In this document: positions 1 through 64,000 of the stretch, piece after piece | How the letters are laid out: the number at the start of each line of letters is the position of its first letter | How positions within the stretch are numbered: position 1 is the stretch's first letter | NCBI GenBank assembly: GCA_003216775.1 | Contig: QCII01000002.1 | Span: 62,001-126,000, forward strand | From: Prochlorococcus sp. AG-402-K21 | GTDB taxonomy: Bacteria > Cyanobacteriota > Cyanobacteriia > PCC-6307 > Cyanobiaceae | DNA length: 64,000 nucleotides | Direction: 5' to 3' | The notes under the pieces: generated by a model | The model's input: only the letters and a program-made list of their open reading frames with translations | Database searches by the model: none | What the model was told of the DNA's origin: nothing | Program-made: the position numbers and the translations under genes

Positions 1-1
1 T

Positions 2-544
2 GGTGCAGAATTAAATGATCTAAATGCAGGAGTGATATTACTGAATGCCGCAGGATATTTTAGTGAAGAAAAAACTATCAAAAAGAATATGTTGCAAACT
101 TCAATTGAAACAGTTGCCGGCATATTTTTGAAAAATATTGTTCTTCAACGTTTGATTTTTGAGAATATGAGAAATCCAAAAAATATTAAAAAAACTTTGA
201 ATCAAGTTTATGTTGATAAAAAAAATGTTGATGATTTTTTAGTTGAGTCAATAAGGAAGCCTTCATTAGATTTCGGAGCTTTTAATGTTTTTAGAAGTGT
301 ATTTAACCCTTCAGGTCCTCAGGGATTGCCGTTGGATAAGTTATTCGCAAAACTAAATGCACCATTATTACTTCTTTGGGGTGGGAAAGATCCATGGATG
401 AACACTCCAAAAAAAAGAAATCTATATAAAAAATTTACACCAAAGAATACAAAAGAAATTATTCTTGATGCGGGACATTGCCCTCATGATGAGATACCTG
501 AATTAGTTAATCAGCATATTTTGGATTGGGTTGATTCTCTTTAA
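2..544 (+). CDS. Alpha/beta hydrolase, 5'-truncated by window edge
   Basis: The frame is open from base 2, so the gene starts upstream of the window; the GTG at 32 lies inside the gene. The C-terminal half of an alpha/beta-hydrolase fold is visible. A strand resembling LLLLWGGKDPW matches the segment that carries the acidic catalytic residue, and DAGHCPHDE near the end carries the catalytic histidine, as in the haloperoxidase/epoxide hydrolase-like families. The nucleophile elbow is off the edge. Cyanobacterial homologues are often annotated as possible esterases; the substrate is unknown. The next gene starts 9 bp after its stop, so co-transcription with the mutarotase-like gene is likely. 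Confidence 0.8.
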   Translation, partial: GAELNDLNAGVILLNAAGYFSEEKTIKKNMLQTSIETVAGIFLKNIVLQRLIFENMRNPKNIKKTLNQVYVDKKNVDDFLVESIRKPSLDFGAFNVFRSVFNPSGPQGLPLDKLFAKLNAPLLLLWGGKDPWMNTPKKRNLYKKFTPKNTKEIILDAGHCPHDEIPELVNQHILDWVDSL

Positions 545-553
545 GTAATAAAC

Positions 554-1408
554 GTGAAACTTGAATTATCTAAAAAGGACCAAGGAATTTTTGTCTTTCA
601 GTTAGATAAAAATAATTACATTAAATTGTGTCCTGAAAGGGGAGGTCTCATAACAAATTGGGTGTCGGATGGTAATGAAATACTTTATTTCGATGAAAAA
701 AGATTTATGGACAAGACAAAAAGTATTAGGGGAGGCATTCCAATCTTGTTTCCAATTTGTGGAAATCTCAATACCTATAGTTCAGTATTTGGAAATAGTT
801 ATTTGCAATTACCACAACACGGTTTCGCTAGGGATTTGCAATGGCAATACTCCTTCAATGAAAATCAAAAATTTTTATGCTTATTCTTAAATGCATCTAA
901 ACAAACCAAAAAATATTATCCTTTCGATTTCGAACTAAAAATAGAAGTTACCTTAAAGATTAACTTTTTAGAATTTGAAATTACAATCCATAACAAAACA
1001 GATTTTGCTATGCCTATAAATTTTGGTCTGCATCCTTATTTTAATGTTTCAGATTTCAAAAATTTAGAGTTTGTTGATAATCCACTTAATTGTCAGGATC
1101 AAGAAAGAAATACTATAAGTAATACTTTGGTTGAATTAAACAAAATTAATTTAGGAGTTGATCTACTTATGTATACTTCCGGTAGAAGCTCTTTTCGAGA
1201 TAAGATTTTTAAAAGAGAGGTAACTTTAAATCATCCATATCCTTTTGATTTAGGTGTTATTTGGAGTGATCCTCCAAGAAGAATGATATGTCTCGAACCT
1301 TGGACTAGTCCCCGAAATTCTTTTATTGATGGATTTAGAAACATTATGATTCCTTCAAATGATAGTAAAAGGTTAAATGCCTCAATACAAATAAAATCTC
1401 TTAAGTAA
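554..1408 (+). CDS. Aldose 1-epimerase family / hexose-6-phosphate mutarotase-like protein
   Basis: A 284-aa protein with a GTG start 9 bp after the preceding stop. It has the galactose mutarotase superfamily signatures: IRGGIPILFP near residue 57 (typical of the YeaD-like hexose-6-phosphate branch), QHGFARDLQW around 93 with a likely catalytic His, GLHPYFNVS around 158 with the second His, and CLEPWTSPRNS around 246 with the presumed catalytic Glu. The family interconverts alpha and beta anomers of sugars or sugar phosphates in the cytosol. A specific substrate cannot be read from the sequence. It lies 13 bp upstream of a sugar-acid kinase family gene on the same strand, which suggests a small carbohydrate operon. 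Confidence 0.85.
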   Translation: MKLELSKKDQGIFVFQLDKNNYIKLCPERGGLITNWVSDGNEILYFDEKRFMDKTKSIRGGIPILFPICGNLNTYSSVFGNSYLQLPQHGFARDLQWQYSFNENQKFLCLFLNASKQTKKYYPFDFELKIEVTLKINFLEFEITIHNKTDFAMPINFGLHPYFNVSDFKNLEFVDNPLNCQDQERNTISNTLVELNKINLGVDLLMYTSGRSSFRDKIFKREVTLNHPYPFDLGVIWSDPPRRMICLEPWTSPRNSFIDGFRNIMIPSNDSKRLNASIQIKSLK

Positions 1409-1421
1409 TTTTGTAATACTT

Positions 1422-2771
1422 ATGAAATTTGTCGTTATAGATGATGATCCAACAGGCTCTCAAACTGTGCATGATTGTTTATTACTACTTAAGTGGGACT
1501 GTTCAACTTTAGTCAAAGGTTTTGAATCTAAATCTAATTTATTTTTTATTTTGGCTAATACAAGGTCACTATCGGAAAATGATACGAAATTAACAATAGA
1601 GGAAATTTGCAAAAATCTTAATACTGTAATTACTTCTCAAGCCTATGAAGAAGAAATTATTTTTATAAGTAGAGGAGACTCTACTCTACGAGGACATAAC
1701 TTTTTAGAGCCAATTGCTCTAAATAGTTGCTTAGGTCCTTTTGATGCTACTTTTCATATTCCAGCTTTCATAGAGGGTAAAAGATTAACAATTAATGGAT
1801 CTCATTTTGTTGATAAAACTCCTATTAGTCAAACAATTTTTGCAAAAGATAAAATTTTTGGATTTGAGACAAGTAATATCAAGAATCTTTTATTTAAGCA
1901 GAGTAAATCGCAAATAAATTTTGAAGATATTCAAAATCTTTTATTGTCGGATATTGAAATGCTAAATGAAGAAGAAAATAATATTGTTTTTAAAACACTA
2001 AAGAACTTGAAGAATAATAAACATGTAGTTGTAGATGTAGAAAATTATTCTCAACTAAAAAAATTTTCTTTAGTAATTAAAAAATTAATTAAACAAAAAA
2101 AATTCCTCTTTCGAACTGCAGCAAGTTTTATAAGTGCAATTTCTGAGAAAAAAAGCGTCCCTCAGGTTGAGACATTTTTCTCAAATTTAAGAATAAGAAA
2201 TAAAGAAAAGAGTTTTCTTCCGGGACTGATAATTGTTGGATCTTATGTAGAACTTTCAACAATACAATTGAATAATTTATTAGAGATAAGTAATTGCAAT
2301 CCAGTTGAATTAGATGTTTTTGAATTCTGTAAAATTACTTCATCAGATAATAATCAGAAGCGAAGGAATTTGTTTAAAAATAAATTTTTGAAAGAAATTA
2401 GATTTTCTTTTGAGAAAGGAAAAACACCTGTTTTGTTTACTTCAAGAAAATTTATGTCTATAGATCCTTCTGAACTATTTAATTTTTATAATTCACTTGC
2501 TTGTTTTATTGCTGAATTAGTCGCAGATTTGAAGGATGAAATAGGATATTTGATTTCAAAAGGTGGAATAACAACAAATTTGATTCTTAGTAAAGGACTT
2601 AATGCAGATTATGTTTATCTTGAAGGACAGATTTTAACTGGCATTTCAGTGGTGACTTACAATCTAAAAAATGGCGAAAAACTTCCCATTGTTACTCATC
2701 CTGGAAACATTGGCACTAAAGATTCACTGGTAAATATTTGGAAAGTTTTTGAAAATAAAAATAATTTTTAA
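1422..2771 (+). CDS. Four-carbon acid sugar kinase family protein (DUF1537/YgbK-like)
   Basis: A 449-aa protein starting at ATG. The N-terminal DDDPTGSQTVHD (residues 6-18) and SRGDSTLRGH (about 83-92) are the hallmark nucleotide/substrate motifs of the N-terminal domain. The C-terminal part has SKGGITTN (about 383) and LTGISVVT...THPGNIG (about 404-432), typical of the nucleotide-binding C domain. Characterised relatives phosphorylate four-carbon sugar acids such as threonate or erythronate (OtnK/DtnK, YgbK). The usual partner genes (OtnC/OtnI, PdxA2) are not adjacent, so the substrate here is open. The end is 3 bp from the end of icd, which faces it. Confidence 0.85.
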   Translation: MKFVVIDDDPTGSQTVHDCLLLLKWDCSTLVKGFESKSNLFFILANTRSLSENDTKLTIEEICKNLNTVITSQAYEEEIIFISRGDSTLRGHNFLEPIALNSCLGPFDATFHIPAFIEGKRLTINGSHFVDKTPISQTIFAKDKIFGFETSNIKNLLFKQSKSQINFEDIQNLLLSDIEMLNEEENNIVFKTLKNLKNNKHVVVDVENYSQLKKFSLVIKKLIKQKKFLFRTAASFISAISEKKSVPQVETFFSNLRIRNKEKSFLPGLIIVGSYVELSTIQLNNLLEISNCNPVELDVFEFCKITSSDNNQKRRNLFKNKFLKEIRFSFEKGKTPVLFTSRKFMSIDPSELFNFYNSLACFIAELVADLKDEIGYLISKGGITTNLILSKGLNADYVYLEGQILTGISVVTYNLKNGEKLPIVTHPGNIGTKDSLVNIWKVFENKNNF

Positions 2772-2773
2772 AA

Positions 2774-4198
2774 TTAGAAATTTGAGATAATTTCTTCAGC
2801 AAAACTGCTGCAGGATAAGGGTTCTACTTTTGGTTCCATTAAGCGTGCTAGATCATAGGTGACTTTTTTTTGCTCTATTGCCTTACTTAAACCATTAGTA
2901 ATTAAGGTAGCTGCCTCATCCCAACCAAAATATTCAAGCATCATTACACCACTAAGAATTACTGAGCCTGGATTAATCTTATTTAAGCCTGCATGTTTTG
3001 GAGCAGTACCGTGCGTAGCTTCGAAAATTGCTGCATTATCTCCAATATTTGCACCAGGAGCCATACCTAGGCCACCAACAATTGCTGCAGCTGCATCAGA
3101 GACATAGTCTCCATTGAGATTTAAGGTTGCAAGAATTGAATATTCTTGAGGTCTAGTTTGAATTTGTTGAAATATACTATCAGCTATTCGATCATCAACA
3201 AGAATACGTTCTTTCCATTTTCCATCTCCGTGAGAATTTGATATTGATGCAATAACTTCTTTAATTTCTTCGCAAATGAATGCTTTTTTGTTATTTGTAA
3301 GCTTGTCAAAACCTGGTTCAATTTTTCGAGCATTATTTTCAATTGTAATTTCTGGATTTTTCTGAATATTATCTAAAATCCAGCTTTCTCTTTCTGTAAT
3401 GCAATCTTCTCTAAATTCATTTACTGCTAATTCATATCCCCAATCTCTAAATGCACCTTCTGTATATTTCATTATATTCCCTTTATGTACAAGAGTCACA
3501 TGCCTTTTATCTCCTGATAATCTTTTGGCATGTTCAATAGCTTTTCTAATATGCCTTTGGCTACCAGATTTACTCACCGGTTTTATTCCAATACCTGATC
3601 CGTCGGGTATAGATCTATTTTTTAAATTTTTACTTTTTGGTATGACAACTTTATTTAGATGATTAATTAATTCAAGACAATTATTATCCTCCGCTTCCCA
3701 TTCAATTCCCATGTAGATATCCTCAGTATTTTCTCTATAAACAATAACGTCTAAATTTTGAGGATTTTTGTGAGGGCTTGGAGTTCCTGAATAATATTTG
3801 CATGGTCTAACACAGCTATATAAATCAAATATTTGCCTTAATGCAACATTAAGAGATCTGATACCTCCACCGATGGGAGTCGTTAAAGGACCTTTGATGG
3901 CTACACCAAAGTGTTTGATTGCTTCAATAGTATCTTGAGGGAGATAATTATATGTTCCATAAAGTTCACAAGCTTCATCGCCTGCATAGACTTTAAACCA
4001 ATTAATTTTTCTTTCATCTCCATAGCTTTTTTTAATCGCTGAATCAAGAACGATTTGAGTAGCTGGCCAAATATCAACTCCAGTACCATCACCTCTGATA
4101 AAAGGGACAATGGGATTATTTGGAACATTTGGTTTGCCTTGATTAAAAGTTATTATCTCACCTTCATTAGGTAAAGTTAATTTTTCAAATTTTGGCAT
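2774..4198 (-). CDS. icd: Isocitrate dehydrogenase (NADP-dependent)
   Basis: A 474-aa protein with an ATG start. It converts isocitrate to 2-oxoglutarate in the cytosol, providing the carbon skeleton for ammonium assimilation; 2-oxoglutarate is also the nitrogen-status signal in cyanobacteria. Visible motifs are FIRGDGTGVDIWP near the N terminus, the substrate loop GGGIRSLNVALRQ (about 110-122), VYRENTEDIY, the isocitrate/isopropylmalate dehydrogenase signature NLNGDYVSDAAAAIVGG (about 362-378) and ATHGTAPKHAG (about 394), typical of the NADP enzyme. The length is that of the longer cyanobacterial form. A 7-bp inverted repeat (AACTCAT/ATGAGTT, 4220-4259) lies in the leader. I saw no GTA-N8-TAC NtcA box there. 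Confidence 0.97.
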   Translation of the reverse strand: MPKFEKLTLPNEGEIITFNQGKPNVPNNPIVPFIRGDGTGVDIWPATQIVLDSAIKKSYGDERKINWFKVYAGDEACELYGTYNYLPQDTIEAIKHFGVAIKGPLTTPIGGGIRSLNVALRQIFDLYSCVRPCKYYSGTPSPHKNPQNLDVIVYRENTEDIYMGIEWEAEDNNCLELINHLNKVVIPKSKNLKNRSIPDGSGIGIKPVSKSGSQRHIRKAIEHAKRLSGDKRHVTLVHKGNIMKYTEGAFRDWGYELAVNEFREDCITERESWILDNIQKNPEITIENNARKIEPGFDKLTNNKKAFICEEIKEVIASISNSHGDGKWKERILVDDRIADSIFQQIQTRPQEYSILATLNLNGDYVSDAAAAIVGGLGMAPGANIGDNAAIFEATHGTAPKHAGLNKINPGSVILSGVMMLEYFGWDEAATLITNGLSKAIEQKKVTYDLARLMEPKVEPLSCSSFAEEIISNF

Positions 4199-4377
4199 AG
4201 CATTGAATTGATAAAAGATAACTCATTGAAGTTTTTCGTATTGTAATTTGCGATGAGTTAGTTTCTTTAAAAGCTAGAAATTTATTATTCAAATGTGAAT
4301 AGAGAATACTTTGTTGATCAGCATTTCAACATCTTTATTAAAAGAAAAAGTAGTTAATAAGCAAGTTAAATCAAATT

Positions 4378-4842
4378 ATGTCATTTTCAAAAAATAATAC
4401 TCGGCTATTTATGAATGCTAGTTCAAATGTAAGTAATGTTGAAATAGCTAATAAAATTGCTTCTACTGCTGCTTTGTTTCGGAAATATTTTCCCGACGCA
4501 AGTGTAAACTTCAGTCCCTGGGACAATTCAAACAATGAATCAATGCAAGATTCTATTGATTTTGCGTTTCATTTCCCTGGTTGGAGTCCTCTTATTGAAT
4601 GTAGAGCAATACTCTTACAATTAAGAATTGACAATGATAATAATGACAGAGTCCCAAAACTTTTAGGAATAATAATGCGAGGTATGATTGTTCCCTCCGA
4701 GAGATGGAGAGTGGCTACTATCGGTGATTGGGAAATGACTGGTACTCATCTACCGCAAAAGGAACAAAAAGATAATCTTTTTTTGGTTTGTAAAGAACTT
4801 TATAAGTTATTCTCTACAACATCCGCTGGTAACAAAAATTAG
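4378..4842 (+). CDS. Conserved cyanobacterial hypothetical protein
   Basis: A 154-aa protein starting at ATG, function not recognised. It is rich in Asn and Ser at the N terminus, followed by a more hydrophobic core (FAFHFPGWSPLIECRAILLQL, then LGIIMRGMIVPSERWRVATIGDWEMTG). No signal peptide, membrane segment or metal motif is visible. It sits 57 bp upstream of ho1 on the same strand, so it could be co-expressed with the bilin genes, but nothing in the protein links it to tetrapyrroles. It is probably a real gene: it is a long open frame in an AT-rich genome, with normal composition. Confidence 0.75.
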   Translation: MSFSKNNTRLFMNASSNVSNVEIANKIASTAALFRKYFPDASVNFSPWDNSNNESMQDSIDFAFHFPGWSPLIECRAILLQLRIDNDNNDRVPKLLGIIMRGMIVPSERWRVATIGDWEMTGTHLPQKEQKDNLFLVCKELYKLFSTTSAGNKN

Positions 4843-4899
4843 CTGTTTTATGTATTTTCCTTGTAGATTAAATACACTATCAAAAATAATTCAGAATAT

Positions 4900-5610
4900 A
4901 TGGCAATAGCTCTTGCAGGACAATTAAGAGAAGGGACAAAAAAATCCCACACTATGGCAGAAAATACTGGCTTTGTAGCTTGTTTTTTAAAAGGAGTTGT
5001 TGAAAAAAAATCTTATAGAAAATTAATTAGTGATTTATATTTTGTTTATGAAGCTATGGAACAAGAAATTGAAAGATTGGTCCATGAGGAACATCCAGTA
5101 ATAAAACCTATTGGTTTTAAATCATTATTTAGGAAAGAAACCCTTGAAAATGATCTTAAATTTTATTTTGGTGATAATTGGAAGAATGAAATTAATATTT
5201 CTCAATCAGCAAAAGAATACGTCGAAAGAATTCGTGAGGTAGCAAAAAATTCGCCAGAGTTATTGGTTGGTCATCACTATACACGTTATATAGGAGATTT
5301 ATCTGGGGGGCAAATATTGAAAAGGATCGCTAAAAAAGCATTAAATTTACAGGGAAATGATGGTTTAAATTTTTACGACTTTGAATTAATTGCTGACGAA
5401 AAGAAATTCAAAGAAGAATATTCCCTTACTTTGAATCAACTTCCAATAAATCAAAATACTGCTGATCAAATTATTGATGAAGCAAATCAAGCTTTTACTT
5501 ACAATATGAAAATGTTTAAAGAACTTGAAGGTAACTTGATTGCTGTTTTGGGCAAGATTGTATTTAATTACATTACAAAAAAAGTTAGGAAAGGAAGCAC
5601 TGAGACCTAG
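4900..5610 (+). CDS. ho1: Heme oxygenase
   Basis: A 236-aa protein of typical heme oxygenase length. It cleaves heme to biliverdin IX-alpha, CO and iron using ferredoxin. The N-terminal LREGTKKSHTMAENTGFV contains the proximal His ligand (about residue 17), and HHYTRYIGDLSGGQILKR (about 125-142) is the distal helix signature with the flexible glycines. It is followed after 6 bp by pebA and then directly by pebB, forming an operon that converts heme to phycoerythrobilin. The product fits with the few biliproteins retained by Prochlorococcus, which lacks phycobilisomes. Confidence 0.97.
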   Translation: MAIALAGQLREGTKKSHTMAENTGFVACFLKGVVEKKSYRKLISDLYFVYEAMEQEIERLVHEEHPVIKPIGFKSLFRKETLENDLKFYFGDNWKNEINISQSAKEYVERIREVAKNSPELLVGHHYTRYIGDLSGGQILKRIAKKALNLQGNDGLNFYDFELIADEKKFKEEYSLTLNQLPINQNTADQIIDEANQAFTYNMKMFKELEGNLIAVLGKIVFNYITKKVRKGSTET

Positions 5611-5616
5611 TCATTT

Positions 5617-6327
5617 ATGTTTGATTCATTAGTTGATTTCCTCAAAACCAATATAGATGAATTAAATGGTCATGAAGTGCAAATATCTAGTGAATTCAAA
5701 GAACATCATAATTCAGACGCAAAATGCATTATTAAAAATTGGCTTTTTTCATCGCCCGAATATAGAAAGTGGCGAATAACCAGATTAGATTGTGGTAAAA
5801 AACTGCAAGTGTTTAATACGGTCGCATATCCAAATTTTGATAGTGAATTGCCTATCTTAGGAGCTGATATTTTATGGTTTGGAAATTCTCAAAAGTTATT
5901 AGCAATACTTGATTATCAACCTTTAATTCAAGAAGGCAAGTATCTTGAAAAATATTGTTCAAGTTTAGGTAGTATTAAGAATAAATATTCTGAATTTGAT
6001 AATAATAAAATGAAAAATATCTATGATTCAAAAAAGTATTTTTCCCCATGGGTGATTATTTGTAGAGGAAATAAATTAAACCTTGATAGAGATTTAAATA
6101 ATATATTCCAATCATTTGTAAATAATTATTTGAATATTTATAAATTGAATCCTGTTAATCAATTTTTAAATGCAGATGAAATAAAGATTAATCAAATTAA
6201 ATATGATAAGTATAGTTTTGAAAAAGACCCTGCGGATAAATTGTTTAAATCTTTTTTTGGAGAAAAATGGACAAAAAAATTTATTAATAAATTTCTTTTT
6301 ACATTAAATAATGAGATTATTCATTGA
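5617..6327 (+). CDS. pebA: 15,16-dihydrobiliverdin:ferredoxin oxidoreductase
   Basis: A 236-aa ferredoxin-dependent bilin reductase. It reduces biliverdin IX-alpha at the C15=C16 bond to 15,16-dihydrobiliverdin. Family features are [12 protein letters not shown] (about 79-90), LAILDYQPL, a YFSPW motif (about 140) and the C-terminal [15 protein letters not shown], which is shared with other bilin reductases. The pebA rather than pcyA or pebB assignment rests on length, on the order ho1-pebA-pebB and on overall resemblance. It ends on the base before the pebB start codon, consistent with translational coupling and with known handover of the intermediate to PebB. Confidence 0.93.
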
Positions 6328-7089
6328 ATGTTAATACAAGATACTATTTTTTATAAACAAGATTGGAGATGGCATAATTTTCTAAAATATTTAACTAATA
6401 ATTTAAGTAAATATAACTGTTTAGAAAAAACAATACCCCCCGAATATTCTTATAAAGATTCAACTTATGGTTCAAAAAAATCAATAAAAAATGTGAGTCT
6501 TTCTACTTGGGGTGTAACGCATCAAAACAGAATTCAATTCGCAAGAGCAGTTTGTATTAATAGTCCAAATTATTCTGTTTTAAATTTTTTAATTATTCCT
6601 AATACTATTTATAACGTCCCATTTTTTGGAGTAGATTTTGTTTCTCTACCTAATAGTCATTTATTAGTATTAGATTTTCAGCCTTCATTAAAAATACAAA
6701 ATCAATACAGTAATGAGTTATTAGAAAAACTTATAAAACTCAAAACTCGTTGTCATTCATCACTCCCATTAGCTGAAAAAATGTCTGCAGATGTAGCTAG
6801 ATTTTTTTCTCCAGGACTAATCTGGTCAAAATTACCAAAAGAAGAAAGGAGTGATTTTTTAATTTCTAATTATCTTTATACCTCATTTAAGGAATATCTT
6901 AATTTGTATTTGGAAATTCTTTTCGAAAGCAAGGAAGTCAATATTGATTTGCAAAAAGAATTAATAAATGGTCAAAATAATTATTTAAAATATAGAAGAA
7001 ATAACGATCCAGCAAGGCCAATGTTATCGAGTTTGTTTGGCACAGAATTTACTGAATCTTTAATTGAAGAAGTTTTATTTACTACTTAA
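6328..7089 (+). CDS. pebB: Phycoerythrobilin:ferredoxin oxidoreductase
   Basis: A 253-aa protein starting immediately after the pebA stop. It takes 15,16-dihydrobiliverdin and reduces the A-ring diene to 3Z-phycoerythrobilin. Bilin reductase signatures are [24 protein letters not shown] (about 90-113), [10 protein letters not shown] (about 156) and [15 protein letters not shown] near the C terminus. It is the last gene of the ho1 operon; a separate TATAAT box precedes the next gene. In Prochlorococcus the operon persists although most phycoerythrin structural genes are lost, so the pigment probably serves a residual phycoerythrin or a signalling role (inference). Confidence 0.93.
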
Positions 7090-7095
7090 AAGTCT

Positions 7096-7101
7096 TATAA
7101 T
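7096..7101 (+). promoter_or_regulatory. Candidate -10 box for the phosphatase gene
   Basis: A perfect TATAAT lies 20 bp upstream of the ATG at 7122, just after the pebB stop. No convincing -35 element is evident. It suggests the phosphatase gene has its own transcript with a short leader. Confidence 0.4.
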
Positions 7102-7121
7102 TTATGTAAATTTGAAATCAT

Positions 7122-7595
7122 ATGAAAAAAATTTCTGTTCTTTTTGTATGTTTGGGAAATATTTGTAGGTCTCCTGCAGCAGAAGCTATCTTTAATAGTC
7201 TACTTGAAAAGAAAGGATTAACAGATTGCTTTATTGTAGATTCTGCTGGTACTGGGAGTTGGCATATTGGAAAAAAAGCCGACTCTAGGATGCGAATTGC
7301 GGCAGAAAGAAGAGATATAAATATCTTAAGCAGAGCTCGACAAATTACTAGCAAAGATTTTGATGAGTTTAACCATATTCTCGCGATGGACGACTCAAAT
7401 TTTAGAAATATTAAAGATCTTAAAAATAGAACAACTTCAACTGATCTTGCATCAATTAAAAAAATACAAGATTTTAGATCAGTTTTTAATGAGCAAGAAG
7501 TTCCTGACCCATATTTTGGAGGTGATGACGGCTTTGATTATGTCTTGGATATTTTAGAAGACTCTGTAAACGGTTTTTTGGAAAGTATTTCTTAA
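7122..7595 (+). CDS. Low-molecular-weight protein-tyrosine phosphatase family protein
   Basis: A 157-aa protein of standard family length. The active-site loop CLGNICRSPAAEA (from about residue 10) gives the C-X5-R-S signature, with Cys as nucleophile. VPDPYFGGDDGFDYVLDILED (about 127-147) supplies the general-acid Asp followed by the conserved aromatic residues. It is cytosolic and dephosphorylates phosphotyrosine in proteins or small phosphoesters. No tyrosine kinase or exopolysaccharide genes are adjacent, so a Wzb-type role is not supported by context. It converges on panC-cmk with a 2-bp gap. Confidence 0.93.
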   Translation: MKKISVLFVCLGNICRSPAAEAIFNSLLEKKGLTDCFIVDSAGTGSWHIGKKADSRMRIAAERRDINILSRARQITSKDFDEFNHILAMDDSNFRNIKDLKNRTTSTDLASIKKIQDFRSVFNEQEVPDPYFGGDDGFDYVLDILEDSVNGFLESIS

Positions 7596-7597
7596 AT

Positions 7598-9130
7598 CTA
7601 TTGGATCTGGGTCTCTTTAGGAATCTTGTCATCATAAAGATCAATAATTTTATCTACTACCTCATTAATTGAATATCCATCTGTAATAATTTCTATTGCG
7701 TCATTCGCTTTTATTAGAGGTGAAATTTCCCTATTGGAATCTTCAAAATCTCTTTTCTTTATAAGTTCCTTTAATGTATTAAGGTCTATTTCTTGTGAGT
7801 CTGTAGTATTTTTGTCAGATTGTCTTCTTTTTGCTCTTTCATCGATGCTAGCAGTTAAAAATATTTTAAGTTCTGCATGAGGAAAAACAGTAGTTCCTAT
7901 ATCTCTACCCTCGGCTACAAGTCCGCCTAATTCTCCAATTTTTCTTTGTTCTGCTACTAAGAATTTTCTTACTTCTTTTATTGAGGAAATTTTAGAAACG
8001 ATGGAACTTATCTCTTGTGATCTAATTTCTTGAGTAACACAGTAGTTATTAATAAAAACATCCTGATGTGAAATTGTATTTGACTTGAAAACAATAGATA
8101 TATCTTGAAGAATATTTTGCAATTTTTTTTCTTTTTTATAATCAATATTTTCTTTTATAAGAAGCCAACTCAATGCCCTATACATTGCTCCAGTATCTAA
8201 ATATAAAAGTTTAAGTTTCTTCGCTATTAACTTTGTGACAGTACTTTTACCTGACCCTGCAGGGCCATCAATTGCAATAATTGGCATTCTTTTCATTAGA
8301 AAAACGTGATCAATTAATCTTGTCTTTCCACATCTTATCGCACCAGCCAGTAACGAAATATTATCTTCAAGACTTGCTTTTTGGAGCGTATGAGGGTGTA
8401 AATGTTCTAAATATTCAATTGAAATTTTTTTTGTTGATAGCTTTTTAATTATTTCTTTTAAATTGATCTTTTTTTCTCGTTGAAAAATTTTTTTTGCTTG
8501 TAATAACTCACTTGAAAAAAATCTAATTAATTTTCTTTCATTTTTTGATAAATGTACATTACGTGAACTTAAAGGAATTCCATCAAAATCTCTTTGTGTA
8601 GGAATAGATTTAATAGCAACATTTAATTTCTTTGTTAGGACAAGATTTTTTAAAATTAAAAGTTGTTGCCAATCTTTTTCTCCTAAGTAAAGGTTTTTTG
8701 GCTTAATGAGATTAAGTAATCTATAAACTACTGTACAAACGCCATCAAAATGTCCAATTCGATTTAATCCACATAATGCAGAAGATAATTCTATTGGAGC
8801 TTTAAGGAATTTAATATTTTTATTATTTGGTGGATATATATCTTCTGTACTTGGAATAAAGATGGCATCTGCGCCATTTGCAAAGGAGATTTTTATATCA
8901 TCTTCAAGTGTTTGAGGGTAATTCTCTAAATCTAACTTACTATCAAATTGAAGTGGATTAATAAAAATACTTACTAAATTAACATTAGAATTGTCATTTT
9001 TTGCTGTTGATATTAGTTTAATATGTCCACTATGAAGGTTCCCCATTGTTGGAATGAGGTTAATTTCACTATCTGTATTTCTCCTCCAATTTTCTATTTC
9101 TTCAGTTTTCCTTATGATTACTTTCTTCAC
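7598..9130 (-). CDS. panC-cmk: Bifunctional pantothenate synthetase / cytidylate kinase
   Basis: A fusion of two complete enzymes, a known cyanobacterial arrangement. Counting from the chosen start, residues 1 to about 275 are PanC (beta-alanine + pantoate + ATP to pantothenate), with PTMGNLHSGH near residue 25 as the HIGH-type nucleotide motif. Residues from about 280 to the end are CMP kinase, with the Walker A motif IAIDGPAGSGKST followed by LDTGAMYRALSW and EGRDIGTTVFPHA. The frame is open to a TTG at 9181. I chose the GTG at 9130 because the PanC family normally begins right at KKVIIRKTEEIE, giving 510 aa. The adenylation and CMP kinase activities are biochemically unrelated, so the fusion probably reflects co-expression. 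Confidence 0.95.
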   Translation of the reverse strand: MKKVIIRKTEEIENWRRNTDSEINLIPTMGNLHSGHIKLISTAKNDNSNVNLVSIFINPLQFDSKLDLENYPQTLEDDIKISFANGADAIFIPSTEDIYPPNNKNIKFLKAPIELSSALCGLNRIGHFDGVCTVVYRLLNLIKPKNLYLGEKDWQQLLILKNLVLTKKLNVAIKSIPTQRDFDGIPLSSRNVHLSKNERKLIRFFSSELLQAKKIFQREKKINLKEIIKKLSTKKISIEYLEHLHPHTLQKASLEDNISLLAGAIRCGKTRLIDHVFLMKRMPIIAIDGPAGSGKSTVTKLIAKKLKLLYLDTGAMYRALSWLLIKENIDYKKEKKLQNILQDISIVFKSNTISHQDVFINNYCVTQEIRSQEISSIVSKISSIKEVRKFLVAEQRKIGELGGLVAEGRDIGTTVFPHAELKIFLTASIDERAKRRQSDKNTTDSQEIDLNTLKELIKKRDFEDSNREISPLIKANDAIEIITDGYSINEVVDKIIDLYDDKIPKETQIQ

Positions 9131-9227
9131 TTTGTTTTTAAAAATAAATCTATTTGATAAATAATTACTGGACAAAAGCAATCTTAGGAGGAATATCTAT
9201 ATAGGGAAAGTCTATCATTTTTATTTC

Positions 9228-10271
9228 ATGGATTACAAAACATCAGGTGTTGATATAGAAGCCGGGCGAGAATTTGTTTCCGAAATTAAACAGGCAGTTG
9301 AAGGAACTCATACATCTAATGTGATAGAGGGTATTGGTGGCTTCGGAGGTTTGTTTAGAGTTCCTATCGATGGTTTTAAAAAACCAGTTCTTGTTTCAGG
9401 AACTGATGGTGTTGGAACAAAATTAGAATTAGCTCAAAGTAAAAACTTTCACTTTGAGGTTGGTATCGATTTAGTTGCTATGTGCATAAATGATATTATT
9501 ACTAGCGGAGGAAAACCTTTATTTTTTCTAGATTATATTGCTACTGGTAAGCTTGATAAGAAACAATTATTGAGGGTTGTTCAGGGTATTTCACATGGCT
9601 GCAGAGAAAATAACTGTTCATTACTGGGGGGAGAAACTGCTGAAATGCCAGGATTTTATTCAAAAAATAAGTATGATCTCGCGGGGTTTTGTGTTGGAAT
9701 AGTTGATGAAGATAAGATTATTAATGGTAAAAAAGTATCTGAAAATGACTTAATAATTGCTTTAAAAAGTAATGGAGTTCATAGTAACGGCTTTAGTTTA
9801 GTAAGAAAAATAATTCATAACAATAATCAAATAGATAAAGAATTTGAAAAAGTTTCTCAATTAAATTTTTATGATGAGTTATTGAAACCTACGAAAATCT
9901 ACAATAATGTGATTAACCAGATGTTATCTGAAAATATAGAAATCAAAGCAATGTCTCATATTACTGGTGGAGGAATTCCAGAGAATTTACCAAGATGTAT
10001 GCCTTCTGATTTTATTCCCTATATCAATACCAGTTCTTGGGAAATTCCTATTTTATTTAAATTCCTAAAAGAGAAAGGATCGATTCCTGAAAAAGATTTT
10101 TGGAATACTTTCAATCTTGGAGTAGGATTTTGTTTAATTATTGATAAACAATTTAAGGAAGCCATATTTAATATTTGTAAAGATCATGACATAGATAGTT
10201 GGGAGATTGGAAAGATAGTTCGAAAAAATGATTCAACAATTAGTAAATTTTTACCAGAAATCTTGACTTAA
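9228..10271 (+). CDS. purM: Phosphoribosylformylglycinamidine cyclo-ligase (AIR synthetase)
   Basis: A 347-aa protein of typical PurM length with an ATG start. It catalyses the ATP-dependent closure of FGAM to aminoimidazole ribonucleotide in purine synthesis. Visible motifs are DGVGTKLELA (about 64), IGGFGG at the N terminus, DLVAMCINDIITSGGKPLFFLDYIATGKLD (the ATP/metal region, about 81-110), GGETAEMPGFY (about 138-148), LKSNGVHSNGFSLVR and MSHITGGGIPENLPR (about 242-256). It is divergent from panC-cmk with a short shared upstream region. Confidence 0.97.
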   Translation: MDYKTSGVDIEAGREFVSEIKQAVEGTHTSNVIEGIGGFGGLFRVPIDGFKKPVLVSGTDGVGTKLELAQSKNFHFEVGIDLVAMCINDIITSGGKPLFFLDYIATGKLDKKQLLRVVQGISHGCRENNCSLLGGETAEMPGFYSKNKYDLAGFCVGIVDEDKIINGKKVSENDLIIALKSNGVHSNGFSLVRKIIHNNNQIDKEFEKVSQLNFYDELLKPTKIYNNVINQMLSENIEIKAMSHITGGGIPENLPRCMPSDFIPYINTSSWEIPILFKFLKEKGSIPEKDFWNTFNLGVGFCLIIDKQFKEAIFNICKDHDIDSWEIGKIVRKNDSTISKFLPEILT

Positions 10272-10341
10272 AATTTTTTCATCTTTTTTAAATGAGTTTT
10301 AAAAAATAATTTTTATACCCAAATCAAAAAGTTAGATGTAA

Positions 10342-10347
10342 TATAAT
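10342..10347 (+). promoter_or_regulatory. Candidate -10 box
   Basis: A TATAAT hexamer lies in the 133-bp gap after purM, 57 bp before the ATG at 10405. It suggests an independent promoter for the unknown gene that follows. No clear -35 sequence is seen. Confidence 0.35.
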
Positions 10348-10404
10348 GAAATTACCGCCGAATTATATCGGAAGTTTAAGTATTAAGATTTAACCTTTTA
10401 TTCA

Positions 10405-11049
10405 ATGCCTTTTGCAAATAATCAAAGAATTACTCGTAGACGTAGTTCAGCCGGCCCTATACCTCCAAAAAGACCAGCAGGTAATAATTCTGAGTTTAAT
10501 GGTAGACAGGCTCAAGGCCCTAGACCAACGTTTCTGACACTAAGAGATCATGGAAAAGTTTTTGTTGCTGATTTACCTAATTTGTCCGATGGTCAATTAG
10601 CTCATATTAGTAAAGAAGCTAATGAAGTTTTGAATAGTTTGGAAAAACGGCTTAGTGATCTTGAAAATGAGCCTAATATTAGTAATCCTGAAAACGATAC
10701 GCTGATAAAAGCTTCTACCAAAAGAGATGTCACATTGAGGTTTATTAAATCCATAGAAGAAGAACAAGAACATAGAAAGAATAATCCTGCTTTGAGAGAT
10801 GCTGCTTCTGAATCTTTACCGAGAACTTTTCTTGAAGTTGCTAGACATAGATTGCCTGGAGCAACTTTTGATTCACTACTTCGGGAGGCTCTAGAAGCAT
10901 GTGCAGTTGATGAGAGTACTGAAGAAAATCAAATTATGGACGCACCCAAAGAAACTGTAAAAATTATGGATATACCCTCTTCCAACACAAACGCTTCACT
11001 TGTTGTTAGTATCGATTCAAGTGATGATTCTAAGAATGGCTCTATTTGA
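10405..11049 (+). CDS. Conserved picocyanobacterial hypothetical protein
   Basis: A 214-aa protein, function not recognised. The N terminus (1-50) is basic, Pro/Gly/Arg-rich and probably disordered. Residues 55-140 look helical and highly charged (LSDGQLAHISKEANEVLNSLEKRLSDLENE and FIKSIEEEQEHRKNN), with coiled-coil potential. A further helical segment, TFLEVARHRLPGATFDSLLREALEACA, follows, then an acidic Ser-rich tail. There is no membrane segment or enzyme motif. The basic-then-acidic layout could suit a nucleic-acid or scaffold role, but that is speculation. The next small gene overlaps its 3' end by 14 bp. Confidence 0.7.
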   Translation: MPFANNQRITRRRSSAGPIPPKRPAGNNSEFNGRQAQGPRPTFLTLRDHGKVFVADLPNLSDGQLAHISKEANEVLNSLEKRLSDLENEPNISNPENDTLIKASTKRDVTLRFIKSIEEEQEHRKNNPALRDAASESLPRTFLEVARHRLPGATFDSLLREALEACAVDESTEENQIMDAPKETVKIMDIPSSNTNASLVVSIDSSDDSKNGSI

Positions 11050-11203
11050 TTCAAAACAAGAGTTATTAAGTGCAAAAGTTCAAAATAATTTAGAAATTAA
11101 TCTTTCTTCAAAAAAAGATATTATTCTATGTAATTATTGCAAAAGAACAGCATCAAATGGTGTGAGATGTTTAGGAATGTGTGTGGCAGATAATGATTAC
11201 TAA
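11036..11203 (+). CDS. Small zinc-ribbon-like conserved protein
   Basis: A 55-aa protein read from the ATG at 11036, overlapping the upstream gene's end by 14 bp in another frame. A longer in-frame opening exists at 11000, but the sequence before 11036 (MLLVSIQVMILR) is just an echo of the overlapping gene. The C-terminal half has CNYCKRTASNGVRCLGMCVADNDY, a C-X2-C-X9-C-X3-C pattern that suggests a small structural zinc or redox site. Function unknown. The overlap suggests translational coupling with the 214-aa gene. Confidence 0.65.
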   Translation: MALFDSKQELLSAKVQNNLEINLSSKKDIILCNYCKRTASNGVRCLGMCVADNDY

Positions 11204-11424
11204 AACTGTTAATAATTCTCTGTAATGTTATTTATCAATAAATACATAAGATAATATTTATCAAAAATGAATAAAAATTTTTTTATATAAATAAGTAATA
11301 GGAAATAATAAACCCATTATTGATAAGTTGTTTTCAAAATTATGGTTAGAGATCCTTCCTGAGTAAAAAAATGCTGGTAGGTGAATTCATGGGATAATAT
11401 TACAAAAGGGAAAAAGGTCAATTC
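11204..11424. other. Intergenic region left of the tRNA-Cys element
   Basis: About 220 very AT-rich bases with no credible ORF and no recognisable RNA gene. The only structure I see is the long inverted repeat that begins at 11376, listed separately. Confidence 0.5.
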
Positions 11425-11431
11425 ACCTACC
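11376..11431. repeat. Inverted repeat with perfect 12-bp arms
   Basis: GGTAGGTGAATT (11376-11387) and its exact reverse complement AATTCACCTACC (11420-11431) flank a 32-bp spacer. The arms contain the CACCTACC core that recurs in the flanking direct repeats, so this may be a recombinase or regulator binding pair, or a hairpin-forming structure at the outer edge of the element. Confidence 0.6.
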
Positions 11432-11556
11432 ACTCACCTACTGCTAAAAACGCTTTAAAATTTAAGAACAGATATTCAAAACTCAAGGTGGTGGATGGGA
11501 TTACAGCGAATCATGTAAACCTAATAATGAAGGCGGCAGCCAGATTCGAATTGGGG
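11425..11556. repeat. Left direct repeat with degenerate 3' end of tRNA-Cys (candidate att site)
   Basis: These 132 bp align without gaps to 12580-12711 at a constant offset of 1155 bp, with scattered mismatches. The last 26 bp (11531-11556) copy the 3' acceptor and T-arm of tRNA-Cys on the minus strand: AGGCGGCAGCCAGATTCGAA against AGGCGGCACCCAGATTCGAA. Duplication of a tRNA 3' end at a distance is the footprint of tRNA-targeted integration. The mismatches within the tRNA part suggest an old event. Confidence 0.75.
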
Positions 11557-11724
11557 TATGAATACTCAGAAATTCAACTATAACTCCTGTTTCAGCGATA
11601 TAAATTAACAACTTACCGCCCACTTACCGCCTATAAGAGATATTTTTAAGTGTAATTTTTGATCTTAATTAACTTATACCGCAGGATTTTCGGGCGGTAA
11701 ATGATATTAACTTGCACCTTTAAA

Positions 11725-11753
11725 TTGTTCCCCTAATGAATAGGTGAGATAAT
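11725..11753 (+). promoter_or_regulatory. Candidate sigma-70 promoter of the element's small operon
   Basis: TTGTTC (11725-11730), a 17-bp spacer and GATAAT (11748-11753). The expected start near 11760 gives a leader of about 48 bases before the ATG at 11808. The inverse motif GGGCGGTAA ends 24 bp upstream of the -35 element, a position suited to a regulator. Confidence 0.45.
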
Positions 11754-11788
11754 CTTGAATAAGGAATACAAAAGATTGAAGAAAATAC

Positions 11789-11796
11789 AGGAGGAG
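11789..11796 (+). promoter_or_regulatory. Strong Shine-Dalgarno sequence of the 80-aa ORF
   Basis: AGGAGGAG precedes the ATG at 11808 with a rather long spacer of 11-13 bases. Most non-ribosomal genes in this window have no recognisable Shine-Dalgarno sequence, so this supports the small ORF being translated. Confidence 0.5.
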
Positions 11797-11807
11797 CAAC
11801 AACAACA

Positions 11808-12050
11808 ATGACAAAAGATTTTGACGATACAAATTGGAAGCAAGAATTATTAGGGAGTTTGGAGTTTAACCAATCCAAGTTTGCTAGTAAGTTACTCAAA
11901 AATGGAGCAAAATCATTTATGCAGAGTATCTATCTTGGTTATCTCTACACCAGATGGAAAAAATTGAAAGGATATGACAAGTTTGATCCAAAAAAAAATA
12001 ATGGGCAGATGCAATCATCATTAAAAGATTTCTTTAAAAAAACCAAATGA
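11808..12050 (+). CDS. Small hypothetical protein inside the tRNA-Cys element
   Basis: An 80-aa protein with an ATG start, a good purine-rich ribosome-binding sequence and a promoter-like sequence upstream. Function not recognised. It is basic in the second half (YTRWKKLKGYDKFDPKKNNG...FFKKTK). The central FASKLLKNGAKSFMQSIYLGYLYTRWKKLKGY could form an amphipathic helix. No signal peptide or metal site is visible. Its stop overlaps the start of the next ORF as ATGA, indicating translational coupling. Being inside the repeats, it is probably cargo of the element. Confidence 0.6.
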   Translation: MTKDFDDTNWKQELLGSLEFNQSKFASKLLKNGAKSFMQSIYLGYLYTRWKKLKGYDKFDPKKNNGQMQSSLKDFFKKTK

Positions 12051-12196
12051 AGATTATTGCAAAAGTTAGGTATGTAGATTTTCAAAAACGATCCCACACA
12101 GTTGAAGTGCAAATTGCTATGCGTTATAAAAGAATTGAGAACTTAAGTGATCATCTACAAAGCAAATTTACAAATAAGAATGTCATTGATAAATAA
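12047..12196 (+). CDS. 49-aa hypothetical protein, coupled to the preceding ORF
   Basis: It reads MKIIAKVRYVDFQKRSHTVE and continues to VIDK. Its ATG overlaps the previous stop codon by 4 bp (ATGA), and its last 17 bp overlap the next ORF in another frame. It is basic, with a likely beta start followed by a helix. There is no recognised family, and the small size keeps the call tentative; the tight overlap on both sides is the main evidence that it is a gene. Confidence 0.45.
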   Translation: MKIIAKVRYVDFQKRSHTVEVQIAMRYKRIENLSDHLQSKFTNKNVIDK

Positions 12197-12503
12197 ATTC
12201 TCGATTAAAGATTTCATACTCTCAATTAAAGAGGCATATCAAAAGGAACTCAATAACAAAGGTGTGGGTTCAGATATAGGAAAGTCATTATTTAATAAAT
12301 TCTCGATTAAAGATTTCATACTCTCAAGCAAAGAGGCATATCAAAAGGAACTCAATAACAAAGGTGTGGGTTCAGATATAGGAAAGTCATTATTTAATAA
12401 ATTCTCGATTAAAGATTTCATACTCTCAAGCAAAGAGGCATATCAAAAGGAACTCAATAACAAAGGTGTGGGTTCAGATATAGGAAAATCATTATTTAAT
12501 TAA
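12180..12503 (+). CDS. Tandem-repeat protein with three 34-residue units
   Basis: A 107-aa protein read from the ATG at 12180; a longer opening at 12147 is less likely because it overlaps more of the preceding ORF. After MSLI the protein is three near-identical 34-residue units built on NKFSIKDFILS(S/I)KEAYQ, KELNNKGVGSDIGKS and a short LF linker. The first unit differs mainly in having I for S at one position, and there are almost no synonymous differences between units, so the amplification is recent. Each unit suggests one amphipathic helix followed by a Gly-rich turn. Function unknown. A fourth, degraded unit follows the stop. Confidence 0.55.
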   Translation: MSLINKFSIKDFILSIKEAYQKELNNKGVGSDIGKSLFNKFSIKDFILSSKEAYQKELNNKGVGSDIGKSLFNKFSIKDFILSSKEAYQKELNNKGVGSDIGKSLFN

Positions 12504-12551
12504 TTCTCGATTCAAGATATCATACTCTCAGGCAAAGAGGCATATCAAAGT
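12198..12551. repeat. 102-bp tandem repeat array, three full copies and a partial fourth
   Basis: Copies begin with TTCTCGATT at 12198, 12300, 12402 and 12504, an exact period of 102 bp (34 codons). Copies 1-3 are nearly identical and stay in frame. Copy 4 is cut off from the reading frame by a TAA at 12501-12503, has diverged (TTCAAGATATCATAC), and loses similarity near 12551. Confidence 0.9.
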
Positions 12552-12579
12552 ATCAAAAAACCTGATTATTTATTAGGTA

Positions 12580-12711
12580 ACTTAACGCCCACCTACCGCT
12601 AAAAACGCTTTGAAATTTAAGAACAGATATTCAAAACTCAAGCTTTTGGAAGGGGTTACAGCGAATCTTGTAACCCGAATAATGAAGGCGGCACCCAGAT
12701 TCGAACTGGGG
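12580..12711. repeat. Right direct repeat, overlapping tRNA-Cys (candidate att site)
   Basis: Partner of 11425-11556. It begins with an ACTTAACGCC-CACCTACCGC block at 12580-12599, runs through about 85 bp of conserved sequence of unknown role and ends inside the T-arm of the intact tRNA-Cys. In an integration model this is the junction at the functional tRNA end. Confidence 0.75.
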
Positions 12712-12756
12712 ATAAAGGATTTGCAATCCTCTGCCTTACCACTTGGCCATGCCGCC
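12686..12756 (-). tRNA. tRNA-Cys(GCA)
   Basis: A 71-nt cloverleaf on the minus strand. The acceptor GGCGGCA pairs with TGCCGCC, the discriminator base is U as expected for bacterial tRNA-Cys, the anticodon loop TTGCAAA gives GCA, and the T-loop is TTCGAAT. It lies antisense to the open frame that continues upstream from the LpxB-like gene, so that extension is not coding. Its 3' end is duplicated at 11531-11556. Confidence 0.97.
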
Positions 12757-12798
12757 GAAAAAGATCTAATTGAATCTTCTTACGATCTTAACAGTAAG

Positions 12799-14028
12799 GT
12801 GACTCATTCTCTATTATTTATATGTAATGGCCATGGAGAAGATATAATTGCGTCTGAAATAATAAAAAGATTATTAAAAAAAATAAAAAATAAACATATT
12901 GAAGTTTTGCCTCTAGTAGGAAATGGAGACGTATTTAATTCGATAAAATCTCAGAATTTTCGTAAAATAGGATATTTAAGAGAGCTACCTAGTGGAGGTT
13001 TTAGTAATCAAAGTTTGAAGGGATTTTTGCTTGATTTGTTTGCAGGATTTTTAATAGATAATTTAAGAAATTTTTTAATTGTAAAACAAAAGTCAAAACA
13101 TAACTGCAAAATTATTGCAGTCGGAGATTTCTTACCATTACTTTATGCTTGGAGTTCAGAATGTGAATTCAGTTTTATTGGAACTCCCAAAAGTGACCAT
13201 ACTTGGAGTAGTGGGCCCGGTTGGGCTTTAAGTGATTTTTATCATAAGTTAAAAGGTTCTGAATGGGATCCATGGGAAATGTTTTTAATGACATCTTCAA
13301 GGTGTAAAAATTTAATTATGAGAGATAAAATAACAGCTAATAATTTAAAAAGAAAAAATATTGATGCAAAATACTTAGGTAATCCAATGATGGATTTTGT
13401 GAATGCAAAAAATCAAAAGATATCAAATATCATTACTTTCAAAAGGATAATTTTATTAGTTGGAAGTAGATACCCAGAAGCTCTTAAAAATCTTGATAAT
13501 TTTCTCGATTGTTTGCAAGATTTTAATTTGTCTAAGGATTTGGTAATACTTTTTCCTTTGAGCATTAATGCGAATGTTTTTAAAATTCAAAGTTATTTAA
13601 CTAAATATGGTTTTATAAAACAAAATAACGTTCAATTTTTAATTGATGAAGATTCAGTATGGAAAAAGAGAGAAAAATATATATTGATTGGTAAAGGCAA
13701 GTTTAATTTATGGGCAAATATGGCAGATATTGGCTTGTCTAATGCAGGAACTGCTACAGAGCAAATTGCTGGTTTAGGAATTCCATCTCTTTCTCTTCCT
13801 GGATCTGGACCACAATTTACAAAATCATTTGCAAAGAGGCAATCAAGATTATTAGGAGGTAGTGTTTTAGTGTGCAAGAATAAAAAAATTCTTATAAAAC
13901 GTTTAAGTCTTCTTTTAAGAGAAAATGTTTGTAGGTTAGAGCAAGCAAAAATTGGAAAACAGAGAATGGGCGAATCTGGCGCAAGCAAGAAAATTGTAGA
14001 TTTCATAAACTCTAATTTGTTATCTTAG
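12799..14028 (+). CDS. Lipid-A-disaccharide synthase-related glycosyltransferase-like protein
   Basis: The frame is open back to 12610 but crosses the tRNA-Cys gene. I place the start at the GTG at 12799, just before THSLLFICNGHGEDIIASEI, the characteristic N terminus of the LpxB-related family; this gives 409 aa. Other motifs are VGDFLPLLYAW, SFIGTPKSDHTW, LGNPMMDF and, in the C-terminal half, ADIGLSNAGTATEQIAGLGIPSLSLPGSGPQFTKSFAKRQSRLLGGSV, the nucleotide-sugar binding half of a GT-B fold. The substrate is unknown; true LpxB function should not be assumed. The start lies 43 bp from the tRNA 5' end, on the other strand. Confidence 0.85.
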   Translation: MTHSLLFICNGHGEDIIASEIIKRLLKKIKNKHIEVLPLVGNGDVFNSIKSQNFRKIGYLRELPSGGFSNQSLKGFLLDLFAGFLIDNLRNFLIVKQKSKHNCKIIAVGDFLPLLYAWSSECEFSFIGTPKSDHTWSSGPGWALSDFYHKLKGSEWDPWEMFLMTSSRCKNLIMRDKITANNLKRKNIDAKYLGNPMMDFVNAKNQKISNIITFKRIILLVGSRYPEALKNLDNFLDCLQDFNLSKDLVILFPLSINANVFKIQSYLTKYGFIKQNNVQFLIDEDSVWKKREKYILIGKGKFNLWANMADIGLSNAGTATEQIAGLGIPSLSLPGSGPQFTKSFAKRQSRLLGGSVLVCKNKKILIKRLSLLLRENVCRLEQAKIGKQRMGESGASKKIVDFINSNLLS

Positions 14029-14031
14029 TAA

Positions 14032-14325
14032 ATGGAATTAGTATTTAAAAAATTTTTTATGTATCCAATAAATGATCGGCAATATCTAAAAATTTGTGCA
14101 AACATTGCGAAGCTTATGAGTGTTAGCTTATCTTCTGCAAAGAAGAAAGTAGAAATTCAAATTGCAAAAGAAGGCTCCAAAACTATTCAAGAAAAAATAC
14201 AAGTTGCGCAAAATTTATTAGAAATTTGTGAAAAGAATGAAGGAGATAAATTAAGTTCTTCGAGAATACTTGATAAGCTAATGGAAACTCTTGATAATGA
14301 AGATAATTTTTTAACTGAAGATTGA
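14032..14325 (+). CDS. Conserved hypothetical protein
   Basis: A 97-aa protein starting 3 bp after the previous stop. An alternative ATG at 14059 would give MYPINDRQYLKICANIAK. Function not recognised. It is charged and helical (KICANIAKLMSVSLSSAKKKVEIQIAKEGSKTIQEKIQVAQNLLEIC), with no membrane segment or metal ligands, and an acidic C terminus. The tight spacing suggests an operon with the LpxB-like gene. It converges on the RNase D-like gene with a 2-bp gap. Confidence 0.65.
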   Translation: MELVFKKFFMYPINDRQYLKICANIAKLMSVSLSSAKKKVEIQIAKEGSKTIQEKIQVAQNLLEICEKNEGDKLSSSRILDKLMETLDNEDNFLTED

Positions 14326-14327
14326 CT

Positions 14328-14963
14328 TTAATGTTCGAATATATTTGAAAACTTAAGTATGTCTAAATCAGAATGCACAGAAACTGTTTTGAAACATTTT
14401 TGAGCTAACTCGTATCTATTTTCTCTTTCTAAGATAACTTTTAATTTATGCATAGCTTGAATTAAATATCTAACATCATTTGCTGCATAGGCTAATTGAT
14501 CTTTTGTTAAATCTTCCTTGCTACCCCAATCACTGCTTTGTGAGCTTTTATCTAACTCTATTCCTAACAACTCATTAATTAAATCTTTTAAACCGTGTTT
14601 ATTTGTATATGTTCTTGCCAATTTACTAGCAATTTTTGTACAAAAAATATTTTTTGTATTAATTTCAAGATTGCATTTTAACGCTGCTACATCAAATCTT
14701 GCATAGTGAAAGATTTTAGTAATTTTTTCATCTTCCAGAAGTTTTTTTAAATTAGGTGAAGAAGTTGTATTTAGTTCGATTTTTATACAGGATGTTCTTT
14801 GAAATTCATTGCATATTTGAACTAAACACAATCTATCTCTTCCATGAATTAATCCCATTGCTTCTGTGTCAATAGCTAAGTAGGATGATTTTTTATAAAG
14901 ATCATATAACTCTGCTGTTAAATCACTATAAAGAAAATCAACATTTTTATTTTCAATAGTCAT
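14328..14963 (-). CDS. 3'-5' exonuclease, ribonuclease D family
   Basis: A 211-aa protein consisting of just the DEDDy exonuclease domain, so it is shorter than E. coli RNase D (about 375 aa), whose C-terminal HRDC domains are missing here. Catalytic residues are in place: AIDTEAMGL (D and E of motif I, about 31-39), HYARFDVAAL (motif II D, about 86-95) and YAANDVRYLI (motif III Y..D, about 158-167). It probably trims RNA 3' ends in the cytosol, for instance tRNA precursors; single-domain versions are usual in cyanobacteria. Confidence 0.9.
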   Translation of the reverse strand: MTIENKNVDFLYSDLTAELYDLYKKSSYLAIDTEAMGLIHGRDRLCLVQICNEFQRTSCIKIELNTTSSPNLKKLLEDEKITKIFHYARFDVAALKCNLEINTKNIFCTKIASKLARTYTNKHGLKDLINELLGIELDKSSQSSDWGSKEDLTKDQLAYAANDVRYLIQAMHKLKVILERENRYELAQKCFKTVSVHSDLDILKFSNIFEH

Positions 14964-15069
14964 ATTTAAAAAGTATTTAAAGTCATTTAAGGTTTGCGAT
15001 ATTACTTGGATTTTATTTAATTAAGAATTTTTATCTCATAACCCATTTTACAGAATAAATCTAAAAAAT

Positions 15070-15075
15070 TATAAT
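15070..15075 (+). promoter_or_regulatory. Candidate -10 box for the CCB-like gene
   Basis: TATAAT 52 bp upstream of the ATG at 15128, in the 164-bp divergent region shared with the RNase D-like gene. No clear -35 hexamer is visible. Confidence 0.35.
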
Positions 15076-15127
15076 ATGATGAAATTTAAATTTTTATTCT
15101 AGAGTTATTATAAAAAAAATTGATTTA

Positions 15128-15685
15128 ATGTCCTATTCTTTAAATTCAACATTATTGCTGACAATTCTTCTCGCTATAGGATTATTTTTTTTTCTTAGAG
15201 CTTCAAGTAAAGATAGAACAACCATTGTTGAGATTTCATCTTCTCAACAGCCAGTAAAGGTTTTAAATGGTTTATGTGAATGGCTTAATTTAAGGGGATG
15301 GAAGCAATCGGGAGGAGATTTTGAAGAAAGAATCCTAATATTCAAGGGACAAGTTGTTTCTAGTAAATTTTTGGCAATTTTTTTAGGTTTTCTTGGTGGT
15401 TTTGGATCTTGCGCTTTGGGGTTGGTAATTATTCAAATATATCCTGATTTAGGTTGGTGGCCTATTCTTTTAGGATTAGTTGGTGGCCCTTTGTCTGGCA
15501 TAGTTTATTTTAAAAAATCAGCAAGAGAGGAGAAATTTGAATTGAGATTGATTAATGATGATGATAATGATTCAACTTTAATGCGTTTAAGAGCGCATAG
15601 GGATGAATTAATCTCTTTAGAAAATGAACTTGGAGAAAAACTTCAATTGAAAAGCGACGGATCTTTATTTAAAACTCCTATTTAA
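15128..15685 (+). CDS. Cofactor assembly of complex C subunit B-like membrane protein
   Basis: A 185-aa membrane protein. A first hydrophobic segment lies at about residues 8-25 (LLLTILLAIGLFFFL). A second hydrophobic hairpin lies at about 82-132 (FLAIFLGFLGGFGSCALGLVIIQIY and GWWPILLGLVGGPLSGIVYF), followed by a charged soluble tail. The architecture and the N-terminal LNGLCEWLNLRGWKQSGGDFEERILIFKG resemble the CCB family, which in plastids helps attach heme c(i) to cytochrome b6 of the b6f complex. Assignment is from memory of the family. It faces hemF across a shared terminator. Confidence 0.7.
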   Translation: MSYSLNSTLLLTILLAIGLFFFLRASSKDRTTIVEISSSQQPVKVLNGLCEWLNLRGWKQSGGDFEERILIFKGQVVSSKFLAIFLGFLGGFGSCALGLVIIQIYPDLGWWPILLGLVGGPLSGIVYFKKSAREEKFELRLINDDDNDSTLMRLRAHRDELISLENELGEKLQLKSDGSLFKTPI

Positions 15686-15716
15686 AATCATCTAAAAATT
15701 AGTTTGATGATTTTTT
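15684..15716. terminator. Bidirectional terminator between the CCB-like gene and hemF
   Basis: AAAATCATC (15684-15692) and its exact complement GATGATTTT (15706-15714) form a 9-bp stem with a 13-nt loop. T residues follow on the plus strand and, read leftwards, on the minus strand. The stops of both convergent genes lie inside or beside the stem. Confidence 0.7.
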
Positions 15717-16743
15717 AATCAAAAATATTATTTTCCATGCAGAATTTTTCTAGATCTTTATCATTTAGCCAATCTTGAGGTTTTGTAAAAATTGATGTTA
15801 GAAATTCTTCTCTTGACCCCTTTTGAGCTTTATATCCATACTCCCATCTAGCTAAAGGCGGTAATGACATTAATATTGATTCAGTTCTACCTTTTGTTTG
15901 TAATCCAAAAATTGTCCCTCTATCCCAAACTAGATTGAATTCTACATATCTACCTCTTCTATATAACTGGAATTCTCTTTCCCTAGATTTATATGTTTGA
16001 GTAATTCTTTTTTCAATAATTGGTAGATATGAAGGAAGGAATGCTTGCCCACAGTTTTCTGCCAAAGAAAATAAATCATTCCAATTAAAATTAATTTTAC
16101 CAATATTTTCAGATGCTTTTGATGCTTTTCCATCGTGATTATTCCCTCTATAAATATTTCCTGAGCCATCTTGATAGTCATAAAAAATACCTCCAATTCC
16201 TCTAGATTCATTTCTATGCTTTAAGAAAAAGTATTCATCGCACCATGGTTTGAAAATTTCATGTAAATCTTTATGAACTTTTTCACAAGCTTTTTTATGT
16301 TCTTTATGAAAATGTCTTACATCAGAAAGATAAGGGTAAAAAGGCGTTAAGTCTGCACCTCCCCCAAACCACCAAACAGGACCAGCTTCGAAATAACGAT
16401 AATTCAGATGAACTGTAGGAATATAGGGATTTTTAGGATGCAATACCATAGATGTTCCTGTTGCAAACCATTCATGCCCTTTTGCTTCGGGCCTCTGAGA
16501 GATTATTGATTGTGGTAATTCTTGTCCTTGTACTTCAGAGAAATTTACTCCTGCCTGCTCAAAAATAGAACCGTCTTTCAATACTCTTGATCTTCCACCA
16601 CCACCTTCGTCTCTTACCCACGATTCTTCTAAGAATTTTCCTTTGCCATCTGCACTTTCAAGGCTCGAACAAATTTGCTCTTGTAAATTTAATAAGAGAT
16701 TTTTAGTTTTTTCTCTCGAGTTTGTAGGAGGTTCTTTGAACAT
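15715..16743 (-). CDS. hemF: Oxygen-dependent coproporphyrinogen III oxidase
   Basis: A 342-aa protein with an ATG start. It converts coproporphyrinogen III to protoporphyrinogen IX using O2, on the route to heme and chlorophyll. The family signatures are [28 protein letters not shown] (about 125-152) and [20 protein letters not shown] (about 184-203), with further conserved [35 protein letters not shown]. The length is close to the aerobic enzyme of other cyanobacteria. No hemN is present in this window. Confidence 0.97.
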
Positions 16744-16792
16744 TTATTTAGTTAAATCTTGAAGAAAAAATTTTTTGGTTAATTATTAGTTT

Positions 16793-16815
16793 CCCTTTAT
16801 AATTTCTCTAAAGGG
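16793..16815. promoter_or_regulatory. Promoter candidate inside an inverted repeat, upstream of mrp
   Basis: CCCTTTA (16793-16799) and TAAAGGG (16809-16815) are perfect 7-bp arms enclosing a TATAAT hexamer (16798-16803). The site is about 90 bp upstream of the mrp ATG and 50 bp upstream of hemF, which diverges. It may be an operator overlapping a promoter. Confidence 0.4.
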
Positions 16816-16902
16816 GGGCTTATTTCCTTTTATTTGATAGTTCGACATAGTTCTTAATCTTTTAAACTATCGACTACCTTGTAAAAATATTTAAAAATTT
16901 TA

Positions 16903-17973
16903 ATGACCACAAGAGATGATGCGAATTTTGCTTTACAAAAGGTTCTAGATGCTGGATCAAAGAAAAATGTAATTGAGTTAGCTTGGATTAAAAACGTAAG
17001 AGTAATAATACCAAGAATTGTTGTAACACTATCATTACCATCATTCGCAAATTCTCAGAGAGATAGAATTGTTCAAGAAGTTCGCAAAATACTACTGGAT
17101 TTTGAAGATATTGATGATGTTCAAATAGAGATAGATAATAATCAATCTAAAACAGAATCCAACACTGAAAGCAATATTCCTGCATTGCAGCAGATTAAAG
17201 GTATTGAGCATATCATTGCTGTTAGCAGTGGTAAAGGTGGAGTTGGAAAAAGTACGATTGCAGTTAATCTGGCTTGTTCTTTAGCTAAGTTAGGATTAAA
17301 AACTGGTTTGCTGGATGCGGATATTTATGGACCTAATACTCCCTCAATGATGGGAGTTGCTGAACAGAATCCAAAGGTTACAGAAGGTAGCGGTACTGAT
17401 CAAAGGTTAATACCAATAAATAAATATGGAATTTCATTAGTATCAATGGGTTTTCTCATAGAAGAAGGTCAGCCAGTTATATGGAGAGGACCAATGCTAA
17501 ATAGTATTATCCGTCAATTTCTTTACCAGGTCGAATGGAATAATCTTGATTTTTTGGTTATTGACTTGCCTCCTGGGACAGGAGATGCTCAAATTTCCCT
17601 TTCTCAATCTGTGCCTATTTCTGGAGCTATTGTTGTCACTACTCCACAACAAGTATCTTTGCAAGATGCAAGGAGGGGATTAGCAATGTTTAAACAACTT
17701 GGTGTACCTTTACTGGGAATTGTAGAAAATATGTCAGTATTTATTCCGCCAGATATGCCTAGTAAAAAATATGAAATTTTTGGTAAAGGCGGTGGACAAA
17801 CCTTAGCTAAAGAAAATGATTTACCTTTATTAGCTCAAATCCCTATTGAAATTCCTCTTGTAGATGAAAGTAACAAAGGAATACCAATCTCAATAAGCCA
17901 ACCAACTAAAGAAAGTTCTATTGCATTTGGTAATTTAGCTCAATTAATTAAAAATCAATTTATCAAAAAATAA
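16903..17973 (+). CDS. mrp: Mrp/NBP35-type iron-sulfur carrier P-loop ATPase
   Basis: A 356-aa protein. Residues 1 to about 90 form the MIP18/DUF59-like domain (VTLSLPSFANSQRDRIVQEV). The ATPase domain begins with the deviant Walker A SSGKGGVGKSTIAVNLA (about 107-123), then LLDADIYGPNTPSMMG, VIDLPPGTGDAQISLSQ and GIVENMSVF. The usual C-X2-C cluster ligands after the VENMS motif are absent: the segment reads VFIPPDMPSKKYEIFGKGGG. I believe cyanobacterial members often share this, so bridging of a cluster by these cysteines is not possible here. A role in Fe-S delivery is inferred from the family. rodA follows at once. Confidence 0.92.
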   Translation: MTTRDDANFALQKVLDAGSKKNVIELAWIKNVRVIIPRIVVTLSLPSFANSQRDRIVQEVRKILLDFEDIDDVQIEIDNNQSKTESNTESNIPALQQIKGIEHIIAVSSGKGGVGKSTIAVNLACSLAKLGLKTGLLDADIYGPNTPSMMGVAEQNPKVTEGSGTDQRLIPINKYGISLVSMGFLIEEGQPVIWRGPMLNSIIRQFLYQVEWNNLDFLVIDLPPGTGDAQISLSQSVPISGAIVVTTPQQVSLQDARRGLAMFKQLGVPLLGIVENMSVFIPPDMPSKKYEIFGKGGGQTLAKENDLPLLAQIPIEIPLVDESNKGIPISISQPTKESSIAFGNLAQLIKNQFIKK

Positions 17974-17976
17974 TTG

Positions 17977-19245
17977 ATGTTTAGAAGAATTTCTTTATTT
18001 AAAGAGAGAGGATTTTTACAAAAAAAAGATAAGTTTAGTAGAGGTTTTTTATTCTCTCCATTATTATTAATTCCACTATTTTTAGTAATTATTTCAGGTT
18101 TATTAATAAAAAGTATTCAGGGAGATTATTTAGTATCTAATTATTCCAGTCATATTTTAACTGGATTTTTTGGTTATCTTTTGGCATTTTTTATTTCTTA
18201 CATACCGTTAGAGAGAATTAAAAAGTATTTGATACCATTTTATTTCTGTACTTTAATATCTTTATTTCTAATATATTTTGTAGGGATCTCAGTCTCTGGA
18301 GCTCAAAGATGGCTAAATTTGGGATTTTTATCTTTTCAGCCTTCGGAAGTCGCTAAGTTAAGCACTGTTTTAACTCTTGCTTTAGTTCTTGACAAAAAAA
18401 TAATTTCAAGAATAAGAGATTTAGTTTTGCCGTCAATAGTAGTAATACTTCCTTGGTTATTAATTTTTTTTCAACCAGACTTAGGGACCTCTTTAGTTTT
18501 ATTGGTTTTGACTGGTGTAATGCTCTATTGGTCGCAAATGCCCATAGAGTGGATTTTGATAATAGTCTTTTTTATTGTTACTTCAGTATTGTATCTAACC
18601 TTACCAATTGTTCTTGTTTTTTGGATACCACTTACAGGATATCTTGCTTATAGATCATCAAAAAAGAAAATTATTTTTTCTGTTCTTGCTATTTCTTTTC
18701 ATGTTTTGGTGGCAAAATTAACACCAGTTTTGTGGAAATATGGACTAAAAGAATATCAAAAAGATAGGTTGATCTTATTTCTAGATCCTAATAGAGATCC
18801 ATTAGGTGGTGGATATCATTTGTTACAGAGCAAAATTGCAATTGGTTCTGGAGGATTTTTTGGGACAGGATTATTACAAGGTAAGCTGACTAATTTGCAA
18901 TTTATACCAGAGCAACATACTGATTTTATATTCAGTGCTTTAGGCGAAGAGTTAGGTTTTTTGGGATGCACAATAGTTTTATTTTTGTTTTTTTATGTAA
19001 TTAAGAAACTAATTGATATTGCAAAAAGAGCCAGAACTGACTTTGAATCTCTTATTGTTATTGGAATCGCCGCAACTTTTTTATTCCAAATAATTATTAA
19101 CTTATTTATGACAATTGGATTAGGACCCGTCACAGGAATTCCTCTCCCTTTTATGAGCTACGGTAGGACATCTTTGGTGATTAATTTTATATCTATTGGA
19201 CTTGCCCTATCTATACTGAAACGTTCTAGGTCTCTAAGAATTTGA
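17977..19245 (+). CDS. rodA: Rod shape-determining protein, SEDS peptidoglycan polymerase
   Basis: The frame opens with a TTG at 17974, but the ATG at 17977 is the more natural start, giving 422 aa. It is a multi-spanning inner membrane protein with about ten hydrophobic segments. The SEDS signatures are GAQRWLNLGFLSFQPSEVAKL (about 107-127), LFFQPDLGTSLVLL (about 164) and the conserved end GIPLPFMSYGRTSLVINF (about 386-403). It polymerises lipid II glycan strands with a class B PBP during elongation; no pbp2 or mreBCD gene lies in the window. Its TGA overlaps the next start (TGATG), which suggests coupling to the kinase-like gene. Confidence 0.95.
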   Translation: MFRRISLFKERGFLQKKDKFSRGFLFSPLLLIPLFLVIISGLLIKSIQGDYLVSNYSSHILTGFFGYLLAFFISYIPLERIKKYLIPFYFCTLISLFLIYFVGISVSGAQRWLNLGFLSFQPSEVAKLSTVLTLALVLDKKIISRIRDLVLPSIVVILPWLLIFFQPDLGTSLVLLVLTGVMLYWSQMPIEWILIIVFFIVTSVLYLTLPIVLVFWIPLTGYLAYRSSKKKIIFSVLAISFHVLVAKLTPVLWKYGLKEYQKDRLILFLDPNRDPLGGGYHLLQSKIAIGSGGFFGTGLLQGKLTNLQFIPEQHTDFIFSALGEELGFLGCTIVLFLFFYVIKKLIDIAKRARTDFESLIVIGIAATFLFQIIINLFMTIGLGPVTGIPLPFMSYGRTSLVINFISIGLALSILKRSRSLRI

Positions 19246-20609
19246 TGGAATCGAAAATTACTATAAAAAAAATTCAAGACTTCTTGATTAAAGATGTTCA
19301 AACTATTCATGTGGATGATGATACCTCTAGAAGAATGTGGTGGGCCTCTTTAGAAGTTATTCAGAAAGAGTTTCTTTCTCAGAATTATCAACAGGGAGGT
19401 ATTTGGGTTGCATCTCCTTTGCCAGCTCTTAATGATAAAAAATTTTTTAATCAACTTTATGGCTGGTTGTGGTCACCAGAGGGGTTTCCATACTTTCAAA
19501 AAGAGAATGCAGGTTTTTTACCACTCAATAATTCAGCTAATATAAAAAAAGATTTAGATTTTATTAGTAATTACAAAGTCTTAAATCTTACTCAAAAAGA
19601 TGGTTACGAACCTTTTTTGATGATAGTTACACCAAATTTTCAATGTATATTATCAATTGCGGGCGAGAAAGATAAGAAAATTTTGTTAATGAAATGTGAT
19701 GAGGAAAGCTTAAAAATTGCAATTGAGTTAATGCATGCGAAATTAAATCAAGAAAATTACGAAGAAGGGGTTAAATTTCGTAATGCAATCAATAATCTAG
19801 GCAATCTTAATAGTAACAATCAATTTGAAGAAAATTTTTGGCCGATATTATCAGCAAAATTAGCAAAATTTGGACCAAATCATAACATTCAGAAATCTGT
19901 TAAAAACGATTACAAAAATGTGCAAATAACAGAAGCAAAATTGTTAAGTGCAATTTCTCATGAGGTCAGAACTCCATTAGCCACTATAAGAACCCTCATA
20001 AGTTCTACTTTGAAAAAATATAATATGGATGAATCAATGAGAAATCGTTTAATTCAAATAGATAATGAATGTAATGAGCAAATTGACAGGTTTGGTTTAA
20101 TCTTTAATGCTGCAGAATTGGTAAGCAATGAAGTTCCCTCATTGAATAACTTGGCCAAAATTAATTTGGCTGAAATTTTTAATAAACTTACTCCTATATG
20201 GAAAAAACAATTAAACCGACGTGGGATTTTTTTACGGATAGACATTCCAAGCCAACTTCCGCAAATTTTGAGTGATTCTGAAAAATTAGAATTAATGCTG
20301 AGGGGATTAATTGATAAAAATACTAGAGGATTGAAAGAAGGCAGTACATTAATTTTAGAATTAAGACCAGCAGGCCAAAAACTCAAACTTCAATTAAAAG
20401 TTCAAAAATTAGAGAGTAAGAAAAAAGAAATACCTAATGGAGATACTGGTTCTGATTTAGGACCTGTTTTAAATTGGAACCCTCAAACGGGTAGTTTACA
20501 ACTAAGTCAAAATGCCACTCAAAAGTTGTTAGCTAGTTTAGGAGGGCATGTCACCCAAAGGCGTGATACAGGTTTAACAGTATTTTTTCCGATTTCAGAT
20601 TCAAATTAA
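19245..20609 (+). CDS. Sensor histidine kinase-like protein with degenerate ATPase domain
   Basis: A 454-aa protein from the ATG at 19245, which overlaps the rodA stop by one base; a TTG at 19242 is also possible. The N-terminal 220 residues are an unrecognised soluble sensory region. The dimerisation/phosphoacceptor box is intact: KLLSAISHEVRTPLATIRTL (about 227-246), with the His. The following ATPase domain is eroded: the N-box position reads EKLELMLRGLIDKNT, lacking the usual Asn pair, no DxGxG G1 box is seen, and the end GGHVTQRRDTGLTVFFPI keeps only the fold's last strands. It may bind a partner or act without autokinase activity. No transmembrane segment. Confidence 0.8.
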   Translation: MESKITIKKIQDFLIKDVQTIHVDDDTSRRMWWASLEVIQKEFLSQNYQQGGIWVASPLPALNDKKFFNQLYGWLWSPEGFPYFQKENAGFLPLNNSANIKKDLDFISNYKVLNLTQKDGYEPFLMIVTPNFQCILSIAGEKDKKILLMKCDEESLKIAIELMHAKLNQENYEEGVKFRNAINNLGNLNSNNQFEENFWPILSAKLAKFGPNHNIQKSVKNDYKNVQITEAKLLSAISHEVRTPLATIRTLISSTLKKYNMDESMRNRLIQIDNECNEQIDRFGLIFNAAELVSNEVPSLNNLAKINLAEIFNKLTPIWKKQLNRRGIFLRIDIPSQLPQILSDSEKLELMLRGLIDKNTRGLKEGSTLILELRPAGQKLKLQLKVQKLESKKKEIPNGDTGSDLGPVLNWNPQTGSLQLSQNATQKLLASLGGHVTQRRDTGLTVFFPISDSN

Positions 20610-20695
20610 AACGAGAAACAAATTTTATATTTATTAAATAATGTAGAAACTTTTCTATCAATTATGATTTTTGTAAAATATGAATGCTAATTTCT

Positions 20696-20701
20696 TATTA
20701 T
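20696..20701 (+). promoter_or_regulatory. Candidate -10 box of psaD
   Basis: TATTAT (in TTATTATAAAT) 19 bp before the psaD ATG, implying a very short leader. No clear -35 hexamer is seen. Confidence 0.3.
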
Positions 20702-20720
20702 AAATAACTTAAATTCTAGA

Positions 20721-21143
20721 ATGACGGAAACTTTAGTTGGTCAATTTCCAAAGCATATAGGCAGTACTGGGGGTTTATTAAACTCAGCAGAAACAGAAGA
20801 AAAATATGCAATTGTATGGAATAGTTCAAAAGAACAGGCATTCGAATTGCCCACCGGTGGTGCTGCTGTTATGCATGAAGGTGATAATCTAATGTACTTT
20901 GCAAGGAAAGAACAATGTCTTGCATTAGGAACACAATTACGCGCTTTTAAACCAAGAATTGAGGATTTTAAAATCTACAGAATTTTCCCTGGCGGTGATA
21001 TTGAATTCTTACATCCAAAAGATGGTGTTTTCCCTGAGAAAGTTAATGAGGGTAGAGAAAAAGTCGGTCATAACCCAAGGAGAATTGGTGAGAATCCAAA
21101 TCCAGCTGGGTTGAAATTTACAACTAAGAATACTTTTGATTAA
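20721..21143 (+). CDS. psaD: Photosystem I reaction center subunit II
   Basis: A 140-aa stromal subunit of photosystem I that docks ferredoxin and stabilises PsaC. Typical segments are [66 protein letters not shown] and the later [27 protein letters not shown]. The length matches cyanobacterial PsaD without the N-terminal plastid extension. It is soluble, with no transit or signal peptide. It stands alone, with a -10 box upstream and a hairpin just after the stop. Confidence 0.98.
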
Positions 21144-21169
21144 CTTCCTTAAAGTTGATATAAAGGAAG
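21144..21169. terminator. Hairpin after psaD, overlapping the trpE promoter
   Basis: CTTCCTT (21144-21150) pairs with AAGGAAG (21163-21169), starting on the base after the psaD stop codon. There is no pure T-tract after it. The loop contains the -35 element of the trpE promoter candidate, so it may be a terminator or an operator. Confidence 0.45.
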
Positions 21170-21183
21170 AATATATTTATAAT
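21155..21183 (+). promoter_or_regulatory. Near-consensus promoter of trpE
   Basis: TTGATA (21155-21160), a 17-bp spacer and TATAAT (21178-21183), ending 19 bp before the trpE ATG at 21203. This is the best sigma-70 type promoter I can see in the window. Confidence 0.6.
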
Positions 21184-21202
21184 TTGGGTTGACTTTATTA
21201 GT

Positions 21203-22723
21203 ATGATCAGCTCCCAGAAAGATAGTTTTTTCAAAGCTTATAAAGAGGGTAAAAACTTTATACCTATTATTCAGACTTGGCCAGCAGATTTAGATACACC
21301 ATTATCGACTTGGTTGAAATTATCTGAAGAAGGTTCTCATGGCGTTTTTCTTGAATCTGTAGAAGGTGGGGAGAGTTTGGGAAGGTGGAGTATTGTTGCT
21401 ACGCAACCTCTATGGGAAGCGGTTTGTTATGGAGAAGAAATAGTTAAAACTTGGCAAAATGGAAAAACTGAAAATTATAAGGGTGATCCCTTTAATATTT
21501 TGAGAACGTGGACAAAGGAATATAAATCATTCATGCTTGAAGATTTGCCATCAATTGGCCAATTATATGGCTGTTGGGGGTATGAATTAATTAATCAAAT
21601 AGAACCAAGCGTTCCAATAAATGAAATAGAAAAAAACAACATACCTGATGGTGCCTGGATGTTTTTTGATCAGTTAGTTGTTTTTGATCAAATCAAAAGA
21701 TGTATAACCACAGTTGTTTACGCAGACACAACTTCTTCAAAAGAGTCTTCTATTGAAGAAGTTTACCTAAATTCAATTTCTAAAATTCAGAAAACTAGAA
21801 ATTTAATGAGAGTACCTCTTAAAGAAAAAGAGTTTTTAGATTGGAATGAAAATGAGAATTTGAATTTAGAACTTAAAAGTAATTGGAAGAAAAAAGATTT
21901 TGAGGATGCAGTTCTCTCTGCAAAAGAATACATAAGAAAAGGAGATATCTTTCAAATAGTTTTAAGTCAGAGATTTCACACAAAAGTTAATAATGATCCT
22001 TTTAATTTATATAGAAGTTTGAGGATGGTTAATCCCTCTCCCTACATGTCATTTTTTGATTTTGGATCATGGTACCTGATTGGCTCAAGTCCTGAAGTAA
22101 TGGTTAAAGCTGAAAAAAATAAAAATAGTCAGATTATTGCAACTTTAAGACCTATAGCTGGTACAAGACCTAGAGGTATTGATAACCACCAAGATTTGGA
22201 ATTAGAAAAAGATTTATTAAAGGATCCGAAAGAGATAGCTGAGCATGTAATGCTAATTGATCTTGGAAGAAATGATCTTGGAAGAGTGTGTGAAATTGGT
22301 ACGGTAGAGGTCAAAGATTTAATGGTTATTGAGAAGTATTCACATGTTATGCATATAGTTAGCGAAGTTGAGGGAATCTTATCCAACAATACTGACGTAT
22401 GGGACTTGCTAAAGGCATGTTTCCCGGCTGGGACAGTAACCGGTGCTCCAAAAATAAGAGCTATGCAATTGATTAAACACTTTGAAAAAGATTCCAGAGG
22501 ACCTTATGCTGGTGTTTACGGATCTATTGATATAAATGGTGCATTAAATACGGCAATTACAATAAGAACTATGATAGTTAAACCCTCAAAAGATGGGAAA
22601 TATGACGTTTCAGTGCAGGCAGGTGCTGGAATAGTTGCTGATTCTTCTCCTGAAAATGAATTTCAAGAGACAATTAATAAAGCTAAGGGGATACTGAAAT
22701 CATTAGCCTGTTTGGATAATTAA
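21203..22723 (+). CDS. trpE: Anthranilate synthase component I
   Basis: A 506-aa chorismate-utilising enzyme that makes anthranilate with the TrpG amidotransferase, the first step of tryptophan synthesis. The N-terminal feedback region has HGVFLESVEGGESLGRWS (about 46-63), similar to the tryptophan-binding LLES motif. The catalytic domain has GDIFQIVLSQRF, PSPYMSFFDFGSWYLIGSSPEVMVK, IAGTRPRG, LIDLGRNDLGRVCEIGTV and the terminal FPAGTVTGAPKIRAMQLI (about 409-426). trpG is not adjacent. gshA starts on the next base after the stop, indicating co-transcription. Confidence 0.97.
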   Translation: MISSQKDSFFKAYKEGKNFIPIIQTWPADLDTPLSTWLKLSEEGSHGVFLESVEGGESLGRWSIVATQPLWEAVCYGEEIVKTWQNGKTENYKGDPFNILRTWTKEYKSFMLEDLPSIGQLYGCWGYELINQIEPSVPINEIEKNNIPDGAWMFFDQLVVFDQIKRCITTVVYADTTSSKESSIEEVYLNSISKIQKTRNLMRVPLKEKEFLDWNENENLNLELKSNWKKKDFEDAVLSAKEYIRKGDIFQIVLSQRFHTKVNNDPFNLYRSLRMVNPSPYMSFFDFGSWYLIGSSPEVMVKAEKNKNSQIIATLRPIAGTRPRGIDNHQDLELEKDLLKDPKEIAEHVMLIDLGRNDLGRVCEIGTVEVKDLMVIEKYSHVMHIVSEVEGILSNNTDVWDLLKACFPAGTVTGAPKIRAMQLIKHFEKDSRGPYAGVYGSIDINGALNTAITIRTMIVKPSKDGKYDVSVQAGAGIVADSSPENEFQETINKAKGILKSLACLDN

Positions 22724-23842
22724 ATGAGTGAAAATAATCTTTATAAGGGTTTTGAGGTGGAACTTTTCACAGGTTCTTTAAATTCTCATGTTGGTGTTTC
22801 AGATGATATTGAAAAAAAATTTTCTAATTTTGTGAAAGAGCCAGATAACAGAAATGTTGAATACATAACAACACCTGAAAAGGAATATGAGCTTTTATAT
22901 GAGAAATTAATAACTCCAAGAAAACATTTAAGACAATGGCTCAAAAAAAAAGGGTTAACAATTATCCCTTCATCGACTCTTTGTTTTAGACATGATGTTC
23001 ATTTTCAGCGCTCTGATATTGACAATGTTTATCATCAATTTATAGAAGATAATTATGGAACATCTATTGCGACTTCAAGTGTCCATATAAATATAGGGAT
23101 AGATGACTTAGAAAAACTTTTTGCTGCTATCAGACTGATAAGATGTGAAGCTGCTTTGTATCTGTCGATCAGTGCTAGCTCACCTTTTTTAAATAATAAA
23201 ATTACGGATAATCATTCTCAGCGATGGATTCAATTTCCTAAGACACCTAGTGAGGTTCCTTTTTTTGTAGACCATAATTGCTATATCAATTGGATCAAGG
23301 AAAATATAGCTAATAAAAATATGCAAAATATTAGGCATTTTTGGTCTTCAATTCGACCAAATGGTCCCCAGAGGCCTTTGATTCTTGATCGTTTGGAATT
23401 GAGAATTTGTGATTTCGTTCATGATATAAATTTGTTATTGGGGATAACTGCAATGCTAGAACTAAGGATTCTTCATCTTTTTGATAATTTTGAGACTTTA
23501 GATCCCTTGACTGCAAGTATTTTGTCTATTGATGAATTATCGAAAATATGTGATCAAAATGAAATTAATGCTGCTAAATATAGTTTGGATTCAGAGTTAA
23601 TTCACTGGAAAGACGGCAAGAAAGTTATTTGTAGAGAATGGATTCAAAAATTATTATCAGATTTATCATCAACTGCAAAAAAATTTAATATGAAACATCT
23701 TTTGAAACCTATTTACTTAGTTCTTGAAGAGGGTAATCAATCTATGAAATGGATAAATCAATATAAAAAAGGTCTATCTATAGAGCAAATAATGAAAATT
23801 TCTATCGATGATATGATCAATAACGAAAACAAAGGTGTTTGA
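22724..23842 (+). CDS. gshA: Glutamate--cysteine ligase, cyanobacterial type
   Basis: A 372-aa protein beginning directly after the trpE stop. It makes gamma-glutamylcysteine, the first step of glutathione synthesis. The N terminus YKGFEVELFTGS (about 7-18) and SSVHINIGIDDLEKLFAAIRLIRCEAALYLSISASSPF (about 117-154), followed by FWSSIRPNGPQRPLILDRLELRICDF (about 205-230), are typical of the GCS2-like cyanobacterial ligases. It is cytosolic. Context with trpE says nothing about function beyond shared expression. Confidence 0.92.
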   Translation: MSENNLYKGFEVELFTGSLNSHVGVSDDIEKKFSNFVKEPDNRNVEYITTPEKEYELLYEKLITPRKHLRQWLKKKGLTIIPSSTLCFRHDVHFQRSDIDNVYHQFIEDNYGTSIATSSVHINIGIDDLEKLFAAIRLIRCEAALYLSISASSPFLNNKITDNHSQRWIQFPKTPSEVPFFVDHNCYINWIKENIANKNMQNIRHFWSSIRPNGPQRPLILDRLELRICDFVHDINLLLGITAMLELRILHLFDNFETLDPLTASILSIDELSKICDQNEINAAKYSLDSELIHWKDGKKVICREWIQKLLSDLSSTAKKFNMKHLLKPIYLVLEEGNQSMKWINQYKKGLSIEQIMKISIDDMINNENKGV

Positions 23843-23895
23843 TTATTTAAACAAAAATTTGATCTGAATATTTTTACTTGTGACATAATGATTAT

Positions 23896-26865
23896 ATGGA
23901 ATCTTTTCAACAGATTAAAAATAATAACGTGGATCTGATAAGTAATAATGATCCACTTGATAAAAATCGTCTTTTAATAGAAGATCTATGGGAATCTGTT
24001 CTCAGAGAAGAATGCCCAGAAGATCAAGCAGAGAGATTGATACAGCTTAAAGAATTAAGTTATTCAAAACAAATTGATGGTGATAGTTCAAAAACCTTTA
24101 AAAATGAAATAGTTGATATTGTAAATTCAATGGATTTGGCAGAATCCATTGCAGCAGCAAGGGCATTTTCATTATATTTTCAACTAGTTAATATATTGGA
24201 ACAAAGAGTTGAAGAAGATAGATATATTCAAAGCTTTACCAATAAGAATGTTCAAAAATCTCCCGATAATCTTGATCCTTTTGCTCCAGCATTGGCTAGA
24301 CAAAATGCTCCGGTAACTTTTAGAGAATTATTTTATAGGCTGAGGAAACTAAATGTACCCCCAGGAAAGTTAGAGGCTTTATTGCAGGAAATGGATATTC
24401 GTTTAGTTTTTACTGCACATCCTACTGAAATAGTAAGACATACGATTAGACATAAGCAAACTAGAGTTGCAAATTTATTAAAAAAAATACAGGTTGAGCA
24501 ATTTTTAACAAAAGAAGAAAAAATTTCTCTAAAAACTCAATTAAAAGAGGAAGTTAGAATTTGGTGGAGAACAGATGAATTGCATCAATTTAAACCTTCA
24601 GTTTTAGACGAAGTAGATTATGCACTACATTATTTTCAGCAAGTTTTATTTAATGCAATGCCTCAATTGAGAGGCAGAATAGCTGAAGCACTTAAAGAAA
24701 ACTATCCAGATGTTCAGATGCCTTCAGAATCTTTTTGCAACTTTGGTTCTTGGGTCGGTTCAGATAGGGATGGTAATCCATCAGTTACTCCTGAGATAAC
24801 GTGGAGAACCGCTTGCTACCAAAGACAGTTGATGTTGGAAAGATATATTATTGCAACATCCAATCTTAGGGATCAATTGAGCGTTTCCATGCAATGGAGT
24901 CAAGTCAGTTCTTCGCTATTAGAATCATTAGAAACAGATAGGGTCAAGTTCCCAGAAATCTATGAAGCTAGGGCTACAAGATACAGATCAGAACCTTATA
25001 GATTGAAATTAAGTTATATTTTAGAAAAATTAAGATTGACTCAAGAAAGAAATAATTTGTTAGCAAAAAGTGGCTGGAAATTTGACTTAGAAGGGGAATT
25101 GGATACTAAAAATATAGATAAAGTTGAAAACTTACATTATAAATCAGTAAACGAATTTACTTATGATCTTGAACTTATTAAAAATAGCTTAATTAGTACT
25201 GACTTAAATTGCGAAGCAGTAAACAATCTACTTACTCAGGTTCATATTTTTGGATTTTCTTTGGCAAGTTTAGATATTCGACAAGAAAGCACAAGGCATA
25301 GTGACGCTATACAAGAACTTACAAATTATCTTGATTTATCTGTGCTTTATGAGCAAATGTCTGAGGAAGAGAAAATCAAGTGGCTCATAGATGAATTGAA
25401 TACAAAAAGGCCTTTAATTCCGTCTGAAGTTAACTGGACAAAAAATACAGAAGAAACTTTTTCAGTTTTTAAAATGGTTAAAAGACTGCAGCAAGAATTT
25501 GGAAGTCGTATTTGTCATTCTTATGTAATATCAATGAGCCATAGTGCATCTGATCTGCTTGAAGTTCTTTTGCTGGCTAAAGAAATGGGACTGCTTGATC
25601 AAAATTCACAAAAGTCAAAATTATTAGTTGTTCCTCTTTTCGAAACTGTTGAAGACCTTAAAAGAGCACCAGAAGTAATGGAAAAGTTGTTTAAATTAGA
25701 CTTTTATAGATCTTTATTACCAAAAGTTGGAGAATCTTTTAAACCTCTTCAAGAATTAATGCTAGGTTATTCTGATAGTAATAAAGATTCAGGCTTTGTT
25801 TCAAGTAATTGGGAAATTCATAGAGCCCAAATAGCTCTTCAAAATCTTGCAAGTACAAATAATATATTGCTAAGACTCTTTCATGGAAGAGGTGGTTCTG
25901 TTGGTAGAGGGGGAGGCCCAGCCTACCAGGCAATATTGGCTCAACCAAGCGGGACTCTCAAAGGACGAATAAAAATCACAGAACAGGGTGAAGTTTTAGC
26001 TTCAAAATATAGTCTCCCAGAACTGGCTTTATATAATTTAGAAACTGTTACTACAGCGGTTATTCAAAATAGTTTGGTAAATAATAGACTTGATGCTACT
26101 CCAGAATGGAATCAATTAATGTCTAGGCTGGCAGAAACATCAAGGTCTCATTACAGAAAATTAGTGCATGAGAATCCTGATTTGTTAAATTTCTTTCAAG
26201 AAGTTACGCCAATAGAAGAAATAAGTAAATTACAGATTTCTAGCAGGCCTGCGAGGAGAAAAAAAGGTACAAAAGATTTGTCAAGTTTAAGAGCTATTCC
26301 ATGGGTATTTGGTTGGACACAAAGTAGATTTCTTTTGCCCAGTTGGTTTGGAGTAGGTACTGCATTATCATTTGAATTGAATTCTGATCCACAACAAATT
26401 GAATTATTAAGAGTTCTTCATCAAAGATGGCCTTTCTTCAGAATGCTTATATCCAAGGTGGAAATGACATTATCAAAGGTGGATTTGGAAGTCGCTAAAT
26501 ACTATGTTGACACTCTTGGAAGTAAACAAAATAAAGATTCTTTTGATGGTATTTTTGAAGTAATTTCTAAAGAATATAATCTCACAAAATCTTTAATACT
26601 TGAAATTACTGGAAAAAATAAGCTTCTCGAATCTGATAGAGATCTAAAATCATCAGTAAGCTTAAGAAACAAGACAATTATTCCACTGGGGTTTTTGCAG
26701 GTTTCACTTTTAAGAAGACTTAGAGATCAAACAAGACAACCCCCAATTAGCGAATTTCTTATTGATAAAGATGAATCTAGAAGAGCTTATAGTAGAAGTG
26801 AATTACTGAGAGGAGCACTTTTAACCATAAACGGGATAGCAGCTGGCATGAGAAATACAGGTTGA
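23896..26865 (+). CDS. ppc: Phosphoenolpyruvate carboxylase
   Basis: A 989-aa enzyme, the usual length for cyanobacteria. It carboxylates PEP with bicarbonate to oxaloacetate, replenishing the incomplete TCA cycle. The catalytic His is in [22 protein letters not shown] (about 171-192). Other motifs are [18 protein letters not shown] (about 292-309), [19 protein letters not shown] (about 618-636), [16 protein letters not shown] (about 661-676) and the conserved C terminus ending GMRNTG. The N-terminal phosphorylation motif of plant enzymes is absent, as in bacteria. Confidence 0.98.
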
Positions 26866-26868
26866 AAA

Positions 26869-27315
26869 TTGCAATATTTTTCTAAAAAAAAACTTGTTCT
26901 TCCAGAAGGTTATTTTGTTAATTCCTCTCAGATGCCATTGGCTAAAGAAGTCAACAAACTTTTAGCAAATTGTGGTTGTGAGTCATTTCCAATTAAACTC
27001 CTTTCTGAGGCTATTCAGAAAAGTAGTTTCTTTTTTTCTATACAAAATCAACTAAAAAATAAATTATATGGCTTTGTAAGAGTTACATCTGATAGAGGAC
27101 TGAATGCTAATTTATGGAATTTAAGCGCAGAAAGAGGTAATAATCAGAAATTGTTTTATTCAATATTGCTTCAAGTAACCCTCGAGAAAATAAATAGAGA
27201 AATGCCTGGATGTAGCATTTCTGTACAAGCTCCAGAATCTTCATTTAAAAGTTTAGAAGAAAGTGGATTTATACTAGATCCCAACGGTATAAGAGTAATG
27301 GGATATAAGCTTTAG
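26869..27315 (+). CDS. GNAT-like acetyltransferase-fold protein
   Basis: A 148-aa protein starting with TTG 3 bp after the ppc stop, so probably in the ppc operon. The pattern KLYGFVRVTSDRGLNANLWNLSAERGNNQKLFYSILLQVTLEKINREMPGCSISVQAPESSFKSLEESGFILDPNGIRVMGYKL, a beta core followed by a helix and a late loop, resembles the GNAT fold. The canonical R/Q-x-x-G-x-G/A acetyl-CoA loop is not visible. Activity is therefore uncertain. The tRNA-Arg gene follows on the other strand. Confidence 0.55.
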   Translation: MQYFSKKKLVLPEGYFVNSSQMPLAKEVNKLLANCGCESFPIKLLSEAIQKSSFFFSIQNQLKNKLYGFVRVTSDRGLNANLWNLSAERGNNQKLFYSILLQVTLEKINREMPGCSISVQAPESSFKSLEESGFILDPNGIRVMGYKL

Positions 27316-27326
27316 ATATCATGTTA

Positions 27327-27400
27327 CGAGCATGGAGGGATTCGAACCCCCGACTCTCAGAACCGGAATCTGATGCTCTATCCAACTGAGCTACATGCCC
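27327..27400 (-). tRNA. tRNA-Arg(CCG)
   Basis: A 74-nt cloverleaf on the minus strand. The acceptor GGGCATG pairs with CATGCTC (one G-U pair), the D arm is GCTCAGTTGGATAGAGC, the anticodon stem-loop TCAGA-TTCCGGT-TCTGA gives CCG, and the T arm is CGGGGGTTCGAATCCCTCC. The 3' CCA is not encoded. Confidence 0.96.
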
Positions 27401-27477
27401 TTTAATTTTTCAATTTCTTTAAAGAAATTCTAAATATTTTAAACTTAGCTAATTTAATTAATGAATGCATAAAAAAA

Positions 27478-28569
27478 ATTTTTTTAAATCAATTAAAAAT
27501 TAAAAACTTTCGGAACCATAAAAGTTTTGAAATTGATCTAAAAGAGCAAAGATCTATTGTGCTTGGTTGTAATGGTATTGGCAAGTCAAACTTACTTGAA
27601 GCGGTTGAATTTTTAAGTCAATTAAAATCGAATAGAGCACTAAGTGATAAAGATTTAATAGAAAATGATAGTGATATGGCTGTAGTTTTTGGACAGGTAG
27701 ATTTTAGAAATGACTTAAAGTTAAATTTATTTAGAAAAGGTCCCAAAAAAATTTATGTTAATGAATCTATTTTGAAAAAACAGAGTGAAATAAAGAATTA
27801 TATAAGGAGCGTATGTTTCTGTTCTAACGATATAGATATAGTTAAAAGTGAACCCATCTATCGAAGAACATGGATTGATAAAATTGTAATTCAACTAGAG
27901 CCTATTTATTTAGACTTGATTACTAGATTTAATAGGCTTTTAAAACAAAGAAGTCATTTTTGGCGTTCAGAAAGCTTTTTTAAAAAACAATCCTCAGAAA
28001 TTGTTGAAAGCTTTGATATTCAAATGTCAATAATAAGTACAAGAATTTTTAGACGCAGAAGAAGGGCTTTATTAAAAATAAAACCATATGTTGAATATTG
28101 GCATAATCACTTAAGTAAATCTAAAGAGCAAATAAACATCAATTACCTTTCTGGTATAGAAAATATTTGTCCAGAAGAAGAAGAAGAAGAAGTTATTAGT
28201 AAGAAAATAGCAGAACAACTATTAAATCAGCGTTCAATCGAAGCATTAACTGGTAAATGTAATTTTGGACCTCATCGTGATGATATTGAGTTTCTAATTA
28301 ATAATATTTCAGTTAGAAAGTTTGGTTCATCTGGTCAGCAAAGAACCTTCATCTTGGCTTTAAAAATGGCTGAACTAGATTTATTAACTAAAACATTAAA
28401 TGTCCCTCCAATACTTATACTCGATGATGTATTGGCGGAACTAGATATTACTAGGCAAAATTTGTTACTAAATTCTGTTGGCAAAGATAGTCAATGTTTT
28501 ATAAGTGCGACACACCTAGACAAATTTAATAAGTCTTTCTTGAGCTCTTCACAAATGATTCATTTATAA
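27478..28569 (+). CDS. recF: DNA replication and repair protein RecF (start uncertain)
   Basis: An SMC-like ATPase that helps load RecA on gapped DNA. The frame from 27559 clearly misses the family N terminus, since the codons before it read FLNQLKIKNFRNHKSFEIDLKEQRSIV, the conserved RecF opening. Going further upstream there is no ATG, GTG or TTG in frame: the region is an A8T7 run (27471-27485), and the ATG at 27465 enters the frame only if one base of the run is removed. I therefore give the ATT at 27478 as a nominal start. Walker A is GCNGIGKSNLLEAV, the signature motif FGSSGQQRTF and Walker B ILILDDVLAELD. Length is about 363 aa, normal for RecF. Confidence 0.88.
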   Translation: MFLNQLKIKNFRNHKSFEIDLKEQRSIVLGCNGIGKSNLLEAVEFLSQLKSNRALSDKDLIENDSDMAVVFGQVDFRNDLKLNLFRKGPKKIYVNESILKKQSEIKNYIRSVCFCSNDIDIVKSEPIYRRTWIDKIVIQLEPIYLDLITRFNRLLKQRSHFWRSESFFKKQSSEIVESFDIQMSIISTRIFRRRRRALLKIKPYVEYWHNHLSKSKEQININYLSGIENICPEEEEEEVISKKIAEQLLNQRSIEALTGKCNFGPHRDDIEFLINNISVRKFGSSGQQRTFILALKMAELDLLTKTLNVPPILILDDVLAELDITRQNLLLNSVGKDSQCFISATHLDKFNKSFLSSSQMIHL

Positions 28570-28620
28570 TTCTAAAAGTAACGATTTTTAGCTAATCTAA
28601 TATTCATATAAATTTTTTAA

Positions 28621-29055
28621 ATGGTGGTGCACAAAAAAAAACAAACTTTAAGTTCGTTTAGTAATGACCAAAAATTAATACATAAAAGTAAACACCTTTT
28701 ATTGGAGCTTTATAGATGTGATCATGACAAATTAAATGACGAATCCTTTCTGCGCTGTTCATTAAATAGAGCTGCCAAATTAGCAAAGGCAACAGTTCTT
28801 AATTTAATAAGTAATAAATTTGAGCCTCAAGGGGTTACAGCAATTGCATTACTAGCTGAATCTCATATTTCAATACATACTTGGCCAGAATCTAATTATT
28901 CTGCTGTTGATATCTTTACATGTGGTCAAAATATGTTGCCAGAACTTGCTAGTCAATATTTAATTGAAGCTTTGAAGGCTAGAGAACATTCCTTGCGTGT
29001 CATTGAGCGAAATCCACCCGCAACAGTCCTTGAAGAGTTGAGAACAGTTGTTTGA
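28621..29055 (+). CDS. speD: S-adenosylmethionine decarboxylase proenzyme
   Basis: A 144-aa proenzyme of the short bacterial class. It supplies decarboxylated SAM for spermidine synthesis. The self-cleavage site is in LLAESHISIHTWPE (about 78-91): cleavage between Glu and Ser would give the pyruvoyl alpha chain, followed by SAVDIFTCGQNMLPE with the catalytic Cys. The N terminus VVHKKKQTLSSFSNDQ extends slightly beyond the minimal family. No speE or aminopropyltransferase gene lies nearby. It converges on the LarE-like gene. Confidence 0.96.
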   Translation: MVVHKKKQTLSSFSNDQKLIHKSKHLLLELYRCDHDKLNDESFLRCSLNRAAKLAKATVLNLISNKFEPQGVTAIALLAESHISIHTWPESNYSAVDIFTCGQNMLPELASQYLIEALKAREHSLRVIERNPPATVLEELRTVV

Positions 29056-29065
29056 ACTTATAAAT

Positions 29066-29890
29066 TTATCTATTTAATTTACCGCTTATCAATCCTTCAA
29101 GGTCCAAGCTTGTACAATTAAATCCTAAATTAGAAAAATATTGAACTAATTCACTAAAATTATACTTTTCAAAAAAATGTTTTAATTCATCTTGGGGAAT
29201 TTCTATTCTTGCAGTTGATCCTTGGCATCTAACTCTAACCTCAGATATTCCACCTTTTTTTAGGTATTCTTCCGCTTTTTCAACCATTTTAAGCCTAGCA
29301 CTAGTTATTTTATGGCCATAAGGAAATCTTGATGATAAGCAAGGCTGAGCGGGTTTATCCCACCAAGGAAAACCTAATGCTCTTGATATATCCCTAATAT
29401 CTTTTTTTGAAAATTTAAATTTTGCTAGAGGAGAAAAAACACCTGCATTTTTTGCGGCTTCTATACCTGGCCTGTAATCTTTAAGATCATCTAGATTGAC
29501 TCCATCTAAAACAATCTTGTAGTTAAGTTTTTGAGAAAAATAAGTTGTATGTTTGTGAAGCTCTTTTTTACATGCGAAGCACCTGTCCTTTGGATTTTCA
29601 CTGTAACTTGGTTGGTCTAATTCTGAAGTTTTAATTTCTAAATGCTTTACTCCAATCCATTTTGCTTGACTTCTTGCTTCTTCACGAAGTTTATTGGCTA
29701 ATGCAGGAGAAACACCAGTAATAGCAATAGCTTTGCTACCTAATTGCTCGAATGCTAATGATGCTACTAATGTACTGTCTACTCCCCCTGAATAAGCAAT
29801 ACAAACACTATCAAGATCTTTAATATACTTTCTAATTGTATAAAGCTTTTCACTTTGTTCATCAGAGAGAATTTCTAGTTGATTGAACAT
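29066..29890 (-). CDS. larE: LarE-like ATP-dependent sacrificial sulfur transferase
   Basis: A 274-aa PP-loop ATPase starting at the ATG at 29890; a TTG at 29911 would add 7 residues. The pyrophosphatase loop is IAYSGGVDSTLVASLAFEQ (about 30-48). DRCFACKKELH and the PAQPCLSSRFPYGHKI segment with its conserved Cys are typical of LarE, which in Lactobacillus converts a Cys to dehydroalanine while thiolating the nickel-pincer precursor of lactate racemase. No larA, larB or larC is in this window, so another sulfur acceptor is possible. Related cyanobacterial genes are often labelled just PP-loop ATPase. Confidence 0.82.
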   Translation of the reverse strand: MFNQLEILSDEQSEKLYTIRKYIKDLDSVCIAYSGGVDSTLVASLAFEQLGSKAIAITGVSPALANKLREEARSQAKWIGVKHLEIKTSELDQPSYSENPKDRCFACKKELHKHTTYFSQKLNYKIVLDGVNLDDLKDYRPGIEAAKNAGVFSPLAKFKFSKKDIRDISRALGFPWWDKPAQPCLSSRFPYGHKITSARLKMVEKAEEYLKKGGISEVRVRCQGSTARIEIPQDELKHFFEKYNFSELVQYFSNLGFNCTSLDLEGLISGKLNR

Positions 29891-29998
29891 GCTAATTACT
29901 CTAAAATTCAAATTACCTAAGACTAGGTTGAATTTATTATTAAGTTTTTAATAATATCCTTTACTATATCTTAGATTAAATTAATTAACCTTGTTCAA

Positions 29999-31159
29999 TT
30001 GACGAATACAAGTAGAAATAGAGGAATAGGAATTGTCACAGCAAATGACAGTCAGGAGAGATCAAAAGGTCAATTACATATTTATGATGGTGAAGGTAAA
30101 GGTAAAAGTCAGGCCGCTTTGGGTGTCGTGCTCAGAACAATAGGATTAGGAATATGCGAAAAAAGACAGTCAAGAGTGCTACTTCTAAGATTTTTAAAAG
30201 GTCCAGAGAGATCATATGATGAGGATTCGGCTATTGAGGCCTTGCAAAGAGGCTTCCCACACTTAATTGACCATGTAAGGACAGGAAGATCGGAATTCTT
30301 CACTGCTGATCAGGTAACAAGATTTGATATTGGTGAGGCAGAAAGAGGTTGGAACATAGCTAAAGGAGCAATTGCTAGTTCTCTTTATTCTGTAGTTGTC
30401 CTAGATGAGTTAAATCCAGTTCTAGATTTAGGAATGCTTGATATCAAGGAAGTAGTTGATTCTCTCGAAAATCGTCCTGATGGGTTGGAAATAATTATTA
30501 CTGGAAGGGCTGCCCCTCCTTCTTTGGTAAGAATATCGCAACTCCATTCGGAAATGAGGCCACGTTTAACAGGAGATTTATCAAAGTTAACAGGACAAAC
30601 AAGTTTTAAAGGTGGAATTGAGATTTATACAGGTGAAGGTAAAGGAAAATCCACAAGTGCCCTTGGCAAAGCTCTACAGGCTATTGGTAAAGGAATATCT
30701 CAAGATAAAAGTCATAGAGTTTTAATATTACAGTGGTTAAAAGGTGGAAATGGTTATACCGAAGATGCTGCTATTGAAGCTTTAAGAGAAAGTTATCCAC
30801 ATTTGGTAGACCATTTGCGCTCAGGCAGAGATGCTATCGTGTGGAGAGGTCAACAACAACCAATAGATTATGTTGAAGCGGAGAGAGCATGGGAAATTGC
30901 TAAAGCTGCTATTTTGAGTGGTTTGTACAAGACAATTATTCTGGATGAATTAAATCCAACTGTTGATTTAGAGCTGCTACCTGTGGAATCAATACATCAA
31001 ATACTCTTAAAAAAACCAGCAGAGACAGAAGTTGTTATTACTGGGAGATGTAAAAATGAACCTTCATACTTTGAACTTGCCGATGTTTACTCTGAAATGG
31101 TCTGTCATAAGCATTATGCAAATGTTGGAGTTGATTTGAAAAGAGGTGTAGATTACTAA
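29999..31159 (+). CDS. Tandem CobO/BtuR-like P-loop protein (two corrinoid adenosyltransferase-like domains)
   Basis: A 386-aa protein with a TTG start and two homologous halves. The first (about 24-200) has Walker A IYDGEGKGKSQAALG and VVLDELNPVLDLGMLD. The second (about 203-386) has IYTGEGKGKSTSALG and IILDELNPTVDLELL, and ends with KHYANVGVDLKRGVDY, similar to the C-terminal tail of CobO. Single-domain CobO adenosylates cob(I)alamin from ATP. Here one chain carries two P-loops, and the first half lacks the CobO tail, so it may be a partner-binding or regulatory half. CobO activity is probable but unproven. It stands alone between oppositely oriented genes. Confidence 0.82.
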   Translation: MTNTSRNRGIGIVTANDSQERSKGQLHIYDGEGKGKSQAALGVVLRTIGLGICEKRQSRVLLLRFLKGPERSYDEDSAIEALQRGFPHLIDHVRTGRSEFFTADQVTRFDIGEAERGWNIAKGAIASSLYSVVVLDELNPVLDLGMLDIKEVVDSLENRPDGLEIIITGRAAPPSLVRISQLHSEMRPRLTGDLSKLTGQTSFKGGIEIYTGEGKGKSTSALGKALQAIGKGISQDKSHRVLILQWLKGGNGYTEDAAIEALRESYPHLVDHLRSGRDAIVWRGQQQPIDYVEAERAWEIAKAAILSGLYKTIILDELNPTVDLELLPVESIHQILLKKPAETEVVITGRCKNEPSYFELADVYSEMVCHKHYANVGVDLKRGVDY

Positions 31160-31174
31160 ATCTTCTTTAAATTA

Positions 31175-32317
31175 TTAATTGCATAACATTTTTACCTTTT
31201 CAATTCCACCTTCAATTGATCTCGATTGAATTTTGAATTTAGACAAGATTTCTGAAGCTTTTTCGGAACGTTTCCCTGATTTACATATGGTGAAGACCTC
31301 TTTAATTAAACTTTCTTTTTGAATAAATTCTAAGTCAGATTTTTTGTTCAAATGACTTAGGGGGATTGATATTGAACCCTCTATTGCAGAATTAGAAAAT
31401 TCTTCATTTTCCCTAACATCAATTAAAAGAATTTTGTTAGGTTTTGCTTTGTATAAATTATTAAAATCATTAGCATTTATTTTGTTGACTTCATTTTTTT
31501 TCTCATAACATTCATCATCACTATAAAAGTCTAAAAACTGAGAAAGATTTTCAATTCGCTTGTTTATCTGATCACTTTTTAGATTTAATTTTTTCATATT
31601 CATATTCAGTAGATTAAAAACTAAAATTTTTCCATCTAAGATTTCACCTTTTTTTAAAATGACTTTGACAATCTCATTCACCTGAAGAATTCCTATTAAA
31701 CCGGTTGAAACTCCTGCAACTCCATATTCTGCGCAACTAGGGATTGCATTCTTTAGAGGTGATTCTGGCAGTAAGTCTCTTAAATTAGGACTATTTTTGT
31801 GCAAGTTAAAAACACTCACTTGCCCTTCAAAGCCTTGTACACTTCCAAAGACTAGAGGTTTGTTTAGTATCAGACATGCATCATTTATCAAATATCTGGT
31901 GCCAAAATTATCTGAGCAATCGCAGATAATATCAAATTTACTAATTATTTCTAGGGCATTATTAGGATTAATCCTCTCTTTAAATGTTAATAATTCAAGA
32001 TTTGGATTAAATTTTTTTATTCTATCTCGGGCAGAATCAATTTTGAGCATGCCAATAGTATTTGTCTCATGAATTATCTGTCTTTGGAGATTAGACTTTT
32101 CCACGTGATCGTTATCTAATATTCCAATTTTTCCAATTCCTGTTGCTGCGAGATAAAGCAAAACAGAAGAACCTAACCCACCTGCTCCAATACATAATAC
32201 AGAAGTATTTTTTAGACTCAGTTGACCCTCTAAACCTATCTCTTTAAGGGTTAAATGTTTTTGGTATCTCTCTTGCTCATCTGGATTTAAGAATTTAAGT
32301 TTGATATCTTTAAGCAT
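31175..32317 (-). CDS. MoeB/ThiF-type E1-like adenylyltransferase with C-terminal rhodanese domain
   Basis: A 380-aa protein. Residues 1-250 form the E1-like domain: nucleotide motif LCIGAGGLGSSVLLYLAATGIGKIGILDNDHVEKSNLQRQ (about 41-80), CDCSDNFGTRYLINDAC and IPSCAEYGVAGVSTGLIGILQ. Residues from about 275 form a rhodanese domain with the active-site Cys in FTICKSGKRSEKAS (about 350). The two C-X2-C pairs that bind zinc in MoeB/ThiF are missing: the first site reads NLRDLLPE and the second is lost. The family adenylates the C-terminal Gly of a ThiS or MoaD-type protein and passes sulfur from the rhodanese. Which carrier it serves cannot be decided here. Confidence 0.85.
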   Translation of the reverse strand: MLKDIKLKFLNPDEQERYQKHLTLKEIGLEGQLSLKNTSVLCIGAGGLGSSVLLYLAATGIGKIGILDNDHVEKSNLQRQIIHETNTIGMLKIDSARDRIKKFNPNLELLTFKERINPNNALEIISKFDIICDCSDNFGTRYLINDACLILNKPLVFGSVQGFEGQVSVFNLHKNSPNLRDLLPESPLKNAIPSCAEYGVAGVSTGLIGILQVNEIVKVILKKGEILDGKILVFNLLNMNMKKLNLKSDQINKRIENLSQFLDFYSDDECYEKKNEVNKINANDFNNLYKAKPNKILLIDVRENEEFSNSAIEGSISIPLSHLNKKSDLEFIQKESLIKEVFTICKSGKRSEKASEILSKFKIQSRSIEGGIEKVKMLCN

Positions 32318-32606
32318 TTCTTTTCCTTAAATTTAACGAAATAAGCTATAGGAATATAATAATTAAAAAGTAAATTTTAGCCTTTTTTTTTTTTTTAATG
32401 GAATTTATTAATTTTTTTGTTAGAACTAGACGATAATGTGAAGTTTTTATAAATCAATTTTTAGTTCAAATATCTTCAAAAACTATATGTACCAACACAT
32501 CTAAAAAATACAAAATGTTTCGGTTCGGAATTTTGCACAACAAAAAGGTAGTCAACGGGCGTTTTTTCCGATACTGTCTGGTTCATATATTAAGTTTACT
32601 GAATTC
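32318..32606. other. Divergent intergenic region upstream of the CAAD gene
   Basis: 289 bases with no ORF. It contains a run of 14 T (32383-32396) and a less AT-rich patch at about 32519-32584 (CGGTTCGGAATTTTGCAC, then GTCAACGGGCG). No confident promoter, hairpin or known small RNA is recognisable. It must hold the promoters of both divergent neighbours. Confidence 0.4.
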
Positions 32607-32972
32607 ATGAGTGATAACACTCCAGAGTCAAATCAAGACCCCGGCTCCGATACAAGCTCAGAAACCAAAAGCTTTTCAGAAAAGTATTCTGATGTAATGG
32701 GAAAAGTCAACGAAACCCTAGGAAATGTTGACTGGACTCAAATGGGTAAGTATGGCAAAGCAGCCGGCATAATTGCTGTTGTCGTTATAGCCCAAATAAT
32801 AATTAAAGTTGTTATTGACACGATTAACTTTTTCCCAATTCTTCCAGGTTTACTAGAACTACTAGGTGTTATTGTTGTTGGTCAATGGAGTTGGCAGAAT
32901 CTCCGTACTAGTGAAAATCGTGAAGCTGTTTTAGATAAGGTACAAAATCTTAAAAAAACATATTTAGGATAG
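32607..32972 (+). CDS. CAAD-domain (CURT1-like) thylakoid membrane protein
   Basis: A 121-aa protein. The N terminus (1-40) is polar and acidic (SDNTPESNQDPGSDTSSETKSF). It is followed by WTQMGKYGKAAGIIAVVVIAQIIIKVVIDTINFFPILPGLLELLGVIVVGQWSW with two transmembrane segments (about 50-70 and 75-95), and then an amphipathic C-terminal helix (NREAVLDKVQNLKKTYLG). This arrangement is the CAAD domain found in cyanobacterial aminoacyl-tRNA synthetases and, as a stand-alone form, in CURT1 proteins that bend thylakoid margins. Here it is stand-alone, so a thylakoid-shaping or membrane-anchoring role is inferred. Confidence 0.85.
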   Translation: MSDNTPESNQDPGSDTSSETKSFSEKYSDVMGKVNETLGNVDWTQMGKYGKAAGIIAVVVIAQIIIKVVIDTINFFPILPGLLELLGVIVVGQWSWQNLRTSENREAVLDKVQNLKKTYLG

Positions 32973-32979
32973 TGTAATT

Positions 32980-33858
32980 TTACATATCGATTATGGCTTT
33001 TACATAATCTTTGACTTGGTTTAAGTAAAGCCCTCCGAACATATTGGCATGATTTAATATGTGGTAAAAATTGTAGATAATAATTCTTTTTTCAAAACCT
33101 TTTTTTATTGGAAAAATTTTATGATACTCTTCATAAAATTCTTTTCTAAAACCTCCAAACAATTTAGTCATAGCTATATCGACTTCGTTATCTGCCCACC
33201 AAGATGCCGGGTCAAAAATAACTCCTTTACCACTTTTTTCTGTCCCTACATTTCCTGACCATAAATCACCATGAACTAGTGTATTGATAGGTTCATGGTT
33301 AATTAATTCTGTTTTGATTTTTTCTTTGACTTTATTTATAGTTTCCTTATCCAAGATATATGTTTGGAGAATTGATAATTGAGGTATTATTCTTAAATTT
33401 AGAAAACAATCTACCCAATTTTTTTCCCAACCTTTTTTCTGATTTGTTAATCCAATAAATCCCTCAATCGGGTAACCAAATGTTTTTGGATTAGACTCAC
33501 TTGAATTTAAGTGCATTTCTCCTAAACCCTTCCCTAGCTTTTTTTGGTCAAAGTTTTTCATATCTATCCATTCAATTAAAAGAATTTCTACATTTTTAAT
33601 ATTTTTATATGCAATAACTTCAGGAACTAGGACGTTTTTTTGATTGATATGTTCTCTCAAATTTTTGAGACAGTATTTTTCAAATTCGAGAAATTTTATT
33701 TTTCTATTGTTTCTTTTAAGAAATAATTTAATGTTCGCAAATTCTATCTGCCATGCGCTGTGAATATTTCCTCCATATACTTGCTTAACACTTTTTGGAT
33801 AAGTTTCACCTAATTGATCACAAATTTCGCTAACTTCAAGAGATGATAATTTTTGCAT
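32980..33858 (-). CDS. Fructosamine/ketosamine-3-kinase family protein
   Basis: A 292-aa protein with an ATG start. The kinase fold of the aminoglycoside-phosphotransferase superfamily is clear: the catalytic loop NTLVHGDLWSGNVGTEK (about 196-212) and the metal Asp in GVIFDPASWWADNEVDIAMTKLFGG (about 216-240), both diagnostic of fructosamine kinases. The N-terminal VYGGNIHSAWQIEF matches the family's glycine-rich loop. It probably phosphorylates glycated amines to allow their release (protein deglycation); the substrate is not determined. Only 4 bp separate its start from that of the divergent crtD gene. Confidence 0.9.
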   Translation of the reverse strand: MQKLSSLEVSEICDQLGETYPKSVKQVYGGNIHSAWQIEFANIKLFLKRNNRKIKFLEFEKYCLKNLREHINQKNVLVPEVIAYKNIKNVEILLIEWIDMKNFDQKKLGKGLGEMHLNSSESNPKTFGYPIEGFIGLTNQKKGWEKNWVDCFLNLRIIPQLSILQTYILDKETINKVKEKIKTELINHEPINTLVHGDLWSGNVGTEKSGKGVIFDPASWWADNEVDIAMTKLFGGFRKEFYEEYHKIFPIKKGFEKRIIIYNFYHILNHANMFGGLYLNQVKDYVKAIIDM

Positions 33859-33862
33859 TTAA

Positions 33863-35368
33863 ATGAGAAAGTCCGAAGTTGTTGTTGTTGGTGCTGGCAT
33901 AGCAGGACTAACATCTGCAGCAATTTTATCAAAACAAGGTTTATCAGTGACTTTAATTGAATGTCATACTCAATCAGGAGGTTGTGCAGGCACATTTAAA
34001 AGAAAGAATTATATTTTTGATGTTGGAGCTACACAAGTTGCTGGTTTGGAGAAAGGAGGAATTCATAAAAGAATTTTTGATTTTTTAGATATCCCATCAC
34101 CAGAAGCCACTATTTTAGATCCTGCTTGCATCGTTGACTTAAATGATGGTGGTAAGCCAATACCTATTTGGTATGAAAAAAGTAAATGGATGGCTGAACG
34201 AGAAATGCAGTTTCCTGGAAGTGGTAGATTTTGGAAACTTTGTAGCCTCATACATCAAAGTAATTGGATATTTGCTAATCAAAATCCAATATTGCCAATA
34301 AATAATTTTTGGGATTTTTCTCAACTTCTTAAAGCACTAGTCCCTTCAAACCTTGTTACAGGCATACTACTTAAGTCTACTATTTTTGATTTATTGCGAA
34401 TATGTGGATTATCTAATAATGAGCGCTTGATTAAATTCTTAAATCTTCAACTCAAACTTTATTCCCAAGAGGATGTTTACAATACTGCAGCATTGTATGG
34501 CTCTACCGTTCTTCAGATTAGTCAACAACCACATGGTCTTTGGCATCTTAAAAAGTCTATGCAGTCTTTAAGTGAAGCATTAGAAAGATCATTGCTTAAC
34601 ACTGGTGTTAAACTAATATTTGGTCAAAAAGTTAATTCCATAATCTTTGATGACCACAATATGTGTTGGAAAGTATCTGCTAATTCGAAACAAAATTCTT
34701 TTATTTACCAAGCAAAAAATTTAATTTACACTGCGCCCCCTCAATCATTGCTGAATCATTTGCAGGGACCTTTAAGTAGAAAGCAAAGTTATAAAAATCG
34801 ACTAATTAATTTGCCTAATCCAAGCGGAGCTTTAGTGTTTTATTCAGCATTAAAAAAAGAACATATAAAAAAAATTTCTTCAAATCATTATCAATTTGCT
34901 TCGAATGAATTTGGCTCCATATTTGTATCAATTAGTGATGATGGTGATGGAAGAGCACCAAAAGGGGAGGTTACTTTAATAGCTAGTATTTTTACTAAGA
35001 CAAAAGATTGGTTTAATTTAGAAAAAAAAAATTATTTAAATAAGAAAAGGGATTCCCTAAAAAAGATATCTCTTGAATTGGAAAGTAAATTTGATATTGA
35101 TCCTGAAAATTGGCTACATAGGGAATTAGCTACTCCATTAGGATTTGAAAAATGGACGAATAGACCTAATGGAATAGTAGGAGGGCTTGGTCAAAATCCA
35201 GATATTTTTGGTTTATTTGGATTATCAAGTAGGACTCCTTTTAAAGGTTTATGGCTATGTGGAGACTCAATTTATCCTGGTGAGGGAACCGCAGGTGTAA
35301 GTCAGTCTGCATTAATGGTTTCAAGGCAAATTTTGGCTTCCAAAGGCATAGAAAATTTTAATTTATAA
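33863..35368 (+). CDS. crtD: FAD-dependent carotenoid desaturase/isomerase-like protein (CrtD type)
   Basis: A 501-aa flavoprotein. The N terminus has the dinucleotide motif VVVVGAGIAGLTSAAILSKQGLSVTLIECHTQSGG (about 6-40). The C terminus has the phytoene-desaturase FAD motif WLCGDSIYPGEGTAGVSQSALMVSRQI (about 470-496). The family includes CrtI, CrtH, CrtD and CrtO; the C-3',4'-desaturase label is from resemblance of the N-terminal TFKRKNYIFDVGATQVAGL segment and is less certain than the family. Its last 11 bp overlap the 3' end of tyrA on the opposite strand. Confidence 0.75.
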   Translation: MRKSEVVVVGAGIAGLTSAAILSKQGLSVTLIECHTQSGGCAGTFKRKNYIFDVGATQVAGLEKGGIHKRIFDFLDIPSPEATILDPACIVDLNDGGKPIPIWYEKSKWMAEREMQFPGSGRFWKLCSLIHQSNWIFANQNPILPINNFWDFSQLLKALVPSNLVTGILLKSTIFDLLRICGLSNNERLIKFLNLQLKLYSQEDVYNTAALYGSTVLQISQQPHGLWHLKKSMQSLSEALERSLLNTGVKLIFGQKVNSIIFDDHNMCWKVSANSKQNSFIYQAKNLIYTAPPQSLLNHLQGPLSRKQSYKNRLINLPNPSGALVFYSALKKEHIKKISSNHYQFASNEFGSIFVSISDDGDGRAPKGEVTLIASIFTKTKDWFNLEKKNYLNKKRDSLKKISLELESKFDIDPENWLHRELATPLGFEKWTNRPNGIVGGLGQNPDIFGLFGLSSRTPFKGLWLCGDSIYPGEGTAGVSQSALMVSRQILASKGIENFNL

Positions 35369-36197
35369 AATTTTTTCTGATTTCTCTTGCTTCAGTAAGT
35401 TTGTTAGAAAGTAACTCCCAATTTTTCTCTTTTATAAGAGTTTCCAATGTATTAAGCTTATTTTTAAAATTATTTATAGCATTTAAAACATGAATCTGAT
35501 TATTCATAGCTAAATCCAAGCCAAGTTTTTCATTGCCGCCGCCAACTCTTGAAGTGTCAGCAAATCCTGTAGCTGCAAGCTTTTGTGAGAGATCTAATAA
35601 AGATTGATTATTTTTTGTATCTACAGTTTTAATAAGGGCAGAAGCTAAAAATATAGGCAAATGAGAAATTAGAGATACTGCTTCATCATGTTCTTTTGGC
35701 GCGGCTTGGCAAATTTCACAATCCATTGATTTTATTAGCTCTGAAATAGTTCTGACTGCATTAAAATCACTATTTTGTGTAGGAGTAATAATCCATTTTG
35801 CATTTTTAAAAAGACCTTCGAAACCTGAGTCAACCCCTTTATTTTCTGTTCCTGCCATAGGATGTGATCCAATAAATAGAGGATGTAAATGTTCCCATGT
35901 ATCTACAATTGGTTCTTTAACAGAGCCTACATCAGTAACTATTGTTGTTTGAGGTATTGACGCTACTAATCGTTGAGATGGGCTGATCAAATCTTTTATA
36001 GGCAATGCTAAAATTATGAGCTCACATTTTGTTAATACGCTCAGATCACAGGTAACAAAATTTGCAAGCCTTTTTTCCTTGGCTTTTTTTTCATTAAATT
36101 CATTATTTGCTATTCCATAAATTGTATGGTTAAGACTTTGGAGTTTTAATCCTAAAGAACCACCAATCAAACCTAACCCTACTATTCCAATTTTCAT
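35358..36197 (-). CDS. tyrA: Prephenate/arogenate dehydrogenase
   Basis: A 279-aa protein starting at ATG. The N-terminal Rossmann motif is IGIVGLGLIGGSLGLKL (about 2-18), followed by VTDVGSVKEPIV and the prephenate-binding GSHPMAGTENKGVDSG (about 109-124), in which the His is catalytic. A helical dimerisation domain follows (SLISHLPIFLASALIKT, ATGFADTSRVGGG). It performs the oxidative decarboxylation leading to tyrosine; cyanobacterial enzymes usually use arogenate and NADP. There is no fused chorismate mutase or ACT domain. Confidence 0.93.
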   Translation of the reverse strand: MKIGIVGLGLIGGSLGLKLQSLNHTIYGIANNEFNEKKAKEKRLANFVTCDLSVLTKCELIILALPIKDLISPSQRLVASIPQTTIVTDVGSVKEPIVDTWEHLHPLFIGSHPMAGTENKGVDSGFEGLFKNAKWIITPTQNSDFNAVRTISELIKSMDCEICQAAPKEHDEAVSLISHLPIFLASALIKTVDTKNNQSLLDLSQKLAATGFADTSRVGGGNEKLGLDLAMNNQIHVLNAINNFKNKLNTLETLIKEKNWELLSNKLTEAREIRKNFIN

Positions 36198-36288
36198 AGA
36201 TTTATTAATTCATGACTTTCTTATATTGATACCAATATTTTTGTATATTAGGTTCATAAATTTTTTGTGTATTTGAAATTTATTATAA

Positions 36289-37737
36289 ATGCTTGAAATT
36301 TTAAGTCATCAATATTTGAAAAATTTTTTGAGAGATCAAAGTATTAATTGGGAACATATATATTCTTTTGGGAGGATAATCTCCAAGTGTATTGAGAATA
36401 ATTCTACATATCTAATTAATTCAGAAATTTTTTCTAGCCATGATTGGCTACCTCCAATTTTGATCTCTCTATTTTTAAAGGAAGAAGATTCAACTTTTAT
36501 TTTATCTGAAGCAAAAATTAATTTTTTAAGAGAGTTTCAGATTGATTCATTGAAAAATTTAGGGTTTAATTTAATTTTAAAAAATGATCAACTTATTTTT
36601 GGAGACCATCATGTTCGCTTGATAACAATCCAAGATTTACTTAATGATCCTAATTTTCTTAATCTTAGAAATCATCGCATAGTTTATTCTGGAGTTGAGG
36701 ATATAAAACAAGATTTAAAAAATCATTTTAGTATTACTTTAGTTAAAAAGGATTGGACAAAAAATTTTAAAGAATTTGAATTAATCAATCAAAAATTTAT
36801 AAAAGTATATGATTATTTTAAGAAAAAGTTCTTTATGAGAAGGGTCTTAGGAAATAGTTATATCAATTTAGATGAAAAAGAAATTAGCTTTTTTTTAAAC
36901 TTTTTTCATGAAAATTCTTTTTTTTCTGATAAATTTTTAAGTGTCAACAAAGCGTTATCTCAAGGCTGGGCATGTTGGGTAAAATTAAATGATACAAATT
37001 TGGATTGGAATTTGTATTTGCAGCCAATAGATGAACTTTCTCAAATTAAGGAATTTTTTTTAAATAATAAATTTGTTTTTTTATCAGCTTTGAGAAAAGA
37101 TAATTTTTTCCAAATGTATCTTAAAAAGCATAGTTTAGATATTGACTTGGTTATTAATTTTAAAAGTAATTTTGAAGAGAAAAAGATTTTATTATATATA
37201 CCCTCTAAACAGTTGCTTCCTAATAATCCTCTTTTTACTAATTCAATCTTGGATAAATGCAAGAAGTTAATACTTTTTAGAAAGGGTTTGACTTTAGTTT
37301 TGTCTGACGATATTGATTTGAAAAATAATCTTGCCACAGAATTAGCCTCGAATTATGGGAAGAGGGTCTTGCTAGAGACAATTCCCTCTCATAATAATGA
37401 AATCCTTTGCTCTAGTTATGATTGGTGGATTATGAATTCTCATTTAATACAAATCCCAGATCAAATTATCGTTCCCTTACTTCCGATTCCTAATATGTCT
37501 GAACCTATTAACGCAATTACAGTTTCTCATAAAAAAAAGCTTTCTCAAGATTGGTTTAGAGAATTCTTTCTTCCTCAAGCCAGAATGAAACTTGAAAGAT
37601 CTATTGCCCCTTTAAGAAGAAATTCAGGTAAGTTAATAATTTTAGATGGGAGAGCAAATAAACGAAACTGGGGAAGATTACTTTTGAAAAACATTCAACC
37701 CTCAAAAAAAATTAATTATATGCTACCTTTTGATTAG
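36289..37737 (+). CDS. DinG/Rad3-like helicase-related protein, degenerate motor
   Basis: A 482-aa protein. The C-terminal part resembles DinG helicases: the long segment FREFFLPQARMKLERSIAPLRRNSGKLIILDGRANKRNWGRLLLKNIQPS (about 425-475) is the motif VI region, where active enzymes have QGxGRxIR. The upstream half has no Walker A (GKT) motif, no DEAH box and no Fe-S cysteines, so ATP-driven unwinding looks unlikely. Prochlorococcus relatives are, as I recall, called putative helicases. The protein is rich in Lys, Asn, Phe and Ile, as is common in fast-evolving genes here. It is real but functionally unclear. Confidence 0.6.
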   Translation: MLEILSHQYLKNFLRDQSINWEHIYSFGRIISKCIENNSTYLINSEIFSSHDWLPPILISLFLKEEDSTFILSEAKINFLREFQIDSLKNLGFNLILKNDQLIFGDHHVRLITIQDLLNDPNFLNLRNHRIVYSGVEDIKQDLKNHFSITLVKKDWTKNFKEFELINQKFIKVYDYFKKKFFMRRVLGNSYINLDEKEISFFLNFFHENSFFSDKFLSVNKALSQGWACWVKLNDTNLDWNLYLQPIDELSQIKEFFLNNKFVFLSALRKDNFFQMYLKKHSLDIDLVINFKSNFEEKKILLYIPSKQLLPNNPLFTNSILDKCKKLILFRKGLTLVLSDDIDLKNNLATELASNYGKRVLLETIPSHNNEILCSSYDWWIMNSHLIQIPDQIIVPLLPIPNMSEPINAITVSHKKKLSQDWFREFFLPQARMKLERSIAPLRRNSGKLIILDGRANKRNWGRLLLKNIQPSKKINYMLPFD

Positions 37738-37764
37738 GTTATATTTTTAAATAACTCAAGAAAT

Positions 37765-38010
37765 ATGGGAGAAGCAAAAAGACGTAAAACAATTGGTTTA
37801 CTTCCAAAAAAAAATAATACTAAAAAAAAATTTGATGAGTCTCCAAGATTATTTGAATGGCTGCCCTTTACAATTAATCAAAGAGATAACCTAATTCAAT
37901 TAAGTATTAAGGCCAGTTGGTTTGGAATCGCAGGGTTAGTTATCTTATGGATTGTAGTTAGATTTATAGGCCCTGCTGCTGGGTGGTGGACTTTAGCTGA
38001 TTCTTTATAA
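37765..38010 (+). CDS. DUF2839-family small membrane protein
   Basis: An 81-aa protein starting with MGEAKRRKTIGLLP, the hallmark basic N terminus of the DUF2839 family of cyanobacteria. One transmembrane segment is predicted near residues 52-70 (WFGIAGLVILWIVVRFIG), followed by a short tail GPAAGWWTLADSL. Function unknown. It converges with recA. Confidence 0.8.
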   Translation: MGEAKRRKTIGLLPKKNNTKKKFDESPRLFEWLPFTINQRDNLIQLSIKASWFGIAGLVILWIVVRFIGPAAGWWTLADSL

Positions 38011-38019
38011 ATTATTAAT

Positions 38020-39117
38020 TTAAGCTACTGTTTTTATATCATTAACAGCGATTTTATTAGCAGGATTGCTATTTAATGTTTTCATTGAATTAGAACTGAC
38101 TTCAGTACCTTCTGTTAATTTGTCTTTAACCATAGATTCTACTTTATTTCTAATTTCTAAGTTTTGATCAAGCCAAATTATTGTATTTTCCCTTCCTTGT
38201 CCAATATTTTCTCCTTCATAACTATACCAAGCGCCTCTTCTTATTATGATATTAGTCTCTTCTGCTAAATCTAATAAACATCCTGTTGTACTAATACCTT
38301 TCCCGAAGAGAATATCAAATTCTGCGATTCTAAATGGTGGTGCAACTTTGTTTTTTGCTACCTTTACTTTCGCTCTAATGCCGTATTCTTCAGTACCTCT
38401 TTTAAGAGTTTGAATTCTTCTGATATCAAGTCTCACTGAGGCGTAAAATTTTAATGCATTACCTCCGGTGGTTGTTTCTGGATTGCCGTATGTAACCCCA
38501 ATTTTTAGGCGTAATTGATTTAGGAATATTACCGTACAACCAGATTTACCAATATTTCCTGTTATTTTTCTCATTGCTTGACTCATAAGCCTTGCTTGGC
38601 TTCCAATTACGTGATCTCCCATCTCTCCTTCTATCTCAGCTCTTGGAGTTAGTGCTGCTACTGAGTCAACAACTACAAGATCCACCGCACTAGATCTTAT
38701 AAGCTGGTCAACTATTTCTAGAGCCATTTCACCAGTATCTGGTTGTGAAACTAACAAATTTTCAACATCAACTCCTAAAGAGGCTGCATAAACTGGATCG
38801 AGTGCATGCTCAGCATCTACAAATGCAGCTACCCCTCCATTTTTTTGAACTTCCGCAATCGCGTGCAGCGTCAACGTAGTTTTCCCTGAACTTTCTGGCC
38901 CGTAAACTTCTACTACTCTTCCTTTTGGATATCCTCCTCCTAATGCTAAATCTAGGGTGAGCGCTCCAGTAGATATTGTTTCTACTTTCATTCTTGAGGC
39001 GTCACCAAGTCTCATTATTGATCCTCGTCCAAAATTCCTTTCTATTTGACCTAAGACGAGACTTAATGCCTTGTCTTTTTCTTTTGATTCAGTTTTTTTC
39101 TTTTCGTCTAGGCTCAT
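38020..39117 (-). CDS. recA: Recombinase RecA
   Basis: A 365-aa DNA strand-exchange ATPase and SOS co-protease. The Walker A motif [21 protein letters not shown] lies at about 69-89 and the Walker B region [41 protein letters not shown] at about 144-185. Also visible are [37 protein letters not shown] and [12 protein letters not shown]. The C-terminal tail from about 335 is variable. A cyanobacterial LexA box lies 85 bp upstream, so SOS induction is likely. Confidence 0.99.
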
Positions 39118-39201
39118 TGTTTGATTTATCGGTTAAAGTTCTTATATTTATTTTAAATTTGGAAATTTTTATTTAAACCAAACTTCATAAATACAAACTA
39201 T

Positions 39202-39215
39202 AGTACACCTGTACT
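39202..39215 (-). promoter_or_regulatory. LexA (SOS) box upstream of recA
   Basis: AGTACACCTGTACT matches the cyanobacterial LexA consensus RGTACNNNDGTWCB at every position. On the minus strand a -10-like TATAGT (complement of 39197-39202) abuts the box, so LexA binding would block recA transcription. The box is 85 bp upstream of the recA start. Confidence 0.8.
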
Positions 39216-39229
39216 CTAGCTGATTATCT

Positions 39230-40009
39230 TTAAATTGCAACTAATTTCTCAAGGTCATGTAATTTTAATAATTTAATTTCATTGCATAAATTATATCTAT
39301 CAGGCTTTTTTAAATATCCCCAATCAGCTAGGAAGCATGGAATATGAGAAGTTTCTGAATTTTGTTTAATATCAATTAGAGTTTTTTTTCTATCTTCTAT
39401 AAAACCTAAAATTTCATAAGTTTTTGTAAGCTTTTCAGCTATTTTGACTTTTGTTCCGGATTCATAACCAAAAATAAATTCTGGAAAAATATTTAATTGT
39501 TTAAGAATTTTTTCTGCGAATATTTCCCCTTTTGTTGTTATTATTCCGGTTTGGATTTCTCTATTCCTTAATTCTTTCATGAAATCTATAACTTCAAAAA
39601 ATGGATTGTGTAAATTTACCCAAGATATAAAATCTTTATCAATTTGGTAATTGCGAGACTTATCTAATATTTTTTGTAAATCTTCGGCTATCCAGGAATT
39701 ATCTTTTAAAACCTTCTGGCAATTTTGATGATAATCATTAATGAAATCATCTTTATTAAAATTGTTTATTGGATTTTCTGTTTTAATAATTTCGTGAACA
39801 ATTAGAACCATTTCCCAACCATATTTAACCCAAGGCCTAATTTCTTTGAAAGCATTTGGTACTCTTTTATAAATTTTTTGATCAAAAGAGATGTAAGGTG
39901 AATTTAAATATTTTTCACAGGCCAGCAAAGAACTATGCCAATATTCATACATTCCATCAACAATTACCCCATCAAAATCAAATAGAAATATTTTTTGAGA
40001 AGACACCAA
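39230..40009 (-). CDS. HAD-superfamily phosphatase-like hydrolase
   Basis: A 259-aa protein with TTG at 40009 or GTG at 40006 as the start. HAD motif I is FLFDFDGVIVDG (about 8-19), motif II is around TGIITTKGEIF (about 152) and motif IV is LGFIEDRKKTL (about 217). A long helical cap is inserted after motif I. The substrate is unknown; phosphoglycolate or beta-phosphoglucomutase-like activity cannot be told apart. The tRNA-Gln gene begins 13 bp upstream on the same strand. Confidence 0.8.
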   Translation of the reverse strand: MVSSQKIFLFDFDGVIVDGMYEYWHSSLLACEKYLNSPYISFDQKIYKRVPNAFKEIRPWVKYGWEMVLIVHEIIKTENPINNFNKDDFINDYHQNCQKVLKDNSWIAEDLQKILDKSRNYQIDKDFISWVNLHNPFFEVIDFMKELRNREIQTGIITTKGEIFAEKILKQLNIFPEFIFGYESGTKVKIAEKLTKTYEILGFIEDRKKTLIDIKQNSETSHIPCFLADWGYLKKPDRYNLCNEIKLLKLHDLEKLVAI

Positions 40010-40022
40010 CTGTATTTTAGGA

Positions 40023-40094
40023 CTGGGCCGCTAGGATTCGAACCTAGGAATGTCGAGACCAAAACCCGATGCCTTACCACTTGGCGACGGCCCA
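40023..40094 (-). tRNA. tRNA-Gln(TTG)
   Basis: A 72-nt cloverleaf on the minus strand. The acceptor TGGGCCG pairs with CGGCCCA (a U1-A72 pair, typical of tRNA-Gln), the discriminator is G, the anticodon stem-loop TCGGG-TTTTGGT-CTCGA gives TTG, and the T arm is CTAGGTTCGAATCCTAG. CCA is not encoded. Confidence 0.96.
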
Positions 40095-40197
40095 TTGAAT
40101 CTTCATTTTAATACATGAAAAGATTTTTTTCTATCAAAAAAATACAAAGTTTTCATAAACACGGAGTAGGTTTAAAAAAATAAAAATATTATGTGAC

Positions 40198-41196
40198 TTA
40201 GCTCGATTTCCATGGCTCTAAAAATTTCTTAGCTTTTTTGATTGCCAAAGCCATTCTTTCAGGATACTCATAGAGTCTTTTGTTATTTTTGTAAGCAAAT
40301 TCAAGAAAGGGTTGCATAATTTTTCTTGCAGCACTTCCAAATGCTATTCCGTCTGGAAGATTATTTGAATGCAAAAATTCATGAGTTTTTTCGTTAGTTC
40401 CTCCGGCTAATTGAATTAATCCTGGAGGAAGATCTGAACCAATTCTTTTAAACAACTTAACTGTATCTCTACTTGTCGTTGGAGCAAGATCACCAGACAT
40501 TGGCCTTCCATCTAGCTGCCAAATAAGGGGGATATTAAGTTCAATAAGCATTTCATATCTTTCCCAAAGAGCTTTCAAAAGATCTTTGGGATCTTGTGAT
40601 TTTTTGATAGATTGATTTAATCCACAACTAATAGATATCTTATCTAATTGCGTTTCAGAACTTTTAAGGATACTAACAACTTTTGAAAAAGAATCTAGGC
40701 GATTGATTTCTGTATGAATTTCTACTGCATTAGGCTTTATTTTTTGAAGTGTTGATTCTAAATTATCTTTTGACAAATTATATTCATATTCACTAATTAG
40801 ATTTAGGGGACAGCTATTTAAACATCTTCCACATCCATAACATTTACTCTCTTTAATCCCAGAATTATCAATTGCAAAGGTGGGGCATACTTTTTCGCAA
40901 GGTCTTGGACAAAGAGGAGGACACTTTAATGGATCAAATTTTGCTTTACGAAAGTGGATATCATTACCATCACTGATGCTTATCATTAATCCAGGAGAGT
41001 TTTGAAAGGTTTTTTTCGCCCACTCGATTCCTTTTTTTGCGGCATGAACTATAGATTCTTCTGCTGCAACATCTATATAGTCGACACCAGCAGCAGTATA
41101 GATTGCACATAAATCTTCTATAGCAACAACATCTTCATTACTGGCACCACAAATCAATTTAATCCATTTATCTTTTTTATTATTGGATTCAATCAA
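40198..41196 (-). CDS. ldpA: Iron-sulfur protein LdpA (light-dependent period)
   Basis: A 332-aa protein with a TTG start. The N-terminal part resembles a TIM-barrel segment (LICGASNEDVVAIEDLCAIYTAAGVDYIDVAAEESIVHAA). It is followed by ferredoxin-like clusters CPPLCPRPCEKVCP (about 91-104) and CYGCGRCLNSCPLN (about 118-131). LdpA couples photosynthetic redox state to the KaiABC clock in Synechococcus by protecting CikA and KaiA from redox-linked degradation; Prochlorococcus has a reduced clock, so the partner may differ. It lies 5 bp downstream of ndhN, as one unit. Confidence 0.93.
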   Translation of the reverse strand: MIESNNKKDKWIKLICGASNEDVVAIEDLCAIYTAAGVDYIDVAAEESIVHAAKKGIEWAKKTFQNSPGLMISISDGNDIHFRKAKFDPLKCPPLCPRPCEKVCPTFAIDNSGIKESKCYGCGRCLNSCPLNLISEYEYNLSKDNLESTLQKIKPNAVEIHTEINRLDSFSKVVSILKSSETQLDKISISCGLNQSIKKSQDPKDLLKALWERYEMLIELNIPLIWQLDGRPMSGDLAPTTSRDTVKLFKRIGSDLPPGLIQLAGGTNEKTHEFLHSNNLPDGIAFGSAARKIMQPFLEFAYKNNKRLYEYPERMALAIKKAKKFLEPWKSS

Positions 41197-41201
41197 ATGA
41201 T

Positions 41202-41678
41202 TTAACTTTCAAATTCATCCAAAATATAATCACTTAACGACTTCCATTCAAGTTTTCTTGAACCTCCCATTTCAACAACAATTGTTAGTTTGTTTTCTTT
41301 AGTGCAAATCTGTATTAAGCTCTCCAACTCAGCTTGAGATAATACTTGACCCTCTAACAACCAAAGTAATTTATTTTTATCATTTTCATTAAATAACTCA
41401 GAAGCTTGAGGGATTACTTGTTGAACTTCCCCAAGAGCTCCGTTTCTTCCTACGCTTTGATGGCCAAGGTGGGGTGGTCTAACCCCATGCAATTTAAGCA
41501 AGAAGACTTCTGGATCTCCAAGCCCTCTTGCTGAGGTTATAAAAGTTTTAAAGCCCTTACCCCTCATTCTCCTCAAAAGACGAGTTTCATAACCACCTTC
41601 AAGAGGAGCAAAGATTGCAAGACATTTGTTAGTTTTTAAATCGTTGTGAAACTTTTTCCCTGTAAGAAGTAATGGCAT
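41202..41678 (-). CDS. ndhN: NAD(P)H-quinone oxidoreductase subunit N
   Basis: A 158-aa subunit of the cyanobacterial NDH-1 complex, on its cytosolic arm, involved in cyclic electron flow and respiration. It starts [43 protein letters not shown], the characteristic NdhN opening, followed by [43 protein letters not shown]. It is hydrophilic, with no cofactor motifs. It is the first gene of the ndhN-ldpA pair and divergent from the ribosomal superoperon. Confidence 0.96.
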
Positions 41679-41961
41679 AAAAATTTCCTTTATTTTATTT
41701 TATTTTATTTTATGGTACTTGATGATGTACAATTGTAACTCAGTGAATTTTTAAGCTCGCAAGCTAGCCGAGCCTCTACAAAATCTCACATTTTTAGCGT
41801 TTCGTTAAAAAATTCAGGTGGGTTTACCCAATGAGAAACTATCTAAATTTTTTTAGGTAAGTCTCAACCTTATTTAATAGTTTTTTTATTAACTTCATCT
41901 AATCACATTGAGAGGGTTTAGATAATTTAAAAATCATTACGAGCTAGCCTAATTTAGTCTT
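41679..41961. promoter_or_regulatory. Divergent ndhN / ribosomal superoperon control region
   Basis: 283 bases without an ORF. A short tandem repeat TTTTA (four copies plus TTTA, 41689-41712) lies just upstream of the ndhN start. A hairpin GCTCG-N9-CGAGC lies at 41755-41773. GGGT-TT-ACCC lies near 41821-41830 and GATAAT at 41921-41926, 36 bp before the rplC ATG. The promoter of the superoperon must be here, but no clear -35/-10 pair stands out. Confidence 0.45.
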
Positions 41962-42615
41962 ATGTCTATAGGAATTTTAGGAAAGAAATTGGGCATGTCC
42001 CAACTTTTCGACGACAAAGGTAATGCGGTTCCAGTTACTCTGATTGAGGCTGGACCATGCCGTGTCACTCAATTGAAAACTACCGCTTTGGATGGTTATA
42101 CTGCCGTTCAGATAGGTTATGGCTTGTCCAAAGATAAGCACATTAGTAAACCTGAAAAAGGACATTTGTTGAAATCAGGTAAAGAACTTTTAAAACATCT
42201 GAAAGAATATAAGGTTGAAGAAAATTCATCGTATGAAATCGGTAATCAAATCACTGTAAAAAACTTTGAGGTTGGCCAAAAAGTTGATATCAGTGGAAAA
42301 TCTATGGGTAGAGGTTTTGCTGGTTATCAGAAAAGACATGGTTTTAGCAGAGGTCCTATGAGTCATGGTTCAAAAAATCATAGAGCGCCTGGATCTACAG
42401 GAGCTGGAACAACCCCCGGCAGAATTTATCCTGGGAAAAGAATGGCAGGAAGATATGGAGGGAAACAGATAACTACGAAAGGATTGCTAGTTCTAAAAAT
42501 TGATGATCAAAAGAATTTGCTCGTAGTAAAGGGTTCTGTTCCAGGTAAGCCTGGCTCAATTGTCAACATTAAGCCAAATAATGTTGTAGGCAAAAAAGGA
42601 GGTGAAAAATCATGA
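41962..42615 (+). CDS. rplC: 50S ribosomal protein L3
   Basis: A 217-aa protein, first gene of the superoperon; the usual leading rpsJ is absent. The conserved centre is [51 protein letters not shown] (about 115-165), which reaches the peptidyl-transferase region. The start [17 protein letters not shown] is typical. It ends with a 4-bp overlap (ATGA) with rplD. Confidence 0.99.
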
Positions 42616-43244
42616 CAACACTCGAAAATCTCAAATGGGATGGTAAAAAATCAGGGAAAGTTACTCTTGATTTGTCAGTTGCTAAAGAAACTTCTTCTGC
42701 AGACTTAATACATAGAGCAGTTCTTAGGCAGCTAGCAAATAAAAGACAAGGGACAGCATCAACTTTGACAAGATCTGAAGTACGTGGGGGCGGTAGAAAG
42801 CCATACAAACAGAAAGGTACCGGAAGAGCACGTCAAGGATCAATAAGAACACCTCTAAGACCTGGCGGAGGAATTATCTTTGGACCGAAGCCACGTTCCT
42901 ACAATCTTGATATGAATCGTAAGGAACGTAGGTTAGCTCTTAGAACAGCATTAATGTCCAGAGTTTCTGATATGAAGGCTGTTGAAGATTTTGGATCTAC
43001 TTTAAAGCAGCCTAAAACAAGTGAAATCATCAATGGCCTTGCTCGATTAGGTATACAAAAAACTGAAAAAGTTTTGGTTATTCTTGATAGTCCCTCAGAG
43101 GTAATAAAAAAATCAATCAATAATATTGAAAAAGTAAAATTAATTGCCGCTGATCAATTAAATGTATTTGATATTCTCAATGCTAATAAGTTGGTAATAG
43201 GTCAATCAGCAATAAATAAAATTCAGGAGGTTTATGCATCATGA
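42612..43244 (+). CDS. rplD: 50S ribosomal protein L4
   Basis: A 210-aa protein with the extended loop [51 protein letters not shown] (about 45-95) that lines the exit tunnel. It overlaps rplC and rplW by 4 bp each. In E. coli L4 also represses its own operon; no equivalent leader is evident here. Confidence 0.99.
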
Positions 43245-43543
43245 GTAAATTATTTGATTCTCGTTTAGCAGATGTAATACGAAAGCCTGTTATTACTGAG
43301 AAAGCTACCAACGCACTAGATCTTAATCAATATACTTTTGAAGTGGATCACAGAGCGGCAAAGCCACAAATCAAGGCAGCCATTGAAGCCTTGTTTAGTG
43401 TTAAAGTTATAGGAGTCAATACTATGAATCCTCCAAGGAGAACAAGAAGAGTCGGGAAGTTTTCCGGTAAACGTTCTCAGGTCAAGAAGGCAATTGTACG
43501 TCTTGCTGAAGGAGACAAAATCCAACTATTTCCAGAATCTTAA
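43241..43543 (+). CDS. rplW: 50S ribosomal protein L23
   Basis: A 100-aa protein with the exit-tunnel docking surface for trigger factor. It starts [26 protein letters not shown], with the conserved loop [25 protein letters not shown] Shine-Dalgarno sequence lies within the end of rplD. Confidence 0.99.
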
Positions 43544-43555
43544 GGAGTTTTAATC

Positions 43556-44419
43556 ATGGCAATTCGTAAATTTAAACCTTATACACCTGGCACTAGACAG
43601 AGAGTAGTTACTGATTTTAGTGAAATAACAAGTTCAAAACCTGAGAGATCACTAATAGTTTCAAAACATAGATTTAAAGGCAGGAATAATCGTGGAGTTA
43701 TTACTTGTCGTCATCGTGGAGGTGGTCATAAAAGGCAATATAGATTAGTCGATTTTAGAAGAGATAAAAGAAATATTAACGCTAAAGTTGCAGCTATCCA
43801 CTACGATCCTCATAGAAATGCAAGACTTGCACTTTTATTTTACGAAGATGGAGAGAAAAGATATATAATTGCTCCAGCTGGAGTAAAAGTTGGACAAAAT
43901 GTCATATCTGGAGAAAGCGTTCCAATTGAAGATGGAAATGCAATGCCACTTTCTGTTATGCCATTAGGATCTAGTGTTCATTGTGTTGAGCTATATGCAG
44001 GAAGAGGTGCTCAGATGGTTAGATCCGCTGGAGCTAGTGCACAAGTTATGGCAAAAGAGGGAGATTATGTTGCTTTAAAGCTTCCATCTACCGAGGTAAG
44101 ACTTGTTAGAAAAGAATGCTATGCAACTCTTGGAGAAGTTGGTAATTCAGAAATTAGAAATACTAGCTTAGGTAAAGCAGGAAGAAGAAGATGGCTTGGA
44201 AGAAGGCCACAAGTAAGAGGAAGTGTAATGAACCCATGTGATCATCCACATGGAGGAGGAGAGGGAAAAGCCCCAATTGGAAGAGCAGGCCCTGTTACTC
44301 CATGGGGTAAACCAGCTCTCGGGTTAAAGACACGTAAAAAGAACAAACCAAGTAATAAATTAGTAGTTCGAAGGCGACGTCGAGTTTCCAAGAGGAGTAG
44401 AGGAGGAAGAGACTCTTGA
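43556..44419 (+). CDS. rplB: 50S ribosomal protein L2
   Basis: A 287-aa protein, primary 23S rRNA binder needed for subunit joining. The C-terminal [36 protein letters not shown] holds the conserved His near the peptidyl-transferase centre. AAGGAG precedes the ATG. Confidence 0.99.
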
Positions 44420-44456
44420 TTACTTCGTTTTTTATTTTAATTTCTATTTCATAAAC

Positions 44457-44735
44457 ATGGGACGCTCACTAAAAAAAGGACCTTTCATAGCAGATAGCTT
44501 GCTAAAAAAGGTAGAAAAACAAAATACTGATAATGACAAGTCTGTTATTAAAACTTGGTCTAGATCCTCCACGATTTTGCCTGTAATGATCGGCCACACA
44601 ATTGCGGTACATAATGGCAAGACCCATATTCCTGTTTTTATAACCGAACAAATGATCGGCCATAAACTCGGAGAATTTGCTCCTACACGCACTTACCGAG
44701 GGCACATAAGAGATAAGAAAGGAGCCAAATCATGA
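44457..44735 (+). CDS. rpsS: 30S ribosomal protein S19
   Basis: A 92-aa protein of standard length. It starts [20 protein letters not shown] and has [32 protein letters not shown]. It forms part of the 30S head with S13. It overlaps rplV by 4 bp. Confidence 0.99.
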
Positions 44736-45118
44736 CAAAAACGTCAGAAACCCAAAAAATAGCCATTGCTCATGGAAACTATGTTCGAGGATCAGCTTCT
44801 AAAGTCAGAAGAGTTTTGGATCAAATAAGGGGTCGGTCTTATAGAGATGCATTAATCATGTTGGAATTTATGCCCTACAGATCTACTGATCCAATTACTA
44901 AAGTTCTAAGATCTGCAGTTGCTAATGCAGAGCATAATCTTGGAATGGATCCATCTACCTTAGTGATTTCCTCTGCATGGGCTAATAGTGGTCCTGTAAT
45001 GAAAAGGTATAGACCTAGAGCGCAAGGTAGAGCTTTCTCTATCAAAAAACAGACTTGCCATATTAGTATTTCTGTTGAATCTGCGAATACTCAAACTAAT
45101 GCGGAGGTACAAAATTAA
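44732..45118 (+). CDS. rplV: 50S ribosomal protein L22
   Basis: A 128-aa protein. The helical globular part contains [45 protein letters not shown], followed by the beta-hairpin [23 protein letters not shown], which reaches into the exit tunnel and is the macrolide-resistance locus in other bacteria. The stop overlaps the rpsC start by one base. Confidence 0.99.
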
Positions 45119-45849
45119 TGGGACATAAAATACATCCATCTGGACTAAGATTGGGAATCACTCAAGAGCATCGCTCCAAATGGTTTGCTACTTCAAAGAC
45201 ATATCCAATTTTACTTCAAGAAGATTTTAAAATTCGGACTTTCATACAGAAAAAATATGGTGCAGCAGGAATTAGCGATGTATTAATAGCTAGAAAAGCT
45301 GATCAACTGGAACTTGAATTAAAAACAGCAAGACCAGGCGTGATAGTGGGAAGACAAGGAAGTGGTATTGAAGAATTAAGATCTGGAATTCAAAAAACTA
45401 TTGGAGATAGGACAAGGCAAGTCAGGATTAATGTTGTTGAAGTTGAACGCGTTGATGCGGATGCTTTTCTACTAGCTGAATATATTTCACAACAACTTGA
45501 AAAAAGAGTAGCCTTCAGGAGAACTATTAGGATGGCACTTCAAAGGGCACAAAGGGCTGGAGTACTAGGCCTCAAAATACAAGTAGGGGGTAGATTAAAT
45601 GGAGCTGAAATTGCTAGAACCGAATGGACTAGGGAAGGTAGAGTCCCCTTGCATACTTTGAGAGCCGAAATTGACTATGCGACACGTGAGGCTAATACAA
45701 CTTATGGCGTCTTGGGCATAAAAGTTTGGGTTTTCAAAGGTGAAGTTCTTCCTAAAGAAGAACAAACAATTCCTGTGGGTTCAAACCCTAAGAGGAAAGG
45801 TAGTCGAAGACCTCAGCAGTTTGAGGATCGTTCTAACGAGAATTCATAG
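45118..45849 (+). CDS. rpsC: 30S ribosomal protein S3
   Basis: A 243-aa protein with a type II KH domain ([23 protein letters not shown], about 75-97) and the C-terminal S3 domain [34 protein letters not shown]. The tail after about residue 215 is basic and cyanobacterium-specific ([21 protein letters not shown]). It helps the ribosomal mRNA-entry helicase function. Confidence 0.99.
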
Positions 45850-45860
45850 GAGGTATAAAA

Positions 45861-46343
45861 ATGCTTAGTCCAAAACGTACTAAATTTCGTAAACAACACA
45901 GAGGCAGAATGAGGGGTGTTGCCTCCAAAGGCAATACTATTGCTTTTGGTCAATTTGCCCTCCAAGCCCAAGACTGTGGATGGGTAACTGCACGTCAAAT
46001 TGAGGCAAGTCGAAGAGCAATGACTAGATATATCAAACGTGGAGGTCAAATATGGATAAGAATATTTCCTGATAAACCTGTCACTATGAGGCCTGCTGAA
46101 ACAAGAATGGGTTCTGGTAAAGGTAATCCCGAGTTTTGGGTTGCAGTTGTAAAACCAGGAAGGATACTTTTTGAAATGGGTGGAGATGATATTACGGAGG
46201 ATATCGCGAAAGAAGCTATGCGTTTAGCTCAATATAAACTTCCTGTAAAAACGAAATTTATCTCAACTGACAACAAATTAGAAAATCCCTCCTCAAAAGA
46301 GTCAAATACTAAAACAAAGTCTCAAGAGGAGGTTAAACAATGA
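45861..46343 (+). CDS. rplP: 50S ribosomal protein L16
   Basis: A 160-aa protein, about 20 residues longer than E. coli L16 through a Ser/Lys/Glu-rich tail ([21 protein letters not shown]). The core [29 protein letters not shown] and [55 protein letters not shown] is standard. A strong AGGAGG Shine-Dalgarno sequence precedes it. The tail contains the Shine-Dalgarno sequence of rpmC, which overlaps by 4 bp. Confidence 0.98.
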
Positions 46344-46558
46344 AAAACTCTGAGTCACTTAAAGAATTTAAGAAATTAAATTCTTCCCAAATTACTGAGA
46401 AGATTAGTCAATTACGAAAAGATCTTTTTGATTTGAGATTCAAACAAGCTACTAGACAGCTCAATGAAACTCATAAATTCAAAATCATAAAGAAACAAGT
46501 TGCTCAATTACTTACTCTCAGTAAAAGTCAAGCGTCTTCTCAATCAACTTCAGATTAA
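46340..46558 (+). CDS. rpmC: 50S ribosomal protein L29
   Basis: A 72-aa helical hairpin protein near the exit tunnel. [48 protein letters not shown] shows the typical L29 pattern. The GAGGAGG upstream sequence is strong. Confidence 0.97.
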
Positions 46559-46567
46559 TTATTAGTT

Positions 46568-46834
46568 ATGGCACTTAAAGAAAGAATTGGTACTGTTGTC
46601 AGCGACAAAATGGATAAAACAGTCGTTGTTGCTGTTATTAACAGATATCCACACCCCATTTATAAAAAAATTGTAAGTAGAACTACAAGGTATAAAGCGC
46701 ATGATCCTGAAAATACTTGTGTTTTAGGTGATCGAGTTAAAATTAAGGAGACTAGACCACTTAGTGCTCATAAAAGATGGGCAATAGAAGAGATTCTTAA
46801 TAAATCAATTCAAACTAAGGAGGTTAAAAAATGA
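46568..46834 (+). CDS. rpsQ: 30S ribosomal protein S17
   Basis: An 88-aa OB-fold protein binding 16S r[47 protein letters not shown] and [20 protein letters not shown] are conserved. It overlaps rplN by 4 bp. Confidence 0.98.
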
Positions 46835-47196
46835 TTCAACAAGAAACTTACTTAACAGTAGCTGATAACAGCGGTGCCAAGAGACTTCAGTGCATTAGGG
46901 TGTTAGGATCTAATAGAAGATACGCTCATGTTGGAGATGTTATTGTAGCAACTGTTAAAGACGCTCTTCCTAATATGGGAGTTAAGAAATCTGAAGTTGT
47001 AAAAGCTGTTATCGTTAGAACGAAAGCAACATTAAGACGAAATACTGGTAATTCGATTAGATTTGATGATAATGCTGCTGTTTTGATTAACGAAGATAAG
47101 AATCCAAAAGGAACTAGAGTTTTTGGTCCTGTAGCTCGAGAACTGCGGGATAAAAATTACACCAAGATTGTTTCTCTTGCTCCGGAGGTAATTTAA
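46831..47196 (+). CDS. rplN: 50S ribosomal protein L14
   Basis: A 121-aa protein, first gene of the spc section. It starts [26 protein letters not shown] and ends with [22 protein letters not shown], the classic L14 pattern. AAGGAGG precedes the ATG. Confidence 0.99.
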
Positions 47197-47553
47197 ATGT
47201 TGAATTCATTAAAACAAAAGAAAAGTTTCCAAAGAATAAAGATGCGAATCAAAACGGGAGATTTAGTAAAAGTAATTAACGGAAAGGAAAAAGGAAAAAC
47301 TGGAGAGGTTTTAAAAACCATTCCTCTTGAAAATAGAGTAATTGTTAAGGGAATTAACCTTAGGACCAAACATGTAAAACCAACTCAGGAAGGAGAAACT
47401 GGAAGAATACTTACAGAAGAAGCATCTTTACATGCATCAAATGTAATGTTTTTCTCAAAGGATAAAAATCTTACCAGTAAGATTGAATACTTCATTGATA
47501 AAGAGGGAGTTAAGAAAAGACGATTGAAGAAAACTGGTGAAGTAATTGATTAA
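47197..47553 (+). CDS. rplX: 50S ribosomal protein L24
   Basis: A 118-aa assembly-initiating protein. The KOW motif is [28 protein letters not shown] (about 16-43). The 15 residues before it are an extension common in cyanobacteria. The gene starts directly at the end of rplN and is followed by the 73-bp gap with a hairpin before rplE. Confidence 0.97.
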
Positions 47554-47594
47554 TTTTTCATCAGAAACTAGATTTAAACTTTTTTTAATTTATC

Positions 47595-47616
47595 AATTCT
47601 GACAAAGACCAGAATT
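47595..47616 (+). promoter_or_regulatory. Hairpin in the rplX-rplE gap
   Basis: AATTCTG and its exact complement CAGAATT enclose an 8-nt loop, ending 10 bp before the rplE ATG. In E. coli the junction of rplX and rplE carries the S8 target that controls the spc operon. This hairpin has the right position, but whether it binds S8 is inference. Confidence 0.45.
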
Positions 47617-47626
47617 AACAAAAATT

Positions 47627-48166
47627 ATGACTCTAAAAAATCGCTACAAAGAAACAATTAGACCAAAACTTCTAAAAGATCTTGGTCTTAAAAATATTCA
47701 TCAAGTCCCTAAAGTTGTCAAAGTCAACGTCAATAGAGGTCTTGGTGAAGCCGCTTCAAATTCAAAAGCTCTAGAAGCTTCTTTAAACGAAATGGCAACA
47801 ATTACAGGACAAAAAGCCTTAGTAACAAGGGCTAAAAAAGCTATTGCGGGTTTTAAAATTCGTGAAGGCATGCCGATTGGTTGTACTGTAACTTTGAGGG
47901 GAGACAGGATGTATTCCTTTTTAGAGAGATTTATAAATCTAGCTCTACCAAGAATAAGAGACTTTAGAGGGGTTAATCCAAAAAGTTTCGATGGGAGAGG
48001 AAATTATACCCTTGGAGTTAAAGAACAATTGATTTTTCCTGAAATCTCTTTTGATAAAATAGATTCAATAAGAGGCATGGATATAACGATTGTTACTAGT
48101 GCAAGATCAGATCAAGAAGGTAAAGCTCTTTTACAAGAGTTAGGTATGCCTTTTAGTAAGAATTAA
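47627..48166 (+). CDS. rplE: 50S ribosomal protein L5
   Basis: A 179-aa protein binding 5S rRNA and the P-site tRNA elbow. [64 protein letters not shown] is the conserved core. The usual rpsN is absent after it; rpsH follows directly. Confidence 0.99.
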
Positions 48167-48175
48167 ATTAAAACT

Positions 48176-48577
48176 ATGTCAAATCACGATCCTATTTCAG
48201 ATATGCTTACTCGCATTAGAAATGCGAGTCAAAAAAAGCATATGACAACAACAATCCCAAGTTCAAAAATGTCCTTAAGTATTGCCAAAGTGCTTCAAAA
48301 AGAGGGTTTCATTTCTGATATTAATGAGGAAGGTGAAGGTTATAAATCACAAATAGTACTTGGTCTCAAATATAGTGGTAAAAATAAATTCCCTACTATA
48401 CGTTCTATGCAAAGAGTTAGTAAACCTGGCTTGAGAATTTATAAGAATACTAAAGGTTTACCAAAAGTTCTTGGAGGCCTAGGAGTTGCCATTATCTCGA
48501 CTTCTAAAGGTGTAATGAGCGATCGTGATGCCAGGAAGCAAGGAGTCGGTGGCGAAATCCTTTGCTATGTTTATTAA
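48176..48577 (+). CDS. rpsH: 30S ribosomal protein S8
   Basis: A 133-aa protein. The N terminus [20 protein letters not shown] and the C-terminal [34 protein letters not shown] are diagnostic. In E. coli S8 is the spc operon repressor, relevant to the hairpin ahead of rplE. Confidence 0.99.
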
Positions 48578-48589
48578 GGAGAATTAATC

Positions 48590-49129
48590 ATGTCAAGAAT
48601 CGGTAAAACGCCAGTACTTATTCCAGAGAAAGTTTCAGTTGATTTTGATGGATTAATGGTTATAGTTAAAGGCCCAAAGGGTGAATTAAAACGACTTATG
48701 CCTGAAGGTGTTAGTTTTGATAAAAAGGATAATGCTGTTATTGTAAGCCCTACTACAACAAAAATACATTCACGTCAAAGACATGGTTTATGTAGAGCCT
48801 TAATTGCAAATATGGTGGAAGGGGTTAGCCAAGGTTTTTCAAAAAAACTTGAAATAGTAGGTGTTGGATCTAGAGCACAAGTAAAAGGAAAAAATCTAAT
48901 TGTGAGTGCAGGATATAGTCACCCAGTAGAAATGATCCCCCCCGATGGTATAACATACAAGGTTGAAAGTAATACAAACGTTACTGTATCTGGAATTGAT
49001 AAGGAAATTGTTGGCAATGAAGCAGCAAAAATCAGATCAATTAGACCTCCAGAGCCTTATAAAGGAAAAGGAATTAAATACCAAGATGAGAGAATTCTCA
49101 GAAAAGCTGGTAAATCTGGCAAAAAATAA
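48590..49129 (+). CDS. rplF: 50S ribosomal protein L6
   Basis: A 179-aa protein near the sarcin-ricin loop with two homologous domains. It starts [17 protein letters not shown] and has the second-domain motif [21 protein letters not shown] (read [17 protein letters not shown] here). AAGGAG precedes the start. Confidence 0.99.
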
Positions 49130-49144
49130 TTCGACTTAAAAACA

Positions 49145-49513
49145 ATGACCAAACTTTCCAGGAAATTACAAACCCAAAAAAGACATAGGAGATTAAGAAG
49201 ATCCTTAATTGGAGATGCAACACGTCCAAGATTGTCTGTTTTTCGCTCTAATAACCATATTTATGCACAGGTTATAGACGATACTTCTCAAAAAACTATC
49301 TGTTCAGCATCAACTGTTGATAAAGAACTCAGAGAAAAATCCGAGAAGTTACCTTCTGATTGTAATTCTTCTTCAACTGTCGGGAAATTACTAGCAAAGA
49401 GAGCAATAAAAAAAGGTATCAAGCAAGTAATTTTTGACCGTGGAGGAAATTTATATCACGGTAGGGTTAAGGCTCTTGCTGACGCTGCTCGTGAAGCTGG
49501 CTTAAAATTCTAA
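49145..49513 (+). CDS. rplR: 50S ribosomal protein L18
   Basis: A 122-aa 5S rRNA-binding protein. The basic N terminus [20 protein letters not shown], then [20 protein letters not shown] and the end [26 protein letters not shown], is typical. Confidence 0.99.
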
Positions 49514-49528
49514 CTTCAATTTTTTACT

Positions 49529-50152
49529 ATGACTGATACTCCAATTCAACAATCAACTCAATCCAAGACTAATAATGTCTCTAATGCTAACCCTAGCGAA
49601 CAAAAAAAGAATAATCGTAATAACGATCGAAAAAGGAATAGAAAAGGTGATTCAAAAAATCTAGAGAGAGATTCTGATTGGCAAGAGAGGGTAGTTCAAA
49701 TAAGGCGTGTATCTAAAACAGTTAAAGGCGGAAAAAAAATGAGTTTTAGAGCCATAGTTGTTGTTGGTAATGAGAAAGGCCAAGTTGGAGTTGGAGTTGG
49801 TAAAGCTGGAGATGTCATTGGTGCTGTTAGAAAAGGTGTTTCAGATGGTAAAAAGAATCTTGTCAGGGTTCCTTTGACCCCAAATAATTCAATACCAACT
49901 TTATCTAAAGGTAGAAATGGCGCTGCTAATGTACTCATTAGGCCAGCAGCTCCAGGTACAGGTGTAATTGCTGGTGGTTCAATTAGAACAGTTTTAGAAT
50001 TAGCGGGCATAAAAAATGTCTTAGCTAAAAGATTGGGTAGTAAAACACCTTTGAATAATGCAAGAGCTGCTATGGTAGCTCTTGCTCAATTAAGAACACA
50101 CAAATCTGCCTCTAGGGAGAGAGGCATCTCTCTTGAACAGCTCTATTCTTAA
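49529..50152 (+). CDS. rpsE: 30S ribosomal protein S5
   Basis: A 207-aa protein, longer than E. coli S5 (167 aa) by an N-terminal Asn/Lys/Arg-rich extension of about 40 residues. The core begins at [47 protein letters not shown]. The expected rpmD (L30) gene is absent after it. Confidence 0.98.
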
Positions 50153-50156
50153 AATT

Positions 50157-50615
50157 ATGACTTCATTACTAAATACACTTAAATCAAACTTTGGCTCTAG
50201 AAAGAAAAAATTAAGAAAGGGTAGAGGAATTGCTGCAGGTCAGGGCGCTTCATGTGGTTTTGGAATGAGAGGCCAAAAGTCACGTTCTGGTAGACCTACT
50301 CGCCCAGGTTTTGAAGGTGGACAAATGCCTTTGTATAGAAGAGTTCCAAAATTAAAGCACTTTGAAATAATTAATCAAAAGAACTTTTCCATAATTAATT
50401 TAGATAAATTAAATGATTTTAATGATAATGATACTGTTAACATAGACTCACTGGTTAAAAAAGGATTAATCTTTAAGCCAAAATTTCCTTTGAAAGTTCT
50501 TGGTAAGGGAGAAATAAATGTCAAATTAACAGTCCAAGCTAATGCATTCACAAAAGCTGCAAAACAAAAAATTGAGGACGCTGGTGGATCTTGCGAGCTT
50601 ATAAATAATAAATAA
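50157..50615 (+). CDS. rplO: 50S ribosomal protein L15
   Basis: A 152-aa protein from the ATG at 50157, the start matching the family ([30 protein letters not shown]). An in-frame ATG at 50133 lies inside rpsE and is not used. The Gly/Arg-rich N terminus [38 protein letters not shown] is diagnostic. Confidence 0.98.
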
Positions 50616-50646
50616 ATTCACTAAAAAGTTTAAGTAAGCTTCTAAA

Positions 50647-51966
50647 ATGTTTGTCAACAAAAGTAGAAATCCTAGCGCTTCTGAAATAATCTCTCAATTA
50701 TTTTCAAATAAAGAGCTAAGAAATAGAGTTTTAACAACTTTAAGTCTTCTTCTTTTAGTAAGACTTGGCATATACATTCCAATGCCTGGTATTGATAGAG
50801 TTGCTTTTAAAAGTTTCATAGATCAAGGTGGCCAATTAATAGGTTTTTTAGATATTTTTACTGGAGGTGGAATTTCAACCCTTGGAATTTTCGCATTGGG
50901 TATACTTCCCTTTATCAATGCATCAATTATTATTCAGCTCCTTACCGCTTCATTGCCTGTTCTTGAAGACTTACAAAAAAATGAGGGAGAAGCAGGTAGA
51001 AGAAAAATAGCCCAAATAACTAGATATGTCTCATTGGGATGGGGGTTTTTGCAAAGTATTATTTTTTCTTTAATTCTTAAACAATACGCAATTCAAGGGA
51101 TTAGTGAAACGACATTTGTCTTGCAAACCTCTATTGCCTTAGTCACTGGCTCAATGTTAGTTATGTGGTTTAGTGAAATTATTACAGAGAAAGGCATAGG
51201 GCAGGGAGCTTCATTAGTAATTTTTTTGAACATTGTTTCGACCTTGCCAAAGGCTCTAAGCTCAACAATTGAAAAAGCACAGACTGGTGATCGCGGAGAT
51301 GTTTTAGGTATAGCAGTTTTACTGGGAGTATTTTTACTGACAATTGTTGGCATAATTTTTGTCCAAGAGGGAGCTAGACGAATCCCAATAGTTAGTGCAA
51401 AAAGGCAAATAGGGAATTCAACATTACTTCCTTCAAGGCAGAGTTATTTACCTTTAAAATTAAATGCTGGAGGAGTTATGCCTATCATATTTGCATCTGC
51501 CTTGATTTTTTTACCTATAACTATTGCAAATGTCACGGGCAATCCAGTTTTAATTAAACTCGCGAGTAGTTTAAATCCTGGATCTTCAAATCCATGGCCT
51601 TATGCTCTCACATTCTTTGCCTTAATATTAGGTTTTTCCTATTTTTATGCATCTCTTACTATTAATCCAGTTGACGTGGCGTCAAATCTAAAGAAAGGAG
51701 GAGTAGCAGTGCCTGGAGTTAGGCCAGGTACTAACACAGCAAATTACTTATCAGGAATACAGAATAGGTTGACATTATTAGGGGGATTATTTTTGGGATC
51801 AGTAGCTATAATTCCAGCTGCAGTAGAAAGAGCTACAAATGTGCAGACTTTTCAAGGTTTAGGAGCAACCTCATTACTTATTCTTGTGGGTGTGGCTATT
51901 GATACTGCTAAGCAAGTTCAAACTTATGTTATTTCTCAAAGGTATGAAGGTCTAATTAACAATTAA
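50647..51966 (+). CDS. secY: Protein translocase subunit SecY
   Basis: A 439-aa, ten-span channel protein of the Sec translocon in plasma and thylakoid membranes. The plug region [49 protein letters not shown] and [20 protein letters not shown] are typical. Its stop overlaps the adk start codon by one base (TAATG). Confidence 0.99.
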
Positions 51967-52514
51967 TGAAAAAATACTTACTATTTTTAGGTGCCCCTGG
52001 AGCAGGTAAAGGGACTCAGGCGGAATTACTAAGTAAAACCAATTCTTATTTGCATCTTTCTACAGGTGAATTATTAAGAAAAGAAATTGAAATGAATACT
52101 ATTCTTGGTAGACAAGTGAAGGATATTATTAATAAAGGAGAACTTGTCAGTGACGAACTTGTATTGAAAATAGTAAGACAAAACTTAGATAAAGATAATA
52201 AAGGATGGATTTTAGACGGCTACCCAAGAAATTTATCTCAAGCAGATTCGTTGAATAAGGTTTTAATGGAAATTAGTCAACCCCTAGAAGTGGTTTTTTA
52301 CTTAGATATTCCAGAAGAAGTGCTAGTTAAGCGTTTAATTTTGAGAGGAAGAAAAGATGATACTGAAGAGACTATTAGAACAAGAGTTAATATTTATAAA
52401 AAAACAACAGAACCACTGATTCAATATTTCAAGGATCTTTCATTGTTAAAGTATATTGATGCAAATAGAGATTTAAAAACTATTTCCTCAGATATAATGC
52501 AAAAAATGGCTTGA
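51966..52514 (+). CDS. adk: Adenylate kinase, short-lid form
   Basis: A 182-aa kinase that interconverts ATP + AMP and 2 ADP. The P-loop is [16 protein letters not shown] (about 7-22), the AMP-binding segment [14 protein letters not shown] (about 81-94), and there is a short LID ([18 protein letters not shown]). The zinc-type LID insertion of the 214-aa form is absent. infA, which often follows adk-map in other bacteria, is missing; rpmJ comes next. Confidence 0.97.
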
Positions 52515-52560
52515 TGATGATGTAGAATATAGTATTAATGTTTTAATTGTAAAACCCCCC

Positions 52561-52677
52561 ATGAAGGTAAGATCCTCAGTCAAAAAAATCAGTCCTGACG
52601 ATCAGATCGTGAGGAGAAGAGGTAAAATCTATGTTATAAACAAGAAAAGACCTCGCAATAAACAGCGTCAGGGTTAA
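52561..52677 (+). CDS. rpmJ: 50S ribosomal protein L36, cysteine-free form
   Basis: A 38-aa protein beginning [20 protein letters not shown] and ending NKQRQG, matching L36 along its length. Canonical zinc L36 has three Cys and one His as ligands (KICEKC..C..H). Here they are replaced by S, D, N and N, so no zinc is bound. Preceded by six C residues directly before the ATG and a 6-bp hairpin GTTTTA-ATTG-TAAAAC (52540-52555). Confidence 0.96.
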
Positions 52678-52718
52678 ATTTTAACTCTTTAATTCAAACT
52701 TTTACTTACTCAAAACAC

Positions 52719-53084
52719 GTGGCCAGGATTGCAGGAATTGACATACCTCGCGAAAAGCGAGTTGAAATTGCACTTACATACGTTTATGGAATTGGTTTAA
52801 CAAGATCAAAACTTATTCTTGCTAATACGGGTGTAAACCCAGATATTCGTGTTAAAGATCTTTCAGATTCTGATGTGCAAAAACTTAGAGCTGCTTCGGA
52901 GGAATTCAATTTAGAAGGAGATTTGAGAAGAAAAGAGGGAATGGCCTTGAAACGTTTACAAGACATAGGGTGTCTGAGAGGAAGAAGGCATAGAATGAGT
53001 CTTCCAGTAAGAGGTCAAAGAACAAGAACTAATGCAAGAACAAGACGTGGTTCAAGAAAAACAGTTGCTGGAAGAAAAAAATAA
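52719..53084 (+). CDS. rpsM: 30S ribosomal protein S13
   Basis: A 121-aa protein with a GTG start. It opens [34 protein letters not shown], the helix-two-turns-helix region, and ends with the basic tail [24 protein letters not shown]. It contacts tRNA in the P site and S19. Confidence 0.99.
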
Positions 53085-53128
53085 CTAAATAAATCTATTC
53101 ACAATTACCAGTATTAAATTTAATTATC

Positions 53129-53521
53129 ATGGCAGCTACAGTTAAAAAAACAGGTTCAAAAAAATCCAAACGTAATGTACCTAATGGTGTGGTACATATT
53201 CAAAGCACATTTAATAACACTATTGTTTCAATTACTGATACTTCGGGCCATGTAATTTCATGGTCATCTGCAGGAGCAAGTGGATTTAAAGGAGCTCGGA
53301 AAGGTACGCCATTTGCTGCTCAAACAGCAGCAGAAGCCGCAGCCAAGAGAGCACTTGATCAGGGCATGAGACAAATAGAAGTATTAGTTAGAGGGCCAGG
53401 CTCAGGTAGGGAAATGGCCATAAGAGCTTTACAAGTGGCCGGTTTAGAAATAACTCTAATAAGAGACGTCACTCCATTACCTCATAATGGATGTAGAAGA
53501 CCTAAACGGAGACGCGTCTAA
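53129..53521 (+). CDS. rpsK: 30S ribosomal protein S11
   Basis: A 130-aa platform protein. Conserved are [46 protein letters not shown] and the end [18 protein letters not shown]. In many bacteria rpsD follows; here rpoA does. Confidence 0.99.
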
Positions 53522-53571
53522 GTCTTAACCATTCTCTAATCCTCCTAAAAACTTTTAACCTCATTTTTTCC

Positions 53572-54510
53572 GTGTTGCAATACCAGATTGACAGAATCGA
53601 CCATCAAATAGCAGATGATCGCTCCCAAACAGGAACTTTTTTAATTGGCCCTCTTGAAAGAGGACAAGCTACTACTTTGGGTAATTCGCTTAGAAGAGTC
53701 CTTATGGGAGGGCTTGAAGGAAGCGCAGTAACTGCCGTCAGAATAGCAGGCATTAATCACGAATATGCAACTATTCCTGGTGTAAGAGAAGACGTTTTAG
53801 ATATCCTTCTCAATTGTAAGCAGCTATCAATTAATAGTTCTAATCCAGAGGTAGAAATTGGTAGGTTAGTAGCAAGCGGTCCAATGGAAGTTAAGGCAAA
53901 TGATATTCAGTTCTCATCTCAAGTTGAAATTGTTGATGGTGAAAAACCGATTGCAACTATTCAGGAAGGCCATCACTTAGAGTTAGAAATACATGTTGAA
54001 AGAGGGGTGGGATATAGGCCAGTCGATCGTAAGAATGAAGAAACAACTGCTATTGATTTACTTCAAATAGATGCAGTATTTATGCCAGTAAAAAGGGTGA
54101 ATTTTACGATTGATGAAACTGCCGTAGCAGAGGGTGGAACAGGCAGAGAAAGATTAAAAATGGAAGTAGTTACAGATGGCTCAACAAGTCCTGATGATGC
54201 AATCGCAGAAGCTGCAAACCAGTTAATAGAACTCTTTCAACCTCTAGCTACTGTTACAATGGTAGAGGAAATTCCTGAAGAACCAGAACCATCTCCTGAA
54301 GCTCAAATTCCTTTGGAAGAACTAAACTTGTCCGTTAGAGCATATAATTGTTTAAAAAGGGCGCAAGTTAACTCAGTTTCGGATTTAATGGGCTTTAGCT
54401 ATGAAGATCTTCTTGAAATTAAGAACTTTGGCTCCAAATCTGCAGATGAGGTTATTGAAGCTCTTGAGAGGATAGGAATTTCTATTCCACAGAGTAGAAC
54501 TTCTGTTTAA
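53572..54510 (+). CDS. rpoA: RNA polymerase subunit alpha
   Basis: A 312-aa protein with a GTG start. The N-terminal dimerisation domain is residues 1 to about 230 ([31 protein letters not shown]). An acidic linker ([14 protein letters not shown]) follows. The C-terminal helix-hairpin-helix domain ([51 protein letters not shown], about 250-300) binds activators and UP elements. Confidence 0.99.
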
Positions 54511-54524
54511 CAATTTTTAAGATT

Positions 54525-54875
54525 ATGAGACACCAACTTAGAATTCCATTATTAAGTAAGCCTGCTGACCAGAGGAAAGCACTTTTGAGGGGTTTGACCA
54601 CTCAATTAATTAAAGAAGGTAGAGTAACAACAACAAAAGCCAGAGCAAAAGCTTTAAGAAACGAAGCTGAGAGGATGATTTCACTCGCTAAAGAAGGAAC
54701 TTTAGCCTCTAGAAGAAGGGCTATTGGATATATTTACGATAAGAAATTAGTTCATTCATTATTTGAAAAAGCAAATGAAAGATATGGTGATAGAAAAGGT
54801 GGTTATACACGAATAGTAAGAACCGTCGCTAGAAAGGGTGACAACGCTCAGATGGCTATTATTGAACTTGTTTAA
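54525..54875 (+). CDS. rplQ: 50S ribosomal protein L17
   Basis: A 116-aa protein. [57 protein letters not shown] is the conserved body. Last ribosomal gene before truA. Confidence 0.99.
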
Positions 54876-54912
54876 TTGTGATATTTAAGGTTTTTACTAG
54901 AAAATATAACTT

Positions 54913-55719
54913 TTGAAAAGGGTAGCTTTAATAGTCCAATATGATGGTTCAAATTATTCAGGTTGGCAAAGACAAAAAAATGCGAAGACAGTTCAAGAAA
55001 TTCTTGAGACAGCCCTTTTAAAAATTAATCATAACTACGTAAAAACTTTTGCTGCAGGAAGAACTGATGCTGGAGTTCATGCTTCAGGTCAAGTAGTCCA
55101 CTTTGATATTGATTGTGTTATTCCAGGAAATCGTTATGCAGATGTACTGAATAATCTTTTACCCTCATCAATTAGAATCTTGGAATCGGTTGAGGTTGAA
55201 GATAGTTGGCATGCATGCTATTCAGCAATGTATAGACATTATCGATATGTCATTAATAATAGTAAATTTACTAATTTGTTTATAAATAATTGGGCATGGC
55301 ATAGATATCAAAAAGTGTTAGATGAAGTTTTAATGTCTAATGTGTTAAAAAAAATGGAGGGAGAACATGATTTTTTTGCCTTTCAGAAAAGTGGAAGTAA
55401 TAGGTCAACCTCTATTACAAAAATAAGAAATATAGATATAAAAAGAGTAGAAGAATTGATTTTAGTTGATGTTAAAGCTACTGGTTTTCTTTATGGAATG
55501 GTTCGTTCAATTGTTGGACAATTGGTTCTAGTTGGAGAAAAAAAAATATCGCCTGATACTTTTACAGATAGATGGATAAACAAAAAGAAAAGTGATGTTA
55601 AAGAATCTGCTCCAGCTAAAGGTTTATGTTTTGTTAATGCTGTTTATGAAGAAAATGTTTTTAAAAAGATTAATAAAAACGATTTTTTCCCAGTATTTTT
55701 AATTCAGGGTTTCTCTTAA
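54913..55719 (+). CDS. truA: tRNA pseudouridine(38-40) synthase
   Basis: A 268-aa enzyme with a TTG start, modifying the anticodon stem-loop. The catalytic Asp is in FAAGRTDAGVHASGQVVHFD (about 45-64). Other family parts are VALIVQYDGSNYSGWQRQ and FLYGMVRSIVGQLVLVG. The location between rplQ and rplM is shared with other bacteria. Confidence 0.97.
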   Translation: MKRVALIVQYDGSNYSGWQRQKNAKTVQEILETALLKINHNYVKTFAAGRTDAGVHASGQVVHFDIDCVIPGNRYADVLNNLLPSSIRILESVEVEDSWHACYSAMYRHYRYVINNSKFTNLFINNWAWHRYQKVLDEVLMSNVLKKMEGEHDFFAFQKSGSNRSTSITKIRNIDIKRVEELILVDVKATGFLYGMVRSIVGQLVLVGEKKISPDTFTDRWINKKKSDVKESAPAKGLCFVNAVYEENVFKKINKNDFFPVFLIQGFS

Positions 55720-55764
55720 TTAAATTTAATAAGAGCAGGTTTTTGTGTAAATACTCCAAAATCA

Positions 55765-55794
55765 TTGTTTAATACTCCTTCAATAAGGTAGAAT
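55765..55794 (+). promoter_or_regulatory. Candidate promoter of rplM-rpsI-rpmE-prfA
   Basis: TTGTTT (55765-55770), an 18-bp spacer and TAGAAT (55789-55794), 40 bp before the rplM ATG, in a 115-bp gap after truA. The gap is long for this operon, which supports a separate promoter. Confidence 0.4.
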
Positions 55795-55834
55795 TTAGAA
55801 TTAAATTTAAATTTATCTTTAATAAATTTGATAA

Positions 55835-56266
55835 ATGAATAAAACAATTACTCCATCTCTAGAAACTATCGAAAGAAATTGGTTTTTAGTTGATGCGCAA
55901 GATAAGACACTTGGGAGACTTGCTACAGAAATTGCAACTGTATTAAGAGGTAAAAATAAACCAACATTTACTCCACATTTAGATACTGGTGATTTTGTTA
56001 TTGTTGTAAATGCCGAAAAAGTTGAAGTGACAGGTAAAAAAGCTTCGCAAAAGTTATATAGAAGACATTCAGGTAGACCAGGAGGAATGAAAATTGAAAA
56101 ATTTGAGTCCCTTCAAGAAAGAATTCCTGAAAGAATCATTGAGCAAGCTGTTAAGGGGATGCTTCCTCATAACTCTTTAGGAAGACAGCAATTTAAAAAA
56201 CTAAAAGTTTATAAAGGTGCTGATCATCCTCACGCTGCCCAGAATCCTGTATTATTAAATAGTTAA
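55835..56266 (+). CDS. rplM: 50S ribosomal protein L13
   Basis: A 143-aa early assembly protein. [54 protein letters not shown] and [31 protein letters not shown] are diagnostic. It is paired with rpsI as in most bacteria. Confidence 0.99.
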
Positions 56267-56275
56267 TTTAACAAT

Positions 56276-56686
56276 ATGAATAGTCAAATAAAAAACAAAG
56301 CTGTTTATTGGGGAACTGGAAGAAGGAAAACTTCAGTTGCAAGAGTTCGATTGATTCCAGGTAATGGGCAAATCAAAATAAATGGTCGTTCTGGTGATGA
56401 TTACTTAAACTTCAATCCTCTCCACTTAAATTCAGTAAAAGCTCCCTTGCAAACTTTAGGTCTTGAAAATTCGTATGATATTTTAGTAAATGTTTTTGGG
56501 GGTGGTTTAACTGGTCAAGCAGGTGCTATTAAACAAGGAGCAGCTAGAGCACTTTGCGAACTATCACTTGATAATAGGAAACCACTAAAAACTGAAGGCC
56601 ATCTTAGTAGAGACCCTAGGGCAAAGGAAAGAAGAAAATATGGTCTTAAAAAAGCGAGAAAGGCTCCACAATTTTCTAAACGTTAA
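56276..56686 (+). CDS. rpsI: 30S ribosomal protein S9
   Basis: A 136-aa protein whose C-terminal tail ending SKR touches P-site t[31 protein letters not shown] and [23 protein letters not shown] are conserved, followed by [25 protein letters not shown]. Confidence 0.99.
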
Positions 56687-56699
56687 AGGATTTTTTATT

Positions 56700-56960
56700 A
56701 TGCCAAAATCAGAAATACACCCAAAATGGTATCCAGATGCAAAAGTTATTTGTAATGGAGAAGTTGTAATGACTACAGGCTCAACTCAGCCTGAATTACA
56801 TGTTGATGTTTGGAGTGGAAACCACCCTTACTTTACGGGAACTCAAAAAATCCTTGATACAGAAGGTAGAGTTGATAGGTTTATGAAAAAATATGGAATG
56901 GGTTCAGCTAATTCAGCTACATCAAAAGAGCAAAAAGAAGAAAAAGATACTACTAAATAA
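56700..56960 (+). CDS. rpmE: 50S ribosomal protein L31, cysteine-poor form
   Basis: An 86-aa protein from the ATG at 56700; the longer in-frame opening at 56640 lies inside rpsI. PKSEIHPKWYPDAKVICNGEVVMTTGSTQPELHVDVWSGNHPYFTGTQKILDTEGRVDRFMKKYG aligns to L31. Zinc-binding L31 has a CxC and a later CxxC; here only one Cys (residue 18) remains, so this is the zinc-independent type. The acidic/basic tail KEQKEEKDTTK extends the usual length. Confidence 0.95.
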   Translation: MPKSEIHPKWYPDAKVICNGEVVMTTGSTQPELHVDVWSGNHPYFTGTQKILDTEGRVDRFMKKYGMGSANSATSKEQKEEKDTTK

Positions 56961-56988
56961 AATTTTCAAAAATTAAGCACAATTTCAA

Positions 56989-58083
56989 TTGGAATACTCA
57001 ACACTAATTGCAAGGTTGAAAACTGCTTCAGAAAGTTTTGAAAATTTGGAAGTGCAACTTGCAGATCCTGACATAGCTAATGATCCTAAAAAATTAGAAT
57101 CAATAGCAAGAGAAAGGTCAAAATTAGAACCTTTGGTGATTGATTTTAATAAGTTGCTTGATACTGATAAGGAAATTGAAGATTCAAAAAATCTATTAAA
57201 AGAGAATAGAAATGATAAAGAGATGGAATCTTTGATAAATGAAGAATTAACGAATCTAGAGGAATTTAAGAATGAACTTATTCAAAAAACTACAATCGCT
57301 TTATTACCCAAAGATCCAAGAGATGAGAGAAGTGTAATGTTAGAAATAAGAGCCGGTGCAGGAGGTAACGAGGCTTGTATATGGGCGGGTGATTTAGCAA
57401 GGATGTATGAAAGATATGGACAAAAAATTGGATGGTGTGTTAAGCCTGTGAGTGCTTCTGAGTCAGATATGGGAGGATTTAAGGAGTTAGTTATTTCCGT
57501 TAAAGGAGATTCTGTATATAGTCAACTTAAATTTGAAGCTGGTGTACATAGAGTTCAAAGAGTTCCAGCTACTGAATCTCAGGGTAGAGTGCACACCTCC
57601 ACTGCTACAGTTGCGGTGATGCCTGAGGCTGATCCTGTTGAGGTTAAGATTGATCCAACCGATTTAGAAGTTGGCACAGCCAGGTCAGGAGGTGCAGGAG
57701 GACAAAATGTTAATAAGGTAGAGACTGCTATTGATCTTCTCCACAAGCCTACAGGAATAAGAGTTTTTTGTACTCAAGAAAGATCACAATTGCAAAATCG
57801 TGAAAGAGCAATGGAAATTTTAAGAGCTAAATTATATGAAATTCAATTAAAAGAAGCCAATGCAAAAGAAAGATCACAAAGGCTTTCACAGGTTGGAACA
57901 GGTGATAGGAGTGAAAAAATTAGAACTTATAATTTTAAAGATAATAGGACAACTGATCATAGATTAGGTTCCAATTTTTCATTAGAACCCATTCTTGCTG
58001 GTCAATTGGATGAAGTGATTGATGCATGCATAGCTCAAGAGCAAAAAAGGATGATGGAAGATTTTAATAATGAAGCGAATTAA
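56989..58083 (+). CDS. prfA: Peptide chain release factor 1
   Basis: A 364-aa protein with a TTG start. It releases peptides at UAA and UAG. The codon-recognition segment [17 protein letters not shown] (about 192-208) contains the P-A-T tripeptide of RF1. The hydrolysis loop is [22 protein letters not shown] (about 230-251), with the GGQ motif. It is last in the rplM transcript and converges with the HNH gene. Confidence 0.98.
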
Positions 58084-58094
58084 AATTTTATTTT

Positions 58095-58601
58095 TTAGAT
58101 TGCCCCGCCTATTACGTATTTACTCCATTCTTTATGTCTGCCAGAGTCAATTTGTCTTGTTGCCTCAAAATTGAGATTACTTAGTGGACGGTAAGGCTTT
58201 CGTTTTAAAGGCATTTTTGCCTCCTCTGGTGTACGGTTTCCTTTTTGTACATTACATCTGAGACAAGCTGTAGTAACATTTTCCCAGTTATCAGTTCCAC
58301 CTCTGCTTCTTGGTAAAACATGATCTATTGATAAATCGCTACCTTTATAGTTACAGTATTGGCAGGCATTATTATCTCTTAGGAGAATATTTTTTCTTGT
58401 TAGAGAAACCTCTCTAAAAGGAACCTTGACGTAGTACCTAAGTCTTATAACTGTAGGTAATTTTCTTCCGTAATGTATTGAAAGTGATTTATCTTCCTCT
58501 AAGCTTTCTGCTTTACCTTTGATCATCAAAATGACAGCTCTTCGCCAAGAAGTAATGTTTAAAGGTTCATAAGATGCATTTAAAACGAGAGTCTGGCTCA
58601 T
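58095..58601 (-). CDS. HNH endonuclease family protein
   Basis: A 168-aa protein from the ATG at 58601, the start that gives MSQTLVLNASYEPLNITSWRRAVILMIKGKAESLEE, the usual opening of this cyanobacterial family. An upstream ATG/ATT frame to 58688 would overlap the alr promoter region. The nuclease part is LLRDNNACQYCNYKGSDLSIDHVLPRSRGGTDNWENVTTACLRCNVQKGNRTPEEA (about 80-135), with CxxC...CxxC zinc ligands and the His-Asp-His/Asn catalytic pattern. These are common single-copy cyanobacterial genes; neither a restriction nor a homing role is shown by the context. Confidence 0.92.
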   Translation of the reverse strand: MSQTLVLNASYEPLNITSWRRAVILMIKGKAESLEEDKSLSIHYGRKLPTVIRLRYYVKVPFREVSLTRKNILLRDNNACQYCNYKGSDLSIDHVLPRSRGGTDNWENVTTACLRCNVQKGNRTPEEAKMPLKRKPYRPLSNLNFEATRQIDSGRHKEWSKYVIGGAI

Positions 58602-58646
58602 GTCAAAATACAATTTACATGTCATGCTAACTGTATATTTCAATAA

Positions 58647-58662
58647 GCGCATATAATTGCGC
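58647..58662. promoter_or_regulatory. Palindrome enclosing a TATAAT box between the HNH gene and alr
   Basis: GCGCA-TATAAT-TGCGC: 5-bp perfect arms around a consensus -10 hexamer (58652-58657). Transcription to the right would start about 58664, only some 6 bases before the alr ATG at 58670, so the alr mRNA may be almost leaderless. The symmetric arms suit a dimeric regulator. Confidence 0.5.
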
Positions 58663-58669
58663 AAAATTA

Positions 58670-59869
58670 ATGCAAATTCGGCAAGCAAATCAGGGATTTA
58701 ATTTTGATAAATATCCAACTTTTGAAAAAGATATTGATCCAAAACAAAGAGCATGGATTGAAGTTAAAGGTAAAGCAATAGAAACAAATGTAAGGCATTT
58801 AAGAGCAAAGTTAAGTAAAGATTGTCAATTGATGGCAGTTGTTAAAGCGGACGGATATGGACATGATGCAAAAGTAGTATCGGAGTACGCTATCAAGGGT
58901 GGAGCTTCCCAATTAGGAGTTGCTACTTTACAAGAAGGGATTAAGCTTCGTTCTTGTGGGGTTAAAATACCAATTCTTATCCTAGGCAATCTTTATAAGA
59001 AAAGGGATTTAATAATATCTTTTAAAAATGATCTTATGCCAACCATAAGTAGTATAAGAGAATGTTTAATTTGTAATAATATTGGTAAGCATTTTGGGTT
59101 GAAATTTTCCTTACATCTTAAAGTCGATACTGGAATGTCAAGATTAGGATTTGAATCTGATAAATTTGTTCAGCAATTTCAAAAAATAAAATCTTTTGAA
59201 AACATTTCAATAAAAGGAATATATAGTCATTTGTCATCTGCAGATGAAGAAAACTCTTTAGAGCCTAAAAGTATTACGCAATTACAAAGACTAAAGTTTC
59301 AGGAATTATTAAAGCAAATTAACCTCAAGGGAAATCACAATATCAAGATTCATTTGTCGAATTCTGCGGGCATGCTTCTTAATAAAGATTTTCATTTTCA
59401 TATGGTACGTGTTGGTCTTTCTTTGTATGGATATAGTCCTCTTGCAAAAATAGATAAAAATTTATCACTTACACCAGCTTTATTTTTGAAGGTTAAAGTA
59501 GCTTTTATTAGAATTATTGATCGAGGAGTAAAAGTAAGTTACGGAGGGAAATTTGTAAGTAGTAGAAAAACTAAGTTAGCTGTATTAAGTATTGGTTATG
59601 CAGATGGAGTCCCAAGAAATCTCTCCGGCAAGATAAAAGTTATTTACGATAATAAACTTTATCCCCAAGTAGGATCTATAACTATGGATCAAATGATGGT
59701 GGATATAACAGGTTCAAATGAAATTAAAGTTGGTAGTACGATGGTATTACTAGGTTCTGAGGGAGATAAAACAATTACTCCTATTGATTGGGCGAATGAA
59801 TCTAATACTATTCCATGGGAAATTCTTTGTTCTTTTAAAAATAGATTGCCGAGAGTTCAAGTTGATTAG
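58670..59869 (+). CDS. alr: Alanine racemase
   Basis: A 399-aa PLP enzyme making D-alanine for peptidoglycan. The PLP lysine is in MAVVKADGYGHDAKVV (about 55-70). Other family segments are LKVDTGMSRLGFE, GIYSHLSSADEENS, SNSAGML and VSYGGKFVSSRKTKLAVLSIGYADGVPRNLSG, with MDQMMVDITG near the C terminus. The N-terminal 20 residues (MQIRQANQGFNFDKYPTFEK) are an extension compared with minimal enzymes, common in this lineage. tRNA-Ser follows downstream. Confidence 0.97.
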   Translation: MQIRQANQGFNFDKYPTFEKDIDPKQRAWIEVKGKAIETNVRHLRAKLSKDCQLMAVVKADGYGHDAKVVSEYAIKGGASQLGVATLQEGIKLRSCGVKIPILILGNLYKKRDLIISFKNDLMPTISSIRECLICNNIGKHFGLKFSLHLKVDTGMSRLGFESDKFVQQFQKIKSFENISIKGIYSHLSSADEENSLEPKSITQLQRLKFQELLKQINLKGNHNIKIHLSNSAGMLLNKDFHFHMVRVGLSLYGYSPLAKIDKNLSLTPALFLKVKVAFIRIIDRGVKVSYGGKFVSSRKTKLAVLSIGYADGVPRNLSGKIKVIYDNKLYPQVGSITMDQMMVDITGSNEIKVGSTMVLLGSEGDKTITPIDWANESNTIPWEILCSFKNRLPRVQVD

Positions 59870-59930
59870 ACATTTCGATTAAATAAATATTTTTGAATGT
59901 TTGCAAAAAAATTGATAATCTATAAGAACT

Positions 59931-60019
59931 GGAGAGGTGGCTGAGTGGTTGAAAGCGGCTCCCTGCTAAGGAGTTACAGGAGGTAACTTTTGTCGAGGGT
60001 TCGAATCCCTCCCTCTCCG
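59931..60019 (+). tRNA. tRNA-Ser(GCT)
   Basis: An 89-nt class II tRNA. The acceptor GGAGAGG pairs with CCTCTCC, the anticodon stem-loop GCTCC-CTGCTAA-GGAGT gives GCT, there is a long variable arm (TACAGGAGGTAACTTTTGTC) and the T arm is GAGGGTTCGAATCCCTC. CCA is not encoded. Confidence 0.97.
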
Positions 60020-60044
60020 TAATTAATTAAAAAAATTTTTCAAT

Positions 60045-60842
60045 TTATAATTTTTTAAAAAAGTCAAGATTGATATTTTTTAGGTCATAAATAGAATTTA
60101 AAATTAAGTCAGCACCTGCATCTTGTAGATTTTTTTCGTACAAATTACGTTCATTTAATCGAGACTTTGAATGTAAATGAGGAGGAGCTATTCCAATACT
60201 TATGAATTTCTGAGATGGTATTTCTTTTTTAGCGTTCATAACTGTATTTATATCTGCAATAGTATCTCCTACATATCCAATGGGAATATTTGATGAGCCA
60301 AGTTTACCTCCAAGAAGTTTTTTGGATAAGTTAATAAAGCCTTTTGGATCAGGCTTGTCCGGCGCATCTCCCATAGATATTAATGGTGGTGACATTAGTC
60401 CAAGTCTTTTTTCTAAAACAAATCTTGCCGAGGCAGACTCGGCGCCACTTACAAAGCCCCAAATTATTCCATTGCTTTCTAATAAATCAAAAAACTTTTT
60501 ATCCACTAATAACTCTTCATTTGTTATGAATCCAGACCAATATTTGCTGTCTGCATTTGGATCTCCTCCAAAGTAAAATTCTTCAAAACATTTAACTATG
60601 TTCTCTCTTGGAGGTATTTCAATGTTGAAATTACCTTTTTTTTTAAATCTTTTTATAAATTCTAAACTTAAATCCCAGTCATTATTCCAGATCCCTTCAT
60701 TTTTGGCATTATCAATATCTACATAACTTGGCTCCCATCCGGTAAATTTATGGACTGTTTTTTTTAATGAAAGTCTGTAACTATTCTCTACGCTGCGTAT
60801 TACACCATCTATGTCAAATAAAATTAAACCGATATTTTTCAA
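60045..60842 (-). CDS. HAD-superfamily hydrolase
   Basis: A 265-aa protein with a TTG start. Motif I is LILFDIDGVIRSVENSYRLS (about 6-25), motif II is the Ser in GFVSGAESASARFVLE (about 129-144) and motif IV is IGYVGDTIADINTVMNAKKE (about 188-207), with KPDPKGF before it as motif III. The cap resembles imidazoleglycerol/TIGR01548-type HAD proteins of cyanobacteria. The substrate is unknown. A neighbouring gene for cobalamin synthesis starts on the same strand upstream. Confidence 0.83.
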   Translation of the reverse strand: MKNIGLILFDIDGVIRSVENSYRLSLKKTVHKFTGWEPSYVDIDNAKNEGIWNNDWDLSLEFIKRFKKKGNFNIEIPPRENIVKCFEEFYFGGDPNADSKYWSGFITNEELLVDKKFFDLLESNGIIWGFVSGAESASARFVLEKRLGLMSPPLISMGDAPDKPDPKGFINLSKKLLGGKLGSSNIPIGYVGDTIADINTVMNAKKEIPSQKFISIGIAPPHLHSKSRLNERNLYEKNLQDAGADLILNSIYDLKNINLDFFKKL

Positions 60843-60928
60843 TGAATTTTCTTAATCCTTTATAAAAGATTAGTATTCTTATTAAAAAAAAGCAAAGAAA
60901 AAAATTCTTTGGTTAATCTATTTATTAC

Positions 60929-62737
60929 CTAAATTGAATTTTGTAAATATCCTCTTGGAGTAAGGAATATTTCATCTATTAATGTGGTTTGAGAATTGCC
61001 AATAATTATTATTGATAACATATCTATTTCTTTAATAGGGATAGTGTTTAAAGTGAAAAATTTTTTTGATTGATTTTCTCTACCTACTTGTCTAGCTATT
61101 AATACGGGAGTATTACCTGGCCTAGATTTTAAACATTGATCTATTACACTTTTTAGCTGCCAATTTCTCTCAATTGATTGAGGATTAAATAAAGCTACAA
61201 CAAAGTCACCTAGAAGAGCTCCTTCAATTCTTTTTTCTATTAAAGACCATGGAGTTAACTTATCACTTAAGCTAATTGAACAAAAGTCATTCATTAATGG
61301 TGCTCCACTAAGCGCAGCAGCTAATTGAACACTACTTATACCAGGATGTACTTCAAAGTATGGTCTAGATTCTTTTTTAATTTTTTGAAGTAACTCCAAA
61401 AGTAAACCAGCCATTCCATAGAATCCAGATTCTCCTGACGAAATTAAAGCTACTTTTATACCTTCCTTGGCTAGTTTAATTGTTTTACTGCATCTCTCTT
61501 TTTCTTCAGTAAGTTTACTTTCAATTAAAACTTGGTCACTTCTACTTAAGGGCTTAATTAAATCTAAATACATTTTGTATCCAATCCAAACAGTACATCT
61601 TGAAAGTGCTTTTCTTGCATTATTTGTTAGGAAGGAAATATCACCAGGACCACTTCCAATAATATGTATTTCACCATGGGTTGGATTATATTGATTTTTT
61701 GATTCTGCTACAGCCATAGTTACTGCCCCAGATTGATTTTTAAAAATTCTTTTTTCTTCTAATAATTTTGATTCTTCTCCTGCTGCGAGTAAGCAAGATG
61801 CTTCTGCTACGGAAGGCGTGCCAATTTCCTTTTGGACGACATTTGATGGATTTGGAACAATTATTGTTGAAAGATCTTCTTTACTAAAAAACTTTATAGG
61901 CAAGTTTTTTTCTTCAGCAACTTCTAAAATTCCTTGCTCATCTTTTTTAATATCAATAGTTGCAAATCCGGCAATTGATTGCTGTGATAAATTTCCTGAC
62001 TTAAAAAAATTATGTAAAGAATTTAATATTAATTCTTTGCTTGTATTTCTCTCACATCCTATTCCAATCCATAATACGGGCGGATGCCAATTTCTTTCAT
62101 TATTTTCAAATATACTCACATGAAATGTTGAATCTGGTTTTTCAGTTTCTTTTTCGTTAATTTGATTAATAATCTTACCTGATTCTGAAGTTTTCCATAA
62201 GCGATTACCAGATAATTGTTTGCAAAATATTTCTTCGTCCTTAGCTTGTTTAATTACTAGTTTAGACCAATCTTTTATATTGCCAGATCTTTTCCAACCC
62301 CATTGATTCCCAAATGCATCAAGATTTAATAAGTTTTGATCAATAGAATTATTAGTTTCTATTATTTCGCCACCAAATAAATTAGCAATTTGACATGCAA
62401 TATTTTGAGTATTTGCCAGATGTAAGCCAACTAAAGGAACTATCTTGGAACATTTGTTATCTATAACGATTACACCTGGATCTTGATCTTTAGAGGTTAA
62501 AAAAGAATTTATTATGCGTATTGATGCAGCAATTGAGCCTATAAAAATTATTAAATCTATCTCCTGCCATTTTTTAAGTAAGATTTCTCTAGGTTTTTGT
62601 ACTTGAATAAGTTCATTTTCCTTTTCATCATTTTTTGAAGAACCTGCAATATATATATCTTTGACAAATTCTGTTTTTTTAAGCCTTTTTAAAATTTCTT
62701 TTGAATTATTAGATAGACCTATTGCAATTCCTTTCAA
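60929..62737 (-). CDS. cobJ: CbiG-CobJ fusion: cobalt-precorrin-5A hydrolase / precorrin-3B C17-methyltransferase
   Basis: A 602-aa protein with a TTG start. Residues 1 to about 350 resemble CbiG: the N-terminal domain has IIFIGSIAASIRIINSFLTSKDQDPGVIVIDNKCSKIVPLVGLHLANTQNIACQIANLFGGEIIETN and the C-terminal domain has VLWIGIGCERNTSKELI and FATIDIKKDEQGILEVAEEKNLPIKFFSKEDL. From about 355 a tetrapyrrole SAM methylase domain starts, IHIIGSGPGDISFLTNNARKALSRCTVWIGYKMYLDLI, followed by LISSGESGFYGMAGLLLEL, typical of CobJ/CbiH. The fusion joins two consecutive steps of corrin ring contraction. Confidence 0.93.
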   Translation of the reverse strand: MKGIAIGLSNNSKEILKRLKKTEFVKDIYIAGSSKNDEKENELIQVQKPREILLKKWQEIDLIIFIGSIAASIRIINSFLTSKDQDPGVIVIDNKCSKIVPLVGLHLANTQNIACQIANLFGGEIIETNNSIDQNLLNLDAFGNQWGWKRSGNIKDWSKLVIKQAKDEEIFCKQLSGNRLWKTSESGKIINQINEKETEKPDSTFHVSIFENNERNWHPPVLWIGIGCERNTSKELILNSLHNFFKSGNLSQQSIAGFATIDIKKDEQGILEVAEEKNLPIKFFSKEDLSTIIVPNPSNVVQKEIGTPSVAEASCLLAAGEESKLLEEKRIFKNQSGAVTMAVAESKNQYNPTHGEIHIIGSGPGDISFLTNNARKALSRCTVWIGYKMYLDLIKPLSRSDQVLIESKLTEEKERCSKTIKLAKEGIKVALISSGESGFYGMAGLLLELLQKIKKESRPYFEVHPGISSVQLAAALSGAPLMNDFCSISLSDKLTPWSLIEKRIEGALLGDFVVALFNPQSIERNWQLKSVIDQCLKSRPGNTPVLIARQVGRENQSKKFFTLNTIPIKEIDMLSIIIIGNSQTTLIDEIFLTPRGYLQNSI

Positions 62738-63071
62738 ATCAGAAACTATTGATAGTTATGTTGAAATTATATCCTGTCGCTGGATTTAAAAAATTTTCTC
62801 TGAAATATAAAAAAAAATTTAAGAAATTTATATAAAATTTGAGTAAAAATACTCATAATTTAGTCGTAGACTAGAATTTAACAAAATATTCATATAGTAA
62901 CAATCATTAGAACATTTGTTACGTTAATGCATAACGAAAGAATCTTTGCCTTATTATTTTTGAAACGAATATCTAAAGTTCCGAAGGATTCGTTTTCTTG
63001 AACATTATCATTAAAAATAGGTTCAAGTTCCGATCAATCGGCTTTAATGTCAATTATTTTCGAGGTGCTAG
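62738..63071. promoter_or_regulatory. Divergent cobJ / psaA control region and psaA leader
   Basis: 334 bases with no ORF. Candidate elements, read rightwards: TATAAA at 62831, a tight hairpin GAGTA-AAAA-TACTC (62841-62854), TAGAAT (62872-62877), hairpin AAACGAAT/ATTCGTTT (62963-62995), hairpin CTTGAAC/GTTCAAG (62997-63027) and the inverted repeat CCGAT-CA-ATCGG (63030-63041). I could not match two tandem HLR1 (RpaB) half sites. The region is likely to contain a long, structured psaA 5' UTR. Confidence 0.5.
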
Positions 63072-64000
63072 ATGACCATCAGCCCACCAGAAAGTGGAGA
63101 AAAAAACAAAAAGGTTTTGGAAGATCCTGTTAAGGCCGATCCAAGACCAATTGATTTTGCCAAATTAGATAAGCCAGGTTTCTGGTCAAGTAAATTATCT
63201 AAAGGTCCAAAAACTACGACTTGGATCTGGAATTTGCATGCTGACGCACATGATTTTGATGTGCATACAGGAGATGCAGAAGAAGCAACAAGAAAAATCT
63301 TTTCAGCTCATTTTGGACATCTTGCAGTCATTTTTATATGGATGAGTGCTGCATTTTTCCACGGAGCAAGATTTTCTAATTACTCAGGTTGGTTAGCTGA
63401 TCCAACTCATGTCAAACCCGGAGCTCAGCAAGTATGGGCAATTGTTGGTCAAGAAATGCTTAATGCTGATCTTGGTGCTAACTACAACGGTATTCAAATC
63501 AGTTCAGGAATATTTCACATGTGGCGAGCATGGGGCATTACTAACGAGAGCGAACTGATGGCATTAGCAATAGGTGCTGTAGTAATGGCTGCACTTATGC
63601 TTCATGCTGGAATTTTTCATTATCATAAAGCAGCTCCAAAAATGGAGTGGTTCCAAGACATTGAGTCTATGCTTAACCACCATATAGCTGGTTTAGTAGG
63701 GCTAGGATCTTTAGCATGGGCTGGCCATTGTATTCACATCGGAGCTCCTACTGCTGCTCTCTTAGATGCAATTGATGCAGGTTCTCCTCTTGTTATTAAC
63801 GGCAAGGAGATAGCAACTATTGCAGATATGCCTATGCCTCATCAACTCTGTGATCCACAAATTATCGGTCAGATATTTCCAGGATTAGCAAGTGGTACAG
63901 GTAATTTCTTTAGTTTAAACTGGTTAGCTTTCTCAGACTTCCTTACTTTCAAAGGTGGACTTAACCCTGTTACAGGAAGTTTATGGATGACTGATGTTTC
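63072..64000 (+). CDS. psaA: Photosystem I P700 chlorophyll a apoprotein A1, 3'-truncated by window edge
   Basis: Opens at the ATG at 63072 and stays open for 309 codons to the window end; full PsaA is about 750-770 aa, so psaB and the rest lie beyond. It starts [20 protein letters not shown] and has the conserved [72 protein letters not shown], with membrane helices and His ligands for antenna chlorophylls. Further helices follow at [42 protein letters not shown] and [25 protein letters not shown]. It forms the P700 core heterodimer with PsaB. Confidence 0.99.

What the first reader, a model, noticed from the sequence alone, without database searches (positions are those of the whole stretch)
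11425..12756. A 1.15-kb mini-element flanked by duplicated tRNA-Cys 3' ends, with no recombinase
Two 132-bp direct repeats at an exact 1155-bp offset both end in the 3' part of tRNA-Cys. The sequence shows this directly. tRNA 3' end duplication is the established mark of site-specific integration by tyrosine recombinases, and Prochlorococcus islands at tRNA genes are known. What is unusual is the size: only three tiny ORFs lie between the repeats. It may be a minimal satellite mobilised in trans, or the decayed core of a larger island.
Basis: partly seen in the sequence, partly recalled or inferred. Interest (0 to 1): 0.8.

Follow-up and report, generated by a model that had tools for sequence, protein, structure and literature searches.

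The report
Recombinase-less mini-element in tRNA-Cys array
A 1.15-kb piece of DNA beside a tRNA gene in Prochlorococcus looks like a shrunken copy of a known tRNA-targeting mobile element that has lost its integrase gene but kept the integrase's landing sites, and it sits in the remains of a row of such elements.

Summary
The repeats are real, but the reading needs changing. The locus is a tRNA-Cys integration site. Relatives show the empty site, other small inserts without a recognisable integrase, and 7-10 kb elements (Prochlorococcus AG-436-O11, AG-347-M18, AG-915-K06) that encode a 459-462 aa tyrosine-recombinase-like integrase. An integrase family of this description is already reported at tRNA-Phe and tRNA-Cys (PMC10187409), with its mechanism 'not yet known'. 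The window element (11531-12685) keeps the parent's left end as far as the first codons of int and part of its right end. It lacks the integrase, the GIY-YIG gene and the serine resolvase, and carries a conserved 80-aa cargo gene. Two other genomes carry it with the same deletion junction, and two more carry shortened forms. Their array contexts differ and element histories disagree with those of core genes, so it spread after the deletion. The true att duplication is only about 20-26 bp. The rest of each 132-bp repeat is another element type's arm; the right copy is a chimera, so the locus is a collapsed array. The closest working analogy is a CIME or MITE. No such integrase was found in the host genome, and mobility was not observed. 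Verdict: a new non-autonomous variant of a known element.

The parts
11206..11290 (.). Remnant of the native tRNA-Cys 3' flank (right edge approximate)
   Evidence: Resembles the native interval of empty-site relatives, judged by eye in the alignment; BLAST pieces of 71-106 bp.
11375..11530 (.).
   Evidence: 88-91% identical to arms next to tRNA-Cys in L052, L053, L056; same arm type as cassette X of G137.
11531..11556 (-). Left att copy: 26 nt of the tRNA-Cys 3' end; crossover lies in the first ~20 nt
   Evidence: 24/26 match to the tRNA; in 11 occupied relatives the matching copy is preceded by native tRNA flank; BLAST.
11531..12685 (+). The mini-element, 1155 bp from core to core
   Evidence: Same element, 1149 bp, in G199 (L169) with native flank on the left.
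11611..11631 (+). Left arm-type sites: two tandem 11-bp copies ACTTACCGCCC
   Evidence: TRF; same place in the parent L166 at 5079/5090; motif absent from all 36 native sites.
11693..11703 (-). Inverted copy of the arm-type motif, left end
   Evidence: GGGCGGT in 6 of 7 aligned left ends, GGGAGGT in G137.
11755..11811 (+). 18-codon stub of the int gene (TTG start, TGA overlapping the next ATG)
   Evidence: Aligned with the int start of L166; translated. Deletion junction near 11780.
11808..12050 (+). ORF 80 aa (o80), cargo gene; relatives in cyanophages; function unknown
   Evidence: phrog_16908 E 6.7e-20; 35 phage records; dN/dS 0.10 against G199; predicted all-helical, mean pLDDT 65.8.
12047..12196 (+). 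ORF 49 aa (o49): first ~22 codons of a 52-aa gene that follows the resolvase in L166, fused to the repeat region
   Evidence: tblastn 95% over 22 aa to L166; second junction near 12115-12123.
12147..12503 (+). ORF 118 aa of 34-aa repeats (102-bp tandem repeat 12174-12549)
   Evidence: units differ between loci by whole-codon indels, pN/pS 0.52 in frame (0.65 and 1.27 in the other two frames).
12521..12589 (.). Mini-element's own right end, up to the arm repeats
   Evidence: 94% over 69 bp to the right end of the G137 mini-element; only 7-9 bp matches to the other arm type.
12580..12600 (+). Right arm-type sites (ACTTAACGCCC ACCTACCGC): crossover point of the chimera
   Evidence: exact tandem copies at the matching place in L166 at 12020/12031.
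12590..12685 (.).
   Evidence: 90-94% to G137 X, the window left copy, the G137 left copy, L053, L056; only 20 nt align with the G137 mini-element's own arm.
12686..12756 (-). tRNA-Cys(gca), intact: the target gene
   Evidence: ARAGORN.

Best explanation
This is a non-autonomous miniature of the picocyanobacterial tRNA-Cys integrase element. SHOWN by comparison: the integrase-bearing element lies at the 3' end of tRNA-Cys, with its boundaries in a ~20-bp core (AGGCGGCACCCAGATTCGAA on the window + strand); the tRNA stays complete and a truncated 26-nt copy lies at the far end next to int. The miniature keeps the parent's left end (core, paired 11-bp arm repeats, inverted copy, int start) and its right end as far as the arm repeats, and lacks int, the GIY-YIG gene and the resolvase. 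The same deletion junction occurs in two other genomes. In the window it lies next to the arm of an older element (11375-11530), and its right end is a chimera of two arm types. INFERRED: a neighbouring cassette between mini-element and tRNA was lost by a crossover between arm repeats; an integrase from a full element arriving in the same cell moves the miniature in trans, or in cis by accretion, with the arm repeats as binding sites; the int promoter may now drive o80.
For: Native empty sites with conserved flank in 36 of 70 compared loci (L184, counted there, is dropped because its contig ends before the tRNA). Insert boundaries at the tRNA core with native flank outside. An integrase-bearing parent at the same site with the same arm repeats, and two more parents. 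Three colinear homology blocks between window and parent. Same deletion junction in window, G199 and G137. o80 synonymous differences window-G199 18 of 41 sites against 6.9 expected from seven core genes (p 5e-5); window-G137 4 of 41 against 10.5 expected (p 0.01) (counts rounded). Whole-element identities 85.5% over 1150 bp and 91.9% over 961 bp for the same pairs, while the left flanks rank the pairs the other way (91.7%, 88.6%). Chimeric right end. All 26 integrase ORFs examined carry a tRNA-Cys or tRNA-Phe 26-mer copy upstream: 15 Cys with at most 3 mismatches, 10 Phe with at most 2, one Phe with 5. R285, R393 and Y431 conserved in 26 of 26, K314 in 25 of 26.
Against: No integrase of this family was found in the window's own genome or in the other four carriers G199, G163, G137, G077 (G077 is 66% complete), so each sampled copy is orphaned. 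No circle, excision product or read evidence could be examined. The integrase matches no integrase model of Pfam or PHROGs and no solved chain; profile comparison with other recombinases was not significant, its predicted structure was poor (mean pLDDT 53) and the usual box II histidine is replaced, so its class rests on the other catalytic residues and on PMC10187409. The window left core differs from the tRNA at two positions and the right arm is chimeric, so this copy may no longer be a good substrate. The window-G137 test is not significant against the least divergent core gene alone (p 0.23). Only 9 of 28 non-native sites carry the arm motif within one mismatch, so it marks one element type, not every insert.
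Confidence: 0.8

Rival explanations
1. Inert relic moved only by homologous recombination: the deletion happened once in place, and patchy presence reflects exchange of alleles (filled or empty) through the conserved flanks, with no site-specific step after the deletion.
For: No integrase found in any of the five carrier genomes. The arm-arm crossover in the window could be ordinary recombination between repeats. The local host tree is star-like. G199-G077 flanks are 89.2% identical on the left and 95.6% on the right, a sign of recombination near the locus.
Against: The left flank does not follow the element: it ranks window-G199 above window-G137, the element the reverse. G163-G077 elements are 92.1% identical with flanks at 89.4% and 90.4%; G199-G077 elements are 89.8% although their right flanks are 95.6%. 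Tracts would have to begin and end close to the element ends. G199 has native flank outside the core, the window has another element's arm there.
Confidence: 0.25
2. Miniature phage satellite: the o80 gene, related to T4-like cyanophage proteins, lets the element ride in cyanophage particles.
For: o80 relatives in 35 phage records, all named as cyanophage or marine virus, and in 2 viral contigs. o80 under purifying selection. A tycheposon-like element (L048) carries an o80 relative right after its resolvase.
Against: No viral contig holds an exact copy of the arm pair or of the left att junction; none was found to encode a relative of the integrase or of the 34-aa repeat protein. No packaging or replication gene was recognised in the element.
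Confidence: 0.1
3. Derivative of a tycheposon in the strict sense, not of the tRNA-Phe/tRNA-Cys integrase element.
For: The o80-o49 pair is shared with a tycheposon-like element at tRNA-Ser (L048), and related interiors occur in minis at tRNA-Ser and tRNA-Asn.
Against: Both ends and the int start align with the tRNA-Cys integrase element. The arm motif was not found at the fetched tRNA-Ser and tRNA-Asn loci. PMC10187409 places its integrase apart from tycheposon integrases.
Confidence: 0.05
4. Vertically inherited tRNA pseudogene beside an unrelated intergenic region.
For: The left tRNA copy is degenerate at two positions.
Against: 36 of 70 sites carry native DNA in place of the interval; integrase elements occupy the same junctions.
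Confidence: 0.01

Closest known systems
Picocyanobacterial integrase element at tRNA-Phe or tRNA-Cys (PMC10187409; passages read)
   Same: Same target tRNA and an integrase of matching description (tyrosine type, serine recombinase nearby, variable cargo). Ends and int start of the window element align with such an element.
   Different: The window element has no integrase or resolvase and is 1.15 kb. The passages read do not describe att cores, arm repeats, arrays or miniatures. The published integrase sequence was not compared directly.
CIME, cis-mobilizable element (definition in PMC5704250, passages read)
   Same: Lost its integration genes, retains attL and attR, lies in tandem with remains of other elements at a tRNA 3' end.
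   Different: CIMEs derive from conjugative or mobilizable elements; I recognised no conjugation gene in the parents' ORF lists, without a dedicated search. The same mini junction recurs in other genomes, so it is not merely a local relic.
MITE (as described in PMC11389934, passages read)
   Same: Short deletion derivative kept by end sequences that an absent enzyme would recognise.
   Different: Tyrosine-recombinase-type ends at one tRNA site, not terminal inverted repeats for a transposase; carries a conserved protein gene.
CALIN / integron cassette array (as described in PMC11389934, passages read)
   Same: Tandem small units with different cargo, without integrase, at one site; exchangeable ends.
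   Different: The unit boundary is a tRNA 3' fragment plus arms; attC sites and an integron integrase were not searched for.
Tycheposon (cited as 4-200 kb in PMC10872708, passages read; original paper not held)
   Same: tRNA-targeted Prochlorococcus element with a tyrosine recombinase in the full form.
   Different: Another integrase family (PMC10187409), the arm motif not found at tRNA-Ser/Asn loci, and far below the cited size.

Membership tests
tRNA-Cys integrase element (PMC10187409) | Encodes the novel tyrosine integrase | tested here: not met
   No such ORF in 11531-12685; only an 18-codon stub of its start. No family member found in the genome.
tRNA-Cys integrase element (PMC10187409) | Located at tRNA-Cys (or tRNA-Phe) | tested here: met
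   tRNA-Cys 12686-12756 with truncated copy at 11531.
tRNA-Cys integrase element (PMC10187409) | Same ends as integrase-bearing elements at that site | tested here: met
   Left end 80.6% over 294 bp to L166; right end 69% over 124 bp, its distal part being of another arm type.
tRNA-Cys integrase element (PMC10187409) | Small serine recombinase nearby (frequent, not universal) | tested here: not met
   None in the window element. L166 has one by Pfam; L180 and L181 have resolvase-like ORFs by my reading.
CIME | Retains attL and attR | tested here: met
   Cores at 11531 and 12686 with arms.
CIME | Lost integration and transfer genes of a conjugative or mobilizable ancestor | tested here: inconclusive
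   Integration genes lost; no transfer gene recognised by eye in the parents' ORF lists, no dedicated search made.
CIME | Mobilised by accretion of an active element | not testable with these tools
   A tandem with an integrase element is seen (L184) but no transfer can be assayed.
Tycheposon | Tycheposon-type tyrosine recombinase | tested here: not met
   None in the element; a query from one tycheposon-like element (L048) finds none in the genome.
Tycheposon | Size of 4 kb or more (as cited in PMC10872708) | tested here: not met
   1155 bp.
Integron cassette / CALIN | attC sites | not tested
   No attC search was run; the unit ends are explained by tRNA cores and arms.

The most novel reading that the evidence does not exclude
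tRNA-Cys in Prochlorococcus works as an integron-like platform: tandem, recombinase-less cassettes of about 1-2 kb, each with one or two cargo genes, a tRNA 3' core and exchangeable arms, are added, lost and reshuffled by an integrase that only now and then passes through the cell. The window would be one state of such an array, with one cassette removed by arm-to-arm recombination. Distinct cargoes seen at this one site (named from my reading of the translations) include a polysaccharide export protein, TPR proteins, an acetyltransferase, a methyltransferase, a Nudix hydrolase and a GIY-YIG protein.
Probability: 0.3. Interest if true: 0.8.

Novelty: new variant of a known kind. Interest (0 to 1): 0.56.

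Why it matters
[quoted passage not shown] The comparisons here give a concrete answer to test: a ~20-bp core in the tRNA-Cys 3' end, paired 11-bp arm repeats on both sides in one element type, clean empty sites, and a 1.15-kb natural candidate substrate lacking the integrase. They also suggest a route by which single genes can be swapped at one fixed site in a streamlined, very abundant ocean bacterium. Finally, they warn that tRNA-fragment repeats in islands can come from array collapse rather than one insertion.

Tried and rejected
Structure prediction of the integrase gave a poor model (mean pLDDT 53), so no fold search was run. Searches for the integrase in Pfam, PHROGs and solved structures gave no integrase match (three weak, unrelated Pfam hits, one each in single members), and profile comparison with two other recombinase sets was not significant. 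PF00589 was first used to look for recombinases; the L166 integrase scores nothing against it, so the single PF00589 hit in the own genome (392-aa protein beside hemH) was not taken as proof that no other integrase exists, and direct family searches were made. The idea of a tycheposon miniature, suggested by L048, was dropped when the ends matched L166 and PMC10187409 separated the integrases. A phage-satellite reading found no viral contig with the arms, junction, integrase or repeat protein, though two encode o80 relatives. Reading the 132-bp repeat as one att duplication was dropped. A possible shared junction in G163 (L167) is not claimed: only about 12-13 bases beyond the int stub agree. 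o80 was folded but not searched: four helices of moderate confidence.

Counting and bias: one search printed 71 sites; L184 is dropped here because its contig ends before the tRNA, leaving 70 (36 native, 34 not). Twelve of the 70 were chosen because of interior matches, arm motif or integrase (window, L034, L036, L037, L038, L040, L166-L169, L180, L181). The other 58 come from 60 loci (L052-L111) picked from the match list by rank and contig length, which favours sites with window-like arms; L054 and L107 had no left flank. The two G137 contigs were also left out. L110, L111 and L168 belong to a divergent clade whose native flank may differ from the reference used, so 22 non-native of 58 is an upper bound. 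The native cut-off (75% identity) was mine; no site lay between 64% and 82%. For one search the 26 ORFs are those of about full length with a fetched locus (one truncated, L185); partial matches were left out, and no shuffled control was run.
Full report
WHAT IS THERE. The two direct repeats are as described: 11425-11556 and 12580-12711, 132 nt, 88% identical, offset 1155. An intact tRNA-Cys(gca) lies at 12686-12756 on the minus strand; the last 26 nt of each repeat are its 3' end. Of the four tRNA genes in the window only tRNA-Cys has an off-site copy reaching its 3' end. The interval holds ORFs of 80 (o80), 49 (o49) and 118 aa (o118) and a 102-bp tandem repeat of 3.7 copies. No recombinase was recognised in it.

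THE SITE IN RELATIVES. The window is G000:C2:62001-126000 of a 1.64-Mb genome; matches in 146 of 151 genomes of the genus and named relatives place it in Prochlorococcus. Between a conserved left flank (to 11205) and tRNA-Cys, 70 sites can be compared (which printed 71; L184 is dropped because its contig ends before the tRNA). In 36 the DNA next to tRNA-Cys is native and the interval is 105-214 bp. In 34 it is not native and the interval runs from 197 bp to 10.6 kb. Of 60 loci picked by rank and contig length, 58 had both flanks and 36 of these are native; the other 12 were chosen for interior matches, arm motif or integrase. Occupied sites carry different small cargoes (names are my reading of the translations, not database hits): a polysaccharide-export-like protein in L059, L064, L076 and L088, TPR proteins in L037 and L077, an acetyltransferase-like protein in L060, a methyltransferase-like protein in L095, a Nudix-like protein in L065, a GIY-YIG-like protein in L038. 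Two carry larger surface-glycan islands in which I saw no integrase (L053, L109).

THE ATT CORE. In 11 occupied loci (L038, L055, L057, L062, L064, L075, L076, L096, L169, L180, L181) the left tRNA copy is preceded by what reads as native tRNA flank. The copies agree with the tRNA over the first 20 nt, apart from scattered changes, and most differ at positions 21-23 and beyond. The crossover therefore lies in or next to AGGCGGCACCCAGATTCGAA, the 3' end of tRNA-Cys. This is comparative evidence of site-specific integration.

ARM REPEATS. A tandem 11-bp repeat, ACTTACCGCCC, lies about 55 bp inside the left core (11611-11631), with an inverted copy at 11693, and a degenerate pair at 12580-12600. 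The window has 11 matches to CACTTACCGCC with up to 2 mismatches against 3.2 expected; 0 of 100 shuffles reached 11. With one mismatch allowed, the 10-base motif ACTTACCGCC occurs in 9 of the 28 non-native sites and in 0 of the 36 native ones, so it marks one element type, not all inserts. A genus-wide search for the tandem pair found 14 places in 10 of 266 genomes; the reversed-pattern control read 0 in the rows shown. All 14 lie at the tRNA-Cys locus (positions compared). By position they look like arm-type binding sites; that function is inferred.

THE PARENT. G191, named Prochlorococcus sp. AG-436-O11 (QCPO01000001.1), has a 7.1-kb element at the same tRNA-Cys. It has a 26-nt tRNA copy at L166:4999-5024, exact arm pairs at both ends, a 462-aa integrase starting at 5225, a GIY-YIG protein and a serine resolvase. 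G211 (AG-347-M18) and G253 (AG-915-K06) have elements of about 9.5 kb at the same site with integrases 52% and 47-48% identical. In the genus 8 of 266 genomes have the family; in the wider family 39 of 400. The 26 ORFs examined (about full length; one truncated) all have a tRNA-Cys or tRNA-Phe 26-mer copy upstream: 15 Cys with at most 3 mismatches, 10 Phe with at most 2, one Phe with 5 (no shuffled control). The short loci around the 19 of them taken contain no complete tRNA, so there the copy is a truncated one. R285, R393 and Y431 are conserved in 26 of 26 and K314 in 25 of 26, while the usual box II histidine is replaced (residue roles recalled and as given in PMC10187409). Library searches do not recognise the protein. 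PMC10187409 (passages read) describes an integrase family in Prochlorococcus and Synechococcus at tRNA-Phe or tRNA-Cys, often near a small serine recombinase, distinct from tycheposon integrases, with the mechanism not yet known. The family here fits that description, but the published sequence was not compared.

THE MINI-ELEMENT IS A DELETION DERIVATIVE. Three blocks of the window align in order with the parent: the left 294 bp (80.6%), 79 bp at the o49 start (87%) and 124 bp at the right end (69%). The left block runs through the int start: window 11755 TTG AAT AAG ..., then a junction near 11780, after which the leader of o80 begins. The int stub ends in TGA overlapping the ATG of o80. G199 (L169) and G137 show the same junction. 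G163 (L167) has a variant in which o80 was not found, and G077 (L034) a left-truncated copy.

IT MOVED AFTER THE DELETION. In a tree of the left flank (72 loci, no formal test) the five carriers are scattered among empty and otherwise filled sites; the tree is star-like. Seven core genes put the window closer to G199 (dS 0.19) than to G137 (0.315); o80 says the opposite (0.69 and 0.09), as does the whole element (85.5% over 1150 bp and 91.9% over 961 bp). Against the pooled core rate the p values are 5e-5 and 0.01; against the single most (or least) divergent core gene they are 0.008 and 0.23. The left flank follows the core genes (91.7% and 88.6%); the right flank barely separates the pairs (90.3% and 89.9%); and G199-G077 flanks disagree with each other (89.2% left, 95.6% right). 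So recombination around the locus is likely. Either site-specific movement or short allelic exchange must have occurred; breakpoints close to the element ends favour the first but do not prove it.

A COLLAPSED ARRAY. Left of the window's left core lies not native flank but a second right arm (11375-11530). G137 shows a fuller state on two contigs: from the tRNA outward, an arm, a cassette X with a TPR-like gene, a core, the mini-element's own arm and part of the mini-element; on the other contig the rest of the mini-element, a core and the foreign arm type. In the window the right end is a chimera: 12521-12589 is 94% identical to the G137 mini-element's own end, whereas 12590-12685 is 90-94% identical to the foreign arm type. 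The simplest account is loss of a cassette like X by crossover between arm repeats. The 132-bp repeat is thus 26 bp of core plus about 106 bp of the foreign arm, twice.

CARGO. o80 is a conserved protein gene: dN/dS 0.10 for window-G199 and G199-G137 and 0.09 for L047-L048, though 0.54 for the close pair window-G137 with only 13 changes. It matches phrog_16908, of unknown function, and 35 phage records, all named as cyanophage or marine virus, at under 60% identity (several are two records of one phage), and 2 viral contigs. o118 repeats vary by whole codons between loci and show pN/pS 0.52 in frame against 0.65 and 1.27 in the other frames, weaker evidence of coding. Related interiors occur in other mini-elements at tRNA-Ser and tRNA-Asn with other ends, so the module has moved between element types.

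HOW IT MOST LIKELY WORKS. Inferred: a full element entering the cell supplies the integrase, which binds the arm repeats and recombines the core with tRNA-Cys, moving the miniature in trans or, by accretion, in cis. No such integrase was found in the host; its one PF00589 protein and one resolvase are not known to act here. CIMEs are the closest working analogy (definition in PMC5704250, passages read). That recombinase-less miniatures of this element are undescribed rests only on the passages of PMC10187409 and on the searches; the original tycheposon paper did not appear in them, and a later journal version of PMC10187409, which I recall exists, was not seen.

Noticed in passing
L046 (G131) 7302-7953; L039 (G107) 8049-8817; L035 (G042) 6954-8153: Mini-elements with the same o49/34-aa-repeat interior lie at tRNA-Ser(gct) and tRNA-Asn between copies (15-17 nt) of those tRNA 3' ends, with other arm sequences and no recombinase seen.
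   Followed up: partly
L044 7611-7940, L045 7597-7962, L049 7122-7385, L051 7655-8053: ORFs of 34-aa repeats like o118 also stand alone with no tRNA found in the fetched stretch; in G060, G128, G120, G090 and G063 they lie about 146-164 kb from the tRNA-Cys site on the same contig. Function unknown.
   Followed up: partly
L053 (G071) and L109 (G145), tRNA-Cys interval: 10.6- and 6.6-kb surface-glycan islands at tRNA-Cys share 4.2 kb at 82%; arms beside the tRNA are 83% alike over 125 bp. I saw no integrase among their ORFs of 70 aa or more.
   Followed up: partly
L059, L064, L076, L088: A 416-417-aa polysaccharide-export-like gene (my reading) is the only large ORF in four relatives' tRNA-Cys inserts.
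   Followed up: no
L048 (G050) 1272-12045: A large element at tRNA-Ser(gct) carries an AlpA-like gene (my reading), a 430-aa tyrosine-recombinase-like protein, a serine resolvase and an o80 relative right after the resolvase.
   Followed up: partly
G000:C3:76600-77022 (L112 1417-2595): A 392-aa phage-integrase-family protein beside hemH; proteins of about 389-398 aa with similarly weak PF00589 scores appear in most of the 24 genomes searched, so it looks like a core gene of unknown role.
   Followed up: no
window 59930-60020: tRNA-Ser(gct), a target of related elements in other genomes, has no copy reaching its 3' end elsewhere in this window.
   Followed up: yes
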